A DNA stretch of 64,000 nt from Phaeobacter sp. J2-8. GTDB lineage: Bacteria; Pseudomonadota; Alphaproteobacteria; Rhodobacterales; Rhodobacteraceae. Shown here piece after piece: positions 1 to 64,000 of this stretch; position 1 is the stretch's first letter, and every line of letters begins with the position of its first letter. The notes under the pieces are model-generated. The model worked only from the letters and a program-made list of their open reading frames with translations, had not been told where the DNA came from and searched no databases. The position numbers and the translations under genes were made by a program. The stretch lies in contig NZ_JALIEC010000008.1 in assembly GCF_022867865.1 (NCBI RefSeq), positions 1-64,000 of the forward strand, written 5' to 3'.

Positions 1-2
1 TC

Positions 3-464
3 ACCCGGATTTCGGAAAAAGCGGTGTTGGATGCGATGTTTGTTCGAACCGCGCTGGAATTGGAATGTCTGCGCGCGGCGAGCGTGCGGCTGACACCAGA
101 GTATTCTGCCCGACTGCACGCCAATCTGGACCAGCAAACCGCGGAGCTGGACGGACCGGATCATGCGGAATTTCACGCTTTGGATGACGCATTCCATGCG
201 CTTCTCTGCGAGATTGCCGGCCAGCCCCAGGTTTGGCGGCTGATCCAGGAACAAAAGGCGCATATGGACCGGGTCCGCTATTTGACGTTGTCGCATATGC
301 GCAAGGCCGAGGTGCTGGCGGATCACATCGCAATTGTCGACGCGCTAGAGGCCGGGGACAGCGCAATGGTTGACGCCCGGTTGCGGATGCATCTGGGCGA
401 TATTCGCACGGCCTTGGTCGGAATTCGCAAAGATAATCCGGATTATTTCGAAATCGACGGTTAG
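3..464 (+). CDS. GntR-family regulator, C-terminal FCD domain, cut by window edge
   Basis: The frame is open from the left edge, so only the last 153 residues are visible. They are all-helical and match the FCD ligand-binding half of FadR-type GntR regulators: HAEFHALDDAFHALL, then a conserved DHIAIVDALEAGD stretch and a final helix with RMHLGDI. These give the D/H residues that usually hold a metal or carboxylate effector. The N-terminal winged helix lies outside the window, so its regulon is unknown. It converges on rhaK with a 52-base gap. It could serve rhamnose genes, but the rha cluster has its own DeoR regulator, so a target further upstream is more likely. Family call is firm; role is not. 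Confidence 0.75.
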   Translation, partial: TRISEKAVLDAMFVRTALELECLRAASVRLTPEYSARLHANLDQQTAELDGPDHAEFHALDDAFHALLCEIAGQPQVWRLIQEQKAHMDRVRYLTLSHMRKAEVLADHIAIVDALEAGDSAMVDARLRMHLGDIRTALVGIRKDNPDYFEIDG

Positions 465-516
465 GCGGCTTCTGCGCGGGCGGGGCGAATGGCCACACCG
501 GCGGGGGCGGACGGCC

Positions 517-1926
517 CTATGCTGTGCCGCTTCCCGCGCCTTTGTCTGCCATGCGATACCAATCCGCCGCATATTGCGCCAGATCTTCGGCCAGCGTGCG
601 GTCAAGCCGGGGTTCGAAATTCAGTGAGCCAGACACATCTGGGTTGGCGCTGATGGTGTCGGTCCGGGCCAAAAGCGCCGCGCCCTGGCTTGTGCCTGTT
701 GCGCTTTGCATCGCGGCGACATCGCAGCCGGCAATCTCTGCCAAACTTTGGCAATATAATCTGTTGCGCGCAAACGGGCCTTCTACAATCACCGGCCCGC
801 TGTGCCCGATGTTAGAGAGGCACCTGCCGGTGATCAAAGCCAGATAAAGCGCCACCGCCGCGCCGCGCCGCGCGCTGCCGATTGCCGGTTCCGGCCCGAT
901 CCAACGTGCGGTTTGGCCGCGAAATGGCCCCGTGTCCGGCACCACCGCGGGCAACAGATGGATGCCAAGCTGCACCACATCCGCCAGATCAGCCTCGGTT
1001 GGCGTGGCATAGGCCCCGTCGGTGGCCAGATCATGCTCGCGTCCGCCCATGAAGCGGGCCGACGGCACCGGCGCGCCCAGGGCGTTGACGTTGATCAACA
1101 CATCCTGCGTCGGGTCAAGCGGCACGGGTTGCGCACCAATGGCCATGGCAATGGTCCAGGTGCCGCTGGAAATCACTGAAAACGGCGCGGTGTTGCCCAG
1201 AATATGCGGCAAGAGCGACGCGTTGCTGTCATGCACGCCGCAATAGACCGGGGTCATTTGCGACAACCCGGTGCGGCGGGCCACATCGGGGCGCAGCGGC
1301 CCCAGAACATCGCCGGACTGGCGCGCCGGTGCGATCTTGTCTGCAATCCCCAACCGGTCAACCAGCGACGAAAACTGCCCTGAATGCGGGTTCCACAGAT
1401 CGGTGTGACATCCAAGGGATGTCACATCCGTTGCCACACATCCCGTCAACCGATGGCCCCAGAATTGCGGATAGGTCACAATGTCCTGTGTGCGCGCCCG
1501 CAGATCCGGGTCTTTGGTAAATTGCCAAAACAGCTGCGCCCCGACATTCAGACCAGCCGCCAATCGCGGCGCGCCGGTTTCGGAAAACTCCGGGCGTATG
1601 GCATCATAGGCCGCTGCCGTTTCGTCCGGGCCGTTGTATTCATAGTCCAGGATCGGCGCCGCCAGATTGCCATCCGCATCCAGCAGCGCAACACAGGCAC
1701 CATGCGTGGTGATGGAAATCGCATCCACACCATGATCGGCATGAAACGCCGTCAGCGCAGCAAGCAGAAATTCCCAATGCCCGTCGATGTCGAAATGTGG
1801 CCAGGGGGCGCCGGACAAAACCTGATTTGGCCGTGTGACCACAGCGATTTCGGTCAGGCCCTCAAGCGCGACCAGCGCCAATTTGGCATTGGTCTTGCCG
1901 ATATCAATTACCGCAACATGGGTCAT
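517..1926 (-). CDS. rhaK: L-rhamnulose kinase-type FGGY carbohydrate kinase
   Basis: 469 residues. It phosphorylates rhamnulose to rhamnulose-1-phosphate in the cytoplasm, feeding the RhaD aldolase. The FGGY/actin fold shows as [11 protein letters not shown] at residues 5-15 (phosphate 1 motif), [10 protein letters not shown] near 75, [12 protein letters not shown] in the middle and SSGTWT, the kinase phosphate 2 loop. The ATG at 1926 is chosen because it overlaps the rhaM stop as ATGA; the longer open frame upstream lies inside rhaM. It is the last gene of rhaRSTPQUK. In Rhizobium leguminosarum the equivalent kinase is also needed for activity of the rhamnose ABC transporter (family knowledge). 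Sequence alone would allow another ketose kinase; context fixes rhamnose. Confidence 0.88.
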
Positions 1927-2237
1927 GGCATGTGAAACACTGGCACCAGATCGGCCACCAACGGCGCGTTGTCCGGGCCGGTTTCCATGATGTCGGCCAT
2001 ATGGGTCCACCATTTCTGCATGATGTCGGTCGTGGGCAATGCATCCATTCCGTGATCGTCCTTGCGCCACAACACACCAAAAAGAATATCGGTCTCTGGA
2101 TCGAGATGGATTGAATAATCCGACACCCCCGCCGCGCGCAGCAAAGTCACCAGCTCTGGCCAGATCTCGTCATGGCGTTTGCGGTATTCCGCTGCGCAGC
2201 CCGGGTTCAGCCGCATCTTGAAAGCATATTTCTCCAT
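1923..2237 (-). CDS. rhaM: L-rhamnose mutarotase (RhaM/RhaU)
   Basis: 104 residues, the normal length for this ferredoxin-like family. It interconverts the anomers of L-rhamnose in the cytoplasm. Family marks are [29 protein letters not shown] at the N-terminus (its conserved His lies in RHDEIWP), YSIHLD, LFGVLWR and the C-terminal [10 protein letters not shown] tract. The start at 2237 overlaps the rhaQ stop as ATGA, and the stop overlaps the rhaK start the same way, so it is translationally coupled on both sides. An open frame extending to 2462 runs inside rhaQ and is not the real start. In rhizobia this gene is called rhaU and occupies the same position. Confidence 0.93.
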
Positions 2238-3223
2238 CAGCGCGCCCGCCACATCGCCCAGAGCCGGGGCAGGGCAATCACCCCGATCAACAGAGCACCA
2301 ATCACGATCGACATCACAATGCCCGGCACGTTCAACAGACCCAGACCAAAGGTCACCAGCCCCATGACAAAGGCGGCAATCACCACACCGGGAATGGTGC
2401 CGGATCCGCCAAGGATATTGATCCCGCCCAGCACAACCATGGTCACGACCTCCAATTCCCAACCGAACCCGATAGAGGGCCGGGTGGAGCCAAGCCGCGA
2501 TGTCAGGCAGATCGCCGCAATCCCGGCCATCAAACCGGTCAGCATGAACAGAATGAACTTGATCCGTGCCACGCGGATCCCGGAAAACAATGCCCCGGTC
2601 GGGTTGTTGCCAATGGCATAGATGGCGCGGCCGAAATTGGTCTTGTGCAAGACAACCGCATAGATGACCGCCAACAGCGCGAACAGGACCAGCTCGAACG
2701 AAATGACCCAGAACACGTAGCCCTGGCCAAAATATGCGAAATCGATCGGATAGTTGTTATAGACCTGATCACCCAGCACAATGTAGCTGATGCCGCGAAA
2801 CAGGCTCATCGTGCCGATGGTGACAACGATGGATGGCAAGCCCAGGCGCGTCACCAGAACGCCGTTGAACGCCCCGCACAGCACACCGGTGGCAAGCCCG
2901 ACAAGGATCAGACCCGGCGTTCCGGCACCTGCTTCGGCGGCGGCGCCCATCGCGGTCGACGCCAGCGCAATGATCGACGCGACAGACAGATCAATTTCAC
3001 CCGAAATGATCAACAGCGCCATGGCAAAGGCGATCATCGCCTTTTCGGTGAAGTTGAACGTCGCGTCCGAGAGGTTCCAGGCGTTGAGGAAATACGGCGA
3101 GGCAAAGCTGTTGGCGATGAATATCGCCACGGCCACCGCCAGCAACAGGGTTTCCCAGCTTTTCAACCGCCGCTCCAGCGGTGATTTCAGCCGGTCGGGA
3201 ATATGGCGTTCCATCGTGCTCAT
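2237..3223 (-). CDS. rhaQ: L-rhamnose ABC transporter permease RhaQ
   Basis: 328 residues of the RbsC/AraH-type BPD_transp_2 family, with about 8-10 hydrophobic segments. It forms half of the inner-membrane channel together with RhaP. Visible signatures are the [15 protein letters not shown] loop near residue 75, the [24 protein letters not shown] stretch typical of sugar permeases of this family, and the late [21 protein letters not shown] segment that docks on the ATPase. It overlaps rhaP upstream (ATGA at 3220-3223) and rhaM downstream. Substrate is assigned from the operon, not from the permease sequence. Confidence 0.9.
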
Positions 3224-4203
3224 GTCGCATGCTCCGCTGATTTCAGGATAATCCGGCCCTTTTCGCGATTGGCGCGTGCGTTCAGGGCGACCGCAATGAT
3301 GATGGCGCTGCCGGAAATTGCCAGCTGCCAGAAGGGCGAGATATTGACCACCGGCAGCGCGTTCTTGATCACGCCAAGGAACAAGGCCCCCAGCACCGCG
3401 CCGCCCACCGATCCAATGCCGCCGGCAATCGAAATGCCGCCGATCACACAGGCCGCAACCACATCCAATTCAAACCCGCCGGCAATATCGACATAGGCCA
3501 CCGCATAGCGCGACACCCAAAGATATCCGGTCAATCCCGCCAGCGCCCCCGACAGGGTAAAGGCCCAGAATTGCGTGCGCCCGACATTGATCCCGGTATA
3601 GGTCGCAGCATGGGGATTGCCGCCCACCGCATAGGCCGCCCGGCCCAGCGTCGTGCGCGACATCACCACGGTGAACACAATCACCGCAAGGATCGCACAC
3701 CAGCTCAGCATCGGCAGGCCAAGGATTTCAGCGCGCGGAAAGGCCTTGAACGCGGCGCTCATCTCGTGGCTGTTGACCCATTTGCCGTCGGAAATCAAAA
3801 AGATGATCCCGCGAAAGATGGTCATCGTGCCCAATGTCACCACAATCGGCGGGATATCCAGTTTCCACACCAAAACCCCGTTCACCATACCCAGGGCGGT
3901 TCCCAGCGTGATGGCAATCACCACGATCAACACAACCGGCAGCCCCGGCGCGGCGACATTGATCATCGCCACCACCATGCCGGTCAGCGCCAGATTGGCC
4001 GCAACGGACAGGTCGATGCATTTGGTCAGAATCACGATCATCTGGCCAATCGCCAAAAGGATCAGTGGCGATGTATCGTTGAACACCGAGGCCAGATTGG
4101 CAGGGGCGACAAAGCCGGGAAACCGCAGTGCGATCAATCCCAGAAGTACCGCAATCGCCCCCAGCAACAGCGCTTCGCGCGAGGTCAGTAATCGTTGCAA
4201 CAT
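3220..4203 (-). CDS. rhaP: L-rhamnose ABC transporter permease RhaP
   Basis: 327 residues, paralogous to RhaQ. It has the same landmarks: CIDLSVAANLALTGM near residue 62, IPPIVVTLGTMTIFRGIIFLISDG, and ELDVVAACVIGGISIAGGIGSVGG near the C-terminus. It pairs with RhaQ to make a heterodimeric pore. It starts nine bases after the rhaT stop and ends in a four-base overlap with rhaQ, so the three are one translational block. Nothing looks broken. Confidence 0.9.
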   Translation of the reverse strand: MLQRLLTSREALLLGAIAVLLGLIALRFPGFVAPANLASVFNDTSPLILLAIGQMIVILTKCIDLSVAANLALTGMVVAMINVAAPGLPVVLIVVIAITLGTALGMVNGVLVWKLDIPPIVVTLGTMTIFRGIIFLISDGKWVNSHEMSAAFKAFPRAEILGLPMLSWCAILAVIVFTVVMSRTTLGRAAYAVGGNPHAATYTGINVGRTQFWAFTLSGALAGLTGYLWVSRYAVAYVDIAGGFELDVVAACVIGGISIAGGIGSVGGAVLGALFLGVIKNALPVVNISPFWQLAISGSAIIIAVALNARANREKGRIILKSAEHAT

Positions 4204-4212
4204 GGCTCTACC

Positions 4213-5745
4213 TCATATTCCCGCCGCATGGCGGACAAGCGTTTCCGGGCTCAGGTCTTCGCGGTTCAGTTCCGCCGCCATGCGGCCTTCGCGCATGACG
4301 ATCACCCGGTCCGACATCCCCAGGATCTCTGGAATTTCCGAGCTGACCATAATGACGGCCAGCCCCTCGGCCGCCAATTCCGCCATGAATTCATGCACGG
4401 CGGCCTTCGATCCGATATCAATGCCCTTGGTGGGTTCATCCAGAATGATCACCTTGGGCTTGGTGGCCAACCACTTGGCAATCACCACCTTTTGCTGATT
4501 GCCCCCCGACAGGTTGCCAACATTGGTGTCCAGTGACGCCGCCCGCAGATCCAGCCGCCGGGTATATTCCCGCGCCAGGGCAAATTCTTCCGCCAATTGC
4601 AGGAACCCGTTCCGCGACGTGCGCCCAAGCGAGGGCAATGTGACATTCTGAAAGATCGGCAGGGCGGTAATCGCCCCCTGTTTGCCGCGATCTTCCGGCA
4701 CATAGACAATGCCATTGGCAACCGCATCCGCAGGCGAGCGGATCTCAACCGCGGTGCCGTCAATCTTGACCTGTCCGGCAGACGGTTTGGTGATGCCAAA
4801 CAACGCCTGCATGAACTCTGATCGACCCGCGCCGACCAACCCGTAAAACCCAAGGATTTCCCCCTGTTTCAGGGTAAAGCCAATATCGGCAAATTCGGTT
4901 GGGTGGCTCATGCCCGCGACATCCAGCACCTCGCGGCCCATCTCATTGTCCCGCGTCGGGAAAATCTGTGCCACATCACGCCCGACCATCATCTTGACCA
5001 GATCGGCTTCGCTGACATCGGCAATCTTGCCATCGCTGATGAACTGGCCATCGCGAAACACCGTGTAGCGGTCGGCAATCCGAAAGATTTCGTCGAACTT
5101 GTGGCTGATGAACAGGATCGCCTTGCCCTGCGCCTTCAGCTTGTCGACCAGCTCATACAGCTCTTGGATCTCTTTGTGCGACAGGGCGGCAGTGGGTTCA
5201 TCCATGATGACCACACGCGCATCAATCGACAGCGCACGGGCAATGGCCACCAGATGTTTGTTGGCAATGCCCAGATCGCGCAGCTTGTGACGGGGGTCAA
5301 TCTCGGCGCCGATCCCGCTCAGGATCTCCGCCGCGCGCCTTTCGATCGTCTGCCAGTCAATCAATCCGAACGCGCCACGCGGCGCATGCCCAAGAAAGAT
5401 GTTCTCGGCGACCGACAATTCATCAAACAGCACGGTTTCCTGATGGATGGCGGTGATCCCGGCCCGTGCCGCATCTTGGGGCGTGGCAAAGCGGGTCGCC
5501 ACACCATCGACCAGGATGTCGCCGCCGTCGGGCTGATAGATCCCGGTCAGGGTCTTGACCACGGTGGATTTGCCCGCGCCATTTTCCCCGATAAGGGCGG
5601 TGACCTCACCGGGATAAAGCGCCAGTGACACACCATCCAGGGCCTTGACCCCGGGAAAGGTCTTTGTGATCCGATCAAGTGCAAGAACGGGATTATCTGT
5701 GCCACCTGCCAGGGCAGGTGACCGCGCCACTGCGTTGCTGGACAT
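4213..5745 (-). CDS. rhaT: L-rhamnose ABC transporter ATPase RhaT (double domain)
   Basis: 510 residues with two fused nucleotide-binding domains, as in RbsA/AraG. Domain 1 has Walker A GENGAGKST at residues 53-61 and Walker B VVIMDEPTAAL. Domain 2 has a degenerate first loop (GLVGAGRSEF) but an intact signature NLSGGNQQK and Walker B VIILDEPTKGID; this asymmetry is usual for the family. It energises import of rhamnose through RhaPQ. The symbol follows rhizobial use; in E. coli rhaT names an unrelated symporter. It is separated from rhaS by 117 bases containing two strong hairpins, which probably lower its expression relative to the binding protein. Confidence 0.92.
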   Translation of the reverse strand: MSSNAVARSPALAGGTDNPVLALDRITKTFPGVKALDGVSLALYPGEVTALIGENGAGKSTVVKTLTGIYQPDGGDILVDGVATRFATPQDAARAGITAIHQETVLFDELSVAENIFLGHAPRGAFGLIDWQTIERRAAEILSGIGAEIDPRHKLRDLGIANKHLVAIARALSIDARVVIMDEPTAALSHKEIQELYELVDKLKAQGKAILFISHKFDEIFRIADRYTVFRDGQFISDGKIADVSEADLVKMMVGRDVAQIFPTRDNEMGREVLDVAGMSHPTEFADIGFTLKQGEILGFYGLVGAGRSEFMQALFGITKPSAGQVKIDGTAVEIRSPADAVANGIVYVPEDRGKQGAITALPIFQNVTLPSLGRTSRNGFLQLAEEFALAREYTRRLDLRAASLDTNVGNLSGGNQQKVVIAKWLATKPKVIILDEPTKGIDIGSKAAVHEFMAELAAEGLAVIMVSSEIPEILGMSDRVIVMREGRMAAELNREDLSPETLVRHAAGI

Positions 5746-5784
5746 ACCTGTCTCTTCTTCTGTTTGGAAATATCCTGGGGTGTC

Positions 5785-5834
5785 TGAGGGGCTAGCCCCT
5801 CAGCTCTTTCTGCGCCGGGGGCATCGCCCCCGGC
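5785..5834 (-). other. Tandem intercistronic hairpins between rhaS and rhaT
   Basis: Two perfect stem-loops lie in the 117-base gap. The first is the palindrome TGAGGGGCTAGCCCCTCA at 5785-5802. The second has nine-base GC-only arms at 5814-5822 and 5826-5834 with a three-base loop. No U-run follows, so they are unlikely to be full terminators. In binding-protein operons such elements often protect the upstream mRNA from 3' exonucleases, or cause partial termination. That fits high RhaS and lower RhaTPQ, which is inference. Confidence 0.7.
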
Positions 5835-5862
5835 CTGTCGACGCGCGCAAGCGCGGCGAAAC

Positions 5863-6862
5863 TCAGAAGATCGACTTGAAGTCGTCGATGTTCGAGCTGT
5901 CGTAGACAAAGGGGTCGGCCATCGCGGCGGAATTTGTCTCGTCCAAGGTGATGGTGCCCATGCGGCCAATCTCGATTTCCGCACCCGGTTCCGCTGTGGC
6001 GCCGGACGCCAGGGCATGTGCGATCATTGCCGCCGAATAACCCAGATCAATCGGGTTCCAGATGGCAAAGCTCTTGGATGCGCCGCTCTCGATGGCGCCT
6101 GCCATTTCCGACGGCAGGCCCAGACCGGTCACATTGACCTGACCGATTTTGCCCGCGTCTTCAACCGCTTGTGCTGCGGCCACGATCCCGACCGACGTCG
6201 GTGCAATGATCGCATCCAGATCGGGATAGGATTGCATAAGGCCCTGAGCCTCGCGATAGGATTTGTCCGCAAGATCATCGCCATAGACCGTGGCAACAAC
6301 CTCGATACCGGGGTAGTCGCCCATCACCTTGTTCATTTCTTCGATCCAGATGTTCTGAATTCGTCGATGTGGTGGTCGCCGACAGCAGCGCAACTTCACC
6401 ACCCTCGGGCAGGTGATCCGCCGCCAGTTTGATGATCATATTGCCGATCAGCGGGTTGGACGAGGGGTTCAGGTGAACCTGGCGGCCTGCTTCGGCGACG
6501 CCGGAGTCCCACGAGATCACTGTGATGCCGCGCTGCATCGCCTTCTTCAGCGTTGGCACCAGCGCGTCGGTGTCATTGGCTGAAACGGCAATCGCATCAA
6601 CACCTTGCGCGATCAACGAGTTGATGACCTCAATCTGGCCTTCGGCGGTGGTGTCTGTCGGGCCGGTATAGATGATTTCGACATTGCCCAGCTCGCCTGC
6701 GGCCTCTTCCGCACCTTTTGCTGCAGCTTCAAAGAAGCCGATACCAAGCGCCTTGACCACCAGCGCGATGCGCATGTTGTCCTGCGCCATGGCCGATGTG
6801 CCCATAAGCGATGCACCAAGGCTGAGGCCGACGGCCAGTTTGGTAAAGTTACGACGTTTCAT
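5863..6862 (-). pseudogene. rhaS: L-rhamnose-binding protein RhaS, split by a one-base insertion
   Basis: The locus encodes a Peripla_BP_4 (RbsB-type) lipid-free periplasmic binding protein in two frames. The first part, from ATG 6862 behind a GGGAGGA site, has a signal peptide (MKRRNFTKLAVGLSLGAS, ending AMA) and reads to LLSATTTSTN. The second part continues with QNIWIEEMNKVMGDYPGIEVV and runs to 5863. Removing one base at 6358-6361 joins them into 332 residues, the usual family length. It binds rhamnose for RhaTPQ and follows rhaR by 38 bases. As written only 195 residues would be made and transport would fail. The rest of the operon is intact, so a sequencing error is plausible. Confidence 0.85.
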
Positions 6863-6900
6863 GATGGTTTCCTCCCAAAGAACATGAAGTATGAGGCGGT

Positions 6901-7707
6901 TTACGAGGCCGCTTCGTCCTCGTCCTGCGCCGCGCCCGATTGCGCGACGATCAGTTTGATGTCGGCGGCCTCCAGCATGGCGGCGGCCTTGTCGGTGATG
7001 CCCTCATCGGTGATCACCGTGTCGATCCGGGCCAGCGGGCAAAGCACCAGGCTGGAACGGTTCGCGAATTTCGTGCTGTCGACCAAAACCACCAGCTCAT
7101 CGGCCTGACCGATCAGCTTTTGCTCGGCCTGAATTAGCAGCGGGTCGGCCTCCATCAGCCCGATGGGCCCAAGGCCCTGCGCCCCCATGAACATCCGCTT
7201 GGCATAGAAATTGCGGGTCACGTCATTGTCGAAGGGCGACAGAATGATGTTCTGTTCGCGGTAAATCGCACCGCCCGACAGCATGATGGTGTTTTTGGAA
7301 TGCTTGAGCAGATGCTCGGCAATCGGAAAGCTGTTGGTGAAAATCTGGCAGCGCCGCGAGGCCAGCGGATGCACCATCTGGAACGTCGTTGTGCCACCGT
7401 TGATGATGATCAACTCGCCGTCCTGGCACAGGTCTACCGCCGCACGGGCAATCGCCTGTTTCTGCTTGCTTTGCATCGTCTGATTGACGGAAAACGGCCG
7501 CCCGGCGAGGCCGACGAATTGTGGCGGGCTGATCGCCTCGGCACCACCGCGCACACGGCGCAGCTTCTTCTGCATATGCAGGGCGGCGATGTCGCGGCGG
7601 ATCGTGGCCTCGGAGGCCTCGGTCAGGTTGCACAGGTCCACCACCGTCACCATCGGCCGGTCTTGTACTGCGGATAGAATGATCCTGTGGCGTTCCGTTT
7701 CGTGCAT
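6901..7707 (-). CDS. rhaR: DeoR-family rhamnose regulator RhaR
   Basis: 268 residues. It has an N-terminal DeoR winged helix (residues about 3-58; VTVVDLCNLTEASEATIRRDIAALHMQKKLRRVRGGA) and a C-terminal sugar-phosphate sensor domain with GGTTTFQMV and the D-S-T-K-F motif (VDSTKFANRSS). The ATG at 7707 is preferred to the longer frame because it has a good GGGAGGA site and starts directly at the helix-turn-helix. As first gene of the rhaRSTPQUK transcript it is likely autoregulated through the repeated heptamers at 7756-7822. A rhamnose phosphate intermediate is the probable inducer, by analogy with the family. Confidence 0.92.
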   Translation of the reverse strand: MHETERHRIILSAVQDRPMVTVVDLCNLTEASEATIRRDIAALHMQKKLRRVRGGAEAISPPQFVGLAGRPFSVNQTMQSKQKQAIARAAVDLCQDGELIIINGGTTTFQMVHPLASRRCQIFTNSFPIAEHLLKHSKNTIMLSGGAIYREQNIILSPFDNDVTRNFYAKRMFMGAQGLGPIGLMEADPLLIQAEQKLIGQADELVVLVDSTKFANRSSLVLCPLARIDTVITDEGITDKAAAMLEAADIKLIVAQSGAAQDEDEAAS

Positions 7708-7752
7708 GTCGTCCTCCCTTGGTTTCACAACATTGTTCAAAATCGCCAGCTG

Positions 7753-7825
7753 TGTCAATCATAAATCGTCAAAAGCAATCATGCTGCACTGCACTATGAT
7801 TGAATATGATCGTTTATGATTGACA
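7753..7825. promoter_or_regulatory. Divergent rha operator/promoter with four ATGATTG heptamers
   Basis: CAATCAT occurs at 7756-7762 and 7776-7782, and its inverse ATGATTG at 7796-7802 and 7816-7822. Members of each pair start exactly 20 bases apart, so they lie on one helix face. Each outer heptamer overlaps a consensus -35 box: TTGACA at 7820-7825 for rhaD, and TGTCAA at 7753-7758 (TTGACA on the minus strand) for rhaR. Bound repressor would block both promoters. RhaR is the obvious ligand; binding itself is inferred. Confidence 0.8.
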
Positions 7826-7897
7826 ATTGCGCGCACCAAGGGCAGTGTCCAGCGCAAGTCAACATGCAGGACGCACCGCGTCATATGGGAGGACACC

Positions 7898-9999
7898 ATG
7901 CTGAAAACCGTTGAAACTCAGTTGCTTGAAAACCGCTGGAGCGAGGCCGAAGCCGCAGGCATGAGCGAGTTGGAGCTGCTGCTCTATCGCTCGAACATTC
8001 TGGGCGCTGACAAACGCGTGACCAATTATGGCGGCGGCAATACCTCGGCCAAGGTGATGGAGGTTGATCCGCTCACCGGTAAAGAGGTCGAGGTGCTTTG
8101 GGTCAAAGGTTCGGGCGGCGATATCGGCTCGATCAAGATGGATGGTTTCGCGACGCTGTATATGGAGAAGCTCGAAGCGCTGAAGGGGCTGTACCGTGGT
8201 GTGGACTTTGAGGATGAAATGGTCGGCTATCTGCCGCATTGCACCTACAAGCTGAACCCGCGCGCGGCCTCGATCGACACGCCGTTGCATGCCTATGTGC
8301 CGCGCAAACATGTCGACCACGTGCATGCCGACGCGATTATCGCCATCGCGGCGTCGAAAAATTCCAAGGAACTGACGCAAGAGATCTTCGGTGACAGCAT
8401 CGGTTGGTTGCCGTGGAAAAAGCCAGGCTATGAACTGGGTTTGTGGCTGGGCAAATTCTGCGAGGACAACCCCGAGGCCGATGGCGTCGTGCTGGAAAGC
8501 CACGGGTTGTTCACCTGGGGCGACACCGCGAAATCCTGCTATGACAAGACAATCGAGGTGATCAATACCGCCACCAAATGGCTGGGCGAAAAGACCGACG
8601 GTGTCGCGGCCTTTGGCGGTGCGCAACATCAGAGCCTGTCCGAGGGTGAGCGCCGTGCCGTGGCCGCCCGGTTGATGCCCGCCATTCGCGGATTTGTTTC
8701 CGGCAACCAACATATGGTCGGCCATTTCAACGACAGCGACGCGGTGCTGGAATTCGTCAACGCCAAAGGGATGGCGCCGCTGGCCGCACTTGGCACATCC
8801 TGCCCCGACCACTTCCTGCGCACCAAGATTCGCCCGCTGGTGGTGAATTTCGACCCGGCAAAAGGCAATATTGATGAGGTGATGGCCGGTCTGCCCGACC
8901 AGATCGCCGCCTATCGCGACGATTACAAAGCCTATTATGATCGCTGCAAAAAAGACGACAGCCCCGCCCTGCGTGACCCCAATGCGGTGGTCTATCTGGT
9001 GCCAGGCGTCGGCATGATCACCTTCGCCAAGGACAAGGCGACGGCGCGGATCTCGGGCGAGTTTTATGTCAACGCGATCAACGTGATGCGCGGCGCGTCT
9101 TCGGTCAGCGAATATGTCGGCCTGCCAGAGCAAGAGGCGTTTGACATCGAATACTGGCTTCTGGAAGAGGCCAAGCTGCAACGTATGCCGAAACCGAAAT
9201 CTCTGGCTGGTCGGGTGGCGCTTGTTACCGGCGGCGCTGGCGGGATTGGCGCGGCCACGGCGGAACGGTACCTGCGCGAAGGCGCCTGTGTCATGCTGGC
9301 CGACATCAATGACGATGCGCTGGCCGCCACCGAAAAGAACCTGACCGGGCGCTTTGGGGCGGATGTGGTGCGCACCGTCAATATGAATGTGACCGACGAA
9401 ACCGCAGTGGCACAGGCCTATGCCGAGGTGTCGGTGGAATTCGGCGGCGTTGATATCCTTGTGTCCAATGCCGGCATCGCCTCTTCCGCGCCGGTGGAAG
9501 ACACCACATTGGCGCTGTGGAACAAGAACATGGAAATCCTGTCCACCGGTTATTTCCTGGTCTCGCGCGAGGCGTTCAAGCTGATGCGGGTGCAGGACAT
9601 GGGGGGCGCGATTGTGTTCGTGGCGTCGAAAAACGGTCTGGCGGCATCGCCCAACGCCAGCGCCTATTGCACGGCGAAGGCATCGGAAATCCATCTGGCG
9701 CGTTGTTTGGCGCTGGAAGGGGCCGAGGCCGGTATCCGGGTCAATGTGGTCAATCCTGATGCGGTGTTGCGCGGATCGAAGATCTGGGAAGGTGAATGGC
9801 TGGAACAACGGCAGGCACCTATGGCACCGACAAGGAAGGGCTGGAGGAAATGTATCGCAATCGGTCGATGCTGAAACGCTCTGTCCTGCCGGAAGATATT
9901 GCCGAAGCGGCCTATTTCCTGGCGTCGGATCTGTCGGCGAAATCGACCGGCAATATCCTCAACGTCGATGCCGGCAATGTGCAGGCCTTCACGCGTTAA
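7898..9999 (+). pseudogene. rhaD: Bifunctional rhamnulose-1-phosphate aldolase/lactaldehyde dehydrogenase RhaD, one-base deletion
   Basis: The locus has an N-terminal class II aldolase/adducin domain (residues about 20-400; NYGGGNTSAK, HVHADAIIAIAASK, LESHGLFTWG) and a C-terminal short-chain dehydrogenase domain (GRVALVTGGAGGIGAATAERYL, LVSNAGIA, SAYCTAKASE). It splits rhamnulose-1-phosphate to DHAP and lactaldehyde and oxidises the lactaldehyde. ATG 7898 follows a GGGAGGA site. In the given sequence the frame is lost near 9810 and ends at 9874, while the true C-terminus (DKEGLEEMYRNRSMLKRSVLPEDIAEAAYF) continues in the next frame to 9999. Adding one G to GG at 9810-9811 gives 700 residues, the family length. 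The lost part is the last 60 residues of the dehydrogenase domain. Confidence 0.87.
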
Positions 10000-10020
10000 G
10001 ACGACACTTTCGAAAAGTTA

Positions 10021-10045
10021 TGGCCCGGTCACAGATACCGGGCCA
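10021..10045 (+). other. Intercistronic hairpin between rhaD and rhaI
   Basis: Perfect nine-base arms TGGCCCGGT (10021-10029) and ACCGGGCCA (10037-10045) enclose a seven-base loop in the 65-base gap. No U-run follows, and rhaI's own ribosome site (GGGAGGA) comes about 10 bases later. A role in mRNA processing or stability is more likely than termination. Confidence 0.6.
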
Positions 10046-10064
10046 CACGCCAAGGGAGGACACC

Positions 10065-11309
10065 ATGGCAGATACCTATACCCCCGCAAAACAAGCCTTT
10101 GCCGATTGGGGCGTCGATACGGAAGCCGCGCTTGACCGTTTGAAAACCATCCCGATTTCAATGCATTGCTGGCAGGGCGATGATGTGGTCGGATTTGAAC
10201 AGCAAACCGGATCTTCTGGCGGTGGCATTCAGGCGACGGGCAACCACCCCGGTCGGGCCCGCACGCCAGACGAGCTGCGCGCAGATCTGGATTTTGCCTA
10301 TTCGATGATCCCCGGATCGCATCGGCTGAACCTGCATGCCATGTATCTGGATACCGACGAGACCCCGGATCGGGACGAAATCGAATACAAGCATTTCGCA
10401 TCCTGGGTCGATTGGGCCAAAAGCGGCGGCATCGGGCTGGATTTCAATCCAACCTTTTTTGCCCATGAAAAAGCCGACGACAATCTGACATTGGCCCATC
10501 CCGATGCCGGTATTCGCGCGTTTTGGATCGAACATGGCAAACGGTCGCGTGATATTGCGGCGCGCTTTGGTCAGGAGCTGGGGACCGCTTCGGTCAACAA
10601 TATCTGGGTGCCTGATGGCTATAAGGATACGCCAATTGATCGGATGGCGGCGCGGGCGCGGCTTAAATCCTCGCTTGAAACCATGTTCGCCCCGGCACAG
10701 GACCGCGCCCATATGCTGGACGCCGTTGAAAGCAAGCTGTTCGGTATCGGGGTCGAGGCCTGTACCGTGGGCAGCCATGAATTCTACATGGGTTATGCGA
10801 TCCGCAAGGGCACGTTGCTTTGTCTGGATATGGGGCATTTCCATCCGACCGAAAACATCGCGGACAAGCTTTCGGCCGTCGCTTTGTCGCTGGATAAGAT
10901 CCTGTTGCATGTGTCGCGCCCGATGCGGTGGGACAGCGATCATGTGATTTTGCTGAATGACGACATTCAGGCGATGGCCAACGAATTGGTCAGTGCCGAT
11001 CTGTTGGCGCGCACCCATATCGGGCTGGATTTCTTTGACGCCACCATCAGCCGCACGGCGGCCTGGGTGATTGGCACGCGCAATATGCAGCGGGCTTTGC
11101 TGCGGGCGTTGTTGATGCCGATGGATCGGCTGAAGTCCGCAGAAGCGGCGATGGACAATACCGCGCGTTTCACCCTGACAGAAGAGTTCAAGGACCTGCC
11201 GTTTGGCGCGGTCTGGGCGGAATTCTGTGCCCGTGCCGACATGCCGGTTGGTCTGGATCTGATCCGGGAGCTGGACAGCTATCAGGCAGGGGTCGCCGGT
11301 CGCGGATAG
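10065..11309 (+). CDS. rhaI: L-rhamnose isomerase
   Basis: 414 residues of the non-E. coli RhaI type found in rhizobia and pseudomonads. It converts L-rhamnose to L-rhamnulose with a divalent metal in a TIM barrel. Visible are ISMHCWQGDDVVGFEQ near residue 30, LDFNPTFFAHEK near 125, the metal-binding EACTVGSHEFYMGYAI near 230, LDMGHFHPTENIADKL and IGLDFFDATISRTAAW. The ATG at 10065 follows a GGGAGGACACC site; a longer open frame upstream belongs to rhaD shadow sequence. It completes the cytoplasmic pathway RhaM, RhaI, RhaK, RhaD. Confidence 0.93.
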   Translation: MADTYTPAKQAFADWGVDTEAALDRLKTIPISMHCWQGDDVVGFEQQTGSSGGGIQATGNHPGRARTPDELRADLDFAYSMIPGSHRLNLHAMYLDTDETPDRDEIEYKHFASWVDWAKSGGIGLDFNPTFFAHEKADDNLTLAHPDAGIRAFWIEHGKRSRDIAARFGQELGTASVNNIWVPDGYKDTPIDRMAARARLKSSLETMFAPAQDRAHMLDAVESKLFGIGVEACTVGSHEFYMGYAIRKGTLLCLDMGHFHPTENIADKLSAVALSLDKILLHVSRPMRWDSDHVILLNDDIQAMANELVSADLLARTHIGLDFFDATISRTAAWVIGTRNMQRALLRALLMPMDRLKSAEAAMDNTARFTLTEEFKDLPFGAVWAEFCARADMPVGLDLIRELDSYQAGVAGRG

Positions 11310-11481
11310 GCGCGCCGCGCTGCTGGAAACCGGCGGCCCACGTCGGTTGAAAGGAATCTTGGCCCTTTTGCAAAGCGCAATTGGGCCAGATTCACGCATT
11401 GTATCAGGTGCTTGGCCTTGGATGTTGCCGGTCCTGCCAGTGCCGCAGGTCAAAATGCCCAGACCCGAGCCGTCAAAATGT

Positions 11482-11522
11482 TTGACAGCTGTGGATCGCC
11501 CCCATAACCTACTAATTGGTAG
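11482..11522 (+). promoter_or_regulatory. Promoter and near-palindromic operator of the first tct operon
   Basis: A TTGACA box at 11482-11487 is followed after 17 bases by TAACCT (11505-11510). The block CTACTAATTGGTAG at 11509-11522 overlaps the -10 side and is palindromic except for one base pair. Twenty bases from 11503 match the promoter at 15516-15535 at 19 positions. It is the likely operator of the TetR regulator encoded at 14738. A separate inverted repeat GTCAAA-N3-TTTGAC spans 11472-11486. Confidence 0.72.
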
Positions 11523-11540
11523 CTAATGGAGGAGGAGACC

Positions 11541-12560
11541 ATGACAGCACTGACCAAATTCGCGTGTCTTGCGGCGATTGCCGCACTTGCCACGCCGGCC
11601 ATTGCAGAAGATTACAGCTGGAAACCGGATCGCCCGATCAACATCATCGTTCCATGGTCGGCGGGGGGGTCTACCGATCAGGTGACCCGCGTTGTTGCAC
11701 CCATTCTGGAAGAGGCGCTTGGGACCGAAGTTGTGGTCGTGAACCAGCCGGGCGCATCCGGGTCAACCGGCACCAAGGCCGCGCTGGATGCGCCGCGTGA
11801 CGGGTATACCTGGACCGCGAACGCCATTGCCAACAATGCCACCTATGCCGTGACCGGTCTGGTGGAAAACACATCAATCGACGATTACGCCATCTATCTG
11901 CACGTGGCCAATGTGCCGCTTGTTAGCGTGAACGTCGATGCGCCCTATCAAAGCTTTCCCGAACTGCTGGAGGCCATGGAAAGTGGCTCTGTGACGGTGG
12001 GCACCGCTGGCATCAACTCTTCCGGTGGGATGGCGCTTGCCGCGATCAAGGAAAGCGCCGAAGGCGAATTGTCTGGCGCGCGCATGATCACCTATGACGG
12101 TGGCAACCCCGCCGTGATCGCCGCCGCTAGCGGCGAGGTGCAGGTGACCACGCAATTGGCCGTGGAACAGACTGAAATGATCCGCGCAGGTCGTCTGCGG
12201 GCGCTGACCGTCTTGTCCGATACCGCCCTCGTGGTCGAAGGCATCGACCCGGTGCCACCAATCACCGAATTCCTGCCGGATTTCAAAGTTGCGGCAGATT
12301 ATTTTGGTGTGTTCATCCCCACCGGCGCCCCGCAAGAGGTCTATGACACTGTCGATCAGGTTTGGCAGGATCATGTCATGTCGTCCGACGCGTTGCAGAC
12401 CTATGCAAATGACCGTGGTGCGGTCTTTGCCCCCAGCTATGGCAAGGCCGCCTATGACAAGGCGATGCCGGTTGTCATCGCCGAGGCCTGTGCACGGGTC
12501 ACCCGTGGCGAGGCCGTGATGGATCCGTCCGAAATCGGCATCGACTGCCCGGCGGAATAA
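11541..12560 (+). CDS. tctC: Tripartite tricarboxylate transporter binding protein (TctC/Bug family)
   Basis: 339 residues with a clear signal peptide (MTALTKFACLAAIAALATPAIA). The mature part opens with the family hallmark RPINIIVPWSAGGSTDQVTRVVAPILEEALG, followed by NQPGASGSTGTKAAL. Bug proteins capture carboxylates or related small polar compounds in the periplasm and hand them to TctAB. ATG 11541 follows an unusually strong GGAGGAGG site. First gene of tctCBA. The substrate is not readable, but the shared operator with the dehydrogenase/DUF993/isomerase genes suggests it is the substrate or precursor of that pathway. Confidence 0.9.
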   Translation: MTALTKFACLAAIAALATPAIAEDYSWKPDRPINIIVPWSAGGSTDQVTRVVAPILEEALGTEVVVVNQPGASGSTGTKAALDAPRDGYTWTANAIANNATYAVTGLVENTSIDDYAIYLHVANVPLVSVNVDAPYQSFPELLEAMESGSVTVGTAGINSSGGMALAAIKESAEGELSGARMITYDGGNPAVIAAASGEVQVTTQLAVEQTEMIRAGRLRALTVLSDTALVVEGIDPVPPITEFLPDFKVAADYFGVFIPTGAPQEVYDTVDQVWQDHVMSSDALQTYANDRGAVFAPSYGKAAYDKAMPVVIAEACARVTRGEAVMDPSEIGIDCPAE

Positions 12561-12620
12561 ACGCATTCTTCGGGCGGGGCGGCATGTCCCGCCCGAAGCG
12601 CGTAACCAGAGGTAAATGAC

Positions 12621-13115
12621 ATGCAAATGGCTTTGGCGGATCGTCTTATGGCGATCGTATTCCTGGCGCTTGGGCTGGCCTTGTTGGTTGGCGGCTACAC
12701 GATGGAGCGGTTGGAAATCCGCCAGATCCATCCGGCGTCAATCCCCGGATTGGTGCCAATGATCCTTGGGGTGTTGCTCAGCATCTGTGCGGCGCTGTTG
12801 TTGATGACATCCTTTCGAAGCGCGGATGCAGACGGGGTCGACCCCGACCTTGTGCTTTCCGGCGGCTCCTGGACCCGGCTTGGCCTGACGGTCGTGGTCT
12901 GTACGGTCTATGCGCTGGGGCTTGTTGGGTGGCTGCCGTATTTCTGGGCGACGTTCCTGTTTACATTGACGTTTTCGTTGATCTTTTCCTTTCCGGTCAC
13001 CGGTGACATCCGGGCGCAGGTGATCTCTGCCGCTGGCAGTCTGGCGCTTGCGGTTGCGGTGGCCCTGGGCACCATGTTGCTGTTCCGGGATCTCTTCTTG
13101 GTGAGGTTGCCATGA
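12621..13115 (+). CDS. tctB: Tripartite tricarboxylate transporter small membrane subunit (TctB)
   Basis: 164 residues with four hydrophobic segments: LMAIVFLALGLALLVGGY, IPGLVPMILGVLLSICAALLLM, LGLTVVVCTVYALGLVGWLPYFWATFLFTLTF and AGSLALAVAVALGTMLLF. This is the DUF1468/TctB topology. It overlaps tctA by four bases (ATGA) and lies 60 bases after tctC. Sequence similarity within TctB is low, so the call rests on topology and position. Confidence 0.85.
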   Translation: MQMALADRLMAIVFLALGLALLVGGYTMERLEIRQIHPASIPGLVPMILGVLLSICAALLLMTSFRSADADGVDPDLVLSGGSWTRLGLTVVVCTVYALGLVGWLPYFWATFLFTLTFSLIFSFPVTGDIRAQVISAAGSLALAVAVALGTMLLFRDLFLVRLP

Positions 13116-14635
13116 GCGGACTTTTCGATCTTTTCAACGGTTTCGCGACGCTGCTGACGCCGACGATGTTGTTTCATGCCGCCTGGGCGACCTTGCTGGG
13201 CATTGTTGTGGGCTCCTTGCCGGGGTTGACCGCGACGATGGGCGTGGCGTTGATGACGACGTTGACCTATTCGCTCGACTCGACCACCGCGATCCTTGTG
13301 TTGATTTGCATGTATGTCGGGGCGATTTATGGCGGGTCGCGCAGCGCAATCCTGTTGAATATTCCCGGCACCCCCGCCAGCGCGGCCACCGCTTTGGACG
13401 GCTATCCCTTGGCCAAGGCCGGGCGCGCCGGATATGCCATGGGGCTGGCCACCGCCGGGTCGGCACTGGGAACGCTTGCCGGTGTGGTGATGCTGGTGCT
13501 GATCGCGCCGCCACTGGCCGAAGCGGCGTTGAACTTTGGCAGTTTTGAATTCTTTTGGCTGGCGGTGTTCGGCATTCTGATTTCCGGCCAGCTGACGGCA
13601 GATACTACACCGCTGAAAGGTTACATTGCCGGGATTCTGGGTCTGGCGGTCGCCATGATCGGATCCGAAGGCATCCACGCCCATGTGCGGTTCAACATGG
13701 GCATTTCCGATCTGAATGCCGGTATCGCGCTGATCCCCGCCATGGTCGGGGCCTTTGGGTTTGCCGAGGTGCTGACCGCGATGTGGAACAAGGCCGGCGA
13801 ACTGGCCACCAAGAAGGACAAAAGCGACCGCACCATTCCGCATATGGTGGATCTGTGGCGGTATAAATTTACCATCGCCAAATCCGGGTTGATCGGCACC
13901 ATGGTCGGCATCATTCCCGGCGTGGGCGAGGATATTGGCGCCTGGGCCAGCTATGCCACCGCGCGCAAATCTTCGAAAGAAAAGGAAAAGTTCGGCCATG
14001 GCAGTTACGAAGGTCTGATTGCCGCGGAAACCGGCAATTCGGCAGTGGTGCCCGGATCTCTGATCCCGGCGATCACGCTGGCGGTGCCGGGTTCGGCCAG
14101 TTCTGCGGTGCTGATCGCCGCGCTCTTTATCCATGGTATCCGGCCCGGTCCGCTGATCATGATTGAACAGCCACATTTTGTCGGCCTGATCAGCGCCATG
14201 GTGGTGATTGCCACCGTGTTCATGGCGATTTACGGCCTGACCCTGACCAAGGCCTTTGTCCAGGTGTTGCGCGTGCCCTATTCCTATCTGATGCCGGTGG
14301 TCTTTGTGCTTTGTGTGATTGGCACCTATGCCCTGAGCCAGCGGATTTTTGACATCTGGATCATGGTGGCCTTTGGCGTGATCGGCTTTGTCCTGCGGCA
14401 GATGAAATACCCGATGGCGCCGCTGGTGCTGGGCATTATTCTGGGGGATCTTCTGGACAAAAGCCTGCGGCGCGGATTGACGCTGAGCGATGGCGAGCTG
14501 GCACCGTTTTTCGCCCGGCCTGTGTCTGCCGGATTTGTGGCGCTGATTGTGTTGTCGATTGCGATGAATATCCCGGTTGTGCGGCGCGGCGTTCTGGCGC
14601 CATTCCGATGGATCGGGGCGCGGTTCAATGCCTGA
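13112..14635 (+). CDS. tctA: Tripartite tricarboxylate transporter large membrane subunit (TctA)
   Basis: 507 residues and about 12 membrane spans. The family motif GSLPGLTATMGVALM appears near residue 35, with GAIYGGSRSAILLNIPGTPASAATALDGYP near 70, FGSFEFFWLAVFGI and GTMVGIIPGVGEDIGAWASYATARKSSKE in the middle. It is the secondary, ion-coupled transport channel served by TctC. It closes the tctCBA operon; a TetR gene follows after 102 bases on the same strand. Confidence 0.92.
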   Translation: MSGLFDLFNGFATLLTPTMLFHAAWATLLGIVVGSLPGLTATMGVALMTTLTYSLDSTTAILVLICMYVGAIYGGSRSAILLNIPGTPASAATALDGYPLAKAGRAGYAMGLATAGSALGTLAGVVMLVLIAPPLAEAALNFGSFEFFWLAVFGILISGQLTADTTPLKGYIAGILGLAVAMIGSEGIHAHVRFNMGISDLNAGIALIPAMVGAFGFAEVLTAMWNKAGELATKKDKSDRTIPHMVDLWRYKFTIAKSGLIGTMVGIIPGVGEDIGAWASYATARKSSKEKEKFGHGSYEGLIAAETGNSAVVPGSLIPAITLAVPGSASSAVLIAALFIHGIRPGPLIMIEQPHFVGLISAMVVIATVFMAIYGLTLTKAFVQVLRVPYSYLMPVVFVLCVIGTYALSQRIFDIWIMVAFGVIGFVLRQMKYPMAPLVLGIILGDLLDKSLRRGLTLSDGELAPFFARPVSAGFVALIVLSIAMNIPVVRRGVLAPFRWIGARFNA

Positions 14636-14737
14636 TATGGTGTGCGGCATCATGGTCGCCACCACCACACTGGCAGCACGCGACACGGGCTGATAGGATT
14701 GCCGGATCGCAGCACGCCGGATGCGCAAAGAGGATAG

Positions 14738-15391
14738 ATGGCCAAAAACGTTTCCCCGATCCGCAAGAACAAGAAGCGTAACCCGCAAGTGACCCGCGCC
14801 GCGATTCTTCAGGCCGCTCTGGAAGAATTCAGCACCGTCGGCCATTCCGGCGCGCGGGTTGATCGCATCGCCGAGCGGGCGGGTGTCAGCAAGCCAATGA
14901 TCTATGATTACTTTGGCGACAAGAACGCGGTCTATGCCGCCGCCCTGCGCGAGGCCTATGTCCAGATTCGCCACGGTGAAACCGCCCTCGACCTCGACAG
15001 GCTTGCGCCCGACGAAGCAATTGGCGCTCTGGTGCATTTCACCATGAACCATTTCTGGAACAACCCCTGGTTCCTGCGGATGTTGAACACCGAAAACATG
15101 ATGGGCGGCGAAACGATCCGTCAGGTCGATGACCTGGCAGAGATTCAATCGGTGCTGTTGCGCCGGGTCGAGGAAATCCTGCGCCGTGGCCATGCGGCGG
15201 GCCTGTTCCAAAAGCAGATTACACCGGTCGAACTCTATATATTCATCGCCTCGGTGTGCTGGTTTCCGATCTCCAACATGCACACTTTGCGCGTGGTGTT
15301 TCGCGCGCCAATTGCCGAAGATTGGCTGGAAACCCATGCCAACAAAGCCGCAGACATGATCGTGAGCTATCTGAAAACCAACGACATTTAA
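14738..15391 (+). CDS. TetR-family transcriptional regulator
   Basis: 217 residues. The N-terminal helix-turn-helix spans about residues 18-65 (TRAAILQAALEEFSTVGHSGARVDRIAERAGVSKPMIYDYFGDKNAVY). The C-terminal part fits the TetR_C family seen in RutR-like proteins (MNHFWNNPWFLRMLNTENMMGG). It sits between two operons whose promoters share CTACTAATTRGTAG, so it very likely represses both and responds to the transported compound. A terminator-like hairpin follows its stop. Which operon came first in evolution cannot be told. Confidence 0.88.
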   Translation: MAKNVSPIRKNKKRNPQVTRAAILQAALEEFSTVGHSGARVDRIAERAGVSKPMIYDYFGDKNAVYAAALREAYVQIRHGETALDLDRLAPDEAIGALVHFTMNHFWNNPWFLRMLNTENMMGGETIRQVDDLAEIQSVLLRRVEEILRRGHAAGLFQKQITPVELYIFIASVCWFPISNMHTLRVVFRAPIAEDWLETHANKAADMIVSYLKTNDI

Positions 15392-15423
15392 TCTATTCGG
15401 CATGCCCCGGCAGTAGGGCAGTT

Positions 15424-15440
15424 GCCCCCGCGCCGGGGGC
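15424..15440 (+). terminator. Hairpin after the TetR gene
   Basis: Seven-base arms GCCCCCG (15424-15430) and CGGGGGC (15434-15440) enclose CGC, followed by GGAAAATCTTTCG. The T content is low, so termination may be weak, but the position 33 bases past the stop suits it. Confidence 0.55.
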
Positions 15441-15502
15441 GGAAAATCTTTCGTCTTCATCAGACCCACCCGTCAAAATCACCGATCTTTGGCTTGCGTC
15501 GC

Positions 15503-15535
15503 TTGACAGAAAAATCATAACCTACTAATTAGTAG
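15503..15535 (+). promoter_or_regulatory. Promoter and perfect 14-bp palindrome before the dehydrogenase/DUF993 operon
   Basis: TTGACA at 15503-15508 lies upstream of CTACTAATTAGTAG at 15522-15535, a perfect palindrome. A -10 element 17 bases away would be TAATTA (15526-15531), inside the palindrome, so a bound repressor would exclude RNA polymerase. The 20-mer CATAACCTACTAATTAGTAG at 15516-15535 recurs with one change at 11503-11522. Confidence 0.78.
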
Positions 15536-15563
15536 TTTATGGATCGTCGGGAGGAGGACCACC

Positions 15564-15662
15564 ATGTCGCACGCATTTGCCGACGCCCCACCACGGGGGA
15601 CATCCCCCGAGGGCAATCACCACTTCAGCCAGACCGCAGGAATAAGGAACCACAGACAATGA
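15564..15662 (+). CDS. Possible 32-residue leader ORF coupled to the dehydrogenase gene
   Basis: The frame starts at ATG 15564 behind GGGAGGAGG, the best ribosome site in this operon. It encodes MSHAFADAPPRGTSPEGN and 14 more residues, and stops with TGA overlapping the next gene's ATG (ATGA at 15659-15662). The next gene has a much weaker site of its own, so this small frame may deliver ribosomes to it. I recognise no domain, and the peptide is Pro/Gly/His rich. It could equally be a non-functional remnant. Confidence 0.45.
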   Translation: MSHAFADAPPRGTSPEGNHHFSQTAGIRNHRQ

Positions 15663-16810
15663 CCACACAGCGTATTGGCATCATCATGCACGGCGTCACC
15701 GGACGGATGGGCATGAATCAGCATTTGATCCGTTCGGTTCTGGCGATCCGGGATCAGGGTGGCATGCTGTTGAAAAACGGCGACCGGTTGGTGCCGGATG
15801 TGATCATCGTTGGCCGCAACGAAAAGAAGATCGCCGAACTGGCCGCCAAACATGGCGTTGACCGCTACACCACCGATCTGGATGCGGCGTTGGCCAATCC
15901 CGACGACACGATCTTTTTCGATGCCGCCAGCACCCAGATGCGCCCCGGCCTTCTGCGCAAGGCGATTGATGCCGGCAAACATGTCTATTCGGAAAAACCC
16001 GTTTCCGAAGGTCTGGAAGAGGCGATTGCCATCGCCAAACACGCCAAGGCCGCAGGTGTGAAAAACGGCATCGTGCATGACAAGCTTGACCTGCCCGGAT
16101 TGTTGAAGCTGAAGCGCCTGCGCGACAGCGGCTTTTTCGGCAAGATCCTCTCTGTGCGCGGCGAATTCGGCTATTGGGTGTTCGAAGGCGATTGGATGCC
16201 GGCCCAGCGCCCGTCGTGGAACTATCGCAAGCAGGACGGCGGCGGCATGGTGTCGGATATGCTCTGCCACTGGCGCTATGTGCTTGATAATGTTGTTGCT
16301 CCGGTCAAATCGGTGTCCTGCAACGCCGTCACCCATATCCCCGAACGCTGGGACGAAAACGGCGAACGGTATGACGCCACCGCCGATGATGCGGCTTATG
16401 CGACCTTTGAGCTGGAAGGCGACATCATTGCCCAGCTCAACAGCTCGTGGTGCACCCGCGTGCGTCGCGATGACCTTGTGACCTTCCACATCGACGGCAC
16501 CCATGGCAGCGCCGTGGCCGGTCTGCACACCTGCTATTCCCAGGCACGCGCAAACACGCCCAAGCCGGTCTGGAACCCCGATCAAAAGCAGACAATGAAT
16601 TTCTTCGATGATTGGGTCGAAGTGCCGGACAACGCGGATTTCGACAATGGTTTCAAGGTGCAATGGGAACAATTCCTGCGCCACGTGGTCGAAGATGCCC
16701 CATGGTCCTACACGCTGGAAGAAGGCGCCAAAGGCGTGCAGCTGGCAGAACTGGGCTATCAAAGCTCGCAAGAGCGTCGCTGGCTCGACGTTCCGGCGCT
16801 GGACATCTGA
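15659..16810 (+). CDS. Gfo/Idh/MocA-family dehydrogenase
   Basis: 383 residues. An N-terminal Rossmann domain carries GIIMHGVTGRMGMNQHLIRSVLAIRDQ, an altered GxGxxG; the middle has the catalytic-lysine motif SEKPVSEGLEEAI (EKP) near residue 111, and the C-terminal half is the usual alpha/beta substrate domain. Members oxidise a sugar or cyclitol hydroxyl with NAD(P). It leads a trio with a DUF993 protein and a TIM-barrel isomerase, behind the TetR-type operator. The family does not reveal the substrate. The start is fixed by the ATGA overlap with the small leader ORF. Confidence 0.85.
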   Translation: MTTQRIGIIMHGVTGRMGMNQHLIRSVLAIRDQGGMLLKNGDRLVPDVIIVGRNEKKIAELAAKHGVDRYTTDLDAALANPDDTIFFDAASTQMRPGLLRKAIDAGKHVYSEKPVSEGLEEAIAIAKHAKAAGVKNGIVHDKLDLPGLLKLKRLRDSGFFGKILSVRGEFGYWVFEGDWMPAQRPSWNYRKQDGGGMVSDMLCHWRYVLDNVVAPVKSVSCNAVTHIPERWDENGERYDATADDAAYATFELEGDIIAQLNSSWCTRVRRDDLVTFHIDGTHGSAVAGLHTCYSQARANTPKPVWNPDQKQTMNFFDDWVEVPDNADFDNGFKVQWEQFLRHVVEDAPWSYTLEEGAKGVQLAELGYQSSQERRWLDVPALDI

Positions 16811-16822
16811 GGGGGGAGCGAC

Positions 16823-17977
16823 ATGGCACAATTGATCCTTCCCACCCCCGGCGGGGGCACCGCCTCGCTTGATCTGACCGCAGGCCCGGTTCCCGCACCG
16901 GGCGGCGGCTGGACCCGCACGGCCTATGCCGCGGCGCATGTGGTCGCCGATCCGCTGGCGGATCTGGACCCCGGCGATGGTGTGGCCGTCGATTGGGACC
17001 GCACGCTGGCCTTCCGGCAGCACCTCTGGTCGTTGGGTCTTGGCGTGGCCGAGGCGATGGACACCGCTCAGCGCGGCATGGGCCTTGACTGGGCCACGTC
17101 GCTGGAGCTGATCCAGCGCAGCATGGACGTTGCCCCCGACGGCGCGCTGATCGCCAGCGGCGCCGGGACCGACCATCTGGTCCCCGGCCCGGATGTCACC
17201 ATCGACGACGTGATCGCCGCCTATGAAATGCAGTGCGAGGCGGTCGAAGCCACCGGCAGCCGGGTTATCCTGATGGCCAGCCGGGCGCTGGTACAGGCTG
17301 CGAAATCGCCCGACGATTATGCCCGCGTCTATGGCCGCGTGCTGTCGGGATTGAAGCAACCGGCGATCCTGCACTGGCTGGGCGAGATGTTCGACCCGGC
17401 GCTGGCGGGATATTGGGGCAATGCCGATCATATGACCGCGATGGAGACCTGTCTTTCGGTCATCGCCGACAATGCTGACAAGGTCGACGGCATCAAGATT
17501 TCGCTGCTTTCGGCGGAAAAGGAAATCGCCATGCGCCGCGGCCTTCCGGCGGGTGTGGTGATGTATACCGGCGACGATTTCAACTATCCTGAGCTGATCA
17601 AAGGCGACGAACAGGGGTTTTCCCATGCGCTGCTGGGAATTTTTGATCCCATCGCCGGGGCCGCCTGTCGCGCGTTGAACGCCCTCGCCGAAGGCGACAA
17701 TACGGCCTATCACGCCGCCTTTGACACCACGGTGCCGCTCAGCCGCCATATCTTCAAGGCGCCAACGCGGTTCTATAAGACCGGGGTGGTGTTCATGGCC
17801 TATCTGATGGGGCATCAGGATCATTTCACCATGGTCGGCGGTCAGGAAAGTGCCCGCTCGACCCTGCATCTGGCCGAGGCGATCCGCCTTGCCAATGCCG
17901 CGCAATTGTTCACCGACCCGGACGAAGTGGTCCGCCGCGCAACGCCGGTCTTTCAGGCACGCGGGGTATCGGTATGA
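16823..17977 (+). CDS. DUF993 protein, dihydrodipicolinate synthase-like aldolase superfamily
   Basis: 384 residues, full length for DUF993. Marks include LGLGVAEAMDTAQRGMGLDW near residue 72, HWLGEMFDPALAGYWG near 185, DGIKISLLSAEKEIAMRRGLP near 225 and YTGDDFNYPELIKGDEQGFSHALLGIFDPIAGAA near 250. The lysine in DGIKISLL sits where class I aldolases of this fold form a Schiff base, so a retro-aldol or lyase step is plausible. I know of no settled reaction for the family. It starts 12 bases after the dehydrogenase behind GGGGGGAG and overlaps the next gene by ATGA. Confidence 0.82.
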   Translation: MAQLILPTPGGGTASLDLTAGPVPAPGGGWTRTAYAAAHVVADPLADLDPGDGVAVDWDRTLAFRQHLWSLGLGVAEAMDTAQRGMGLDWATSLELIQRSMDVAPDGALIASGAGTDHLVPGPDVTIDDVIAAYEMQCEAVEATGSRVILMASRALVQAAKSPDDYARVYGRVLSGLKQPAILHWLGEMFDPALAGYWGNADHMTAMETCLSVIADNADKVDGIKISLLSAEKEIAMRRGLPAGVVMYTGDDFNYPELIKGDEQGFSHALLGIFDPIAGAACRALNALAEGDNTAYHAAFDTTVPLSRHIFKAPTRFYKTGVVFMAYLMGHQDHFTMVGGQESARSTLHLAEAIRLANAAQLFTDPDEVVRRATPVFQARGVSV

Positions 17978-18797
17978 GAACGCTGAGCGCCGCAGATCTG
18001 TCGCTGAACACCGCAACGGTGTCAAAGCAATGGACCCTCGAAGAATGTATCGAGGGCTGTGTCCGCCACGGCATCGGTGGCATTTCCCCTGGCGGGACAA
18101 GCTACAGGAATGTGGTGTGGACCGTGCCGCCAAGCTGATCCACGACGCGGGGCTGGGGGTTTCCGGCCTGTGTCGTGGCGGGTGGTACACGGCTGAGGGC
18201 GCTTTGACGCAAAAGGTCATCGACGACAACAAACGCGCCGTGGATGAGGCCGCCGCCATTGGCGCCGAATGCCTCGTCATGGTGGTGGGTGGTCTGCCCG
18301 AAGGGTCCAAGGATATCGTCGCCGCGCGCGATATTGTCACCGAAGGGCTGGGCAAGACGTTGGAATATGCCCGCACCGTCGGGGTAAAGATCGGCATCGA
18401 GCCGCTACACCCGATGTATGCCGCTGACCGTGCCTGTGTGAACACCACCGGGCAGGCGCTGGATATCTGCGACCAATTGGGCGACGGTATCGGCGTGGCG
18501 TTGGACGTCTATCACATCTGGTGGGATCCGGCGATTGCGGCCCAGATAAAACGCGCGGGCAAGGACCGGTTGTTGGCCTTTCACGTCTGCGACTGGATGA
18601 ACCCGACGCAGGACATGCTGACCGATCGCGGCATGATGGGGGACGGCGTGATCGACATCCCCGCCTTTCGCCAAATGGTCGAAGCCGAAGGTTTCGACGG
18701 CTTGGTCGAGGTCGAGATCTTTTCAGCGGATAACTGGTGGACCAAACCCGCCGATGATGTGCTGAGCGCGATGAAATCGGCCCTGCCGGTGATCTAG
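17974..18797 (+). pseudogene. TIM-barrel sugar phosphate isomerase/epimerase, one-base deletion
   Basis: Xylose isomerase-like TIM barrel (AP endonuclease 2 superfamily). ATG 17974 gives MRTLSAADLSLNTATVSKQWTLEECIEGCVRHGIGGISP, then the frame is lost at the C-run 18086-18089; the next frame continues WRDKLQECGVDRAAKLIHDAGLGVSGLCRGG to 18797. One extra C restores 274 residues. Later motifs are IGIEPLHPM, ALDVYHIWWDP, HVCDWM and VEVEIFSADNWW, giving the Glu/Asp/His metal ligands of the family. It closes the Gfo/Idh/MocA-DUF993 operon before a strong terminator. It may epimerise or dehydrate the keto-sugar made by the dehydrogenase. Confidence 0.8.
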
Positions 18798-18816
18798 GGG
18801 CTGATCTGCGAATATT

Positions 18817-18864
18817 GGCGGCACTGGACCATGTTGTTGGGTCCGGTGCCGCCCTTTGTTTTTC
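18817..18864 (+). terminator. Strong intrinsic terminator after the isomerase
   Basis: Fourteen-base arms at 18817-18830 and 18840-18853 pair throughout with one G-U, enclose a nine-base loop, and are followed by CTTTGTTTTTC. This is the clearest rho-independent terminator in the window. It ends the dehydrogenase/DUF993/isomerase transcript before the convergent pqi operon. Confidence 0.85.
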
Positions 18865-19028
18865 AAGATCTGGCAGGATCTGATCGCCACGCACCGCTTT
18901 TTCCGGCCATTGGCCGTGTCGGGCGCGCGGTGCGGACCCTAGCGCAACCCGTTGCGCGCGATTTCATAGGCCAGATCCTGAACCGCACGCGCCAGCGCAG
19001 CGGCGATGCTGGCCGCGCCCAATTCGCC

Positions 19029-19514
19029 TTAAATCGGCACCTCAAGATCGAACAGTTTCGCGCGGTTGCGACCGTTTTCGGAGGTCACGAAATACTGGCC
19101 GGACAGACGGAATATGCCATCGGTGCCTGCCAGCATATCCTCAACCCGCAGCTCGACGGTTGCCTGTGGCAAGTCTTCGAACGGCCAAGGTTCCGAGGCG
19201 ACGCGCGCGCCGCTGATTTGCGTCAGATGCCGGGTCATTTCCAGCGTGATCGCGCGGGTGGGATCATCGGCCCAGAATATGCCTTCGCTTTTGCTGAGCA
19301 GGCCGAATTCATTGACAATGAACACCTCCTCTGCGCCGCCATAGGTCGGCAACGACACTTCGCGCAGCGCCACAGAGCCAAAAGCAATGCGCTGTTTCTG
19401 CTGCACTTCTGCCACCGGGATCGTGACCCGCTGTTCGACTGTGGATGCACATGCGGCCATAACCGCAAGCAGGCTAAGGGCAGCAATGGGTCGGATTTTC
19501 AACATGGGCTTCAT
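19029..19514 (-). CDS. pqiC: PqiC-like outer-membrane lipoprotein, apparently shortened by a TAA
   Basis: 161 residues as read. It has a lipoprotein signal (LSLLAVMAACAS, Cys about residue 22) and the ABC-type transport auxiliary domain (LPTYGGAEEVFIVNEFGLLSKSEGIFWADDP). PqiC is thought to link the PqiB tunnel to the outer membrane. The frame stops at TAA 19029-19031, but the same frame continues without interruption as GELGAASIAAALARAVQDLAYEIARNGLR to a TAG at 18939-18941. That is the normal C-terminal helix of the family and would make 191 residues. One substitution (for example CAA to TAA) explains it. Start overlaps the pqiB stop (ATGA). Confidence 0.8.
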   Translation of the reverse strand: MKPMLKIRPIAALSLLAVMAACASTVEQRVTIPVAEVQQKQRIAFGSVALREVSLPTYGGAEEVFIVNEFGLLSKSEGIFWADDPTRAITLEMTRHLTQISGARVASEPWPFEDLPQATVELRVEDMLAGTDGIFRLSGQYFVTSENGRNRAKLFDLEVPI

Positions 19515-21603
19515 CGTCCTGTGAGCAGAGAATTCGGATTGCGTTCAATCGCTTTGGCCAGCGATGCAACGGCTTTGGCAGCTTTTTGTATTTCGGCCAG
19601 CGCCAGTCGGGCTTCGCGGCCCAAACCGCCATTGGCCTCATACCCTTCCAATGTGGTCAGGGCCTGTGCGACGACACCCTGCATCTGTTTGATCAATGCC
19701 GGCAATGCCTTGCCGCCTTCGGCGAAAGTATCCGCGGCCTTGCTGGCGGACACAAGTGTCGTTTCGGCGTTCTCGATGATCTTGCTGTTGCCCAGCTTGG
19801 TCAACAACGCGCTCAGATCGGCCAATGCGACATTCAATTGACCGGGCAGGGCCTTGGTTTCATCCGACGCCAGCAGGGTTTCGGTGGTCGCCAGAAGTGC
19901 GCTCAGATCGTTGCCGATCGCCTCGATCCCCAGCTTTTCGACATTGGCGGCAATGGCATTCATCCGGGTGATCAGATCGGGCACGCCGGCCACGGAACTG
20001 TTTACGGATTGCGCGGCGGTGGTCGCCTCGGCCAGGGCGGCGGTCAGCTGCGCGGCGACGGCGGCCTCGTTGAATTGCGTGATCAGCTTGTCCAACTCGG
20101 TTACGGTGGCCCCCAATTCGGCGGCAATGCCCGCAGATCTTCGGAATTGACCAGACCACGGGCATCGCTGAGCAGATTGTTCACATTGCCCGGCACCGCC
20201 CGGGTGTCATCACTGCTGATCAAGGCGCTGGCATTGGCCATCAGGTTTATGGCCTGTTGCATCACCTCTTCCACCGGCAGGGCGTTGATGCGTTCGAACA
20301 CGCCTTCGGCGGTGGCCGACACATCGGCGATTTCATTTTCGGTGGTGGGGATGATCGGATAGCCTTCTTCGTTGTCCGACAATTCGGCGGCGGTGCCATC
20401 CGCCACTTCGACCAGCTCGACCTTCAATCCCCCGGTAAGGATGGACGCGGTGGCAAGCCGTGCCCGCAACCCATTGCTGACCCGTGTGCGGAAATAGTCA
20501 AGAACCGCATCGTCGCCCGCGCCATCAGCCAGCCCAAGCCGCCCTTGACGGATGGCCAAAGAGACCGCCAACCGCACGCGATGATCGCCGAACCGTTCGT
20601 CATCAATCAGACCATTGATTGCCGAAACCCGCCCAATGCGAAACCCGTTCAATTCCACCGGCGCATCCACCGCCAGACCGGCGATATTGTCATCAAACAC
20701 CGCTGACAGGCTGAAGATGTCGCCATCCTCTGGCGCAAACAGGCTGGCCCGCGCCGAGGCTTCTTCGGAAAAGACGGTAAAGACATCGCCCGAAGCGGCC
20801 GGATCACCGCCGGAAATCATGGTCTCGAAGGTGACGCCACCAGACACCAGCGATGCAACCGAGGAAAAATCCAAAGCCGCGCCACCGGGCCCGAAAGAGA
20901 AAGAGAACCCCGACGCATCCCAAAACCGGGTGGCGGAATTGATAAGCTTGTCATGCGGGGCAAAAATCACCGCCTGAACCTCGGCGGTGGACCCATCGGC
21001 GGAAATGGTCGGGCTGCCCAGCCGCCCGACGGAAATGCCGCGAAACAGGATCGGCGCATTGGCGGTCAACGTCGCATCCCCGGTGGCCCGCAACAAAAGC
21101 CGCAAACCGCCTTCGCCGCTGCGATCCAGCGGGGCATCGGCGAGGCCGGCGAACTCTTCGGTCAGCCCCTCTGCCGTATTGTCCCAGAACCCTTCGATAT
21201 AGACACCGGACAACACCGTGCTGAGCCCCGAGACCCCCTGCGCGGTTACCTGCGGGCGCACGACCCAGAACTGGGCGCCGGCGTCGACGTAATCCGCCAC
21301 TTCCTTGTCCAGCCGCACCGTGACCTCGACCCGGCCAAGACCGTCGGTAAATCCGACATCTTCGACCACGCCAACCGTCACGTCGCGATAGCGCAATTCG
21401 GTTGCGCCTTTTTGCACGCCGGACGCATTTTCAAAGCTGATGTAAATCACCGGACCTTTGTCCAGGTAATTCTGCACGGCAATGCCCACCACCGCAGCCA
21501 AGGCAATGACCGGGACAAACCAGATAAAGGAAATGCCCTTGAACACTCCCTTGCGCGCGGCCTTGATCGGCGCTTTGGGCGGTTGGGTGTCGGAATTCGT
21601 CAC
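19511..21603 (-). pseudogene. pqiB: PqiB/MCE-domain intermembrane transport protein, one-base deletion
   Basis: The locus has an N-terminal membrane anchor (GISFIWFVPVIALAAVVGIAVQ) and repeated MCE domains: VIYISFENASGVQKGATELRYRDV, then PILFRGISVGRLGSPTI, then APVELNGFRIGRVSAI. A long helical C-terminus rich in Leu/Asp repeats forms the tunnel needle in PqiB. GTG 21603 overlaps the pqiA stop. The frame breaks near 20120-20124; adding one base gives RALPAELGATVTELDKLITQ and continues to 19511, 697 residues in all. The protein moves lipids across the periplasm with PqiA and PqiC. As written only 500 residues are made. Confidence 0.83.
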
Positions 21604-22265
21604 GCAGAGCGTTCCTTTTCTAAGCTGGTTTGTGATGGGCCGGTTGCGGCCGGGCTGTCGGTATCATGGTTGTTTTCGCTGTCCCAGATCAGTCTAGGAT
21701 CAAGACTTTGGGCTGACAGCATCGTAAAGACGACCGAAAGCGCAAAAAACAGGCTCGCCCGTCCCGGTGTCATCGAGGCAAGGGTCTGAAATTGGACCAA
21801 TGCCGAAAGAATGGCCACCACAAAGACGTCGATCATCGACCAGCGGCCAATATATTCGACGATTTCGAACAGGATCAGACGGTAATGCGCGCTGATGCTG
21901 CTTTTGCGCTGAATGCCGAAGGCCAGCACCGCAATGATCATGAATTTCGACACCGGAATCAACACGCTGGCGATCAGGATGATCGCGGCCACGCCAAATG
22001 CGCCGTGATGGGCCAATTCCACCGCCCCTTCGACAATTGTGGCGTTCGACACATTGCCCAGCGTGCGGGTTTCCAACATCGGATAAAGATTGGCCGGGAT
22101 ATAACAGATCAGCCCGACAAACCACCAGGCCCAGACCTTTTGCAGCGAAGCTGTATCGCGCGAGGCAAGCGTGCTGCCGCATCGGTCGCAGATCGTGCTG
22201 CCCATCGGGGACACCCGAGTGCAGCGGGTACAGGCCACCAGCCCCATGTTACGCGCGCTTGTCAT
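21600..22265 (-). CDS. pqiA: PqiA second half as a separate membrane protein
   Basis: 221 residues. A zinc-ribbon tract CTRCTRVSPMGSTICDRCG (residues about 11-29) is followed by four membrane spans (VWAWWFVGLICYIPANLYPML, GVAAIILIASVLIPVSKFMI, MIDVFVVAILSALVQF, LFFALSVVFTMLSA). This equals the C-terminal half of E. coli PqiA. ATG 22265 overlaps the stop of the first-half gene (ATGA). A longer open frame to 22418 is that gene's sequence in the wrong phase. Two half-size PqiA proteins are common in Rhodobacteraceae (recollection). Confidence 0.82.
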   Translation of the reverse strand: MTSARNMGLVACTRCTRVSPMGSTICDRCGSTLASRDTASLQKVWAWWFVGLICYIPANLYPMLETRTLGNVSNATIVEGAVELAHHGAFGVAAIILIASVLIPVSKFMIIAVLAFGIQRKSSISAHYRLILFEIVEYIGRWSMIDVFVVAILSALVQFQTLASMTPGRASLFFALSVVFTMLSAQSLDPRLIWDSENNHDTDSPAATGPSQTSLEKERSA

Positions 22266-22881
22266 TGGTCCAGCGACCGCCAGATCGAATAACGGCACAT
22301 CAGACTTTCGGCGAAAACCACCAAAAGGACCATGGCGGCGAACATCCAGGCCGCCAGCCAAAAGCGACATCCGCCAGATCAGCCAGTTTGACCAGGGCCA
22401 CCGCACATCCCAGCGCAAAGATTTCCGCCATCGCCCAGGGCGTCAGCGCCTCGGCCATGCGAAAGGCGGGTTTGGCATATCGTGCCAGCGCCAGATCGCG
22501 GATCACCGGCAACAGCACATAGATCAACAACACCAGGCGCACCGCCGGAATGATCACGATGAACATCAACACCGCCACCGCCAATGCGGTCAACGCCCCG
22601 GAAAAGGCAAATGCGGTTTCCAGAATAGAGGCGCTGTGGGTCTGGCCACCGACAGAGATCGACAGAAACGGATAGACGGTTGCCCCGGCGATCAGGATAA
22701 GAACGCTGGCGGCAAGAGCAATGATCTGCTTGCCAGCCTTGCGCCGCGGCGCAATCAGCACCGTGTGACAGCGATGGCAATAGGCCCGTTCATTCGATGT
22801 CACTTCCGGCACGGAATAGACGAAATCGCATTTCGGGCAGGCCATCCATTTATCCAGATCAGATTGATCCAAACGCTTCAT
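22262..22881 (-). pseudogene. pqiA: PqiA first half, one-base deletion near the C-terminus
   Basis: From ATG 22881 it reads CPKCDFVYSVPEVTSNERAYCHRCH, a zinc-ribbon pair, then membrane spans IIALAASVLILIAGATVYPFL, LTALAVAVLMFIVII and VLLIYVLLPVI, to LADLADVAFG. The frame is then lost near 22357. With one added base it continues LAAWMFAAMVLLVVFAESLMCRYSIWRSLDQ and stops at 22262-22264, overlapping the next ATG: 206 residues. The restored end supplies the missing last span. First gene of the pqi operon; the PqiA proteins sit in the inner membrane and deliver lipid to PqiB. Confidence 0.78.
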
Positions 22882-23040
22882 CCTTTCATCGGACCATATG
22901 TCCGGGCATCATGTTGCATCTAGCGGAAAACCGCCGTCATGCAATGCCTGTGCAAGAGTTTAAAGCGTCAGGAAAAATCGGCAATGGCCGGGGTTAAGCG
23001 GTCAAGCGCCGATCGGAGCCGGAAATTGTCGCACTATGTT

Positions 23041-23313
23041 TCAAGAGTCGATGCGCGGCGTGCCCTTGCGTGGTGCGGTCTCGGACGGGTCGGTCCATGT
23101 CACCCGCAGGCTGACCTGTGATTTGCCGTCTTCGACCTCGCCTTTGATGCGGACATTCATCAGATCGGCAGTCTTCAGAACCAGGGTGTCATCGTCGTCA
23201 CCCAGCACCATTTCGCCTTTGGAAAACCCCTTGGCCAAGGCGGTGAGCAGGGCCTTGATTGTTTTCGCATTCTGAAGGGATTCATGCGAAAATCGCTTGT
23301 TCGAACTGCCCAT
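23041..23313 (-). CDS. amphi-Trp domain protein
   Basis: 90 residues. The core FSHESLQNAKTIKALLTALAKGFSKGEMVLGDDDDTLVLKTADLMNVRIKGEVEDGKSQVSLRVTWTDP matches the small amphi-Trp domain: a helix, an acidic turn, then amphipathic strands ending in a Trp. The C-terminal tail is basic and Pro-rich. From memory of NCBIfam, this domain is found beside GAK-system genes, as here, where it is the last gene of the minus-strand set, 27 bases after the phosphatase. Its small size and acidic patch make it a candidate substrate of the locus enzymes. Function is unknown. Confidence 0.8.
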   Translation of the reverse strand: MGSSNKRFSHESLQNAKTIKALLTALAKGFSKGEMVLGDDDDTLVLKTADLMNVRIKGEVEDGKSQVSLRVTWTDPSETAPRKGTPRIDS

Positions 23314-23340
23314 GTGATGTCTCCCGGCTCTGTCTGGTGC

Positions 23341-24495
23341 TCAGATCATGCGTTCAGGCGCAAAATGTTTGGCCCGCGGATAATCCCGGCTTAACCCGAT
23401 CACATCTCCGGTCGGAAAGATCAAGGTTGCACCGGCGCCGATCCCCTCCAGCCCTTCCAGCCTGCGCGAGGTCCGGTCGAGGGTGATATCGCCCTCAAGA
23501 TGCAGCACACCGCGTTTGGCCAACAGGCGCTGACCCCGGTGATTGTTGACATGGCCCTGCACAACCATGTGGATGCCCGTCTGTGTCAGGGCGCTGACCC
23601 CGGTGTCGGTCAATTGGCAATCCGATTTGCGGTATTTGGTGCGCACAAGATTGGCCAAGGGCCCGAAATAAAACCCAAGCGAGGCCTGTTCCGCCTCTGC
23701 GCGGTACCGGGCGTTTACCGCATCGGTGCCCTTGCTCGCCAACAAGGCGCACATGCTGTCACACAGGCCGGCATGCACAAACAGCAAGGAACCGCTGCGC
23801 GTCACCACATCCATGGCGTCAAAAAACCAGGCATAGGCGCCAGCGGGTTCGAAAAACACCTCGTGGCATTTCAATGCCGCGGCCAGGATCTCGCGATAGC
23901 TCATGCCGCTGGCGGTGCAATGGGTGTCGAATTTTTTCAGCTTTTCCAGAAGCTTGCTTGTCTCTTTGCGGATCACTTTGGGGCGCACCTGACCTTTGGC
24001 CGCCACCGCAAAACGGTCCGGCCAATCCGCGCGCGGCGTCAATCGGGCCTTGCAGGCCGCTTCATCCGGCAATTGTGCCAGATCGGAGGTTGTCACGAAC
24101 CGGTCCAGCACCTCGCGCAGGATTGGCAGGATCTTGCGCCCCATCCGCACAAACAGATGTTCGCGCAGGGCATCGCGGGGCCCGCGCAGCGCCGCCACCG
24201 CCATGCGCATTCGCAGATCGTGATTGCCCGCCAGAATATGCACATCCGCGCCAGTGTGGCGCAGCGCATTCAACGCATCCAGAAGCGCCAGATTGCTTGG
24301 CCCCTTGTCGAGACTGTCCCCGCCCAGAATGATCCGGGCCTGGGTGCCGAATTCGGTCAGAACGATCCGCCCGATGTCCCGCCGGATGACGCCCGCCGCG
24401 ATCAGGGACCGCAGGAAACCTTCGGCATCGGCATGTGGATCAGAGACAAACACCACCGGACGGTCCGGCCAATGCCAGCCGCCATTATGCCCCAC
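23341..24495 (-). CDS. Calcineurin-like (PPP) metallophosphatase; N-terminus probably frameshifted
   Basis: 384 residues from GTG 24495. Metal-binding motifs are in order: VVFVSDPHADAEGF near residue 15, LGGDSLDKGPSN near 58, LAGNHDLRM near 95 and VQGHVNNHRG near 320, which is the D-x-H, GDxxDxG, GNHD, GH series of PPP-like phosphoesterases. Upstream, the same frame is open and protein-like (ADLPRDTEPWLDRRAQRQIADCLARVG) but meets a stop. One added base near 24569 joins it to MHPAAHLLPSVFDTDFVL, so the true start may be 24623 or TTG 24644. It lies in the GAK-like locus after a histidine phosphatase, so the pathway probably contains phosphorylated intermediates. Confidence 0.75.
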   Translation of the reverse strand: MGHNGGWHWPDRPVVFVSDPHADAEGFLRSLIAAGVIRRDIGRIVLTEFGTQARIILGGDSLDKGPSNLALLDALNALRHTGADVHILAGNHDLRMRMAVAALRGPRDALREHLFVRMGRKILPILREVLDRFVTTSDLAQLPDEAACKARLTPRADWPDRFAVAAKGQVRPKVIRKETSKLLEKLKKFDTHCTASGMSYREILAAALKCHEVFFEPAGAYAWFFDAMDVVTRSGSLLFVHAGLCDSMCALLASKGTDAVNARYRAEAEQASLGFYFGPLANLVRTKYRKSDCQLTDTGVSALTQTGIHMVVQGHVNNHRGQRLLAKRGVLHLEGDITLDRTSRRLEGLEGIGAGATLIFPTGDVIGLSRDYPRAKHFAPERMI

Positions 24496-24686
24496 ACGGG
24501 CCAGACAATCGGCGATCTGGCGCTGCGCGCGACGATCCAGCCAGGGCTCTGTGTCGCGCGGCAGATCGGCAAGACAAAATCGGTGTCAAAAACGGACGGC
24601 AAAAGATGCGCCGCAGGGTGCATGGGCAAGGGAGGGGATTCCAAGGTCGGCCTTTCCGTCAGTCGTCACCAGAGATGTCGCTGCGG

Positions 24687-25373
24687 TCAGTCCATCGCCT
24701 CTTCCTTGGGCGCACGCACTTTCCACTCTCCGGTCAAGTGACGCCAGTTACCATGCGGCCCATGACAGAATAGTAACGGTTGGGCATGAAACATCGACAA
24801 ACGGGCAATATCTTCGCGCGCCAGCACCCCAAGGTGATGAAAGGCATGGCGAAAGGATGCCCCATGGCCGACGTGGATTGTCAGCAGGCCGGGTGTCACC
24901 GTCGATTGCAGGTGCCCGGCGACCCGCGCCCCGGCCTGCATCAGGGATTCCGCACCTTCCAGCGGCAGACAATAGTCGCTGTCGGATTTCCACCCGGCGG
25001 GCGGCGGCCCATATCGGGGGTCATCGCGCAGCACGGCTTCGATCTCGGCCAGGGTTAGATTGGCTGCCGACCCGACCCCGCGTTCGGCAAGATCAGAGGT
25101 TTCCGTGATCCGTTCCACCCCGATGCCGCAATCCTGCAACGTGATCAGGATTTCCGACGCGGTTTGCCAGGCCCGCAATTGGCGCGACGCATGGATGACG
25201 GGGGCAACGGTCAGGTTATGGGCCGCGATCATCTCTGCCAGGGCAAGCGCCCCGGCGCGGGCCTGGGCCTTGCCCTGGCTGGTCAGGGCAAAGGGTTGCC
25301 GTGCGGACGGCGCGCCGCTGCGTTGTTCGTAAGCGCCATGCCGCAGGATCGCGACAAATCCGGTGTCAGCCAT
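24687..25373 (-). CDS. Histidine phosphatase superfamily protein
   Basis: 228 residues. The catalytic RHG is at residues 11-13 (ILRHGAYEQRSG), and the second active-site His sits in IHVGHGASFRHAFHHL. An Arg of the phosphate pocket lies in SRQLRAWQTA. Start 25373 overlaps the HprK-related gene by eight bases; the frame upstream of it is that gene in another phase. It is one of two unrelated phosphatases in the GAK-like locus. The target could be the product of either kinase. The family also includes mutases, but no second-phosphate site can be inferred. Confidence 0.82.
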   Translation of the reverse strand: MADTGFVAILRHGAYEQRSGAPSARQPFALTSQGKAQARAGALALAEMIAAHNLTVAPVIHASRQLRAWQTASEILITLQDCGIGVERITETSDLAERGVGSAANLTLAEIEAVLRDDPRYGPPPAGWKSDSDYCLPLEGAESLMQAGARVAGHLQSTVTPGLLTIHVGHGASFRHAFHHLGVLAREDIARLSMFHAQPLLFCHGPHGNWRHLTGEWKVRAPKEEAMD

Positions 25374-26442
25374 CAAAAATCTGCCGTCCAAATTGCGCCA
25401 GCGCATCAAAATCGACCCGGCCCGACACTTCGCAGACCCGGACACCGCGCAGAGCGGACAAATAGGGTTCCGGCACCGGCATCGCGCCGTTGGGTTCAAA
25501 CCGGCCATCCGGGTGCTGATAAAACGATCCGGGGCTTTTGACGATCGCGCCAAGCAGATCCGGCCGCCGCGTCAGATCCACTTCGGCGACATCGGTTGGC
25601 GCATCGCTGTCGCGGCTCCAGTTCAACACCCAGAAATCCGTCAGGGGCGCATTATATTGGATACGGTTCGGGCCATAGATGTCCGGGATCACCAGATCAT
25701 GTTTTTGCTCCAGATCCCACAGCACATCGGCGGGCAGCGCAAGCACCTGGGCGCGTTCCCCGTCCGACAACATCCCGGACAGACGCGGATTGCCCAAAAT
25801 GGTGCCGGGGTTGATGCGCGGATGTTTCGGGATGCCAAGGGCTTGGGGGGGATGTCCGGCCTTTACCAGAAGCCGGTCGTTGGACACAAACCGGGTGCTG
25901 TCGAAATCCAGCATGCGCAGGATCGAGGTCGATTTGCCGCCCCCCGACAGACCCGAGATTGCCAGGGTGCCCGCGCCGTCCGTCACCGCCGCCGCATGGC
26001 ACAATTGCCACCCATCGCGAAGACAATGGCTTAGGATCTGGGTGTTGATGAAATTGATCACTGTGCTGGAATTTTCGGCCAGCGGCCCCATGGCGATAGC
26101 CCAATCCGCGTTTTGCACAAAGGTCACACCGCTGCGGACCTTTTTGATCAATCGACCGTCCGGCAAGTCGCAAACTGCATCCTTGCGGCCGGATTTTCCG
26201 GTCTCGCGCTGCCAATCATTCCACTCTGGTTCCGGGGTCAACATTTGATCGGGCAGCAAATGCACCACGATTTCCCCCGGTTCCGGCGTCAGCGCATCCG
26301 CGTAATAGGCAACCAGTTCACTGCGCAACGCGCCGGGGCAAAACACGGTGATGCCAACCGGCCCAACCCGAAGTGAAAACGGCTCTGCGCCCTGGGCAGG
26401 GGAGAGGTCAAGTTGCGCGACGATGTCTTGTATCGTGGTCAT
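25366..26442 (-). CDS. HprK-related kinase (type B)
   Basis: 358 residues. A Walker A loop GLSGGGKST lies at residues 164-172 and is followed by FVSNDRLLV, matching the HPr kinase/phosphorylase core, where this Asp/Asn pair positions the nucleotide. The N-terminal 150 residues are not the HprK N-domain. No HPr is encoded here, so the acceptor is probably not HPr. Its start overlaps the ATP-grasp stop (ATGA 26439-26442), so the two are likely made in fixed ratio. The family is one of the defining members of the GAK gene set (recollection of NCBIfam naming). Confidence 0.83.
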   Translation of the reverse strand: MTTIQDIVAQLDLSPAQGAEPFSLRVGPVGITVFCPGALRSELVAYYADALTPEPGEIVVHLLPDQMLTPEPEWNDWQRETGKSGRKDAVCDLPDGRLIKKVRSGVTFVQNADWAIAMGPLAENSSTVINFINTQILSHCLRDGWQLCHAAAVTDGAGTLAISGLSGGGKSTSILRMLDFDSTRFVSNDRLLVKAGHPPQALGIPKHPRINPGTILGNPRLSGMLSDGERAQVLALPADVLWDLEQKHDLVIPDIYGPNRIQYNAPLTDFWVLNWSRDSDAPTDVAEVDLTRRPDLLGAIVKSPGSFYQHPDGRFEPNGAMPVPEPYLSALRGVRVCEVSGRVDFDALAQFGRQIFDG

Positions 26443-27320
26443 TGGCTGACCTCTTGGATTACATGGTCCGCGACCAGCGCCGCCGCGTCGATGCCACAGC
26501 CCTTTTGCGCGCCGCTATAGCCGCCAAAGGCCGAGACCTCGAATACAATTGGCCCGTCCGGGGTCAGGGCGATATCAACGGTGGTAAAGGTCAAACCAAA
26601 CGGCGCCTGCGCCTTGCGGCCCAATTCGATCAGCTCGGGCGTCGGATCAAACGCCGCATATTTGCCGCCGGAATGGATTGTCGTGTTCCAACTGTCCGTC
26701 TGGCTGACACGGGCATAGGTGCAGACATATTCGTTGTTCAGAAACACCATGCCCAGATCATGCCCCGACAGATCGGCCTTTTGCTGGATATACATCACCG
26801 GATTGGCGGCTTTGAACGTCGCGATCTGCTCTGCCGCATCCGGGGCGTCATGATCCAGCAGGATCATTCCGCGGGCCTTGGTCGAAAACAGTGGTTTGAA
26901 CACCGCCGAGCCGTAACGCAGCAATGCCGCCTGCGCGGCCTCGACATCTTCGGTGATGGTTGTGGCGGGCATTGGCACATCGGCATTGGTCAGGGTCACC
27001 GTACAGGCCAGCCGATCCATCAGCCGCAGCACGCTTTCGGCAGAGCTGAAAATGCGCACGCCGCGCGCCTCGGCCACGCGCAACATTTCCAGCCGATCCA
27101 GCGCGTCGGGGCTGTAGTCTTCGGAAATCTTCTTCAGGATCAGCCCATCCAGACCACAGAGATCCACGCCATCGCAAATCAATGTGCCTGCCGCCAGATC
27201 CAGCGTCACAGATCCCATGTCGATCACACAGCGAAACCCGGTGCGCGCCTCCAGCGCGTCGGCCAGGGCCTCGGTCGACCATTTTCCGGGGGTCCCGATG
27301 ACCCCGATTTTCTTAGTCAC
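26439..27320 (-). CDS. GAK-system ATP-grasp enzyme
   Basis: 293 residues, similar in layout to RimK-type ATP-grasp ligases: an N-terminal domain (KKIGVIGTPGKWSTEALADAL), a central ATP-binding stretch with AVFKPLFSTKARGMILLDHD (the catalytic-lysine strand) and YIQQKADLSGHDLGMVFLNNEYV, and a metal-binding end DIALTPDGPIVFEVSAFGGYSGAQKGCG (Glu in FEVSAFGG). Members join a carboxylate to an amine or thiol, using ATP. Start is GTG 27320, overlapping the kinase gene by eight bases. The partner substrate is unknown; the small amphi-Trp protein or a peptide tail is possible. Confidence 0.83.
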   Translation of the reverse strand: MTKKIGVIGTPGKWSTEALADALEARTGFRCVIDMGSVTLDLAAGTLICDGVDLCGLDGLILKKISEDYSPDALDRLEMLRVAEARGVRIFSSAESVLRLMDRLACTVTLTNADVPMPATTITEDVEAAQAALLRYGSAVFKPLFSTKARGMILLDHDAPDAAEQIATFKAANPVMYIQQKADLSGHDLGMVFLNNEYVCTYARVSQTDSWNTTIHSGGKYAAFDPTPELIELGRKAQAPFGLTFTTVDIALTPDGPIVFEVSAFGGYSGAQKGCGIDAAALVADHVIQEVSQ

Positions 27321-28944
27321 TAAACAGCATCCTTATCGGCAGTTTGAAGCGCGCCTCGCGGCCCACGGGCACGGCCAACGCACAGTCAAGAATATAGCGG
27401 GCGCGCAGCATCATGCGTTTGGCATGGCCGCGATCCACCACAAAGCGGGTCGAACTGGCAAAGGACCGCGCAAGCCCCAGCGCCAGACGATATTCAAATG
27501 TCGGGTCCTTGTGGCGGCGGGCGAATTTGGCCGCCATGTCATGCATGTCTGCGGCCACATTTGCAATCCGCGCACGCGTGCCCGCATCCAGCACCTGAAG
27601 CCGGTAGTTCGACACCATGAACACCGACACGTCCTGAACGTAATCCATATAACGCGACCGGTGCAGGTCGATAAAACGGATCTTTTTGTCCGCCCCGTCA
27701 TAAATCACATTGTCGAGGTTGAAATCGCCATGAATATAGACCGAAAACGGCGCTTTGACCGTCTTTTCCCGGGCGGCGGCGGCGGTGATCAGGGCATCGA
27801 AACTTTCGATCGCCAGACCATTGATGCCAAGCCGCCCATGGCCGTATTTCGGGTGCAGACGATAGACATCCTGCATCCGCTTGGCCAGTTGCTCCATCGC
27901 GGCCATTTCGGCCGGCTCGTCTGTCCGGGTCTGCCGCCAAATGTCGCGCACGGTCTTGTGCAGGGCGTTCTGCGCCTCTGCCAGACCTGCATCACTGCCG
28001 CCCAGCACGATATCCTCAAAGGTTTCGCCCTGGAGATGTTCGATCAAAAGCGCCGCCGAGTTGCCGCGTTTTTCATAGGAAAATATCTCGGGCGCCAGAC
28101 CGGGGTAGACCGAATTCCAGCTTTTCACGCCAACCCGCTCTTCCTTGACCTTGCGCCGATCCCCGTCCTTGAACACCACAGCGACAGAGTCGCCCTTGGC
28201 GTTGCGCATGGTGGCGCTGGAAATTGCGCTGCCGGACCGGGTTTCGGCCAGCGGCTGCAATTTGACCTCTTCGTCTTTGCCAGCCCCGGCCAGAACACTG
28301 CGCAGGGTGAAATAACGTTCAAATTGAACCGGTTGACCGATGTTGATCGACAGGATCGCCTCGCTTATCGCCTGAACCGCTTCGCCCATACGATAGATTT
28401 CGTTCAGAACCAAAAGACCATGCGCCAGGTCGGCGGCATGTTTGGTGCCCTGCATGTCGCGGGTATAGGTGCGGAACAATTGATCATGCAGCACGACAAG
28501 TTCGGCCCGTGCGGTGCCGATCTTGACCGCCAGTTTGCTATCCCGGGTGTCAAGCGCATCAGGGACCAGCGCCACCGAGGCCCGGACCAGTTTCACCGGC
28601 GCAACATAGGCATCGGCGCGCAAAAGTTTCTGGCGCTCGACGCCTTCGGCATGTTCGACAGCGCGCCGGCCCAGCCGGGAAATCAGGTCCAGATTGCGGG
28701 CGATGGTATCCACCGCCTGAAGCTGCATTTGCCGCGCGCTGCCCTCTTTGGTGCGCATCATGCCAGCCAAACAGCCCTTGCGCACCCGCGACGACAAATT
28801 GTGGGAATACCCGGCGCGCCCGATCAAGTGATGGGCGGTCTCGCTGCGCGGCGCATCGAAATAGGCGGTCAACCGCGACAGTTGGCCATCCATTTCCGCC
28901 AGCAGAAACGACATGTTTTCTTCGACGACATCGGGCAGCTTCAT
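27313..28944 (-). CDS. PhoU-like plus APH-like kinase fusion protein
   Basis: 543 residues. Residues 1-220 are helical and resemble PhoU four-helix repeats (ENMSFLLAEMDGQLSRLTAYF, AVDTIARNLDLISRLGRRAVEH, LAHGLLVLNEIYRMGEAVQAISE). Residues about 250-530 look like an aminoglycoside/choline kinase: VAVVFKDGDRRKVKEE (a beta-strand pair), catalytic HGDFNLDN at 405-412 and metal Asp in IRFIDLHRSRYMDY at 426. ATG 28944 is preferred over an upstream ATG because the region before it is not family-like. First gene of the minus-strand set of the GAK-like locus. Which small molecule or protein it phosphorylates is not visible. Confidence 0.8.
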   Translation of the reverse strand: MKLPDVVEENMSFLLAEMDGQLSRLTAYFDAPRSETAHHLIGRAGYSHNLSSRVRKGCLAGMMRTKEGSARQMQLQAVDTIARNLDLISRLGRRAVEHAEGVERQKLLRADAYVAPVKLVRASVALVPDALDTRDSKLAVKIGTARAELVVLHDQLFRTYTRDMQGTKHAADLAHGLLVLNEIYRMGEAVQAISEAILSINIGQPVQFERYFTLRSVLAGAGKDEEVKLQPLAETRSGSAISSATMRNAKGDSVAVVFKDGDRRKVKEERVGVKSWNSVYPGLAPEIFSYEKRGNSAALLIEHLQGETFEDIVLGGSDAGLAEAQNALHKTVRDIWRQTRTDEPAEMAAMEQLAKRMQDVYRLHPKYGHGRLGINGLAIESFDALITAAAAREKTVKAPFSVYIHGDFNLDNVIYDGADKKIRFIDLHRSRYMDYVQDVSVFMVSNYRLQVLDAGTRARIANVAADMHDMAAKFARRHKDPTFEYRLALGLARSFASSTRFVVDRGHAKRMMLRARYILDCALAVPVGREARFKLPIRMLFSD

Positions 28945-29145
28945 GACAAAGCCCCAAGGGCACCAGAAAAGTGTTGCCAAACAGGCCCGGATCGCGCCGT
29001 AAATTGATCAGATCTGGCCCTGCAAAAGACAAGATGCAGCGGCAGACATATGTGGTAATCGGATTTCATGCGGCCTTATGGCTGCGAAGTATAACAATTC
29101 AAAGACAGAAATTGCCGTGCCTCAATCAGTCGGAACATAACTGCC

Positions 29146-30327
29146 ATGACGTCTATTCGGATTACGCGTGACCTGCGACTGCCTGATGATCTGCGGGTGG
29201 CCCGGGCGCGCAGTGCGCCACATTTGGGGCCGCGTGTGCTTTTCTTTAGCGGCGGCAGCGCGCTGAATGACATTTCCCGCCAGTTGAAACGGCTGACGTT
29301 CAATTCGATGCATCTGATCACACCGTTTGACAGCGGCGGCAGTTCCCAGGCGCTGCGGCTGGCGTTTGACATGCCTGCGGTCGGGGATCTGCGCAGCCGG
29401 CTGATGGCGCTGGCGGATGAAACCGTATTGGGCCAGCCGGATGTGTTTGCGCTGTTCAGCCACCGTTTGTCCAAAACCGCGCCACAGGCCGAATTGCGCC
29501 AGCAGATCGACCAGATGACCTCGGGCAAACATCCGATGATCGCCGCTGTCGCAAAACCGATGCGGCAATTGATCCAGACGCATTTGCGCAGTTTTTGCGA
29601 TCATGTGCCCGCCGATTTCGATTATCGCAACGCCAGCATAGGCAATCTGATCCTTGCGGGCGGGTATCTCGACAATGGCCGCGCGTTAGAGCCGGTTCTG
29701 TTCCTGATGTCGAAAATGGTGGATGTGCGCGGTCTTGTGCGCGCGGTGGTGGATGAAAACCTGCAACTGGGCGTCGATCTGGCGGATGGTCGTCGCATTC
29801 TCAGCCAGCGATTGATCAGCGGCAAGGAAGTTGCGGCGCTCAAAAGTCCGATCACGCGTATTTTTCTGAACGATGGCCGCGAAGAGATCGCCCCGAACAA
29901 AGTGCCGCTGCCCAAGCGCAATCGCAGGCTGATCGAGCGGGCCGATGTGATCTGCTATCCGCCCGGCAGTCTTTATTCCAGTGTGATTGTCAACTTGCTG
30001 CCCGCCGGGGTGGGCCGTGCGGTTGCGCAGCGCCGGGTGCCCAAGGTCTATCTGCCAAGCCTGGGCCCCGATCCCGAGGCAATTGGCCATTCCCTGGCTG
30101 AACAGGTCGATGCGATCCTGACGCCCCTGCGCGCCGATGCCGGGGACGACACCCCGGCCAATCACCTGATGACCCATGTGCTCTGCGATACGTCCTGGTC
30201 GGAAAAAGCATGCGCCACCGTCACCAAACGCCATGGTATTGCCTGTCACCGCATGGACCTGCGACAGGGCAAAAGCGACCGCTATGACCCGGAAAAGATT
30301 GCGGAAATGCTGGTGTCACTGGACTAA
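29146..30327 (+). CDS. GAK-system CofD/YvcK-like protein
   Basis: 393 residues. YvcK/CofD signatures are FSGGSALNDISRQLKRL (35-51), ITPFDSGGSSQALR (58-71), the ASIGNLILAGGYL strand (163-175) and ADVICYPPGSLYSSVIVNLLP (266-286). In CofD this fold transfers a phospholactyl group, while YvcK-type proteins bind UDP-sugars, so nucleotide-linked substrate binding is likely. It diverges from the kinase gene with a 201-base gap. The ribosome site is weak. Together with the ATP-grasp and HprK-related genes it gives the diagnostic GAK trio. Confidence 0.83.
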   Translation: MTSIRITRDLRLPDDLRVARARSAPHLGPRVLFFSGGSALNDISRQLKRLTFNSMHLITPFDSGGSSQALRLAFDMPAVGDLRSRLMALADETVLGQPDVFALFSHRLSKTAPQAELRQQIDQMTSGKHPMIAAVAKPMRQLIQTHLRSFCDHVPADFDYRNASIGNLILAGGYLDNGRALEPVLFLMSKMVDVRGLVRAVVDENLQLGVDLADGRRILSQRLISGKEVAALKSPITRIFLNDGREEIAPNKVPLPKRNRRLIERADVICYPPGSLYSSVIVNLLPAGVGRAVAQRRVPKVYLPSLGPDPEAIGHSLAEQVDAILTPLRADAGDDTPANHLMTHVLCDTSWSEKACATVTKRHGIACHRMDLRQGKSDRYDPEKIAEMLVSLD

Positions 30328-30451
30328 ATGGGCTGTGCCACCGGCGACATGCCTCTTTGCAAGGTCATGCCGCCGATGGTGTGCGGGATCGGAACCTGTG
30401 CCCTTGAAAACCGGGCAGGGTGCGGATTGCTCCGCCCCGACCCGTCACTCG

Positions 30452-31918
30452 TTACAACTCTAGATAGGCTTGCAAGGCGGCTTCGACGCCTTTTGACCAA
30501 ATCAGGGTCAACCATTTACGAAAATCACTGCGGAACTGCGCGTTGTCAGCCAAAGCGCCATATAGTTCGCGCTGTGCCAGCCAATGATCCGGGTCTGATT
30601 TGGCCAGTTTGGCCGTCGCGGTCAAACGCGCCCAGATCGGATCATTTGGCTCGATCACGCTGCCATCTTCGCGGGTGCCCGCGCACATCCGTGCCCAAAG
30701 CGCCTGTGACAATGCCAGCCCGGAAACCGGCGTGCCCGCCGCCAATGCATCGCGGATACCCGGCAACACCGCCCCGGTGTGGCGCGACGACCCGTCAAAG
30801 GCGACCCGGCGCACGGTGTCATAGATCTTGGGGTTGGCAAACCGCCCGCTGATCAGATCGACATAGGCCGCCGGCGTCATGCCCGGCACGTCATGCACAT
30901 GCGGCGCGATTTCGGTCAATGCGACCTTTTCCAGATAGGCCCGGATGCCGTCATGCGCCATGGTGTCGGCGATGGTTTCAATCCCGAGGATCTCTGCCGG
31001 GGCGGCGATAAGCTGATGACCGCCGTTCAGCATCCGCAGCTTCATCGCCTCGTAGTCGTGCACCTTGTCAGACAGGGTAGCGCCAACCGTTTCCCAGGCC
31101 GGGCGACCATTGCAGAAATCATCTTCGATCACCCATTGGCGGAAATTTTCGTGGGTGACGGGCGCGGCGTCCTCGACCCCGATGCCGCGCGCCAGCTCCA
31201 GCTCCTTTGGGCCGGTCGCGGGCACGATGCAATCGACCATGGAATTGGGAAAGCTGGAGTTTTCTTCGATCCAGGAAGCAAGATCGGCATCCATCAATCG
31301 GGCCAGCCCGATCACGGTTTCCCGCAGCTTGACGCCATTGCCCGGCAGATTGTCACAGCTTTGACAGGTAAAGGCCGCATGACCCGCGTCACGGCGCGCG
31401 CGCAGGGCGGCAATCATCGCGCCAAACGCGGTCCGCGGTGTGCCGGGATTGGCGACATCATGTTGAATATCGTCCTGACTGGCGTCGAATTTCTTGGTCG
31501 CGGGATCAAGATAATAGCCGCCTTCGGTCACGGTCAGCGCCACAATGCGAATGGCCGGATCGGACATCTGCGCTATCAGCGGGCCATTTCCGTCGACAAT
31601 TGGCACATAGTCGATCATTGACCCGACAACCTCGGCCGAGGTGCCTTTGGGATCAAGTTCGATCAATGTGGTCAGGTAATCCTGGGCTGCAAGGCGCGCG
31701 CGTTGAGCTTCGTCAAAGCTGCGCACACCGGCGCCAATGATGGCCCAGTCCTGCGCTTTTCCGGCCTGCATCAGCTGATGCAAATACCAAGCCTGATGCG
31801 CGCGGTGGAAATTTCCGAGACCAATATGCACAATGCCCGGCGTCAGCTTGGACCGGTCATACGTCGGGCGCGCAATGGCTGCGGGCAGGTCATTCAGGGT
31901 CGCGTCGGACAATTTCAT
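30452..31918 (-). CDS. mtlK: Mannitol 2-dehydrogenase (polyol-specific long-chain dehydrogenase)
   Basis: 488 residues, usual length. The nucleotide-binding IVHIGLGNFHRAHQAWYLHQL lies at residues 28-48, and the catalytic K-N-H set in KLRMLNGGHQLIAAPAEILG near 300. It oxidises D-mannitol to fructose with NAD, and related enzymes also take arabitol or sorbitol. ATG 31918 is chosen because family homology begins there and AAAGGGA precedes it. It is the last gene of the smo operon, 172 bases after smoK. No sorbitol dehydrogenase (smoS) is present between them, unlike Rhodobacter. Confidence 0.9.
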   Translation of the reverse strand: MKLSDATLNDLPAAIARPTYDRSKLTPGIVHIGLGNFHRAHQAWYLHQLMQAGKAQDWAIIGAGVRSFDEAQRARLAAQDYLTTLIELDPKGTSAEVVGSMIDYVPIVDGNGPLIAQMSDPAIRIVALTVTEGGYYLDPATKKFDASQDDIQHDVANPGTPRTAFGAMIAALRARRDAGHAAFTCQSCDNLPGNGVKLRETVIGLARLMDADLASWIEENSSFPNSMVDCIVPATGPKELELARGIGVEDAAPVTHENFRQWVIEDDFCNGRPAWETVGATLSDKVHDYEAMKLRMLNGGHQLIAAPAEILGIETIADTMAHDGIRAYLEKVALTEIAPHVHDVPGMTPAAYVDLISGRFANPKIYDTVRRVAFDGSSRHTGAVLPGIRDALAAGTPVSGLALSQALWARMCAGTREDGSVIEPNDPIWARLTATAKLAKSDPDHWLAQRELYGALADNAQFRSDFRKWLTLIWSKGVEAALQAYLEL

Positions 31919-32039
31919 CTCTGGTCCCTTTCCGGTCAGCTCTGCACGCTGGCCGCCATCGACATGGGGCAAATAGGAAACAACACTTGGTCTGGTCCGG
32001 CGGGACCGGACAGAGGGTGCCGTGGATTTCATGGCGGAT

Positions 32040-32076
32040 GGGATGCACCCTGGCCGTCAGGGCCGGGGCGCATCCC
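32040..32076 (-). other. Hairpin in the smoK-mtlK spacer
   Basis: Outer arms GGGATGC (32040-32046) and GCATCCC (32070-32076) enclose an inner GC-rich stem (CTGGCC against GGGCCGG). A second small stem, GTCCGG/CCGGAC, is at 31995-32011. They lie in a 172-base spacer inside the operon, where Rhodobacter has smoS. They may limit read-through into mtlK or stabilise the transporter mRNA. Confidence 0.5.
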
Positions 32077-32090
32077 CTGCAAAGGTTGGA

Positions 32091-33095
32091 TCAGCTAATC
32101 CGAAGCCCATCGGCCCCGAATTTATGCAAATGCTGCATCTGCGGTGTCAGATAGACGGTATCCCCATGTTTTACCGCCACTTCCCCCCCGGCCCGCACAG
32201 TCAGCGGATCGCAACCTTCGATGCCATGGATGTGGATGAACGTGTCGCTGCCCAGATGTTCGGCCACACCAACCGTGCCTTGCCACTGGCCTTCGGTTGT
32301 CGAGACATCCAGATGCTCCGGGCGAATGCCGATGGTATGGGCATTGTGTTTCGCCGCTTCGCTGCCTTCGATCAGGTTCATCTTGGGCGATCCGATAAAG
32401 CCAGCCACGAATTTGTTGCGCGGTTCGCGATACAACTCCAGCGGAGAGCCGACCTGTTCGATCACACCGGCCTGAAGCACCACAATCTTGTCGGCCATGG
32501 TCATCGCTTCAACCTGGTCGTGGGTGACATAGATCATCGTGGTTTTCAGACGCTTGTGCATCTCCGAAATCTCTAGCCGCATCCCGACCCGCAAAGCCGC
32601 GTCGAGGTTTGACAGAGGTTCGTCGAACAGGAACGCCGAAGGTTCACGCACAATCGCACGGCCAATTGCCACACGCTGACGTTGCCCACCCGAAAGCTGA
32701 CCCGGGCGCCGATCAAGATAATCGGTCAGGTTCAGCGCCTTGGCGGCGGCGTCGATCCGGCGGGTCTGTTCGGCTTCGTCCATGCCGGCCATCTTCATCG
32801 GGAATGCGATGTTCTTGCGCACCGACATATGCGGATAAAGCGCATAGGATTGGAACACCATCGCAAGACCGCGTTTGGCCGGGGGCAGGTTGGTCGCATC
32901 CTGGCCGTCGATGTCGATCTGACCGGATGTGATATCCTCCAGCCCGGCAATCAGACGCAGAAGGGTGGATTTACCACAACCCGAAGGGCCGACGAAAACC
33001 GTGAACTCGCCTTCGTGGATGGTCAGATCAAGCGGCGGGATGACGTTGACATCGCCAAAGCTCTTGGTGACTTGGTTCAGTTGAATTTGTCCCAT
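32091..33095 (-). CDS. smoK: Polyol ABC transporter ATPase SmoK (UgpC/MalK type)
   Basis: 334 residues. Walker [10 protein letters not shown] lies near residue 37, the signature [14 protein letters not shown] near 135 and Walker [13 protein letters not shown] near 155. A C-terminal TOBE domain ([10 protein letters not shown]) is where regulatory subunits bind in MalK. It powers SmoFG. It begins 12 bases after smoG, so is clearly in the same transcript. Sequence alone would permit other sugars; SmoE and mtlK make polyols the best call. Confidence 0.9.
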
Positions 33096-33107
33096 AATCT
33101 CTGGTCC

Positions 33108-33938
33108 TTATTTCACAGCGCCGAAGGTCAGGCCGCTGACGAGTTGTTTCTGGCTGAACCAGCCAAGAATGAGGATCGGCGCAATTGCCATGGTGGATGC
33201 CGCGCTGAGTTTGGCGTAGAACAGGCCCTCGGGGCTGGAGTAGCTGGCGATGAACGCGGTCAGGGGGGCCGCTTTGGCCGCTGTCAGGTTCAGGGTCCAG
33301 AAAGCTTCGTTCCAGGCGAGGATAAAGTTCAGCAACATGGTCGAGGCGATGCCCGGGATGGCCATTGGCGTCAGAATGAACAGGATCTTATCCTTCAGAC
33401 CGGCACCGTCCATCCGACCCGCTTCGAGGATTTCACCGGGGATTTCCTTGAAGTAGGTGTAAAGCATCCAGACAATGATCGGCAGGTTCATCAACATCAG
33501 CACGATGATCAGACCGGTGCGGCTGTCCAGCAGGCCAAGTTTGATGAAGATCAGGTAGATCGGGTAAAGCACCCCCACCGCCGGCAACATCTTGGTCGAC
33601 AACATCCAAAGCAGGATGTCCTTGGTTTTCTTTGATGGCACAAAGGCCATGGACCAGGCGGCGGGGATCGCAATGATCAGCCCCAGGATGGTTGATCCGC
33701 CCGCGATGATGATCGAGTTCATCAGAAACCGACCATAGTTCGACCGGTCCAGAACGTCGCTGTAGTTTTGCAACGTCCAGTCAAAGGCAAACAGGACGGG
33801 TGGATCGGAAATTGCCTGTGCTTCGGTTTTGAAGCTGGTCAGGATGGTCCACAGGATCGGAAAGAAGATCAGCAGACCCACAGCCCAGGCAGCGGCGGTA
33901 TTGATCGCTTTGCGTTGATTGGTAACGGCACGTGCCAT
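33108..33938 (-). CDS. smoG: Polyol ABC transporter permease SmoG
   Basis: 276 residues with six membrane spans. The cytoplasmic EAA loop reads EILEAGRMDGAGLKDKILFILTPMAIPGI near residue 180. The N-terminus AAWAVGLLIFFPILWTILTSFKTEAQA matches MalG-type permeases. It pairs with SmoF; 13 bases separate the two genes. No damage visible. Confidence 0.9.
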   Translation of the reverse strand: MARAVTNQRKAINTAAAWAVGLLIFFPILWTILTSFKTEAQAISDPPVLFAFDWTLQNYSDVLDRSNYGRFLMNSIIIAGGSTILGLIIAIPAAWSMAFVPSKKTKDILLWMLSTKMLPAVGVLYPIYLIFIKLGLLDSRTGLIIVLMLMNLPIIVWMLYTYFKEIPGEILEAGRMDGAGLKDKILFILTPMAIPGIASTMLLNFILAWNEAFWTLNLTAAKAAPLTAFIASYSSPEGLFYAKLSAASTMAIAPILILGWFSQKQLVSGLTFGAVK

Positions 33939-33951
33939 GATTAATATCTCC

Positions 33952-34818
33952 TCACGCGTCCAGGTTCTTGCCGACGATGCGCATCAGGAAGATGGCAACG
34001 ATATTGGCCAGAATGATTGCATAGACACCACCCGCAGACCCAAGTCCGACGTTCTGGCTTTCCAACACGCGCTGGAAGATCAGATATGTCAGCGTCCGAG
34101 ATCCAAATGCACCACCTGTGGTCACAAAGATTTCGGCAAAGATCGACAGCAGGAAGATCGTCTCGATCAGGATCACAATGGTGATCGCGCGGCTGAGGTG
34201 CGGCAGAATAATGTAGTAAAACCGTTTCAGAACCGGTGCGCCGTCCATTTCCGAGGCTTCAAGCTGTTCACCGTCCAGCGATTGGATCGCAGTCAACAGG
34301 ATAAGCGTGGCAAACGGCAACCATTGCCAGCTGACAATTGTAATGATCGAAAACATCGACGCATCGCTAAGCCATTCGACCGGTTGAGCCCCAAAGAATT
34401 TCCAAAGATGCGCGAAAAGCCCGTTCACAGGATCCATGAACATGTTCTTCCACACCAGTGCCGACACGGTCGGCATGACAAAGAAGGGTGCAATCACCAG
34501 GATACGGACAACGCCCTGGCCCCACATCGGCTGGTTGAGCAGGATGCCCAGAAGCACACCGAACACGACGGTGATCAACAATGTGCCGCCAACGATGACA
34601 AGGGTGGCCTGGACACTCGGCCAGAAGGCCGAAGAGGTGACGAACCGGACATAGTTGTCAAATCCGGCCCATCCAAGATCGCCACCGCGCAGGGGCAGGT
34701 ATTTCTTGAATGAGAAATAGAGCGTCATGATAAGGGGAACGAGCATCCATCCAAGGAGTAGAATGACTGCGGGTGCCATCATCATGCGTGCTGCGGATCG
34801 GGAGTGTTGGGTCGCCAT
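33952..34818 (-). CDS. smoF: Polyol ABC transporter permease SmoF
   Basis: 288 residues with six spans, MalF-like. The EAA loop is EQLEASEMDGAPVLKRFYYIILPHLSRAI near residue 195. Start 34818 (MATQHSRSAARMMM) is chosen over an upstream GTG 21 bases earlier because GAGGGAA lies at proper distance. It follows smoE by 117 bases, a spacing that often holds an mRNA-stabilising structure after the binding-protein gene; the region is GC-rich but no clean stem was found. Confidence 0.9.
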   Translation of the reverse strand: MATQHSRSAARMMMAPAVILLLGWMLVPLIMTLYFSFKKYLPLRGGDLGWAGFDNYVRFVTSSAFWPSVQATLVIVGGTLLITVVFGVLLGILLNQPMWGQGVVRILVIAPFFVMPTVSALVWKNMFMDPVNGLFAHLWKFFGAQPVEWLSDASMFSIITIVSWQWLPFATLILLTAIQSLDGEQLEASEMDGAPVLKRFYYIILPHLSRAITIVILIETIFLLSIFAEIFVTTGGAFGSRTLTYLIFQRVLESQNVGLGSAGGVYAIILANIVAIFLMRIVGKNLDA

Positions 34819-34935
34819 GACGCAATTCCCTCTTCTCACGCTAAGTGCATGTGGAACACGGATAAAACTGGTAATGAATAAAGGGGAAGGGGGACCGAGG
34901 GACAGCTTGCGCCGCCCCCCGGCTTGGGAGGAGCC

Positions 34936-36241
34936 TTAGTAACCTGCGGCTTCCATCTCTTCTGTGGTGATCGCCTGTGCTTTTTCCAGGGCTTCTTCTG
35001 CAGTTTGTTGACCTGCAACAGCTGCCGAGAATTCCTGAGCAACCTGGCCTGCGATACCTGCAAATTCCGGGATCGCGGCGAATTGCACACCGATATAGGG
35101 AACGGGTTCTACGGTTGGGTTGTTCGGATCAGCCGACTGGATGCTTTCCAGTGTGATCTCTGCAAAGGGAACCTTCTTGTATTCGTCGTTCTCATAGAGC
35201 GACACACGGGCACCAGGAGGCACGTTTGCCCAACCTTCGTTTGCGGCGACGAGTTCAATGTATTCCTTGGATGTGGACCATTCGATGAACTCTTTGGCAG
35301 CGGCTTCTTTCTTGGTGCCGGCCGGGATGGCAAGCGCCCATGCCCAGAGCCAGTTGCCGTTCTTGGAAACGCCTTCTTTGTGCGGTGCCAGTGCGAAACC
35401 GACCTTGTCGGCGACAACCGAGGTCATCAGGGTTGGTCAGCTTGGAGGCCGCAACAGTTGCGTCGATCCACATGCCGCATTTGCCCTGGTTGAACAGTGT
35501 CAGGCTTTCGTTAAAGCTGTTGCCCGAGGAACCCGGAGGGCCTGCTTGCTCCAGCAGATCGAGGTAGAATGTCAGCGCTTCTTTCCACTCGGGCGAGTCG
35601 AACTGGGCATTCCAGTCTTCGTCGAACCAACGCGCACCAAAGGAGTTGGCCAGCGCCGTGATGAAGGCCATGTTGTCGCCCCAACCGGCTTTGCCGCGCA
35701 GGCAGGCGCCGTAGATTTCGTTGTCACGATCGGTCATCGCAACAGCCGCTTCACGGATCTGTGCCCATGTTGGCGAATGCGGCATTTCAAGACCGGCAGC
35801 TTCCATCAGATCGGTGCGATAGAACACCATCGAGGATTCACCGTAGAAAGGTGCGGCATACATGGTGCCGTCAACCGACAGACCATTGCGCATCGCAGGC
35901 AGGATATCGTCGATGTCGTAATCAGCCGACAGGTCATTCAGCGGAATGAGCCAGTCCTGAGCACCCCAGATCGGTGTTTCATACATGCCGATGGTCATGA
36001 CGTCGAACTGGCCACCCTTGGTGGTGATGTCCTGGGTCAGACGCTGGCGCAGGGTGTTTTCTTCCAGAATGACCCAGTCAACTTCGTGACCGGTCTTGGC
36101 GGTGAAATCCGCGGTCAGGCCCTGCATGCGGACCATGTCGCCGTTGTTCACTGTTGCCACTGTGATTGTTTCGGCATTGGCTGCGGTCGCTGCGACCGAC
36201 ACCAGTGCTGACGCCGCAAAAAGTGCGCTCGTAAGTTTCAT
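34936..36241 (-). pseudogene. smoE: Polyol-binding protein SmoE, frameshifted
   Basis: Periplasmic family 1 solute-binding protein for sorbitol/mannitol. ATG 36241 follows GGGAGGA and a signal peptide (MKLTSALFAASALVSVAATAANA). Typical SmoE text follows: TVATVNNGDMVRMQGLTADFTAKTGHEVDWVILEENTLRQRLTQDITTKGGQFDV. The frame is lost near 35425-35432 after AASKLTNPD. The rest (SVVADKVGFALAPHKEGVSKNGNWLWAWALAIPAGTK) continues in another frame to 34936. Removing one base or adding two gives about 434 residues. As written the C-terminal lobe is missing and transport should fail. Confidence 0.86.
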
Positions 36242-36279
36242 CCAATATCCTCCCTTGGTTTCTGGATGTCCTGAAACAG

Positions 36280-36329
36280 GGATACCCGGAATCACAGATT
36301 CGTGTCAATTGAAAATTTTACGCGCGTAA
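36280..36329 (-). promoter_or_regulatory. smoE promoter with LacI-type palindrome
   Basis: On the minus strand TTGACA (36308-36303) is followed after 17 bases by GTATCC (36285-36280). Just upstream is the perfect 12-bp palindrome TTACGCGCGTAA at 36318-36329, with a central CG as in LacI-family operators. Similar pieces (TTTACGCTAA near 36376, TTTACGCGCG near 37503, TTTTACGGTAA near 37523) flank the lacI-type gene. This is the probable operator of that regulator. Confidence 0.72.
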
Positions 36330-36376
36330 GGTTTTAAGTTTCCGCAGTGCAGCAAATTTTCTGCATCGCAGAAAGT

Positions 36377-37415
36377 TTACGCTAACTCGCGCATGACAAG
36401 CTGCCCTTCAAATAGCGTATCGACACGCTGATCGCTTGGGCCCACATCGCCGTCACGGTCCAGCACCTCGAACAGTGCCTCGATGCTGCGTTCGGAGATG
36501 GAGGCATAGCTTTGGGCAATTGTCGTCAGGGGCGGGCAGGTAAAACGCGCAAAGGGATGATCATCCATTCCGGCAATGCGCAGCGCACAGCCCTGGCCGC
36601 GCCCGACGCGCATGCCTTTTTCATATGCGGCCGCAATCAGGCCAAGGGCCAAACGGTCGTTGCTGCACAAAACGGTGTTGGAGACCAGTTTGCGCTGCTC
36701 GATGGCCCGCAACCCGCCACGATAGCCGATTTCCTCAAAATCCCAGCCCTCTCCCTCGGCCTGGATGATCACCGGTTCGTGGCCCAGCATTTCCATCGTA
36801 TCGGTAAATCCCTTGCGGCGGCGGCGGGCGTTCGGGTTGGCAGGATTTGCCATTTCAAAAAACACCGGCGGCTCGCCGCTGCGACAGAGGTAATCCACCA
36901 TCATGCGTACAAATTGAGAATTATCCGAGCCAACAAAGGCTTCTCCGACGTTCTCCAGATAGCTGTCAAACAGGACCGTTGGCACCTCGGCGCAGAACAA
37001 CTCGATATGTTTCAGGTCGGATGACCGCCCCAAAGCCGCCAAAAGCACGCGGCCGGTTTCAGGGATCGCAGGGAATCCAGGATCGCCCTTTCCTGCTCTG
37101 GCGCGCCATGAGAGCTGAACAAAAGCGGAAAGAACCCGGCCGCCATACAGCGGCGTTCAATACTGCGGGCGATCTCGGCAAAGAAGGGATCGGCGAGATA
37201 GGGCACAACAACCCCGACATTCTTGGTCAGCCGCCGGTTTTGGTTCATCGCAAAGATATTGGGGCGGTAATCATATTTCTCCAGCGCGCGCTCGATCCGT
37301 TCCCGGGTCGAGTTGCGGACAAATCCGGGTTGTTGAAATATTTTGACACCGTGGGCCGGGAAATTCCGCTAACTTCCGCGAATTCCTCCATATTCTTGAT
37401 TTTGCGTCCATTCAT
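36377..37415 (-). pseudogene. LacI-family regulator of the polyol operon, two one-base deletions
   Basis: Three frames together encode one LacI protein. MNGRKIKNMEEFAEVSGISRPTVSKYFNNP is the helix-turn-helix, from ATG 37415. After a missing base at 37325-37326 it continues FVRNSTRERIERALEKYDYRPNIFAMNQNRRLTKNVGVVVPYLADPFFAEIA. After another near 37050 it continues VLLAALGRSSDLKHIELFCAEVP to the stop at 36377. Restored length is 346 residues. The sensor domain has the usual LCSNDRLALGLIAAA stretch. It precedes smoE on the same strand and probably represses it through TTACGCGCGTAA. Two independent breaks in one gene are unusual even here. Confidence 0.83.
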
Positions 37416-37702
37416 GTGTCGAGACCCCGGGCTTTTCCGTTTTTGCGTTTATTTTCAATGTTCAGGCTCTCACCCACATCATGGCGTCGGGCAAAGAAAA
37501 ACTTTACGCGCGGCATGGTAAATTTTACGGTAATCGCTCTTACCGACAAAAATCAAGCCATGTTTCCAAATTGTTGGCCCAAGATCTGCGCAAATGTGGC
37601 GATGCGACCGCCACATAAGGTCCGAAGCGCATGTTTTTTGATCACCCGCCCCCGGCGGCGCATTGTGACTGCGCCGCGCGGCTTCAGGGCGGCTTTTGCG
37701 AC
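37416..37702. promoter_or_regulatory. Intergenic region upstream of the LacI gene with operator-like half sites
   Basis: 287 bases between lacI and acr3, both on the minus strand. TTTACGCGCG (37503-37512) and TTTTACGGTAA (near 37523-37533) resemble the smo palindrome and suggest autoregulation of the LacI gene. The stretch 37540-37702 shows nothing I can name. Confidence 0.45.
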
Positions 37703-38728
37703 CTAGGTCGTGCCGGGGTCTGGTGCGAAACGCGCCCGTGTTCGATTGGCGAAGGCAACCAGCGTCAACATCACCGGCACCTCTACCAGAACCCCCACCA
37801 CCGTCGCCAACGCGGCCCCGGAATTCAGGCCAAACAGGCTGATCGCAACTGCAACCGCCAGTTCAAAGAAATTCGAGGTGCCAATCAGGGCACAGGGCGC
37901 CGCGATCCGATGTGGCACCTTCATTGCAAAGGCCGCCGCATAGGCTACCGCAAAGATGCCATAGCTTTGCAGGATAATCGGCACGGCAATCAGCAAGATG
38001 ATCAGTGGTTTCGCGACAATCACCTGCCCCTGAAGGCCAAACAGGATCATGACCGTCACAATCAAACCGACCACGGAATAGGGTTTCACCCGCGCCTGAA
38101 ACCGGTCAATTGCCGCCTCGGACCCCAGACGATTGCGTGTCACCAAGCCCGCCGCCAGCGGCAGGGCGATAAACAACAGCACCGACATCACCAACGTCGA
38201 CCACGGCACGGTGATGTCCGTAACCCCCAGCAATACTGCGACAATCGGCGCATAGGCCACCACCATGATCAGATCGTTCACCGACACCTGCAACAGGGTA
38301 TAGGTCTCGTCGCCGCGCGTCAGTTGTGACCAGACAAAGACCATCGCGGTACAGGGCGCCGCCCCCAACAGGATCAGACCGGCGATGTATTGCAACGCAT
38401 CTTCCTGCGGAATCCAGGGGGCAAAGACATATTGAAAGAAGACCACCGCCAGAGCGGCCATGGAAAACGGCTTGATCAGCCAATTCACAACCAGCGTGAT
38501 CACCAACCCACGCGGCTGTTTGGCCACATCCCGCAGCGATCGCGGGTCCACGCCGACCATCATCGGATAGACCATCGCCCAAATCAGCACCGCAACCACC
38601 AGATTGACGCTGGCGACCTCGGCCGCCGCCACCGCGCCGATCAATCCCGGCGCGAGATTGCCCAGCAAAATCCCTCCCGCCATGGCCAAAGCAACCCAAA
38701 GGGACAGGTATTTTTCGAAAATATTCAT
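37703..38728 (-). CDS. acr3: Acr3-family arsenite efflux transporter
   Basis: 341 residues and ten hydrophobic segments. The Acr3 signature [36 protein letters not shown] contains the conserved Cys at residue 126, needed for arsenite handling in characterised members, and [40 protein letters not shown] is the second conserved block. It extrudes arsenite/antimonite using the proton gradient. No arsR or arsC is adjacent, so either the gene is controlled from elsewhere or its partners lie outside the window. It is downstream of the SDR gene on the same strand, but 266 bases apart. Confidence 0.92.
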
Positions 38729-38793
38729 TTGGGGGCCTCTTGATGTCTGATCGGCGAAGACGCGGCTCTGCGCGCTTATTCGTTATTTCACGG

Positions 38794-38806
38794 ATATTTA
38801 AAATAT
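38794..38806. promoter_or_regulatory. AT-rich palindrome upstream of acr3
   Basis: ATATTTAAAATAT is a perfect palindrome around a central A, 66 bases before the acr3 start, inside the otherwise GC-rich 38729-38994 gap. Its position suits a promoter or metalloregulator site (ArsR sites are AT-rich inverted repeats), but no regulator gene is nearby. The remainder of the gap shows nothing specific. Confidence 0.4.
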
Positions 38807-38994
38807 AGAGGGAGAGTCAAGACATCCACCCGGTAAATTCGCAAATACCAGCGCCCCGGCTGTGCGGCATGGATATGAAACTGATGTGATACTGGTGCGA
38901 TCCTGTTGCGATACTGGCCAAGTTAAGCGCAAAAAGACAAAAGCCGCGCAGGAAAACCCGCGCGGCATAGACGGTCAAAGCCGACAGGCGGACA

Positions 38995-39814
38995 TCACCA
39001 GGCGGTGAAGCCCCCATCCAGCACCAGATTGGCCCCGGTCATATAGCTTGACGCGCCAGAGCCCAGGAATTGCACAATCGGGCCAAATTCTTCGATGTCG
39101 GCCTGACGGTTCATCGGCACCCGCTGAAGAAACGCGTCGATGAATTCCTTGTCAAACGACCCGGTTTTGACCCCGCCAAAGGTCACCAGATTCACCCGCA
39201 CCCCTTTGGTGGCCCAATATGTGGCCAGATAGCGTGTCATGTTCAGCAAACCGGATTTTGACGCCGCATAAGAGATCGCCTTGACGAACGGTTTGCCGTC
39301 GCGTTCCTCGCGATAGGAATAGAGCGCCTGATTGGGCGACACCATGCCATACATCGAGCCCACCATGATGATAGAGCCGCGCCCGGCCTCGGCCATTTTG
39401 GCCCCCACCACCTGGGATGTCAGCATGACACCGGTCAGATTTGTGTCGATCACGTCATCCCAATATTTTTTGGGATAGATCTCGAACGGGGCGTTCTGGT
39501 CGGCGTCGCCATCGGGTTTGCTGTCGATGCCGGCATTGTTGACCAGAATATCCGGCACACCCCAGGCCGCGATCAGCGCATCAGTGGCAGCAATCAGGCT
39601 GTCCTGATCGCGCACATCCGCCACAAACACCCGCACGCGGTCGCCAAGGCCGGGGAATTGCGCCTCGATCTCTTCGGCTGTGCGGCTGCGGCGGGCAAAA
39701 ATCGCGACCTTGGCGCCAGGCGCCGGCCAGCTGTTTGGTGAATTGCGTGCCAAGCTGGCCCAACCCACCTGTCACGATGGCAACCTTGTCGGTCACGTCA
39801 AAGAAATCCTTCAT
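38995..39814 (-). pseudogene. Short-chain dehydrogenase, one-base insertion
   Basis: Classical SDR. VAIVTGGLGQLGTQFTKQLAGA is the NAD(P) loop, the body has DILVNNAGIDS, and the catalytic region is SYAASKSGLLNMTRYLATYWATKGVRVN (Tyr-x3-Lys). The frame breaks at 39718; dropping that base makes AGAGAKVAIFARRSRTAEEIEAQ continuous and gives 272 residues from ATG 39814. It starts 12 bases after tctA of the second TTT operon, so it acts on the imported compound, probably oxidising a hydroxy-acid or sugar acid. The closest general kin are gluconate 5-dehydrogenase-like SDRs. Confidence 0.82.
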
Positions 39815-39826
39815 GGCTCTTGTCCT

Positions 39827-41380
39827 TTATTTGTTCACTACGTTTTTGGGGGGCATGGGCGATGGGGTGATCTCTGCGCCAATGTGACGGCGGCGCAGCG
39901 CCTTCCAGATGGTCAACAGCAACACCGCACAGACAAACAGACCCAGACCACAGGCAACCGGGCGTTCAAAAAACGCCAAGAGGTCGCCGCGCGCGATCTG
40001 CATCGACATGATGAAATTGCGTTCCAGCACCGGCCCCAGCACAAGCCCGAGGATCACCGGCGCAATCGGAAAACCGTTGCGCTCCATGAGATAGCCGACA
40101 AGACCGGCAACCAGCATGATGCCGACGCCAAACAACGTGTTGTTGATGGCAAAAGACCCCAGAAAGCAGCAGACAAGGATCATCGGCACAATCACCGATT
40201 TCGGCACCGCAAGCACAAGCCGCGCACCGCGGATCGCCAGATGGCCCAGCGGGAAAAGCAACAGGTTGGCGATGAAAAACGACATGATGATTGCCGTGGG
40301 CATCACCGGGTTTTCGACAAACAACCGCGGCCCCGGCGCCAGACCCTTCATATAGAGCACGCCAACCGCGATGGCGGTCACCGCATCACCGGGAATGCCA
40401 AACACCAACGCCGGAATCCAGGCGCTGGACAGGCCGGAATTATTGGCCGATGTCGCCTCGATCAGACCTTCGGGGTGGCCGGTGCCGAATTTTTCCGGCG
40501 TCTTGGAAAACCGCCGCGACACACCATAGGCAATCCACGCCGCAAGATCGCCGCCCACACCCGGCAACGCCCCCAATGACGCGCCAAGCGCGGTGCCGCG
40601 CAGCAGGCTGAGCGGATAGCGGCGCAGCAGGCCGAAAACGCCCTGGAACGGGCGGGAAATCTTTGGTTTGTCGTCGCGGTTCAGGATCGCCACATCGGCC
40701 CGACCCGCCGCCGACAGGCCGCGCAAAATCTCGGAAAAGGCAAACATGCCAATCATCACCGGGATAAAGCTGATGCCGCCGCTCAATTCGATCGACCCAA
40801 GGGTGAAACGCGGCTGGCCAGAGGTAACATCCAGCCCAACGGTGGAAATCAACAGCCCGATGGCCAGCGAAACCCCGCCCTTGGCCGGATTGTCGCCCGA
40901 CACCACCGCACAGGTCAAAAGCCCCAGCACCGCCAGCCAGAAGAATTCAAAGCTGGAAAAATTCAGCGACAATTGCGCCAACAGCGGCCCGGTGATCAAC
41001 AACACACAGGCCCCGATCAACCCGCCGGTGGCAGAAAAGAAAAACCCGATCGACAGCGCCCGCCCGGCCTGACCGCGCCGGGTCATTGCATAGCTTTCCT
41101 CGGTATAGGCGGCCGAGGCCGGGGTGCCGGGAATGCGCAGCAAGGCACCGGGAATATCGCCGGCGGTGATCGCCATCGCGGTCGAAGACACAATCAGCGC
41201 AATCGCCGGAAGCGGCGCCATGTAAAAGGTCAGCGGCACCAAAAGCGCCGTCGCCATGGTTGCGGTCAACCCCGGCAGCGCGCCGATAAACAGCCCATAG
41301 ACCGCCCCGCCAAGAATCGCCACCAGCACATCGAATTGCAACACCAGCCCCAGACCGGCCCAAAGGGTCTCTGCGCTCAT
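39827..41380 (-). CDS. tctA: Tripartite tricarboxylate transporter large membrane subunit (second TctA)
   Basis: 517 residues. It shares with the first TctA the blocks GALPGLTATMATALLVPLTF, GDIPGALLRIPGTPASAAYTEESYAM, FSSFEFFWLAVLGLL and LGASLGALPGVGGDLAAWIAYGVSRRFSKTPEKFGTGHPEG. Outside these the two differ, so it is not a recent duplicate. It overlaps tctB by four bases. It serves the GntR/RraA-linked system, so its substrate is probably different from the first. Confidence 0.92.
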   Translation of the reverse strand: MSAETLWAGLGLVLQFDVLVAILGGAVYGLFIGALPGLTATMATALLVPLTFYMAPLPAIALIVSSTAMAITAGDIPGALLRIPGTPASAAYTEESYAMTRRGQAGRALSIGFFFSATGGLIGACVLLITGPLLAQLSLNFSSFEFFWLAVLGLLTCAVVSGDNPAKGGVSLAIGLLISTVGLDVTSGQPRFTLGSIELSGGISFIPVMIGMFAFSEILRGLSAAGRADVAILNRDDKPKISRPFQGVFGLLRRYPLSLLRGTALGASLGALPGVGGDLAAWIAYGVSRRFSKTPEKFGTGHPEGLIEATSANNSGLSSAWIPALVFGIPGDAVTAIAVGVLYMKGLAPGPRLFVENPVMPTAIIMSFFIANLLLFPLGHLAIRGARLVLAVPKSVIVPMILVCCFLGSFAINNTLFGVGIMLVAGLVGYLMERNGFPIAPVILGLVLGPVLERNFIMSMQIARGDLLAFFERPVACGLGLFVCAVLLLTIWKALRRRHIGAEITPSPMPPKNVVNK

Positions 41381-41844
41381 GGCAAAAGCCCCCCAAGCGG
41401 GCCAACCGGCAAGGACACCCGCAAGATCCCGGAAAAGACGAAATACAATACAAAGACAAACACCGGCGCAACGGTGACAATCACCGGCCAGCGCGCGCCC
41501 ATCAGCGCCATCATCACCGCCATGAACCCAATGCCAAACAGCGGAAAGCCCAAAGGCTCAAACGCCAGAATGCCGATCACCAGACCAACAAGCGACCAAA
41601 GCGCCGCAACGCCATCCCGCAGACGGGTGTGCCAATCGCTGACATCAATCAGCCGCGCGCGTTGGCGCAATCCGCTGATCCCGATGATCACGCCAAAAAC
41701 CGCCAACGCCACACCGATGGCGGTCGGCAGCAAATCCGCGCCAAACCGCACCCCCGGCACACTGGGGAGCTTTGACGCCCCCCAGATCACAAGTACGCCG
41801 AACGCGGCCAGAAACGGCCCGATTAATCTGTCCCCGATCCGCAT
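41377..41844 (-). CDS. tctB: Tripartite tricarboxylate transporter small membrane subunit (second TctB)
   Basis: 155 residues with four hydrophobic stretches: RLIGPFLAAFGVLVIWGASKLP, LPTAIGVALAVFGVIIGISGL, VAALWSLVGLVIGILAFEPLGFPLFGIGFMAVMMALMG, and VIVTVAPVFVFVLYFVFSGILRVSLPVG. Position between tctC and tctA (ATGA overlap at 41377-41380) fixes the call. Confidence 0.84.
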   Translation of the reverse strand: MRIGDRLIGPFLAAFGVLVIWGASKLPSVPGVRFGADLLPTAIGVALAVFGVIIGISGLRQRARLIDVSDWHTRLRDGVAALWSLVGLVIGILAFEPLGFPLFGIGFMAVMMALMGARWPVIVTVAPVFVFVLYFVFSGILRVSLPVGPLGGLLP

Positions 41845-41880
41845 ATGGTCGGCCCTTTCGAAGTTACTTCGCCAGATCAG

Positions 41881-42869
41881 TTACTTCGCGAGACCAACCG
41901 TGGTCAGCGCCGCCGAGAGACCTTCGCTCGACGAGCGCACGGTGTGTTCGAAATCAGCCGCAGTCTGATACGCGACGGAAAAGCCGCGCGATGCCATGAA
42001 GGCCCGGAAATCCGCGTCTTCTGTGATCTCTTTCAATGCGCCTTCGACCTTGGTCACAACCTCGTCCGGCACGCCCTTGGGGGCGGCCACACCACGATAG
42101 GGCAGGGGCGACCAATCGACGTTGAACACCTCGGTTGTGGTGGCGAGATCGGGGTAATACTGGCTGCGCTCTGACGAAATCAAAGCCACGGTTTTGGCTT
42201 CGCCCGCATCGACCAGCGCCTGTGCTTCGGCGGGTGAGGTCGAAACCACATCAATTGCGCCAGCGGCCAGTTGTTGCAGGGCCGGTGCCGAACCGTCCGA
42301 GGCCACCCAATTTGCCGCCAAAGGGTCAATCCCCAGCTTGTCCAGCAATCCGACCCAGGCCAGATGTGACAGGCCACCACGGTTCGCGCCCGACGCGGCA
42401 ATTGCGCCCGGATCTTCCTTGACGGCGGCAATCAGGCCGCGTCGCTGTAATCGGCATCTGCCGCGATGTTGATCGCAATCGGATCCGCATTGAACCGCCC
42501 GATATAGGCAAGATCATCCGGCGTCGCACCGGCCAGACCCTGCGCGGCATACATGCCGACCTCAATCGTGATCACCCCAAGGGTATAGCCATCGGGATCG
42601 GCGGTTGCGATCGCGGAATGCCCGACAAGCCCACCGCCGCCCGTGCGATTTACAACGTTGAACGGTTGGCCGAACTTCTCCTCCAGTTCCGCAGCAACCG
42701 CGCGGGCGGTGGCATCGGTGCCGCCCCCGGCGGACCAGGGTACAATGATGGTGACAGCTTTTTCCGGCCATTCGGCCAGGGCGGCGCCTGCGCTGGCGAA
42801 GACGATCAATCCGGCGGTCAGCGCCCGGCGGGCAACGCGACTTCCCAGCATATTGACTGTGTGGAACAT
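41881..42869 (-). pseudogene. tctC: TctC/Bug-family binding protein, one-base deletion
   Basis: ATG 42869 follows GAGGGAGGAAA. A signal peptide ends ASAGAALA, then EWPEKAVTIIVPWSAGGGTDATARAVAAELEEKFGQPFNVVNRTGGGGLVG, the Bug hallmark. The frame is lost near 42436-42441. One added base gives DAGLIAAVKEDPGAIAASGANRGGLSHLAWVGLLDKLGID, running on to 41881: 329 residues, normal for the family. First gene of the second tctCBA-SDR operon, divergent from the GntR gene with a clear palindrome between. Confidence 0.86.
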
Positions 42870-42926
42870 GGTTTCCTCCCTCTTGCTCCAAAGTGTGCGG
42901 CCATTATGTGGTCAGCACACTTGACA

Positions 42927-42942
42927 TATGACTTATGTCATA
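42927..42942. promoter_or_regulatory. GntR-type operator between tctC and the GntR gene
   Basis: TATGACTTATGTCATA: arms TATGAC and GTCATA are perfect around TTAT. It sits next to TTGACA (42921-42926), 57 bases before tctC and 97 before the regulator. Its position between divergent genes and its form match FadR-type GntR operators. Confidence 0.75.
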
Positions 42943-43039
42943 GGTAGCGTAAACCTCAACACGGCGGGCCGTCAACAGGCTTGTCACAGGTCGCGCCAAC
43001 CGGGTTAGACTGGCAAAAATAGTAGAGAAGGTATTGGTG

Positions 43040-43789
43040 ATGACCGCACAGCCCATACAACCCGCCGCCCGTGAACGGCTTCATGTGCCGGTGCAAACCT
43101 CGCTAGAGGAACGCATCCTGCGCGGTGATTTGAAAATCGGCGACAAACTGGATTCAGAAAGCAAGATCGCCCGCGATTTTGGCATTTCGACCCGGTCTGT
43201 GCGCGAAGCAATTCAGGCGCTTGAGACCAAGGGGCTGGTGCAGCGGCGCCATGGCGGCAACACGATGGTGGTGCGCCGGGATGTGAATGAATTCATCGGC
43301 TCGCTTGCCGTCACCGTGCGCCAGCAATTGGCCACCGAACCCGGCTATCTGCGTCAATTGACCGATGCCCGCCGCATGATCGAGGTCGAGGTGATTGACC
43401 TGCATGTGCAGGCCGAAAACCCGGTGCTTGACGGGGTCGAGGCCGAACTCGCCCGGATGCGATCCGCCCGGGATGCCAATGCGTTTGATGAATTTGTCGA
43501 AGCTGATGCCGCCTTTCACCTGGCGCTGGTCCGGGCCTCCGGCAACCGCATTCTGGCGATCATGTATGAAAATTTCGCCAATCTTATCAACGACATGATT
43601 CGGGTGTCCAGCCGCGTGCCCACCAAATCCCTGGCCGAAGCCTATGACGAACACGAAGAGATATTTACCCGTATCCGGGATCGTGACGGCCCCGGCGCAA
43701 AGGCGCTGATGCGGGCCCAGATCGCGCGCAGCACGGAATATCTACATATCGCCATCAAAAAAGAAATGGAGAGCGACCAGAATGTTTGA
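43040..43789 (+). CDS. GntR-family (FCD) regulator of the second TTT operon
   Basis: 249 residues. The winged helix is at about 20-85 (LEERILRGDLKIGDKLDSESKIARDFGISTRSVREAIQALETKGLVQRRHGGNTMVV). The FCD domain has DARRMIEVEVIDLHVQ, EADAAFHLALVRASGN and the metal/ligand stretch AYDEHEEIFTRIRDRD. ATG 43040 is favoured over TTG 43034 and GTG 43037 because GAGAAGG lies nine bases ahead. It overlaps the RraA gene by eight bases. Likely binds TATGAC-N4-GTCATA and controls itself, RraA and the divergent tctCBA-SDR. Confidence 0.88.
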   Translation: MTAQPIQPAARERLHVPVQTSLEERILRGDLKIGDKLDSESKIARDFGISTRSVREAIQALETKGLVQRRHGGNTMVVRRDVNEFIGSLAVTVRQQLATEPGYLRQLTDARRMIEVEVIDLHVQAENPVLDGVEAELARMRSARDANAFDEFVEADAAFHLALVRASGNRILAIMYENFANLINDMIRVSSRVPTKSLAEAYDEHEEIFTRIRDRDGPGAKALMRAQIARSTEYLHIAIKKEMESDQNV

Positions 43790-44441
43790 ATATGATTACA
43801 GCGCGGCTGAAAAGGACGCGATGGCGCGGCTGCGCAATTGGTATTCCGGCGACGTGCACGACAGCATGGAGGCGCTGGGCCTTTGGGGTGTGCTTGACGG
43901 CATTTCGCTGCTTGGGGTGCTGGACCCCGGACAGGTCGTGGTTGGCCCGGCTGTCACCGTGCAATTTGCACCTTCGGATCGCAAGGGCGAGCCGCAGGAT
44001 GTCTATCACAATGCCATCGACAATGTGCCGGACGGCGGCATTCTGGTGGTCGAGGCCTCCTGCGCCCCGGGATCATGTTCCGGCGAATTGATGAGCTCCG
44101 GCGCCAAGACCGCAGGCGCGGCAGCGACGGTGGTCAACGGCACGGTGCGGGATCTGGCGCAGGTGCGTGGCCTTGGCTATCCGCTGTTTGGCACCGCCCC
44201 CAGCCCGGTTGGCGTCACCGGCAAAAAGGAACCGGTGGCCAGTCAGGTGCCGATCGAGATTGGCGGCGTGACGGTCGCACCGGGGGATGTGATTTTTGGC
44301 GATATTGATGGTGTCGTGCGCATTTCTCGCAGCACGCTGGTCGCCGTGGCGGATCAGGCCGACAGCCTTGGCCGCGAAGAAGCCGCCGCACGCGACCGCA
44401 TTCTTGCCGGTGAAAAACTGCAAGCCGTCTGGCCGGTCTAG
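43782..44441 (+). CDS. RraA-family protein, probable oxo-acid aldolase/decarboxylase
   Basis: 219 residues with the RraA/HMG-aldolase fold: YSGDVHDSMEALGLWGVLDGI, DNVPDGGILVVEASCAPGSCSGELMSSGAKTAGAAATVVNGTVRDLAQVRGLGYPLFGTAPSPVG, and GDIDGVVRIS. The Gly-rich strand with VNGTVRD holds the Arg-Asp pair that in 4-hydroxy-4-methyl-2-oxoglutarate aldolases binds pyruvate and metal. Linked to GntR and a TTT importer, so a catabolic aldolase is more likely than the RNase E regulator role of E. coli RraA. Substrate unproven. Confidence 0.83.
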   Translation: MFEYDYSAAEKDAMARLRNWYSGDVHDSMEALGLWGVLDGISLLGVLDPGQVVVGPAVTVQFAPSDRKGEPQDVYHNAIDNVPDGGILVVEASCAPGSCSGELMSSGAKTAGAAATVVNGTVRDLAQVRGLGYPLFGTAPSPVGVTGKKEPVASQVPIEIGGVTVAPGDVIFGDIDGVVRISRSTLVAVADQADSLGREEAAARDRILAGEKLQAVWPV

Positions 44442-44467
44442 GGTCAAACCCCGAAAACCGCGCCCAT

Positions 44468-44505
44468 TGGCGCAACTGTGCAAACAACCTGCTTCAGTTG
44501 CGCCA
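44468..44505. terminator. Bidirectional hairpin between RraA and the ABC ATPase gene
   Basis: Perfect 11-base arms TGGCGCAACTG (44468-44478) and CAGTTGCGCCA (44495-44505) with a 16-base loop, midway between two convergent stops at 44441 and 44513. No strong U-run, but the site suits termination from both sides. Confidence 0.65.
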
Positions 44506-44512
44506 TAGATCC

Positions 44513-45598
44513 CTAGGATCCCGGGCGGGTGTCAATCCGGTTGCCGGTTTCCGCGTCAAACAGGTGTAATTTGCTGCGGTCAAACCGCAGGGGCAGGGAC
44601 ATGCCACGGGCCACCGGCGTTTCCGGGCTTAGCCGGACCACCGCCATTGCCCCGGCAATGCGGACCGAAACCATAGTATCGGACCCCAGCGGTTCGAACA
44701 CTTCGACGGTTGCGGTGACATCCGCCGCGTCTGTGTCGCTGGGGCTGATCGCTTCGGGACGCGCCCCAAGATGCACCTTTGCCCCGTCTGGCGCGTCAAT
44801 CCCGTCAAACGGCAACACCAACCCCGCCACATCAACACCCGTGCCGGTGTCCGCCTTTCGCACCACACCGTCAAAAATATTCATCTGCGGCGAGCCGATG
44901 AATTCAGCAACAAACCGCGTTGCCGGATGTTCATAAAGCTCCAGCGGCGGGCCTTCTTGCAGAATGCGGCCGTCTTTCAGGATGACAACACGATCCGCCA
45001 ATGTCAGCGCCTCGACCTGATCATGGGTGACATAAAGCGTCGTGCGCCCCAGCAATCCGTGCAGGCGTTTAATTTCCGTCCGCATTTCCACCCGCAGTTT
45101 TGCATCAAGATTGGACAGTGGTTCATCAAACAGAAAGGCCGACGGGCGGCGCACGATGGCGCGGCCCATGGCCACGCGCTGACGTTGGCCACCGGAAAGC
45201 TCGGCAGGGCGGCGATCAAGGTATTTCTCGATCTGCAACATCTGGGCGGCCTCCGCGATTCGTGTCTTGCGGTCGGCGTCACTGGTTTTGCGCATCTTGA
45301 GGCCAAAACCGATGTTGTCGGCGACGCTCATATGCGGATAAAGCGCGTAATCCTGAAACACCATGGCAATGTCGCGGTCGCGGGGTTCGACCGAATTCAC
45401 CACCTTGTCCCCAATCAACAACCGGCCTCCGGAGATATCCTCCAACCCTGCAACCATCCGTAAAAGCGTGGATTTTCCGCAACCTGACGGCCCGACAAGC
45501 GCCACGAATTCACCGTCATTGATCGCCAGATCAATTCCATGGATCGCTTTGACCGCGCCATAGTTCTTTTCAATCTTGTCCAGCGTGATTGTGGCCAT
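44513..45598 (-). CDS. UgpC/MalK-type ABC transporter ATPase
   Basis: 361 residues. Walker [10 protein letters not shown] near residue 36, signature [14 protein letters not shown] near 134, Walker [13 protein letters not shown] near 155, TOBE tail with LHLGARPEAISP-like text. ATG 45598 follows GGGAGGAA. It is transcribed away from the rest of its transporter: binding protein and permeases lie on the plus strand at 47455-50485, which lack an ATPase. The GntR gene separates the two transcripts, so one regulator can control both. Confidence 0.9.
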   Translation of the reverse strand: MATITLDKIEKNYGAVKAIHGIDLAINDGEFVALVGPSGCGKSTLLRMVAGLEDISGGRLLIGDKVVNSVEPRDRDIAMVFQDYALYPHMSVADNIGFGLKMRKTSDADRKTRIAEAAQMLQIEKYLDRRPAELSGGQRQRVAMGRAIVRRPSAFLFDEPLSNLDAKLRVEMRTEIKRLHGLLGRTTLYVTHDQVEALTLADRVVILKDGRILQEGPPLELYEHPATRFVAEFIGSPQMNIFDGVVRKADTGTGVDVAGLVLPFDGIDAPDGAKVHLGARPEAISPSDTDAADVTATVEVFEPLGSDTMVSVRIAGAMAVVRLSPETPVARGMSLPLRFDRSKLHLFDAETGNRIDTRPGS

Positions 45599-45661
45599 AT
45601 GCCGTTCCTCCCGTTTTGGCATTCGCCCGAATTGGGGCTTGCCACTCTGTGATTTCTTGTA

Positions 45662-45678
45662 TTATCGTTATTGATAAC
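45662..45678. promoter_or_regulatory. Operator-like inverted repeat between the ATPase and GntR genes
   Basis: TTATC (45662-45666) and GATAA (45673-45677) are inverted around a smaller repeat GTTAT-N2-ATAAC (45667-45678). It is AT-rich against a GC-rich background and lies in the 105-base divergent gap. Probable binding site of the adjacent GntR protein. Confidence 0.6.
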
Positions 45679-45703
45679 AATAGTTGAGCGCAAGAGGAAC
45701 GAT

Positions 45704-46399
45704 ATGGCTGCGGAGAATTTTCCCAAGACACCGCCGATAAAACTGGCGCGGGCCACAAGCCAGCGGCGGTCCTTCCATATCTACACCAGTCTGCAACGCG
45801 AGATTGTTCTTGGCATGCTCGCGCCACGGTCGACCTTGCTGGAGCTCGAGCTGGCCAACCGGTTCGAGGTCAGCCAGGGCACAGTGCGCGAAGCCCTGTT
45901 GCTGTTGCAGGAAGAGGGGCTGGTCCATCGCCAGCCGCATCGCGGCACCACAGTGTCCGATTGCCGCGCCGAAGACGCCGAGGAATTGATCCGCCTGCGC
46001 CATGACATCGAATGTCGCGGCGTCAAACGCGCCATTGCCCGCGATGGCGGCGCCTTAGTCGACCGTATGGCCGCCCATCTGAAAGAGATGCAGGCCGCGG
46101 CAGATGCCGGTGATGAATACCTGTTGTCGGTGCATGACCGGGCGTTTCATGTCGACCTGTTTTCCTGTGCCGATCTGCCGCCGGTTCAACCGGTTCTGGC
46201 CCGCACGCTGGTGTATGCCCATCGTTACAAGATCCTGCATCCCGACCAGAACCGCGATCTGAAGGAAACCGCCAACCGCCATATTGCCATTATTGACGCG
46301 CTGGCGACGGCGGATGCCGATCTGGCCGCGGCGGAACTGTCACGTCACATCACCACAATTGTCGATTTTGGCCCGAATATTCTGGCGGAGGGACTATAA
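45704..46399 (+). CDS. GntR-family (FCD) regulator of the ABC sugar operon
   Basis: 231 residues. Winged helix about residues 25-85 (IYTSLQREIVLGMLAPRSTLLELELANRFEVSQGTVREALLLLQEEGLVHRQPHRGTTV), then the FCD domain (LIRLRHDIECRGVKRAIAR, HDRAFHVDLF, ANRHIAIIDALATADADLAAAELSRHI). ATG 45704 follows AAGAGGAA; an earlier ATG at 45671 is in the operator and unlikely. Diverges from the ATPase gene and leads the hydrolase-ABC-isomerase-dehydrogenase transcript (2-base gap to the next gene). Confidence 0.87.
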   Translation: MAAENFPKTPPIKLARATSQRRSFHIYTSLQREIVLGMLAPRSTLLELELANRFEVSQGTVREALLLLQEEGLVHRQPHRGTTVSDCRAEDAEELIRLRHDIECRGVKRAIARDGGALVDRMAAHLKEMQAAADAGDEYLLSVHDRAFHVDLFSCADLPPVQPVLARTLVYAHRYKILHPDQNRDLKETANRHIAIIDALATADADLAAAELSRHITTIVDFGPNILAEGL

Positions 46400-46401
46400 C
46401 A

Positions 46402-47409
46402 ATGCCTTCATCCCCTTCAAATGACATGCAAAAGATCCTGGATCGTTTGGCGATCGAAGATGCCGGTCTGGCCGATCCGACCTTGCTGCCCGCCCCCGAT
46501 GGGCGCGCCCAGGCCGAAGCGGCAAATGCCCGCTGGAACGTGAATCTGCCGCCGATGGCGGCAACACGCGACGTGCAGATTGCCGGGCCTGCTGGTGATA
46601 TCGACTGTCGTATTCTGACCCCCGACGGGCCAACACGCGGCACCATCCTGTTCATTCATGGCGGCGGCTGGGCCTATTGTTCGATGGCGACCCATGAACG
46701 CTGCGCGCGGGTCTTGGCGCAAGAGGCGCAGGCCAATGTGGTCATGTTCGACTACCGTCTTGCGCCGGAACACCCGTTTCCCGGCGGGCTGGATGATTGC
46801 CGCGCCGTTTGGACGGCGTTGGCACAGGGACAGGGGCAGGGGCAAGGGCAGGGACCATTTGCCGATCTGACGGGCCCGTTGGCGATTTCTGGCGACAGCG
46901 CGGGGGGCAATCTGGCGATGGCCTTGATGTTGGACATGATCCAGAACGACGGACCAAAGCCCGATTGCGGCCTGTTGTTCTATGGCGTCTATGATGCCGA
47001 TTTCACCTCGCCCTCTTATATTGATTGCGCGATGGGGCCGGGTCTGACCCAAGAGAAAATGCGGCGTTATTGGGATTGGTATGCACCGCAAAGCGCCCGT
47101 GACATGCCGCTTGTGTCACCATTGCGCGCCGATGATGCCACGCTGCGGGCGCTGCCGCCGCTCTTTTTGAACGCGGCAGAGATCGACCCGCTGCGGTCCG
47201 ACAGCGAACGCATGTTCGCGCGGCTGTCCGGTTTGGGCAGGCAGGACAGATTTCACCTGCATGGCGGCGTGGTGCACGGGTTTTTACAGATGAGCAACGC
47301 CCTGGAAGAGGCACGGCTGGCGCTGCGTCATGCCGGCGAAATGTTCCAAATACTGACAGGATCAAGGCCCGACAAGGGTCAGGACCCAGGAGACGACCAA
47401 AAACAATAA
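46402..47409 (+). CDS. Alpha/beta hydrolase of the hormone-sensitive lipase type
   Basis: 335 residues. Oxyanion motif IHGGGWAY near residue 78, nucleophile GDSAGGN near 160, acid in AEIDPLRSD near 255 and His in HGGVVHGFLQM near 290 complete the triad. No signal peptide, so cytoplasmic. Residues 142-151 are five Gln-Gly repeats, an in-frame six-base repeat. It starts 2 bases after GntR and precedes the binding protein by 45 bases. It may remove an acyl group from the imported sugar, or open a lactone made by the dehydrogenase. Confidence 0.85.
   Translation: MPSSPSNDMQKILDRLAIEDAGLADPTLLPAPDGRAQAEAANARWNVNLPPMAATRDVQIAGPAGDIDCRILTPDGPTRGTILFIHGGGWAYCSMATHERCARVLAQEAQANVVMFDYRLAPEHPFPGGLDDCRAVWTALAQGQGQGQGQGPFADLTGPLAISGDSAGGNLAMALMLDMIQNDGPKPDCGLLFYGVYDADFTSPSYIDCAMGPGLTQEKMRRYWDWYAPQSARDMPLVSPLRADDATLRALPPLFLNAAEIDPLRSDSERMFARLSGLGRQDRFHLHGGVVHGFLQMSNALEEARLALRHAGEMFQILTGSRPDKGQDPGDDQKQ
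46825..46854 (+). repeat. Six-base in-frame repeat coding Gln-Gly
   Basis: Five copies of CARGGN lie inside the hydrolase gene and encode (QG)5 between helices, between EHPFPGGLDDCRAVWTAL and the GDSAGG nucleophile strand. Such tracts change length by slippage without shifting frame. Confidence 0.7.
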
Positions 47410-47454
47410 AACAGATCAAAAACAAAGTCATACATACCTTAGGGAGGAGACACT

Positions 47455-48696
47455 ATGACATTTGCAACCAAGAAAACGACGCCCCGGCGCATGACGCTTG
47501 CGGCGGCGATGTTGGCCGGGACGGCCCTGGCGGGCGCGGTCCAGGCGGCAGAGGTAAACTTCTGGTATCATTTCGACAATGCCGACAATCCGATGTCCGC
47601 ACTGGTTGAAAAGTTCGAAGCCGAAAACCCCGGCATCACCATCAACGCCGAAAACGTGCCGTGGAACAGCTATTATGACCAACTTTATACCTCGATCGTG
47701 GCGGGGACCGGTCCCGATGCGGCCTTGGTCAAACTAAATGCCCAGCCGCGCTTGATCGAGATGGGTGCGCTTGCGCCGCTGGACGATTGGCTGGCGGAAT
47801 GGGACGGCAAGGCCGAAGTGCAGGACAACCTGTTTACCCTGACCGCCGCCGCCGATGGCGCGCAATATTATCTGCCTGTGCAATATGTGATCCTGTATCT
47901 CTATTATCGCACCGATATGTTTGCAGAACTTGGCCTGACGCCGCCGGCCACCTGTGATGAATTCCGCGAGGCCGCCAAGGCGCTAACGCGTGACACCGAT
48001 GGCGACGGCCAAACAGATGTCTATGGGTTTGGCTTTCGCGGCGGCAAAGGCGGCCATGACCATTGGGCCAGCCTGACGGTTTCGCGTGACGGCGCCGGCT
48101 TTGGCCCGGGAGAGCTGACATCCGAGGCGGGCGTTGCGGGCACACAATTCGTGCTCGACCTGTTCCAGAAGGACAAGGTATTCCCGCCTTCGGCCCCCAA
48201 TGACGGCTTCAAGGAAATCATTGGCGCGTTTCAGGGCGGCCAGACGGCAATGACCATCCACCACATCGGGTCCTCCGCTGGCATGGTCGAGGCCCTGGGC
48301 GACAAGGTTGCGGCAACGCCGGTGCCGGAATGCGGCGGCGGTCACTGGACCTCGTTCGGGGATGAAAGCACGGCGGTGTTTTCCGACGCGCAGGACAAAG
48401 AAGCGGCCTGGAAATGGATCAGCTTCCTGTCCAGCCCGGGCAACAACGCGGAATTCAACAAAGCGACCGGGCAATTGCCGGTGACCAAATCCGACAGCGC
48501 AAGCTGGGATGGCCATGACAAGGTCTTTGTCGATGCCACCGTGGCGTCGCTGCCCTATGCGCAGCTTTTGCCCAACACCAGCGAAACGGCGGATTTTGCC
48601 AACACCGTTTGGCCCGTCGCAATGCAGCGCGCATTGATCGGTGAGATCACCGCCGCGGAAATGAACGCGGAAATCGACGCGCTTTATAACGACTGA
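47455..48696 (+). CDS. Extracellular solute-binding protein, family 1
   Basis: 413 residues. Signal peptide MTLAAAMLAGTALAGAVQAA, then EVNFWYHFDNADNPMSALVEKFEAENPGITINAENVPWNSYYDQLYTSIVAGTGPDAALV, the UgpB/MalE-type opening. Trp-rich ligand-pocket regions (GHWTSFGDES, EAAWKWISFL) fit a carbohydrate. ATG 47455 follows AGGGAGGAG. It delivers an unknown sugar to the two following permeases. No frameshift, unlike the other binding proteins of the window apart from the first TctC and LivK. Confidence 0.9.
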   Translation: MTFATKKTTPRRMTLAAAMLAGTALAGAVQAAEVNFWYHFDNADNPMSALVEKFEAENPGITINAENVPWNSYYDQLYTSIVAGTGPDAALVKLNAQPRLIEMGALAPLDDWLAEWDGKAEVQDNLFTLTAAADGAQYYLPVQYVILYLYYRTDMFAELGLTPPATCDEFREAAKALTRDTDGDGQTDVYGFGFRGGKGGHDHWASLTVSRDGAGFGPGELTSEAGVAGTQFVLDLFQKDKVFPPSAPNDGFKEIIGAFQGGQTAMTIHHIGSSAGMVEALGDKVAATPVPECGGGHWTSFGDESTAVFSDAQDKEAAWKWISFLSSPGNNAEFNKATGQLPVTKSDSASWDGHDKVFVDATVASLPYAQLLPNTSETADFANTVWPVAMQRALIGEITAAEMNAEIDALYND

Positions 48697-48755
48697 TCCC
48701 GTTTCGGCGGGCTGCCCCGGTGGCCCGCCGACCCCCTGAACCGGAAGTATCCCCA

Positions 48756-49655
48756 ATGTCCGTCACCTCTGTGCCGCCGGTGCCCTTGTCGCGCCGTGTG
48801 CTCCCTCTTGTCATGTTGTCACCCGCCGTATTGGTGACCCTGGCCATCGTGTTCCTGCCCATGGTTCAGGCCCTGTGGATGAGCCTGCATGACTATGTCC
48901 TGTTTCGCCCGAAAAACTTTGATTTCGTTGGGCTGAAAAATTTCATCGCCGTCTGGCAGGATCCAGTGTTCTGGACGTCGTTGCGCCATACGGTGATCTG
49001 GATTGCCATCACCGTGCCCGCACAGATGCTGTTGGGACTGGCCACAGCGTTGTTGTTGAACCAGAATTTCCCCTGGCGGGGTTTGGCGCGGGCGCTGGTG
49101 ATCATTCCCTGGGCCTTGCCCTCTGTGGTGATCGCGCTGATGTGGGTCTGGATTTATGATTCCAACTTTGGCGTGCTGAACGAGCTGATGTTGCGGTTCA
49201 ACATGATTTCCGCCGCGATCCCCTGGTTGGCCAACCCTGACACGGCGCTCTATGCCATCATCCTGACCTTGACCTGGCAGGGGTTTCCCTTCTTTGCGGT
49301 GATGATCCTGGCCGGGCTGCAATCCATCCCGCAAAGCTATTACGAGGCCGCCTCGATCGACGGCGCATCGCAGTTTCGCCAGTTCTGGCACATCACCCTG
49401 CCGGGGCTTTCGGGTGTGTTGATGACCGCGACATTGTTGCGGGTGATCTGGGTCGCGAATTCGATTGACGTGATCTACGTGATGACCGGCGGCGGACCGG
49501 GCTATTCCACCTATACCTTGCCGCTTTATGCGCTGGTCAAGGCGCGCACCGGGTTGGATTACGGCTATGGCTCGGCGTTGGCGGTCAGCTTTACCATCCT
49601 GCTTCTGGGGTTCGTGATCCTCTATCTGCGCCGCGCCGGAAGGAACATCGCATGA
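48756..49655 (+). CDS. Sugar ABC transporter permease (MalF type)
   Basis: 299 residues and six spans. The EAA loop is YYEAASIDGASQFRQFWHITLPGLSGVL near residue 205. Start 48756 (MSVTSVPPVPLSRRVLPLVMLSP) is chosen over ATG-like starts upstream since family similarity begins there; the ribosome site is weak (GGAAG). It overlaps the next permease by four bases. Confidence 0.88.
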   Translation: MSVTSVPPVPLSRRVLPLVMLSPAVLVTLAIVFLPMVQALWMSLHDYVLFRPKNFDFVGLKNFIAVWQDPVFWTSLRHTVIWIAITVPAQMLLGLATALLLNQNFPWRGLARALVIIPWALPSVVIALMWVWIYDSNFGVLNELMLRFNMISAAIPWLANPDTALYAIILTLTWQGFPFFAVMILAGLQSIPQSYYEAASIDGASQFRQFWHITLPGLSGVLMTATLLRVIWVANSIDVIYVMTGGGPGYSTYTLPLYALVKARTGLDYGYGSALAVSFTILLLGFVILYLRRAGRNIA

Positions 49656-50485
49656 TGGTACGCAACACATCGCTGACCCGCCGGATCCTGACCGTCGATC
49701 TGCCGGTTCTGTTGATCCTGATCTTTACCCTGTCACCCTATCTGTGGATGGCACTGACCTCGGTCACGCAGGAAAGCAAGCTGTTCACCGAAGGCCCGTC
49801 GCTGGCCGGGGCGACGCTGGAAAACTATTTGCGGCTGTTTCGCACCGTCGGCTTTGGTGCCAATTTGCTGGACAGCTTCATTGTGGCCGGGGGCACAGTG
49901 ATTGTCGGGCTCGCCCTGTCGGTCCCTGCGGCCTATGCGTTTTCGCGGTTCCGCTTCAAGGGGCGGCGGCTGTTGATGCTGCAATTCCTGGTGATCAACA
50001 TGTTTCCGCTGGTCTTGTTGATCCTGCCCCTGTTCATCCTGATGAAAACACTGGGGCTGGTGGACACCTATTTCGCCCTGATCATCGCCAATTCGACCGT
50101 CGCCATCCCGTTTTCGGTCTGGATGATGACCAGCTATATCGACGGCATTCCCCGGTCGCTGGACGAGGCGGCGATGACCGATGGTTGCACCCGGTTTGGC
50201 GCATTGTTCCGGGTGGTGCTGCCGCTGTGCACCCCCGGCATCATCGCCACCGGTGTTTATATCTTCATCACCGCCTGGAACGAATACCTCTATGCGCTGA
50301 CCCTGGGCGGGCGCAGCGTGAAACCGATCACCGTGGCCATTCAGACCCTGATTGGCGAATATCAGGTCGAATGGGGCCTTCTGACAGCGGGCGGCATCGT
50401 CGGCGCCATGCCGGCCACCCTCCTCTTTCTCTTCATACAAAAACGCCTGATCGCGGGCATGACCCAAGGCGCGGTCAAAGGATAA
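49652..50485 (+). CDS. Sugar ABC transporter permease (MalG type)
   Basis: 277 residues, six spans. The EAA loop is SLDEAAMTDGCTRFGALFRVVLPLCTPGI near residue 170. Overlaps the first permease (ATGA 49652-49655). With it, the binding protein at 47455 and the divergent ATPase it makes a complete CUT1-type importer. Confidence 0.9.
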   Translation: MMVRNTSLTRRILTVDLPVLLILIFTLSPYLWMALTSVTQESKLFTEGPSLAGATLENYLRLFRTVGFGANLLDSFIVAGGTVIVGLALSVPAAYAFSRFRFKGRRLLMLQFLVINMFPLVLLILPLFILMKTLGLVDTYFALIIANSTVAIPFSVWMMTSYIDGIPRSLDEAAMTDGCTRFGALFRVVLPLCTPGIIATGVYIFITAWNEYLYALTLGGRSVKPITVAIQTLIGEYQVEWGLLTAGGIVGAMPATLLFLFIQKRLIAGMTQGAVKG

Positions 50486-50496
50486 GGACGTAAGTT

Positions 50497-51385
50497 TTGA
50501 ACAACCCTATCGGCATTATTTCCATGCAATTTGTACGGCCATTTACCGGTCAACACCTGCATCTGTTCCAAGAGATCAAGTCCATGGGCTTTGACTTTAT
50601 CGAGCTTCTGGTGCCTGAACCAGAAGACGGCATTGACCTCGGGCAGGCCAGATCCGCCTTGGCTGACGCGGGGCTTGGCGTGGTGCTGGCGGCGCGGGTC
50701 ACGCCGCAGCGCTCGATTGCCTCCGAAGACCCCGGCGCACGTCAGGGCGGGCTGGACTATCTGAAATCCTGTATCGACAGCGCGGATGCGGTCGGTGCGA
50801 CCATCATTGGCGGGCCATTATACGGGGAACCGATGGTGTTTGCCGGGCGGCCACCGCTGCCACGCAGCGCCGATGACATGCGCGCCCGCGCGGATCGCAT
50901 GATCGCCGGGCCTGGCCGAGGTCGCGCCGCTGGCCCGTGCCGCAGGTCAGGTGTTCGCGGTCGAGCCATTGAACCGGTTTGAAACCGATATGCTGAACAC
51001 CACGCAACAGGGTATTGCGCTGGTGGATGCGGTGGGCGACGCGGGCCTTGGTCTGATGCTTGATACCTTTCATATGAATATGGAGGATCAATCCATCGCG
51101 GATGCCATCCGTCTTGCGGGCAAGCGCATCGTGCATTTTCAGGCCAATGAAAACCATCGCGGTTTCCCCGGCACCGGCAATATGGATTGGCCCGCGATCA
51201 TGCGGGCGCTGCATCAGGTCGGCTATTTCGGCCCGGTGTCTTTGGAACCCTTCCGCCGCGACGATCAACGTCTGGCGCTGCCAATTGCCCATTGGCGCGC
51301 CCCGGCCGAAGATGAAACGCCCAAGCTGAAGGCCGGACATGCGCTGATCCGTGCCGCGCTGGATTTTGCGGAGTATGCGCAATGA
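50497..51385 (+). pseudogene. TIM-barrel sugar isomerase/epimerase, one-base insertion
   Basis: Starts at TTG 50497 ([47 protein letters not shown]) and reads to RADRMIAG, then the frame is lost at the G-run 50908-50910. The next frame continues [42 protein letters not shown] to 51385. Removing one G gives 295 residues. [41 protein letters not shown] and SLEPFRRDD match the D-psicose/tagatose 3-epimerase group, with Glu, Asp, His, Glu metal ligands. It probably epimerises the keto-sugar formed by its neighbour. Confidence 0.83.
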
Positions 51386-52398
51386 CCGCCCCCGAAAAGA
51401 TGTTGAATATCGGCTGGATTGGCTGTGGACGGCATGCGACCTGGATGTTGCTGCCGCAAATCGGACGGGCGGGCATGCGGATTGCGGCGCTTTGTGATCG
51501 CGACCCGGATGCGCTGGCGGCTACGGCGGGGCATTATGGGGTGACCAGCACCTATACCGATTGGCAAGAGATGCTGAAGCAGCCGGGATTGGATGCGGTG
51601 TGCATGGCGGTTGGCCCGGAGGTGCATTACGCCGCCACCCTGGCGGCGATGGAATTGGGCCTTCCGGTGTTCATGGAAAAACCCCCCGGCGCAACACATG
51701 CCCAGGCAGTCGCACTGCAAGAGGCGTCTGATCGGCGCGGCGTGCCGATTTTCGTCGGCTTCATGAAACGCTATTCCACCGGCAACCGTATCGCCCAGAA
51801 TATCCTGCGCGGCGATGCGTTTGGCCCGATTTTGGGCCTGACCGGCAGCTATATGACCGCGCCGACCTATTTCGAGGGCGCGGTGGATTACACCGGGTTC
51901 TACCTGCATCATTGTGTGCACTACATGGATCTGATGCCCTGGCTGGCGGGCGCGCCGATCGCGGAAATGACGGTGCGGCGCAACGCGCCTGCGGCGGGGC
52001 GTATCCTGTTCCATATGGGGTTCACTTGCGAAAATGGCGTGATCGGCAATGTGGTCATGGGCACGGTGCAATCGCGCGGCACGCCGATGGAACAGGTCAC
52101 GGTGATGGGCGATCACAACCGGGTCGAGGTCGACAATGTGATCCATGTCGCCTGGCACCGCGATCCGCCGTTCAAGGTGGATGATCCGGCGGCCACCCTG
52201 GACAGCAGCTGTGACAGCATGGTGTGGCAACCCAATTTCACCGCCGCCGCCAATGAGGACCACAAAGGATATGCCGCCTTGATGACAGATGTCGCCAAGG
52301 GGCTGCGCGGCGCGCCGACCGCAGCACCGCGTATTGCCGATGGTGTTGTGGCCATGGCAAATTTGGAACGGATGATTGCCGGGTTGGAAAGCGGCTAG
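51382..52398 (+). CDS. Gfo/Idh/MocA-family dehydrogenase
   Basis: 338 residues. NAD loop [22 protein letters not shown] at residues 10-31, [12 protein letters not shown] near 100 (catalytic Lys), and [17 protein letters not shown] near 180 where the family's active His lies. It overlaps the epimerase by ATGA, and its TAG shares the bases CTAG with the stop of the convergent hydrolase. With the esterase and epimerase it likely forms a three-step route for the imported sugar. The substrate is unknown. Confidence 0.87.
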
Positions 52399-53258
52399 AC
52401 CGGGCGGGGCGCGGGGGTCAATTGCAACAGCACATCCCGCACCCGGGCAATATCCGCGGCCCGCGACAGGGTCGGTGCATGGCCGCAATCCGCAAACACT
52501 GTATGGCCCGGCGTCGGGCCACGGGCCAGCATGCGCTGTAAAATGCCGGCGGTCAGCAAATCAGAGCGCGCGCCGGCAAAGACATGACAGCCGGTCTTGA
52601 TCCGATCCCAGCGATCCCAGGTCGTCAATTCCTCTGGCGCCTGGGTCAACTGGCGGATGATTGCCGGGTCGTAATGCAACGTCAGCCGCCCGCTGTCACA
52701 ACGCCGCAAGGACGTGCGCGCCATCCGGCTCCAGAACGCATCAGAGGCCGGGCCAAACGGCGCATAGGCACTGCGCAGCCATGTTTCGGCCTGGGCATAG
52801 CCGTCAAATCCTGGCGGGTTGCCGACATAAGACAGGATGCGTTCAATCGCGGTCTCGGGCACTTCGGGGCCAATGTCATTGATCACCAAAGAGATCAGTC
52901 GATCACTATGCGCGCCAGAGGCCATTCGCATGCCGATCTGTCCGCCCATCGAGGTGCCAAGCCACGCCGCCCGGCCAATGCCAAAATGATCCAGCAGATC
53001 CGAAGCGATCCCGGCATAATATTCGATCCGGTATTCCGCATCGGGATCGGTGGACCAGCTGGACCGGCCCCGCCCGATCATATCGGGGCACAGCACATGA
53101 TAGTGATCCGACAGGGCAGCGGCGATTTCGTCAAAATCCCGCCCGGTGCGCGCCAGACCATGCATCATCATCAGCGCCGGCGCGCCGGGTGTGCCCCATT
53201 CGGTCACATGAATTTCGTGATCCATCACCGGCACAAATGTGAAGCGGGGGCCGTTCAT
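52395..53258 (-). CDS. Alpha/beta hydrolase at the end of the liv-type operon
   Basis: 287 residues of the classical alpha/beta hydrolase group. MMHGLARTGRDFDEIAAAL (oxyanion HG), CPDMIGRGRSSW, nucleophile LGTSMGGQIGMRMASG near residue 100, and His in ADCGHAPTLS near 265. No signal peptide. Start overlaps the livM stop (ATGA 53255-53258), so it belongs to the ABC operon. It may cleave an ester or a ring-opened C-C bond in the imported compound. Esterase, lactonase and meta-cleavage hydrolase are all possible. Confidence 0.85.
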   Translation of the reverse strand: MNGPRFTFVPVMDHEIHVTEWGTPGAPALMMMHGLARTGRDFDEIAAALSDHYHVLCPDMIGRGRSSWSTDPDAEYRIEYYAGIASDLLDHFGIGRAAWLGTSMGGQIGMRMASGAHSDRLISLVINDIGPEVPETAIERILSYVGNPPGFDGYAQAETWLRSAYAPFGPASDAFWSRMARTSLRRCDSGRLTLHYDPAIIRQLTQAPEELTTWDRWDRIKTGCHVFAGARSDLLTAGILQRMLARGPTPGHTVFADCGHAPTLSRAADIARVRDVLLQLTPAPRPV

Positions 53259-54337
53259 GTGCGCATCCCGCGTGTCATCAATGTGCCCGCAATGCCGCGT
53301 GGAAAGAAATAGACCAGCAGGATAAAGATGATGCCCAGCCAGAACAGCCAGCGATCCGGGGCCAGCAGCTCAGGCAGCAGCGGAATGCCGGCCACCGCTT
53401 CAGAGGCCGCGCCCATCAGATCGCGCAGGTAATATTGCGCCATGACCAACAACACCGCACCAATCACCGCGCCCCACATCGTGCCCATGCCGCCGATCAC
53501 CACCATCAACAGGATGTCGATCATGATTGAAAACGACAGCGCCGTATCCGGCCCGGTGTATTTCAGCCAGATCGCATAGACCGACCCGGCAAGCGACGCC
53601 ATGACCGCCGAAAGACAAAAGACGAAGGTCCGATAGGCCACAACGCGATAACCAATGGCCTCGGCGCGGGCCTCATTCTCGCGGATCGCCTTTAACACCG
53701 TGCCCAGCGGCGACACCGTGACCCGCAACAGGATCAGGAACAGCACCAGCGAAGTCGTAAAGACAAAGTAATAAGCCGCCAGCTTGCCGTTCAGGCGCAC
53801 CCCGAACCAGCGCAGCACCTTGCCATCCTCGTCGACCATCAGCTTGGTCGCGGTTTTGAAAATATCCGGCGCACGATAGGTGATGCCATCCTCGCCGCCG
53901 GTGATCTGGCTGAGCTGCGAGGCCAGCACCAGCACAACCGAGGCCGTCGCCAATGTGATCATGGCGAAAAAGATCGCCTTGACCCGAAGCGAGATCAACC
54001 CAATCACCGTCGCCACCACAAGCGAGACCAAAACACCGCCCAGCGTGCCAATGGCCACCGCATCCCAGCCCGGCCCCATCTGGCGCAGGGCAATCGCCGC
54101 GCCGTAACAGCCGAAACCGAAAAACATGGTGTGGGCAAAGCTGACAATTCCGGTATAGCCAAGCAGCAGATCGTAACTCGCCACCAGGACGATAAAGATG
54201 CAGATCCGTGCCGCCACTTCCAACGCGCGAATGTCCTGAAACAGGAAGGGCGCGAACAACAACAGCCCAGCAATGACCAGCATCGCGGTTTTGACGGTCA
54301 GGGTGCCGTAGCTTTGTTTCATTCCGGTGGTTTTCAT
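53255..54337 (-). CDS. livM: Branched-chain-type ABC transporter permease LivM
   Basis: 360 residues, about ten spans. LLGYTGIVSFAHTMFFGFGCYGAAIALR near residue 55, FFAMITLATASVVLVLASQLSQITGGEDGI near 130 and KAIRENEARAEAIGYRVVAYRTFVFCLSAVMASLAGSVYAIW near 230 are LivM signatures. Gene order livK-G-F-H-M-hydrolase. The HAAT family carries amino acids but also aromatic acids, urea and amides, so leucine transport is not implied. Confidence 0.88.
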   Translation of the reverse strand: MKTTGMKQSYGTLTVKTAMLVIAGLLLFAPFLFQDIRALEVAARICIFIVLVASYDLLLGYTGIVSFAHTMFFGFGCYGAAIALRQMGPGWDAVAIGTLGGVLVSLVVATVIGLISLRVKAIFFAMITLATASVVLVLASQLSQITGGEDGITYRAPDIFKTATKLMVDEDGKVLRWFGVRLNGKLAAYYFVFTTSLVLFLILLRVTVSPLGTVLKAIRENEARAEAIGYRVVAYRTFVFCLSAVMASLAGSVYAIWLKYTGPDTALSFSIMIDILLMVVIGGMGTMWGAVIGAVLLVMAQYYLRDLMGAASEAVAGIPLLPELLAPDRWLFWLGIIFILLVYFFPRGIAGTLMTRGMRT

Positions 54338-54344
54338 ATCTGCC

Positions 54345-55333
54345 TCACTTCACCGCAGGCCGCAGGCCGCTGGGCCGCCACATCAGGATCGCCATCATCA
54401 GGATCATGTTCGACGCCAGCGCCAGTTTCGGCGCGAGGTATCCGACATAATTCGCCGTCAGCCCGACGATGATCGCCCCCAGCAACGTGCCTTCGATCGA
54501 GCCCAGTCCGCCGATAATCACCACGATAAACACCACAATCATCATCTCGCCCCCAGCGCCGGGGTGATCAGCGTTTCATACCCCGCCCACATCGCGCCGC
54601 CCAATGCGGCGAGGGCAGAGCCCAACATGAACACCCCGATAAAAAGACGGTTGATCTTGAAGCCAAGCGCCTCGACCATCTCGCGGTTTTCGACACCGGC
54701 GCGGATCAAAAGCCCGATGCGGGTGCGGTTGAGCAGGACCATCAGGCCAAGGAACACCACCGCCCCAAGGGCAAAGGCAAAGAGGCGGTAGATCTCGATG
54801 CTGACATCGCCGATGATCCAGGCACCTTCCAGAAATGCCGGGCGCGGCACGGTGAATGGCGTGCCACCCCAGACCGCAAGGATGACCTGTTCCGACACAA
54901 TCAACGCGCCCATGGTGATCAGGATCTGGCGCAGGTGGTCGCGGTAAACCGGGCGAATGATCACGGTTTCAAAGAACAACCCCGCCGCCAATCCGAATGT
55001 GATCGCCCCGACCAGCGCAAGCGCCAGCGCGGCCGAGGCCAGTATCACGCCGCCATCCAGCCAGCCGCCCAACGCGGCAAGGATCGACGCTGCGATAAAA
55101 GCGCCAAAGCTGATGAACGCCGAATGGCCAAAATTCAGCACATCCATCAACCCGAACACCAGGCTGAGACCCGACGCCATGAGAAACACCATCATCCCCA
55201 TCGCAAGGCCGGCAACCGTCAGCGTGACCCAGGATGAGGGCGCGCCGATCAGCACAAATGCGATTGCCGCCAGCGCCACCGGCAACAGGTTGACCCCGCC
55301 AAAGCGGTGCAAAATCTCGCCGAATTTGTCCAT
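54345..55333 (-). pseudogene. livH: Branched-chain-type ABC transporter permease LivH, one-base deletion
   Basis: Reads MDKFGEILHRFGGVNLLPVALAAIAFVLIG onward with MASGLSLVFGLMDVLNFGHSAFISFGAF and NREMVEALGFKINRLFIGVFMLGSALAALGGAMWAGYETLITPALGA, the LivH pattern, then loses frame near 54546-54551. With one base added it goes on EMMIVVFIVVIIGGLGSIEGTLLGAIIVGLTANYVG to 54345, 329 residues in all. ATG 55333 is preferred to 55345 because AGGAACC precedes it. As written the last two spans are missing. Confidence 0.83.
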
Positions 55334-55341
55334 TTGGTTCC

Positions 55342-56046
55342 TCATGCGCTCAAGCCCAGCAATGCGCCCTGCAAATCGGCATCGGCGGCGAAATCGGCCA
55401 TGGTGCCACTGTGCACCACGCGACCATCGTCGATCACCGCCATATCGCGGCCAAGGCTTTTGGCGAAATTGAAATTCTGCTCCACCAACAGGATCGTGGT
55501 GGTTTGGGCGATCTCGCGAAATGCTTCGCCCATGGCGGCAACGATGGACGGGGCCAACCCCTTGGTCGGTTCATCAATCAGGATCAGCGCCCGGGGCTCG
55601 ACAATGGCGCGCGCCACCGACAACATCTGTTTCTGTCCGCCCGACAGCGACCAGGCCTGTTTGGTCCAGAACTTTTCCAGCGCCGGAAACAGATCATAGA
55701 TGCGACGCAGACGGGCGGGATCGAACCGCCCTTTGGCCGTGGCCAGGATCAGGTTTTCCTCAACCGTCAGGCCGCCGAATATCCCCATGTTTTCGGGGAC
55801 ATAGGCAATGCCCAGCCGGGCAATGTCGGCAGTGGCCAATCCGGCAATGTCGCGGCCCTGAAACATCACCGACCCCGGCGAAGGTTGCCAAAGCCCCATG
55901 ATCGAGCGCAGGGTCGTCGTCTTGCCTGCGCCATTGCGCCCCAAGAGGATGAAAACCCCGCCCTCCGGCACCTCAAAGCTGACGCCATGCAGCACATGAT
56001 ACTGGCCGATCTGGGTTTTCATATCGCGGATGGACAGCAGGCTCAT
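55342..56046 (-). CDS. livF: Branched-chain-type ABC transporter ATPase LivF
   Basis: 234 residues. Walker A GRNGAGKTT near residue 34, signature SLSGGQKQMLSVARA near 134, Walker B ALILIDEPTKGLAPS near 155. Partner of LivG. Start overlaps livG stop (ATGA 56043-56046). Confidence 0.92.
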   Translation of the reverse strand: MSLLSIRDMKTQIGQYHVLHGVSFEVPEGGVFILLGRNGAGKTTTLRSIMGLWQPSPGSVMFQGRDIAGLATADIARLGIAYVPENMGIFGGLTVEENLILATAKGRFDPARLRRIYDLFPALEKFWTKQAWSLSGGQKQMLSVARAIVEPRALILIDEPTKGLAPSIVAAMGEAFREIAQTTTILLVEQNFNFAKSLGRDMAVIDDGRVVHSGTMADFAADADLQGALLGLSA

Positions 56047-56819
56047 GCGGTGTGCTCCGTTGCGGTGCCAAGATAGACATCGCGCACGATCTGGCTTTGC
56101 ATCACCTCGGTCGGCGGTCCATCGGCCAGCAATTCGCCGTTGTGCAGCACGATGATCCGGTCGGCCAGCGCGCGCACCACATCCATCTTGTGTTCGACCA
56201 GCAGCACCGTTTTCGCCGGGTCTTGTTTGATTTCGGCAATCAGCTCCAGCACGGCGGGCGCCTGATCCAGCGACATGCCGGCGGTGGGTTCATCAAACAT
56301 ATAGATATCCGGCTCCATCGCCATCAACAGCGCAACCTCAAGCTTGCGTTGGTCACCATGCGGCAGGGCGGCGGCAATCATCTCGGCCCGGTCGGTCAGA
56401 TGTGCAGCCTCAAGGAAATGCACCGCCTTTTCCGTCAGATGCGTCAGCTTGCGCGCCGCACGAAACACCCCCCAACCGTCACCGGCACGCGCCTGCACCG
56501 CAAGACGGATGTTTTCCAAAACGGTGAGCTGCGGAAACAGATTGGTAAGCTGAAAGGCCCGCCCAACCCCCAGATGCGCGCGGGCAGAGGGTGACATACG
56601 GGTGATGTCGACTTCCCCCTTGATCACCCGGCCCGCGCTGGCGGTCAACTGGCCGGAAATCAGGTTGAAATAGGTGGTCTTGCCCGCGCCATTCGGGCCG
56701 ACAATTACCGTGGTTTCGCCGGGGTGAAAGTCACAGGTCACGGCATTGACCGCAACATGACCGCCAAACCGAATGGTCAGGTCACGCGTCGAAAGAGATG
56801 CGGGGGGCATGGGATCCAT
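56043..56819 (-). CDS. livG: Branched-chain-type ABC transporter ATPase LivG
   Basis: 258 residues. Walker A GPNGAGKTT near residue 41, Walker B DIYMFDEPTAGMS near 165. The signature loop reads LPHGDQRKLEVA, where LivG usually has LSYGEQRRLEIA; the change is conservative and known in some HAAT branches, so function is likely kept. The start may be ATG 56819 or 56810 (MPPASLSTRDLTI), the second having better spacing to AGGA. A GC-rich hairpin (CCGGCC/GGCCGG, near 56836-56860) separates it from livK. Confidence 0.9.
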   Translation of the reverse strand: MDPMPPASLSTRDLTIRFGGHVAVNAVTCDFHPGETTVIVGPNGAGKTTYFNLISGQLTASAGRVIKGEVDITRMSPSARAHLGVGRAFQLTNLFPQLTVLENIRLAVQARAGDGWGVFRAARKLTHLTEKAVHFLEAAHLTDRAEMIAAALPHGDQRKLEVALLMAMEPDIYMFDEPTAGMSLDQAPAVLELIAEIKQDPAKTVLLVEHKMDVVRALADRIIVLHNGELLADGPPTEVMQSQIVRDVYLGTATEHTA

Positions 56820-56867
56820 CCTGAAAGAAGTGTCCGGCCCGCGAAAAGCGCGCAGGCCGGTGTCAGC

Positions 56868-58070
56868 TTACTGGCTGTTGTCGCGTCCGATGGGGATGTC
56901 CATCTCGTCGGCTTCGATGATCCGCACCAGATCGGGAATGGCCCAATCGACATTGTCGTCCACGCGGATCTTGAAATGCACCATGGATTGCAGCGCCTGA
57001 TGGTCTTCCGCACGGAAGGTCATTTCACCTTTGGGGGTGTCCCAGGACATGCCCTCCATTGCGGCGATCAGATCCTCGGTCTCATAGCTCTCTGCGGTTT
57101 TCAGTGTTTTCACGACCGCCAGCGCCGCCGCCATCCCACCCGCGGTGAAGAAATCCGGCGGGCCGTCGAAACGTTCCTGGTGGGTCTCGACCAGCCAGTT
57201 GTTGATCGGATTATCATACGCCTCGTAATAGTAATAAACCGCGCCTTCCATGCCGGGAAACCGTTTGTAGGTCGGCAGAACCGGCAGGATATGACCGCCC
57301 ATCGAAATTTCGATACCATAGCGGCTGGGGTCCAGCGCCTGAATCTTGCCCGGTGCGTCACCGCCACCGGCCACATAAACCAGAATGACCTTGCGGCCTT
57401 CCTGATCTTTCAGCGCATTGAACATCCGTTCGGTGGCGGCGGTGAAATCGGCGGTGCCCTGCGGCACATATTCCTCGGTCACCACGGTCGCGCCGGAGCC
57501 TTCCAATGCGGCCTTGAACGCGGTGATGCCGTCGCGGCCAAAGGCGTAATCTTCGGCCAAAGTGGCAACAAACAGGTTTTCATCCGGGTTCAGCGCCAGC
57601 GCCTGGGCCTGCATATCCATCGACGAATTGCGCGAGGTCTTGAACACATAGCGGTTGCTGTCCGGCCCGGTCAGGCTGTCGGCGACGGCCGGTTCCACAA
57701 TCAGAATCTTTTCATATTCCTCGGCGATGGGCAGCATGCCCTTGGTCACCCCCGACGATGTGGCCCCAACGGCCAACAGCACCTCGTCGTCGCCATAGGC
57801 CTCGGCCAGGACGGCGCGGGCAACATCGGGTTTGAATTGGGTGTCCTTGATGATCACCTCGATCGGGCGACCGTCAATTTCATTTGTGCCATCGGTGGCA
57901 TATTCCAGCCCAAGCTCAAACCCGGTTTGTGCCTGTTTCGAAAAGGCTTCGAAGCTGGACCCGGACAGGCCATGCACCAGGGCGATCTTGATCGAATCCT
58001 GTGCCAGGGCCCCGCCGGCAAAAGTGGCTGACGTAGCAAGGGCGGCGGCGAACCGCGCGAATGTCTTCAT
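56868..58070 (-). CDS. Branched-chain-type ABC transporter binding protein LivK-like
   Basis: 400 residues, Peripla_BP_6 family. ATG 58070 follows GGGAGGA; signal peptide MKTFARFAAALATSATFAGGALA. IKIALVHGLSGSSFEAFSKQAQTGFELGLEYAT, then VLLAVGATSSGVTKGMLPIAEEYEKILIVEPAVADSLTG, the usual ligand-contact stretch, and a C-terminal YYYYEAYDNPINNWLVETHQERFDGPPDFFTAGGMAAALAVVKTL. The pocket motifs differ from leucine binders, so another substrate is likely. First gene of the operon, divergent from the PAS-LuxR gene. The open frame continues upstream but is shadow. Confidence 0.9.
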   Translation of the reverse strand: MKTFARFAAALATSATFAGGALAQDSIKIALVHGLSGSSFEAFSKQAQTGFELGLEYATDGTNEIDGRPIEVIIKDTQFKPDVARAVLAEAYGDDEVLLAVGATSSGVTKGMLPIAEEYEKILIVEPAVADSLTGPDSNRYVFKTSRNSSMDMQAQALALNPDENLFVATLAEDYAFGRDGITAFKAALEGSGATVVTEEYVPQGTADFTAATERMFNALKDQEGRKVILVYVAGGGDAPGKIQALDPSRYGIEISMGGHILPVLPTYKRFPGMEGAVYYYYEAYDNPINNWLVETHQERFDGPPDFFTAGGMAAALAVVKTLKTAESYETEDLIAAMEGMSWDTPKGEMTFRAEDHQALQSMVHFKIRVDDNVDWAIPDLVRIIEADEMDIPIGRDNSQ

Positions 58071-58140
58071 GATATCCTCCCAGATCGACGGGGGCCGCTG
58101 TTGCGCGGCACCTGCCCGTCGTTTACGTGTGGTCACAGCA

Positions 58141-58152
58141 TTCAGCACTGAA
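58141..58152. promoter_or_regulatory. Palindrome in the divergent livK-LuxR gap
   Basis: TTCAGCACTGAA has five-base arms TTCAG/CTGAA around CA, 18 bases ahead of the LuxR start and 71 bases before livK. LuxR-type regulators bind such dyads. Only one copy is seen, so support is modest. Confidence 0.45.
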
Positions 58153-58169
58153 CGCAGTGGGGCAAGAGC

Positions 58170-58775
58170 GTGGAAATACGTATCGACGACTGCTACGCCG
58201 AGGACCGCTTTGATGCATTGGCCTTTGCCTATGCGCCGGTGGGGCTGGTGGTGACGGAAAACCGGGTGATCCGGGATTGCAATATCGCCTTTGCCGAGAT
58301 GTTCGGCCATGCCCGCCGCGCCCTGCGGGGGCAATCCTTTGCGATGCTCTATCCAACGGACGCGGAATTCGTGAATATCCGCGACCGCGGTGTCAAACAG
58401 CTGCGCGAAACCAACCGGTATTGGGATGAACGCATTATGGCGCGCAAGGATGGCACATTGTTCTGGTGCCGGGTGCGTGGCCATTCCTTTACGCCGGATG
58501 ATCCTCTGGCGCGGGCGGTCTGGAGCTTTGCCGATCTTTCGGTAGAACGCCCCTATTCCCCACTGACGCGGCGGGAACGTGAAATCCTCAGCCATCTGTC
58601 CGACGGGCTGACCAGCAAGGAAATCGCGCTGCGATTGGACATCTCTTATCGCACGGTCGAGGTCTATCGCGCCAAGCTGTTGCGCAAATTCGGGGTCAAC
58701 AACACCAGCGGGCTGTTCCATTCGCTGGGCGGCATTGACGGCGATCATGTGGTGTCTTCTTCCGGCAAATCCTGA
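58170..58775 (+). CDS. PAS-LuxR transcriptional regulator
   Basis: 201 residues. Residues about 12-125 form a PAS domain (LAFAYAPVGLVVTENRVIRDCNIAFAEMFGHARRALRGQSFAMLYPTDAEF, then KDGTLFWCRVRGHSF). Residues 130-190 are a LuxR/FixJ helix-turn-helix (PLTRREREILSHLSDGLTSKEIALRLDISYRTVEVYRAKLLRKFGVNN). Start GTG 58170 is the first in-frame start after the dyad. No receiver domain, so a small ligand probably binds the PAS domain directly. It diverges from livK and most likely activates that operon. Confidence 0.86.
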   Translation: MEIRIDDCYAEDRFDALAFAYAPVGLVVTENRVIRDCNIAFAEMFGHARRALRGQSFAMLYPTDAEFVNIRDRGVKQLRETNRYWDERIMARKDGTLFWCRVRGHSFTPDDPLARAVWSFADLSVERPYSPLTRREREILSHLSDGLTSKEIALRLDISYRTVEVYRAKLLRKFGVNNTSGLFHSLGGIDGDHVVSSSGKS

Positions 58776-58893
58776 CCGCTGGGCCACCGCCGTGTGAGCA
58801 AAGTGCAGGGCAGTAAAAAAGTTCAATCTTTTTGCGACGGAAACCGCCGGGCCGTCCGTTTTACCCTTTGGATGATCGGACAGGGACCGGGTG

Positions 58894-60140
58894 ATGGGTA
58901 AAATAGCGAGCCTTCTAGGGGCAATTGTGATTTTGGCGGCGGCCTATGCCGTCACCTTTGGCGTGCCAGCCCCATTGGCGGCGATGATTGGCCCGGAACC
59001 GGCCAACGAGGCCGAGGCCGCATCCGCCCCCCCGGCAAGAGCGGGCGGCGGACGTGGCCCGGGGGGCCGCAGGGGCGGCGCCACCACCGTGGCGGTGACC
59101 GAATTGGAATTTCAGCCTTATGAAAGCATTCTCAGCGCGATTGGCACCGCATCCGCCCTGCGCAGTGTTGATGTGCTTAGCGAAACATCCGGCACGGTGA
59201 TCGCGGCCAACCTGGCGGCCAATCGTCTGGTGAATGCCGGCGATGTGCTGGTGCAATTTGATGCCCGCACCCAGACCCTGAATCTGGAAATCGCCGAGGC
59301 AGAGTTGCAGCAGGCCACCGAAACCGTCGCCCGCTATGAGCGGTTGCGGCAGAACGGCAATTCCACCATCACCGATGTCACCCTGTCCGAAGCGCGGGTC
59401 GCCCAACGTCTGGCCGAGGCCGCCGTCGGGTTGGCCGAAGTTGCGCTGGACAAACAGACGGTGCGGGCGCCGATTTCCGGCACATTGGGGCTGAGCGATA
59501 TCGAAGTTGGCGACACCCTGAGCGTGAACGGATTTGTGGCCAGCATCGACCAGTCGGACAAGCTGGTGATTGAATTCGAAATGCCGGAGCGCGCAATTGG
59601 GCTTTTGGCCAAGGCCAAGCAGATCTCGGCCGGAACCTCGACCTTTGCGGGCAAGGTGTTTACCGGCGAAATCATGTCCTTCGACAGCCGGATTGATTCC
59701 GTGACCCGCAGTGTCACGGTCAAGGCGCAGATTGACAATTCCGACGGTCTGCTCTGGCCGGGCATGACCTTTGCCGTGCGATTGACCCAGCTCAGCGCAC
59801 CACTTGCCAAAGTGCCGTCAACCGCGATCACCTGGTCGCGGGAGGGGTCGAGCATCTGGATCAACGCGGGCGGTGCTGCGCAACAGGTGCCGGTGACCAT
59901 CCTGTTCCGCCAGGACGATCTGTCTGGGTCGATGCGGACCTGAGCGAGGGCGCCATGGTCGTGACCGAAGGCGCGCAGAAACTGCGCAACGGTGCCCAGA
60001 TCGCCGTCGCAGGGGCGGCACCGGGCGCAGGACCGGGGGGCGCCCGCCCCGGTGAACGTGGCCGCCCGGCCAATGCAAACGGCGTTCCGGCGGTGCAATT
60101 GGACCGTGAACCGCAAACCGCGACCCAGGCCCCGTCATGA
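58894..60140 (+). pseudogene. RND efflux periplasmic adaptor (HlyD/AcrA type), one-base deletion
   Basis: N-terminal anchor (IASLLGAIVILAAAYAVTFGV), a Gly/Arg-rich linker (ARAGGGRGPGGRRGG), then lipoyl/barrel-sandwich and hairpin (ETSGTVIAANLAANRLVNAGDVLVQFD, EIAEAELQQATETVARYERLRQNGNSTITDVTLSEARVAQRLAEAAVGLAEVALDKQTVRAPISGTLG) and beta barrel. The frame is lost near 59918-59920 and stops at 59943. One added base gives RQDDSVWVDADLSEGAMVVTEGAQKLRNGAQIAV on to 60140, 415 residues. Its stop overlaps the pump start (ATGA). ATG 58894 is preferred over GTG 58891. The lost part is the membrane-proximal domain. Confidence 0.83.
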
Positions 60141-63100
60141 GCACACAATCAAAACCCAACCGCCGCGCCGGGATGACCGACCTTTTTGTCGCCCGTCCGA
60201 TTTTCGGCATGGTGATCAACCTGTTGATCCTGATTGCCGGCCTAGCAGCGCTGAGCGCGGTGGATGTGCGCGAAATGCCGGACGTGGATCGCCCGGTCTT
60301 GTCCGTGCGAACAAGTTACGAAGGCGCGGTGCCGACCACGGTGGACCGCGAAGTGACCCAGGTTCTGGAAGACGCGCTCAGCGCGCTTGAGGGGCTGTCC
60401 TATATTGAATCGACGTCTTCGACCGGGTCCAGCCGGATCACCGTGGACCTGTCGGAAGGCACCGATGTGGATGTGGCCGCCAATGAGGCGCGCGAAATTG
60501 TGTCCAACACCTTGCGGCAATTGCCGGATGATATCGACGATGATCCAACCGTCACCAAAAGCGACAGCAATGCCGATGCGATCATCCGCCTCGCGCTGTT
60601 GGGCGATGCCAGCCTCGATGAACTGACGGAACTGGCCGAAGGTGCCGTCTATGACCGGTTGTCGGTGATCGACGGAATTGCCGAGGTCACAGTGCGCGGC
60701 AATCGGGCGAACGAGTTTCGCGTGACGCTCGACATGCCGGCGCTGCTGAGCCGGGGCATGACGATTTTCGACGTCTCGGATGCCCTGTCGGCGCTGCGCG
60801 ATGACACGCCGCTGGGATCGCTGGAATCGAATTCACAGACCCTTGCGCTGCGGGTGGGCAATGCCAATGCCACCGTGGATCTGGTGAATCAGGTGCCGAT
60901 TGATGCCAATACGCGGATATCGGATGTGGCCTTTGTCCGGCTGATCCCCGAAGACGGCGCGGTTCTGACGCGGGTCAATGGCCAAACCGCGGTCGGGCTG
61001 GACATTACCCGGCAATCGGTTGGCAACACGCTGTCGATCTCACGCGATGTGGCCGTCGCGGTGGAAGAGTTGAAAACCGCTTTGCCGGACGGGGTCGCGC
61101 TTGTCGTCACCTCGGATGATGGCACCTTCATCGAAGGCTCGATCAATGAGGTGGCGAATTCCATCGGGTTGGCAACGGTGATCGTGATCGCGGTGATTTT
61201 CGCCTTTCTGCGCTCGCCGCGCGCGACGCTTATCCCGGCGATCACCATCCCGGTGGCGTTGGTCGGCACCATCGCCGCGATCTGGATCACCGGCTTTTCC
61301 GTCAATACCATCAGCCTGTTGGCGCTGGTGCTTGCCACCGGCATGGTGGTCGATGATTCCATTGTGGTGATCGAAAACATCGTGCGCAAACGCCAACAGG
61401 GCATGGGCGCCTTTGCCGCCGCCGCCGCTGGCACAAACGAAGTGTTCTTTGCGGTCATTTCCACCACCGCCACCCTTGCGGCGGTGTTCATCCCGATTTC
61501 ATTCCTGCCCGGTCAGGCGGGCGGCGTGTTCAGCGAATTCGGCTTTGTGCTGGCCTTTGCTGTCACCCTGTCGTCGATCACCGCATTGACGCTGGCACCG
61601 GTGCTGGCGGCCTTGTTCGATCCCGGCAAATTGCAAGCGGCGCAAACGGGTCCCGCCACGCCCGGATGGGCCATGCGGATTTTTGACACCGTGATGGACC
61701 GTGCCATTCGCATGCCCTTGATCGTCTTGGCGGTTGCAGGCGGATTCACCATCGTCGCGGCCGGTGCGGCCGGAACATTGTCGTCCAGCATCACCCCAAG
61801 CGAGGATCGCGGGTTCTTCCTCGTCCAGGCGCGGGGGGCGTCGGATACCACAATCGACTATCTCAACAGTCAGGTGGTCCTGATCGAGGAAATTCTGGAA
61901 CCTTATCTGACCTCTGGCGAGGTTGACGCGGTACAAAGCATTGTCGGCGTCGGCGGGGGCACCAGCGCCTTTATCGTTGTGCGCCTGCCGGATTGGGCCG
62001 AACGGGACCGGTCGCAGGCCCAGATCGTCGCCGAAATCAGCACGCAATTGTCACGTGTCCCCGGTGTGCAGGCCAGCGCAAGGTCGACCAACTCGCTCAA
62101 CATTCGCGGCGCCGGACGCGGGTTGCAATTTGCGGTCACTGGCAAGGATGTGGATGCGATGACCGAAGCGACAAGCGATCTGGTCGCGGCCATGGCCGAG
62201 GATGCGATGTTCTCTAACCCGCAATTGTCCAACGACAGCGTGCAAGCCCAATTCGAGGTCCGGGTCGATCGCGACATGGCCAGTGTCTTTGGCCTGACCG
62301 AAGCCGAGATCACCAGAACCCTGAGCGCCATGATCCAGGGCGACACGGCCGTAACCGTGTTCAGTGACAACGCCGAAACCGATGTGAATGTGGTGCCCGG
62401 TGGGCCACCGATCAATGACCCTTCGGACCTCGATTCCATTCAACTGCGCCTGCCCGGCGGATCATATGTACCGCTGTCGGCGGCGGCGACGCTGGTCCCG
62501 GTGGTCAGCCAGGCCAACCTGCAACGACAGGGCGGGACGCTGGCGGTGGCGGGCCAGTCGAACCTGGCCGAAGGCGTCAACCTTGGCACAGCGATGGATC
62601 GCTTGTCCGAAATCGCAGCCGAACAATTGCCCGACGATATGGGGCTGATCTTTACCGGCGAGGCCGCGACGCTGAACGACAGCCAGACTGAAATGTACCG
62701 GGTCTTTGCGGTGGCGTTTCTGGTGGTTTTCCTTGTGCTTGCCGCCCAGTTTGAAAGCATCGCAAGCGCCGTCGTGATCATGTTGACCGTGCCATTTGGC
62801 CTTGCAGCGGCGCTGTTGGCTATTTCGCTCAGCGGCGGGTCGCTGAATTACTATAGCCAGATCGGGTTGGTCATGTTGATCGGCGTCATGGCCAAGAACG
62901 GCATTCTGATTGTCGAATTCGCCAATCAATTGCGTGAGGCCGGTCAGGACATCGACAGCGCCATTCGTGACGCGCTGCGGCTGCGGATCAGACCGGTGAT
63001 GATGACGATGGTCTCGACCGTCTTTGGTGGTCTGCCGCTTGTGCTGACCTCTGGTGCCGGGGCCGAGGCCCGCATCGCCGTCGGTTGGGTCATTGTCGGC

Positions 63101-63244
63101 GGGCTTGGGTTTGCCACCGTCTTCACGTTGTTCCTGACACCGGTGTTCTATCGCTGGATCGCGGTCTGGGGCGCGGAGCCTGGCGTCGCCTCGAAACGGC
63201 TGACACGGGAAAACGCCGCCCAATATCAGCTGCCCGCTGAATAA
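60137..63244 (+). CDS. RND-family efflux transporter permease
   Basis: 1035 residues, the normal AcrB/MexF size. The twelve-span layout has spans at residues about 17-35, 340-510 and 850-1010. The proton-relay pair is in LATGMVVDDSIVVIENIVRKRQQGMG (Asp-Asp near 410), with GSSRITVDLSEGTDVDVAANEAREIVSNTLRQLPDDIDDDP in the porter domain. It exports drugs, dyes or toxic metabolites by proton antiport with the adaptor. No outer-membrane TolC gene is adjacent, so a shared one is assumed. Adaptor and pump overlap by ATGA. Confidence 0.93.
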   Translation: MSTQSKPNRRAGMTDLFVARPIFGMVINLLILIAGLAALSAVDVREMPDVDRPVLSVRTSYEGAVPTTVDREVTQVLEDALSALEGLSYIESTSSTGSSRITVDLSEGTDVDVAANEAREIVSNTLRQLPDDIDDDPTVTKSDSNADAIIRLALLGDASLDELTELAEGAVYDRLSVIDGIAEVTVRGNRANEFRVTLDMPALLSRGMTIFDVSDALSALRDDTPLGSLESNSQTLALRVGNANATVDLVNQVPIDANTRISDVAFVRLIPEDGAVLTRVNGQTAVGLDITRQSVGNTLSISRDVAVAVEELKTALPDGVALVVTSDDGTFIEGSINEVANSIGLATVIVIAVIFAFLRSPRATLIPAITIPVALVGTIAAIWITGFSVNTISLLALVLATGMVVDDSIVVIENIVRKRQQGMGAFAAAAAGTNEVFFAVISTTATLAAVFIPISFLPGQAGGVFSEFGFVLAFAVTLSSITALTLAPVLAALFDPGKLQAAQTGPATPGWAMRIFDTVMDRAIRMPLIVLAVAGGFTIVAAGAAGTLSSSITPSEDRGFFLVQARGASDTTIDYLNSQVVLIEEILEPYLTSGEVDAVQSIVGVGGGTSAFIVVRLPDWAERDRSQAQIVAEISTQLSRVPGVQASARSTNSLNIRGAGRGLQFAVTGKDVDAMTEATSDLVAAMAEDAMFSNPQLSNDSVQAQFEVRVDRDMASVFGLTEAEITRTLSAMIQGDTAVTVFSDNAETDVNVVPGGPPINDPSDLDSIQLRLPGGSYVPLSAAATLVPVVSQANLQRQGGTLAVAGQSNLAEGVNLGTAMDRLSEIAAEQLPDDMGLIFTGEAATLNDSQTEMYRVFAVAFLVVFLVLAAQFESIASAVVIMLTVPFGLAAALLAISLSGGSLNYYSQIGLVMLIGVMAKNGILIVEFANQLREAGQDIDSAIRDALRLRIRPVMMTMVSTVFGGLPLVLTSGAGAEARIAVGWVIVGGLGFATVFTLFLTPVFYRWIAVWGAEPGVASKRLTRENAAQYQLPAE

Positions 63245-63248
63245 TTCT

Positions 63249-63273
63249 GGGCCTGCAACGCGTTTGCAGGCCC
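63249..63273 (+). terminator. Hairpin after the RND gene
   Basis: Ten-base arms GGGCCTGCAA (63249-63258) and TTGCAGGCCC (63264-63273) enclose CGCGT, five bases after the stop. No U-run follows, so it is terminator-like rather than certain. Confidence 0.65.
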
Positions 63274-63373
63274 AACATAGGCATAACCATTTCGCGGTCT
63301 TCAGGCAGGGCGCGGTGGTGTTGGAAGGTCCGGATTTAACATAATTCTGCTTATGGGCGGATCGGTTGTACCC

Positions 63374-63417
63374 GCAAAGTTAAAGTGTCCCACATCTGCA
63401 AAGTAGAAGTGTCACAC
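63374..63417 (+). repeat. Two direct 20-bp repeats at the IS end
   Basis: Copies at 63374-63393 and 63398-63417 differ at three positions and are spaced 24 bases start to start. Such repeated end sites usually bind transposase. Confidence 0.65.
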
Positions 63418-63466
63418 TCTGCCCCGATGAGAACAGGCAGAGAGTGTGGGCATGGGATGGGTTTTG

Positions 63467-64000
63467 ATGAGCGAGCGCGAGCTGAACCGGGTCGAGGTGT
63501 TGAGCCAGGTGAGCCAAGGTCGGATGACGGCGACGACTGCGGCGAACGTTTTGGGATTGAGCCGCAGACAGGTTCACCGGCTTCTCAGGAAGTTCCAATC
63601 TGACGGTCCGGCGTCAATCCGGCACAAAGCGCGTGGTCGGGTTTCGAACAATCGGATCGATCCGGCGGTTCGCGAGTTCGCGGTGACACTGGTGCGCGAG
63701 AACTACGTCGACTTCGGACCGACCTTTGCGGCTGAGAAGCTCGAGGAAGTTCACGGGCTGAAGGTGTCGCGCGAGACGCTGCGCAAGTGGATGCAGGACG
63801 CCGGGATTTGGCTTTCTCGCAAGCAACGCAGGACCTTTCACCAATCACGCCTGCGCCGGGAATGCTTTGGCGAGCTGATCCAGATCGACGGCTCGGACCA
63901 TCACTGGTTTGAGGATCGCGGGCCGTCCTGCACCCTGCTTGTTTTCATCGACGATGCGACCAGTACGTTGATGCATCTGGAGTTCGTGAAGTCCGAGAGC
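63467..64000 (+). CDS. ISNCY-family transposase, N-terminal part cut by window edge
   Basis: 178 residues visible, frame open at the edge. Residues 1-50 are a helix-turn-helix (LNRVEVLSQVSQGRMTATTAANVLGLSRRQVHRLLRKFQSDGPASIRHKARGRVSNNR). Next comes VREFAVTLVRENYVDFGPTFAAEKLEEVHGLKVSRETLRKWMQDAGIW, then the start of the DDE core: IQIDGSDHHWFEDRGPSCTLLVFIDDATSTLMHLEFV, in which the D of QIDGS and a D of FIDDAT are catalytic candidates. ATG 63467 or 63452 may be used. Marks a boundary to a mobile region beyond the window. Confidence 0.85.
   Translation, partial: MSERELNRVEVLSQVSQGRMTATTAANVLGLSRRQVHRLLRKFQSDGPASIRHKARGRVSNNRIDPAVREFAVTLVRENYVDFGPTFAAEKLEEVHGLKVSRETLRKWMQDAGIWLSRKQRRTFHQSRLRRECFGELIQIDGSDHHWFEDRGPSCTLLVFIDDATSTLMHLEFVKSES

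Follow-up and report, generated by a model that had tools for sequence, protein, structure and literature searches.

What a kinase, phosphatase, ligase-like and CofD-like gene set is doing beside the gene of a small amphi-Trp protein, and whether these genes form one system, is the question raised by a locus of Phaeobacter sp. J2-8. The window, i.e. the whole analysed stretch of 64,000 nucleotides, is part of a RepABC plasmid-type contig, and the seven adjacent genes of the original prediction were recovered at 23041-30327, as follows.

23041..23313, minus strand: amphi-Trp protein, 90 aa, with a conserved C-terminal tail (PRI here); TIGR04354
23341..24495, minus strand: PPP-type metallophosphatase (PF00149); its N-terminal part lies in another frame, at about 24496-24650
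24687..25373, minus strand: histidine phosphatase, branch 1 (PF00300 match); likely start
25366..26442, minus strand: HprK-related kinase B (HprK-B; TIGR04355 match)
26439..27320, minus strand: GAK ATP-grasp enzyme, RimK/MptN-like (TIGR04356 match)
27313..28944, minus strand: PhoU-APH kinase, first gene of the operon here; likely start at 28944
28945..29145, no strand: intergenic region between the divergent units; in many relatives, not in the window, a NUDIX gene sits here
29146..30327, plus strand: GAK CofD-like protein (YvcK/CofD family; TIGR04357), divergent, an optional accessory

The original prediction pointed to the GAK gene set named in NCBIfam, and all four of its family models scored above their cut-offs in adjacent genes of this one locus: amphi-Trp (59.6 bits, cut-off 31), HprK_rel_B (284.8, cut-off 200), grasp_GAK (441.6, cut-off 300) and CofD_rel_GAK (489.5, cut-off 340). 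Pfam models for CofD (114.5 bits, cut-off 30), His_Phos_1 (45.4, cut-off 21.7) and APH (38.8, cut-off 23.2) gave clear matches, the metallophosphatase model barely passed (21.9, cut-off 21.5), and Amphi-Trp stayed just below threshold (26.9, cut-off 27). The best reading of the six minus-strand genes is a single GAK-type operon that is mobile and accessory.

The core genes follow one unbroken order in 52 GAK loci, namely PhoU-APH kinase, ATP-grasp enzyme, HprK-B, histidine phosphatase, PPP phosphatase and amphi-Trp; these loci come from several families but include close relatives, so that they do not count as 52 independent cases. Between the first three genes, overlaps of 4-8 bases are the rule, with 8 bases shared by kinase and ATP-grasp genes in 39 of 51 loci and 4 bases by ATP-grasp and HprK-B genes in 42 of 51. 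The core genes were largely present or absent jointly, and kinase, ligase and phosphatase signatures were mostly retained across the GAK families. Since the same gene set and order are kept across many bacteria, the genes make up one machine. Unrelated genes that are neighbours by chance have next to no probability as an explanation: CofD and amphi-Trp are each found alone elsewhere, but the unbroken order and the overlapping genes refute a chance grouping for the six-gene core. Apart from control genomes, all genomes sampled belong to one phylum (Pseudomonadota).

Past the core, neighbour clustering revealed no constant flanking genes. Within 9 kb only the core, NUDIX, SixA-NUDIX and overlapping frames formed clusters present in more than 8 of 29 GAK loci, and thus no fixed carbon-skeleton enzyme or transporter accompanies the operon over this distance. 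Promoter and terminator scans gave no usable signal, with 1 promoter-like site (2.3 expected) and 12 terminator-like sites (8.6 expected), and visual inspection of the divergent region in 13 loci showed no obvious conserved operator.

The CofD-like protein is an optional neighbour and not a fixed part of GAK. Among the 398 sampled genomes, a fair basis for co-occurrence figures, it was present in only 5 of the 14 that carry HprK-B. Conversely, 31 of 50 genomes with CofD apart from HprK-B had no GAK ATP-grasp enzyme over the cut-off in a genome-wide search (which omitted L105, L117 and L119). CofD adjoins GAK in 32 of 52 loci, a figure that is inflated because many loci or genomes were chosen via CofD (27 of the 80 named loci, as well as L035 and L038, were found through it, and L192-L200 come from genomes picked for it). 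CofD was also seen near sugar transporters, a proximity that may reflect background. The protein matches the YvcK/GlmR model TIGR01826 at 98 bits, below the cut-off of 196; GlmR itself is reported to be tied to GlmS and UDP-GlcNAc (PMC7525490).

As a whole, the original prediction is partly supported by these data. Its view of one system that includes amphi-Trp is borne out by the fixed gene order and by co-occurrence with the operon, and an independent scatter of the genes, which would have spoken against it, was not seen for the six-gene core. Constant co-occurrence of all families did not hold, given the distribution of CofD and the presence of amphi-Trp also in the absence of GAK.

The product of the first operon gene has a PhoU-like helical domain at its N-terminus, followed by a domain that resembles aminoglycoside/choline kinases. 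Single sequences score below the Pfam and NCBIfam cut-offs for PhoU (Pfam 20.8 bits against 23.5 for the window's kinase); the family profile strengthens the PhoU reading through its matches to the solved PhoU structures 4q25 (E 9e-10), 1xwm (1.6e-6) and 1t72 (1.2e-5). The same approach matched APH structure 4feu (E 1.6e-6), and HGDFN, a subsequent D-N and IDLHR are invariant in 19 kinase sequences. The protein does not score as an aminoglycoside resistance enzyme of the APH(3') kind, the best resistance model reaching 29.5 bits against a cut-off of 205.

The GAK ATP-grasp enzyme has the fold and ATP-grasp core of RimK/MptN/CofF/LysX ligases in common, and stays below the cut-offs of all four families. 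After its own model the best scores were those of MptN (128.9 bits, cut-off 350) and RimK (88.5, cut-off 143.4), with CofF as a weak match (30.7 bits); RimK structure 4iwx was matched at E 2.9e-19. MptN, RimK and CofF add glutamate, and the metal-binding triad of RimK consists of Asp, Glu and Asn. Asp and Glu are kept in GAK, whereas in the invariant EVSAFGG motif Ser replaces the Asn in 19 of 19 sequences.

The HprK-B profile matches alphaproteobacterial HprK (E 1.7e-12), and P-loop, His and second Asp fall in register; where HprK has the first Asp of the pair, each of 19 aligned HprK-B proteins has Asn. Its predicted fold matches both HprK/P and phosphoenolpyruvate carboxykinase (PEPCK). The predicted catalytic half aligns with HprK at Z 13.1 over 131 residues and is preceded by about 140 residues that HprK does not have, whereas the whole length of the predicted HprK-B structure aligns with ATP-dependent PEPCK (Z 15.1, 300 residues). 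Foldseek TM-scores did not exceed 0.46 by query length, and a search of solved structures with the HprK-B sequence returned neither an HprK nor a PEPCK chain. In hhalign profile comparisons HprK reached 97.7%, whereas PEPCK gave a weak match of 52.7%, limited to 59 columns around the P-loop. By sequence HprK-B is therefore nearer to HprK, and its assignment as a PEPCK was rejected. An ordinary short HprK-like gene is also carried by the window genome.

Up to four types of hydrolase accompany the kinases. Of 45 intact histidine phosphatases of the family, 44 have the RHG motif, and all five PPP motif patterns occur in 37 of 46 members of the PPP family. In the window PPP, the first ~50 residues lie in a different frame compared with relatives, with the catalytic motifs intact. 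As the contig also carries a split thiolase gene, and an MlaD-domain gene (19511-21603) may be split as well, a sequencing or assembly slip is equally plausible as a real mutation. The phosphatases are dispensable, since six loci lack both or carry broken copies, as does L191 for the histidine phosphatase (PPP checked genome-wide for five of the six, leaving out L095; histidine phosphatase at the locus only). Ahead of the kinase, 31 of 51 loci carry a NUDIX gene, that of the window not being among them, and two NUDIX types recur among GAK loci. A SixA-NUDIX fusion was found in 16 of 52 loci, and the window locus contains no SixA gene. In the 15 SixA domains with readable starts (of 17), RHG is retained in 3 and CHG stands in 3, and the catalytic His is lost in 9.

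Amphi-Trp, the sole part without an enzyme family name, is an operon member at 50 of the 52 loci, including L049, L064 and L066, where an overlap filter had first hidden it (47 + 3). Among Rhodobacterales-type genomes it was found in all 4 that carry GAK and in none of the 20 that do not, and in the 398-genome sample in 12 of 14 genomes with HprK-B (Fisher p 9e-16, relatedness not corrected). In locus L184, from another lineage (G140, 87% complete), the contig runs 6 kb past PPP without amphi-Trp, and the genome encodes none over the cut-off; in L189 the operon is truncated by the contig end. Amphi-Trp alone is no marker of GAK, as it occurs outside GAK in 8 of 21 genomes; the control genome of Haloferax volcanii also encodes an amphi-Trp protein.

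The predicted amphi-Trp structure is a helix plus four strands (pLDDT 84.4), and no PDB entry matched at E ≤0.001. All 46 distinct tails carry [PL]-x-[IV] separated from the last Trp by 11-13 residues, compared with 4.7 on average and 14 at maximum in shuffled tails; the motif was chosen by eye on related sequences before counting. A similar -x-I-S tail occurs in 3 of 6 aligned GAK-free proteins (L227 and L231 left out). The tail is read as flexible because of its low model confidence (residues 81-90, mean pLDDT 58). Candidate acceptors, counted by a simple pattern, are His10 (50/52), Ser12 (47/52) and Ser/Thr17 (44/52), none of them invariant, and in L190 and L191 both hydroxyl residues are missing while both kinases are kept. 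A stretch of amphi-Trp that by eye resembles the surroundings of the HPr phospho-serine was set aside as a sign of kinship with HPr: amphi-Trp has another predicted topology, and the position concerned holds neither Ser nor Thr in 8 of 52 proteins, a count in which the simple pattern may mis-place a row or two. In LysW-LysX biosynthesis, a small carrier protein, a LysX-related ligase and a kinase share one operon, as in GAK. In contrast, the very last residue of amphi-Trp shows no conservation, which argues against a C-terminal ligation of the RimK or LysW type.

From the families and their arrangement we tentatively propose that GAK acts as a reversible phosphorylation and ligation switch centred on amphi-Trp. 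PhoU-APH and HprK-B would phosphorylate a target that amphi-Trp either is or presents, and the ATP-grasp ligase would attach a carboxylate, for example an amino acid, to the same amphi-Trp-linked target. Histidine phosphatase and PPP, in relatives also NUDIX and SixA-NUDIX, would remove the phosphate marks. The PhoU-like domain would sense a metabolic input, which the state of amphi-Trp would report; the [PL]-x-[IV] tail on its flexible linker is a candidate docking site for the operon enzymes, and the CofD-like protein, as an optional extra, may bind a sugar nucleotide in a role of its own. The original suggestion, that a modified small protein or cofactor is built or switched, is compatible with this parts list. 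A more far-reaching idea, which we regard as rather unlikely, is a new carrier-protein chemistry or protein switch of marine bacteria, a plasmid-borne phosphate-sensing circuit in which a ligated group held by amphi-Trp would be phosphorylated by two unrelated kinases, one of HprK type and one of APH type under PhoU control, and reset by the hydrolases.

A close rival of the amphi-Trp switch, possible in our judgement though doubtful, is a small-molecule pathway with a logic like that of F420. The kinases and the ligase, with CofD where present, would make a cofactor or messenger that bears phosphate and an amino-acid cap and that the hydrolases degrade, and amphi-Trp would be its carrier or receptor. 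Enzymes of the CofD family produce the backbone of F420, and small molecules are often substrates of NUDIX enzymes, of which two types recur here, and of histidine phosphatases. The kinship of the ATP-grasp enzyme to MptN and RimK, and weakly to CofF, fits this pathway, as do the whole-length fold match of HprK-B to a small-molecule enzyme and the operon kept without amphi-Trp in L184. It is weakened by the lack of a fixed carbon-skeleton enzyme or transporter within 9 kb, by the patchy occurrence of CofD and by an HprK-B sequence that is closer to HprK than to PEPCK.

That closeness would suit a role in regulating the nitrogen phosphotransferase system (PTS), with HPr or NPr, and not amphi-Trp, as the target of HprK-B, of the SixA-type phosphatases and of the histidine phosphatase; we consider it improbable. 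HprK-B shares P-loop, His and second Asp with HprK, the window genome has its ordinary HprK-like gene, and SixA of E. coli is reported to act on NPr (PMC6282199, PMC7948535). Against this stand the exchange of the first Asp for Asn throughout HprK-B, the frequent loss of the catalytic His of SixA, the 36 of 52 loci in which SixA-NUDIX was not found, and a casual look at the neighbours, in which no PTS gene was noticed. Still less credit is due to a polyphosphate or phosphate-storage system, in which PhoU senses phosphate and hydrolases trim polyphosphate. The PhoU domain and the NUDIX and PPP hydrolases would fit, a CHAD domain and a ParA-like ATPase occur within one GAK locus (L188), and one GAK-free amphi-Trp gene (L229) adjoins a Ppx/GppA-family gene. 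However, the search for polyphosphate kinase PPK1 came back empty for 9 of 35 GAK-positive genomes, including that of the window, and for 4 of 20 GAK-negative genomes, and a CHAD protein was not found in the window genome. Roles in phage biology were rejected: the HprK-B and ATP-grasp patterns had no relatives in viral contigs, and none of 8 proteins gave a PADLOC match for anti-phage defence at E 0.001.

In literature searched by family names and gene combinations, no GAK experiment or biochemical role was found, in line with the original prediction. GAK is an already named system; new are a corrected list of its parts, the finding that CofD is separable from it, and the conserved amphi-Trp tail. 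The NCBIfam set includes CofD, found here to be optional, and has no models for PhoU-APH, histidine phosphatase, PPP, NUDIX and SixA-NUDIX, all of which recur. The parts (PhoU-APH, ATP-grasp, HprK-B, histidine phosphatase, PPP and amphi-Trp, often NUDIX, not always CofD) decide which genes to delete, co-express or assay, and are now clear enough for testing the job of GAK. A direct test appears feasible for an ordinary laboratory because some copies are plasmid-borne and near relatives with and without GAK exist. The GAK ATP-grasp enzyme was not found in the three other genomes of the window's genus (1 of 4 positive), and it is present in 2 of 3 genomes labelled Salipiger bermudensis.

In the window, the seven genes of the proposed GAK locus (a gene set named by NCBIfam) were found at the predicted place, and the GAK identity was borne out, as four of them matched the four GAK families of NCBIfam (amphi-Trp protein, HprK-related kinase B or HprK-B, ATP-grasp enzyme and CofD-like protein) with scores well over cut-off:

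23041-30327: GAK locus, six minus-strand genes and one divergent gene
29146-30327, plus strand: the divergent CofD-like gene

The three remaining genes encode a PhoU-APH fusion kinase, a branch-1 histidine phosphatase and a PPP-type metallophosphatase, and the minus-strand order is PhoU-APH, ATP-grasp, HprK-B, histidine phosphatase, PPP, amphi-Trp. Neighbouring genes overlap by 8 bases (kinase/ATP-grasp), 4 bases (ATP-grasp/HprK-B) and, given an inferred start, 8 bases (HprK-B/histidine phosphatase). When compared with relatives, the N-terminal part of the PPP gene (24490-24660) is out of frame with the remainder, and the part coding for the active site is open. Near 20100, the MlaD-domain (PqiB-like) gene at 19511-21603 seems to switch to another frame. 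Elsewhere on the window's contig (8353-9427 of stretch L265), a thiolase gene is broken into two overlapping frames; together these two cases hint at indel errors in the assembly.

Conservation of the operon was studied in 52 loci with HprK-B, many of them closely related: the window, 27 named Rhodobacterales and Roseibium-group loci (from 80 found via CofD), two loci found via CofD in a phylum sample (L035, L038), 20 found via HprK-B or ATP-grasp, and two plasmid records. No break in the core order was seen in any of the 52, a set that includes many close relatives. HprK-B was present in 52, kinase and ATP-grasp in 51 each, amphi-Trp in 50, an intact PPP in 46 and an intact histidine phosphatase in 45; the 4-base ATP-grasp/HprK-B and 8-base kinase/ATP-grasp overlaps were conserved in 42 and 39 of 51 loci, respectively. 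The only locus without kinase and ATP-grasp, L184, has both cut off by the contig start. Amphi-Trp was missing from L189, where the contig end falls inside PPP, and truly from beside PPP in L184, where 6 kb more of contig follows, with a RecQ-like frame on the other strand (L184:2973-7229). At L188:10927-15439, an AAA_21 ATPase and RloB-like pair, a CHAD-domain protein and a ParA-like ATPase are inserted between PPP and amphi-Trp.

Constant co-occurrence of all families, suggested in the original prediction as support for one system, was not seen: amphi-Trp nearly always accompanied the operon, and CofD often did not. Among 398 genomes of the phylum sample, with presence taken as a score over cut-off, HprK-B was detected in 14, amphi-Trp in 21 and CofD in 6; 12 of the 14 HprK-B genomes contained amphi-Trp and 5 contained CofD. 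The two without amphi-Trp were G156, whose locus is cut, and G140, an 87% complete genome in which none was found. Eight of the 21 amphi-Trp genomes (G194, G197, G070, G081, G141, G169, G216, G383) had neither HprK-B over cut-off nor an operon fragment, and a ninth without HprK-B over cut-off, G184, carried a contig-end piece of the operon. Next to one GAK-free amphi-Trp gene lies a Ppx/GppA-family gene (L229:3063-4688). Of 24 genomes from the Rhodobacterales and Roseibium groups that bear CofD, the four GAK-positive ones (three whole operons, and G443, where a fragment of ATP-grasp lies at a contig end) all had amphi-Trp, and none of the 20 GAK-negative ones did; thus, in these groups amphi-Trp closely follows the operon, whereas CofD does not. 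When CofD stood apart from HprK-B (50 genomes), GAK ATP-grasp scored over cut-off elsewhere in 18, was a fragment in one (G443) and was found in none of the other 31. ATP-grasp or PPP remnants adjoin CofD at L086:8935-11188 and L091:9352-11173, with GAK ATP-grasp over cut-off elsewhere in those genomes; these remnants are traces of local loss.

The PhoU-APH family profile matched solved PhoU (4q25, E 9e-10) and APH (4feu, E 1.6e-6) structures. An alignment of HprK-B to ordinary HprK from alphaproteobacteria (E 1.7e-12, probability 97.7%) puts the P-loop, His149 and Asp189 in register; Asn188 of HprK-B (19 of 19) stands in place of the first Asp of the pair, which is the general base in HprK. 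In the predicted HprK-B structure (pLDDT 92.8), the entire chain matched ATP-dependent PEPCK (300 residues at Z 15.1 and rmsd 5.3), and the catalytic half matched HprK/P (131 residues at Z 13.1 and rmsd 2.5). GAK ATP-grasp matched RimK structures (E 2.9e-19), although EVNASPG of RimK reads EVSAFGG. Of 45 histidine phosphatases, 44 retain RHG, and 37 of 46 PPP proteins retain the full set of five patterns.

For amphi-Trp, the predicted fold (pLDDT 84.4) consists of a single helix with four strands; Foldseek gave it no PDB match at E 0.001 and VIA-align a Z of 2.2 at most. Its final ~15 residues form a linker with a terminal [PL]-x-[IV], which was present in all 46 distinct tails (47 loci counted), 11-13 residues after the last Trp; shuffled tails contained it in 4.7 of 46, under a null that ignores relatedness and for a motif picked by eye beforehand. 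Residue conservation revealed no invariant modification-acceptor residue.

Judged from this gene content, the operon may form a reversible protein-modification circuit, in which two phosphate writers, one amide-former and several hydrolases would act around amphi-Trp, a small, non-enzymatic protein found in nearly every locus. We prefer this reading because such parts are the usual make-up of these circuits, but hold it only tentatively, as a rather doubtful one, since an invariant acceptor residue is missing, the phosphatases are dispensable and L184 is an exception. The parts would fit a metabolite pathway, in which amphi-Trp serves as carrier or receptor, almost equally well. Searches of open-licence PMC papers by family names, system name and gene combinations returned no GAK study among the matches listed; five matches from one such search were unrelated to GAK in the portions seen.

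Relatives carry further parts that the window lacks. In 31 of 51 loci, a NUDIX gene (assigned by Pfam in the two genes tested) adjoins the start of the kinase gene, and 16 of 52 loci have a SixA-NUDIX fusion, which lies within the operon, upstream of the operon or next to CofD. The one SixA half tested scored 34.5 bits (cut-off 74.5), and the HG pair is kept in 6 of 15 readable members; the NUDIX half appears kept.

The window's contig (144 kb, ends without overlap) is probably all or part of a RepABC plasmid, because its repC-like gene (PF03428; a short frame of 260 aa) is preceded by ParA-type and ParB-type genes at ~87.5-90.7 kb (L265:3454-6662, contig G000:C16). GAK ATP-grasp was detected in one of four genomes of the genus and not in the other three. 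HprK-B occurred on 5 of 72,556 plasmid records, in every case from Rhodobacterales, and was not found in viral contigs. In one examined record of the three from Tritonibacter mobilis plasmids that carry HprK-B, CofD was not beside it.

CofD in the window adjoins mannitol-dehydrogenase and sugar-type ABC transporter genes (30452-34839), and a similar set is present on other Rhodobacteraceae plasmids. Where CofD lies away from GAK, 12 loci (Roseibium/Labrenzia types plus two unplaced alphaproteobacteria) have a glycerate 2-kinase-type gene directly ahead of it. Twelve loci have, close to CofD, a sugar ABC transporter and a glucosylglycerate-hydrolase-like gene (344.8 bits, under the cut-off of 550); nine of these loci also have the glycerate 2-kinase-type gene, and one (L100) is a GAK locus. 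The kinase-type, hydrolase-like and transporter neighbours in these loci, together with a 673-aa protein from another lineage (L040, 9352-11370) that fuses a CofD-like N-terminal half to a glycosyltransferase-2-like half, point to a possible sugar-linked role of CofD's own; the fusion matched AglJ-, PpgS- and glucosyl-3-phosphoglycerate-synthase-like families, each under cut-off. At L101:8246-18488 and similar loci, the CofD-like gene has the glycerate 2-kinase-type gene on one side and a LacI/sugar-ABC/glucosylglycerate-hydrolase-like cluster on the other, with both flanks in nine loci.
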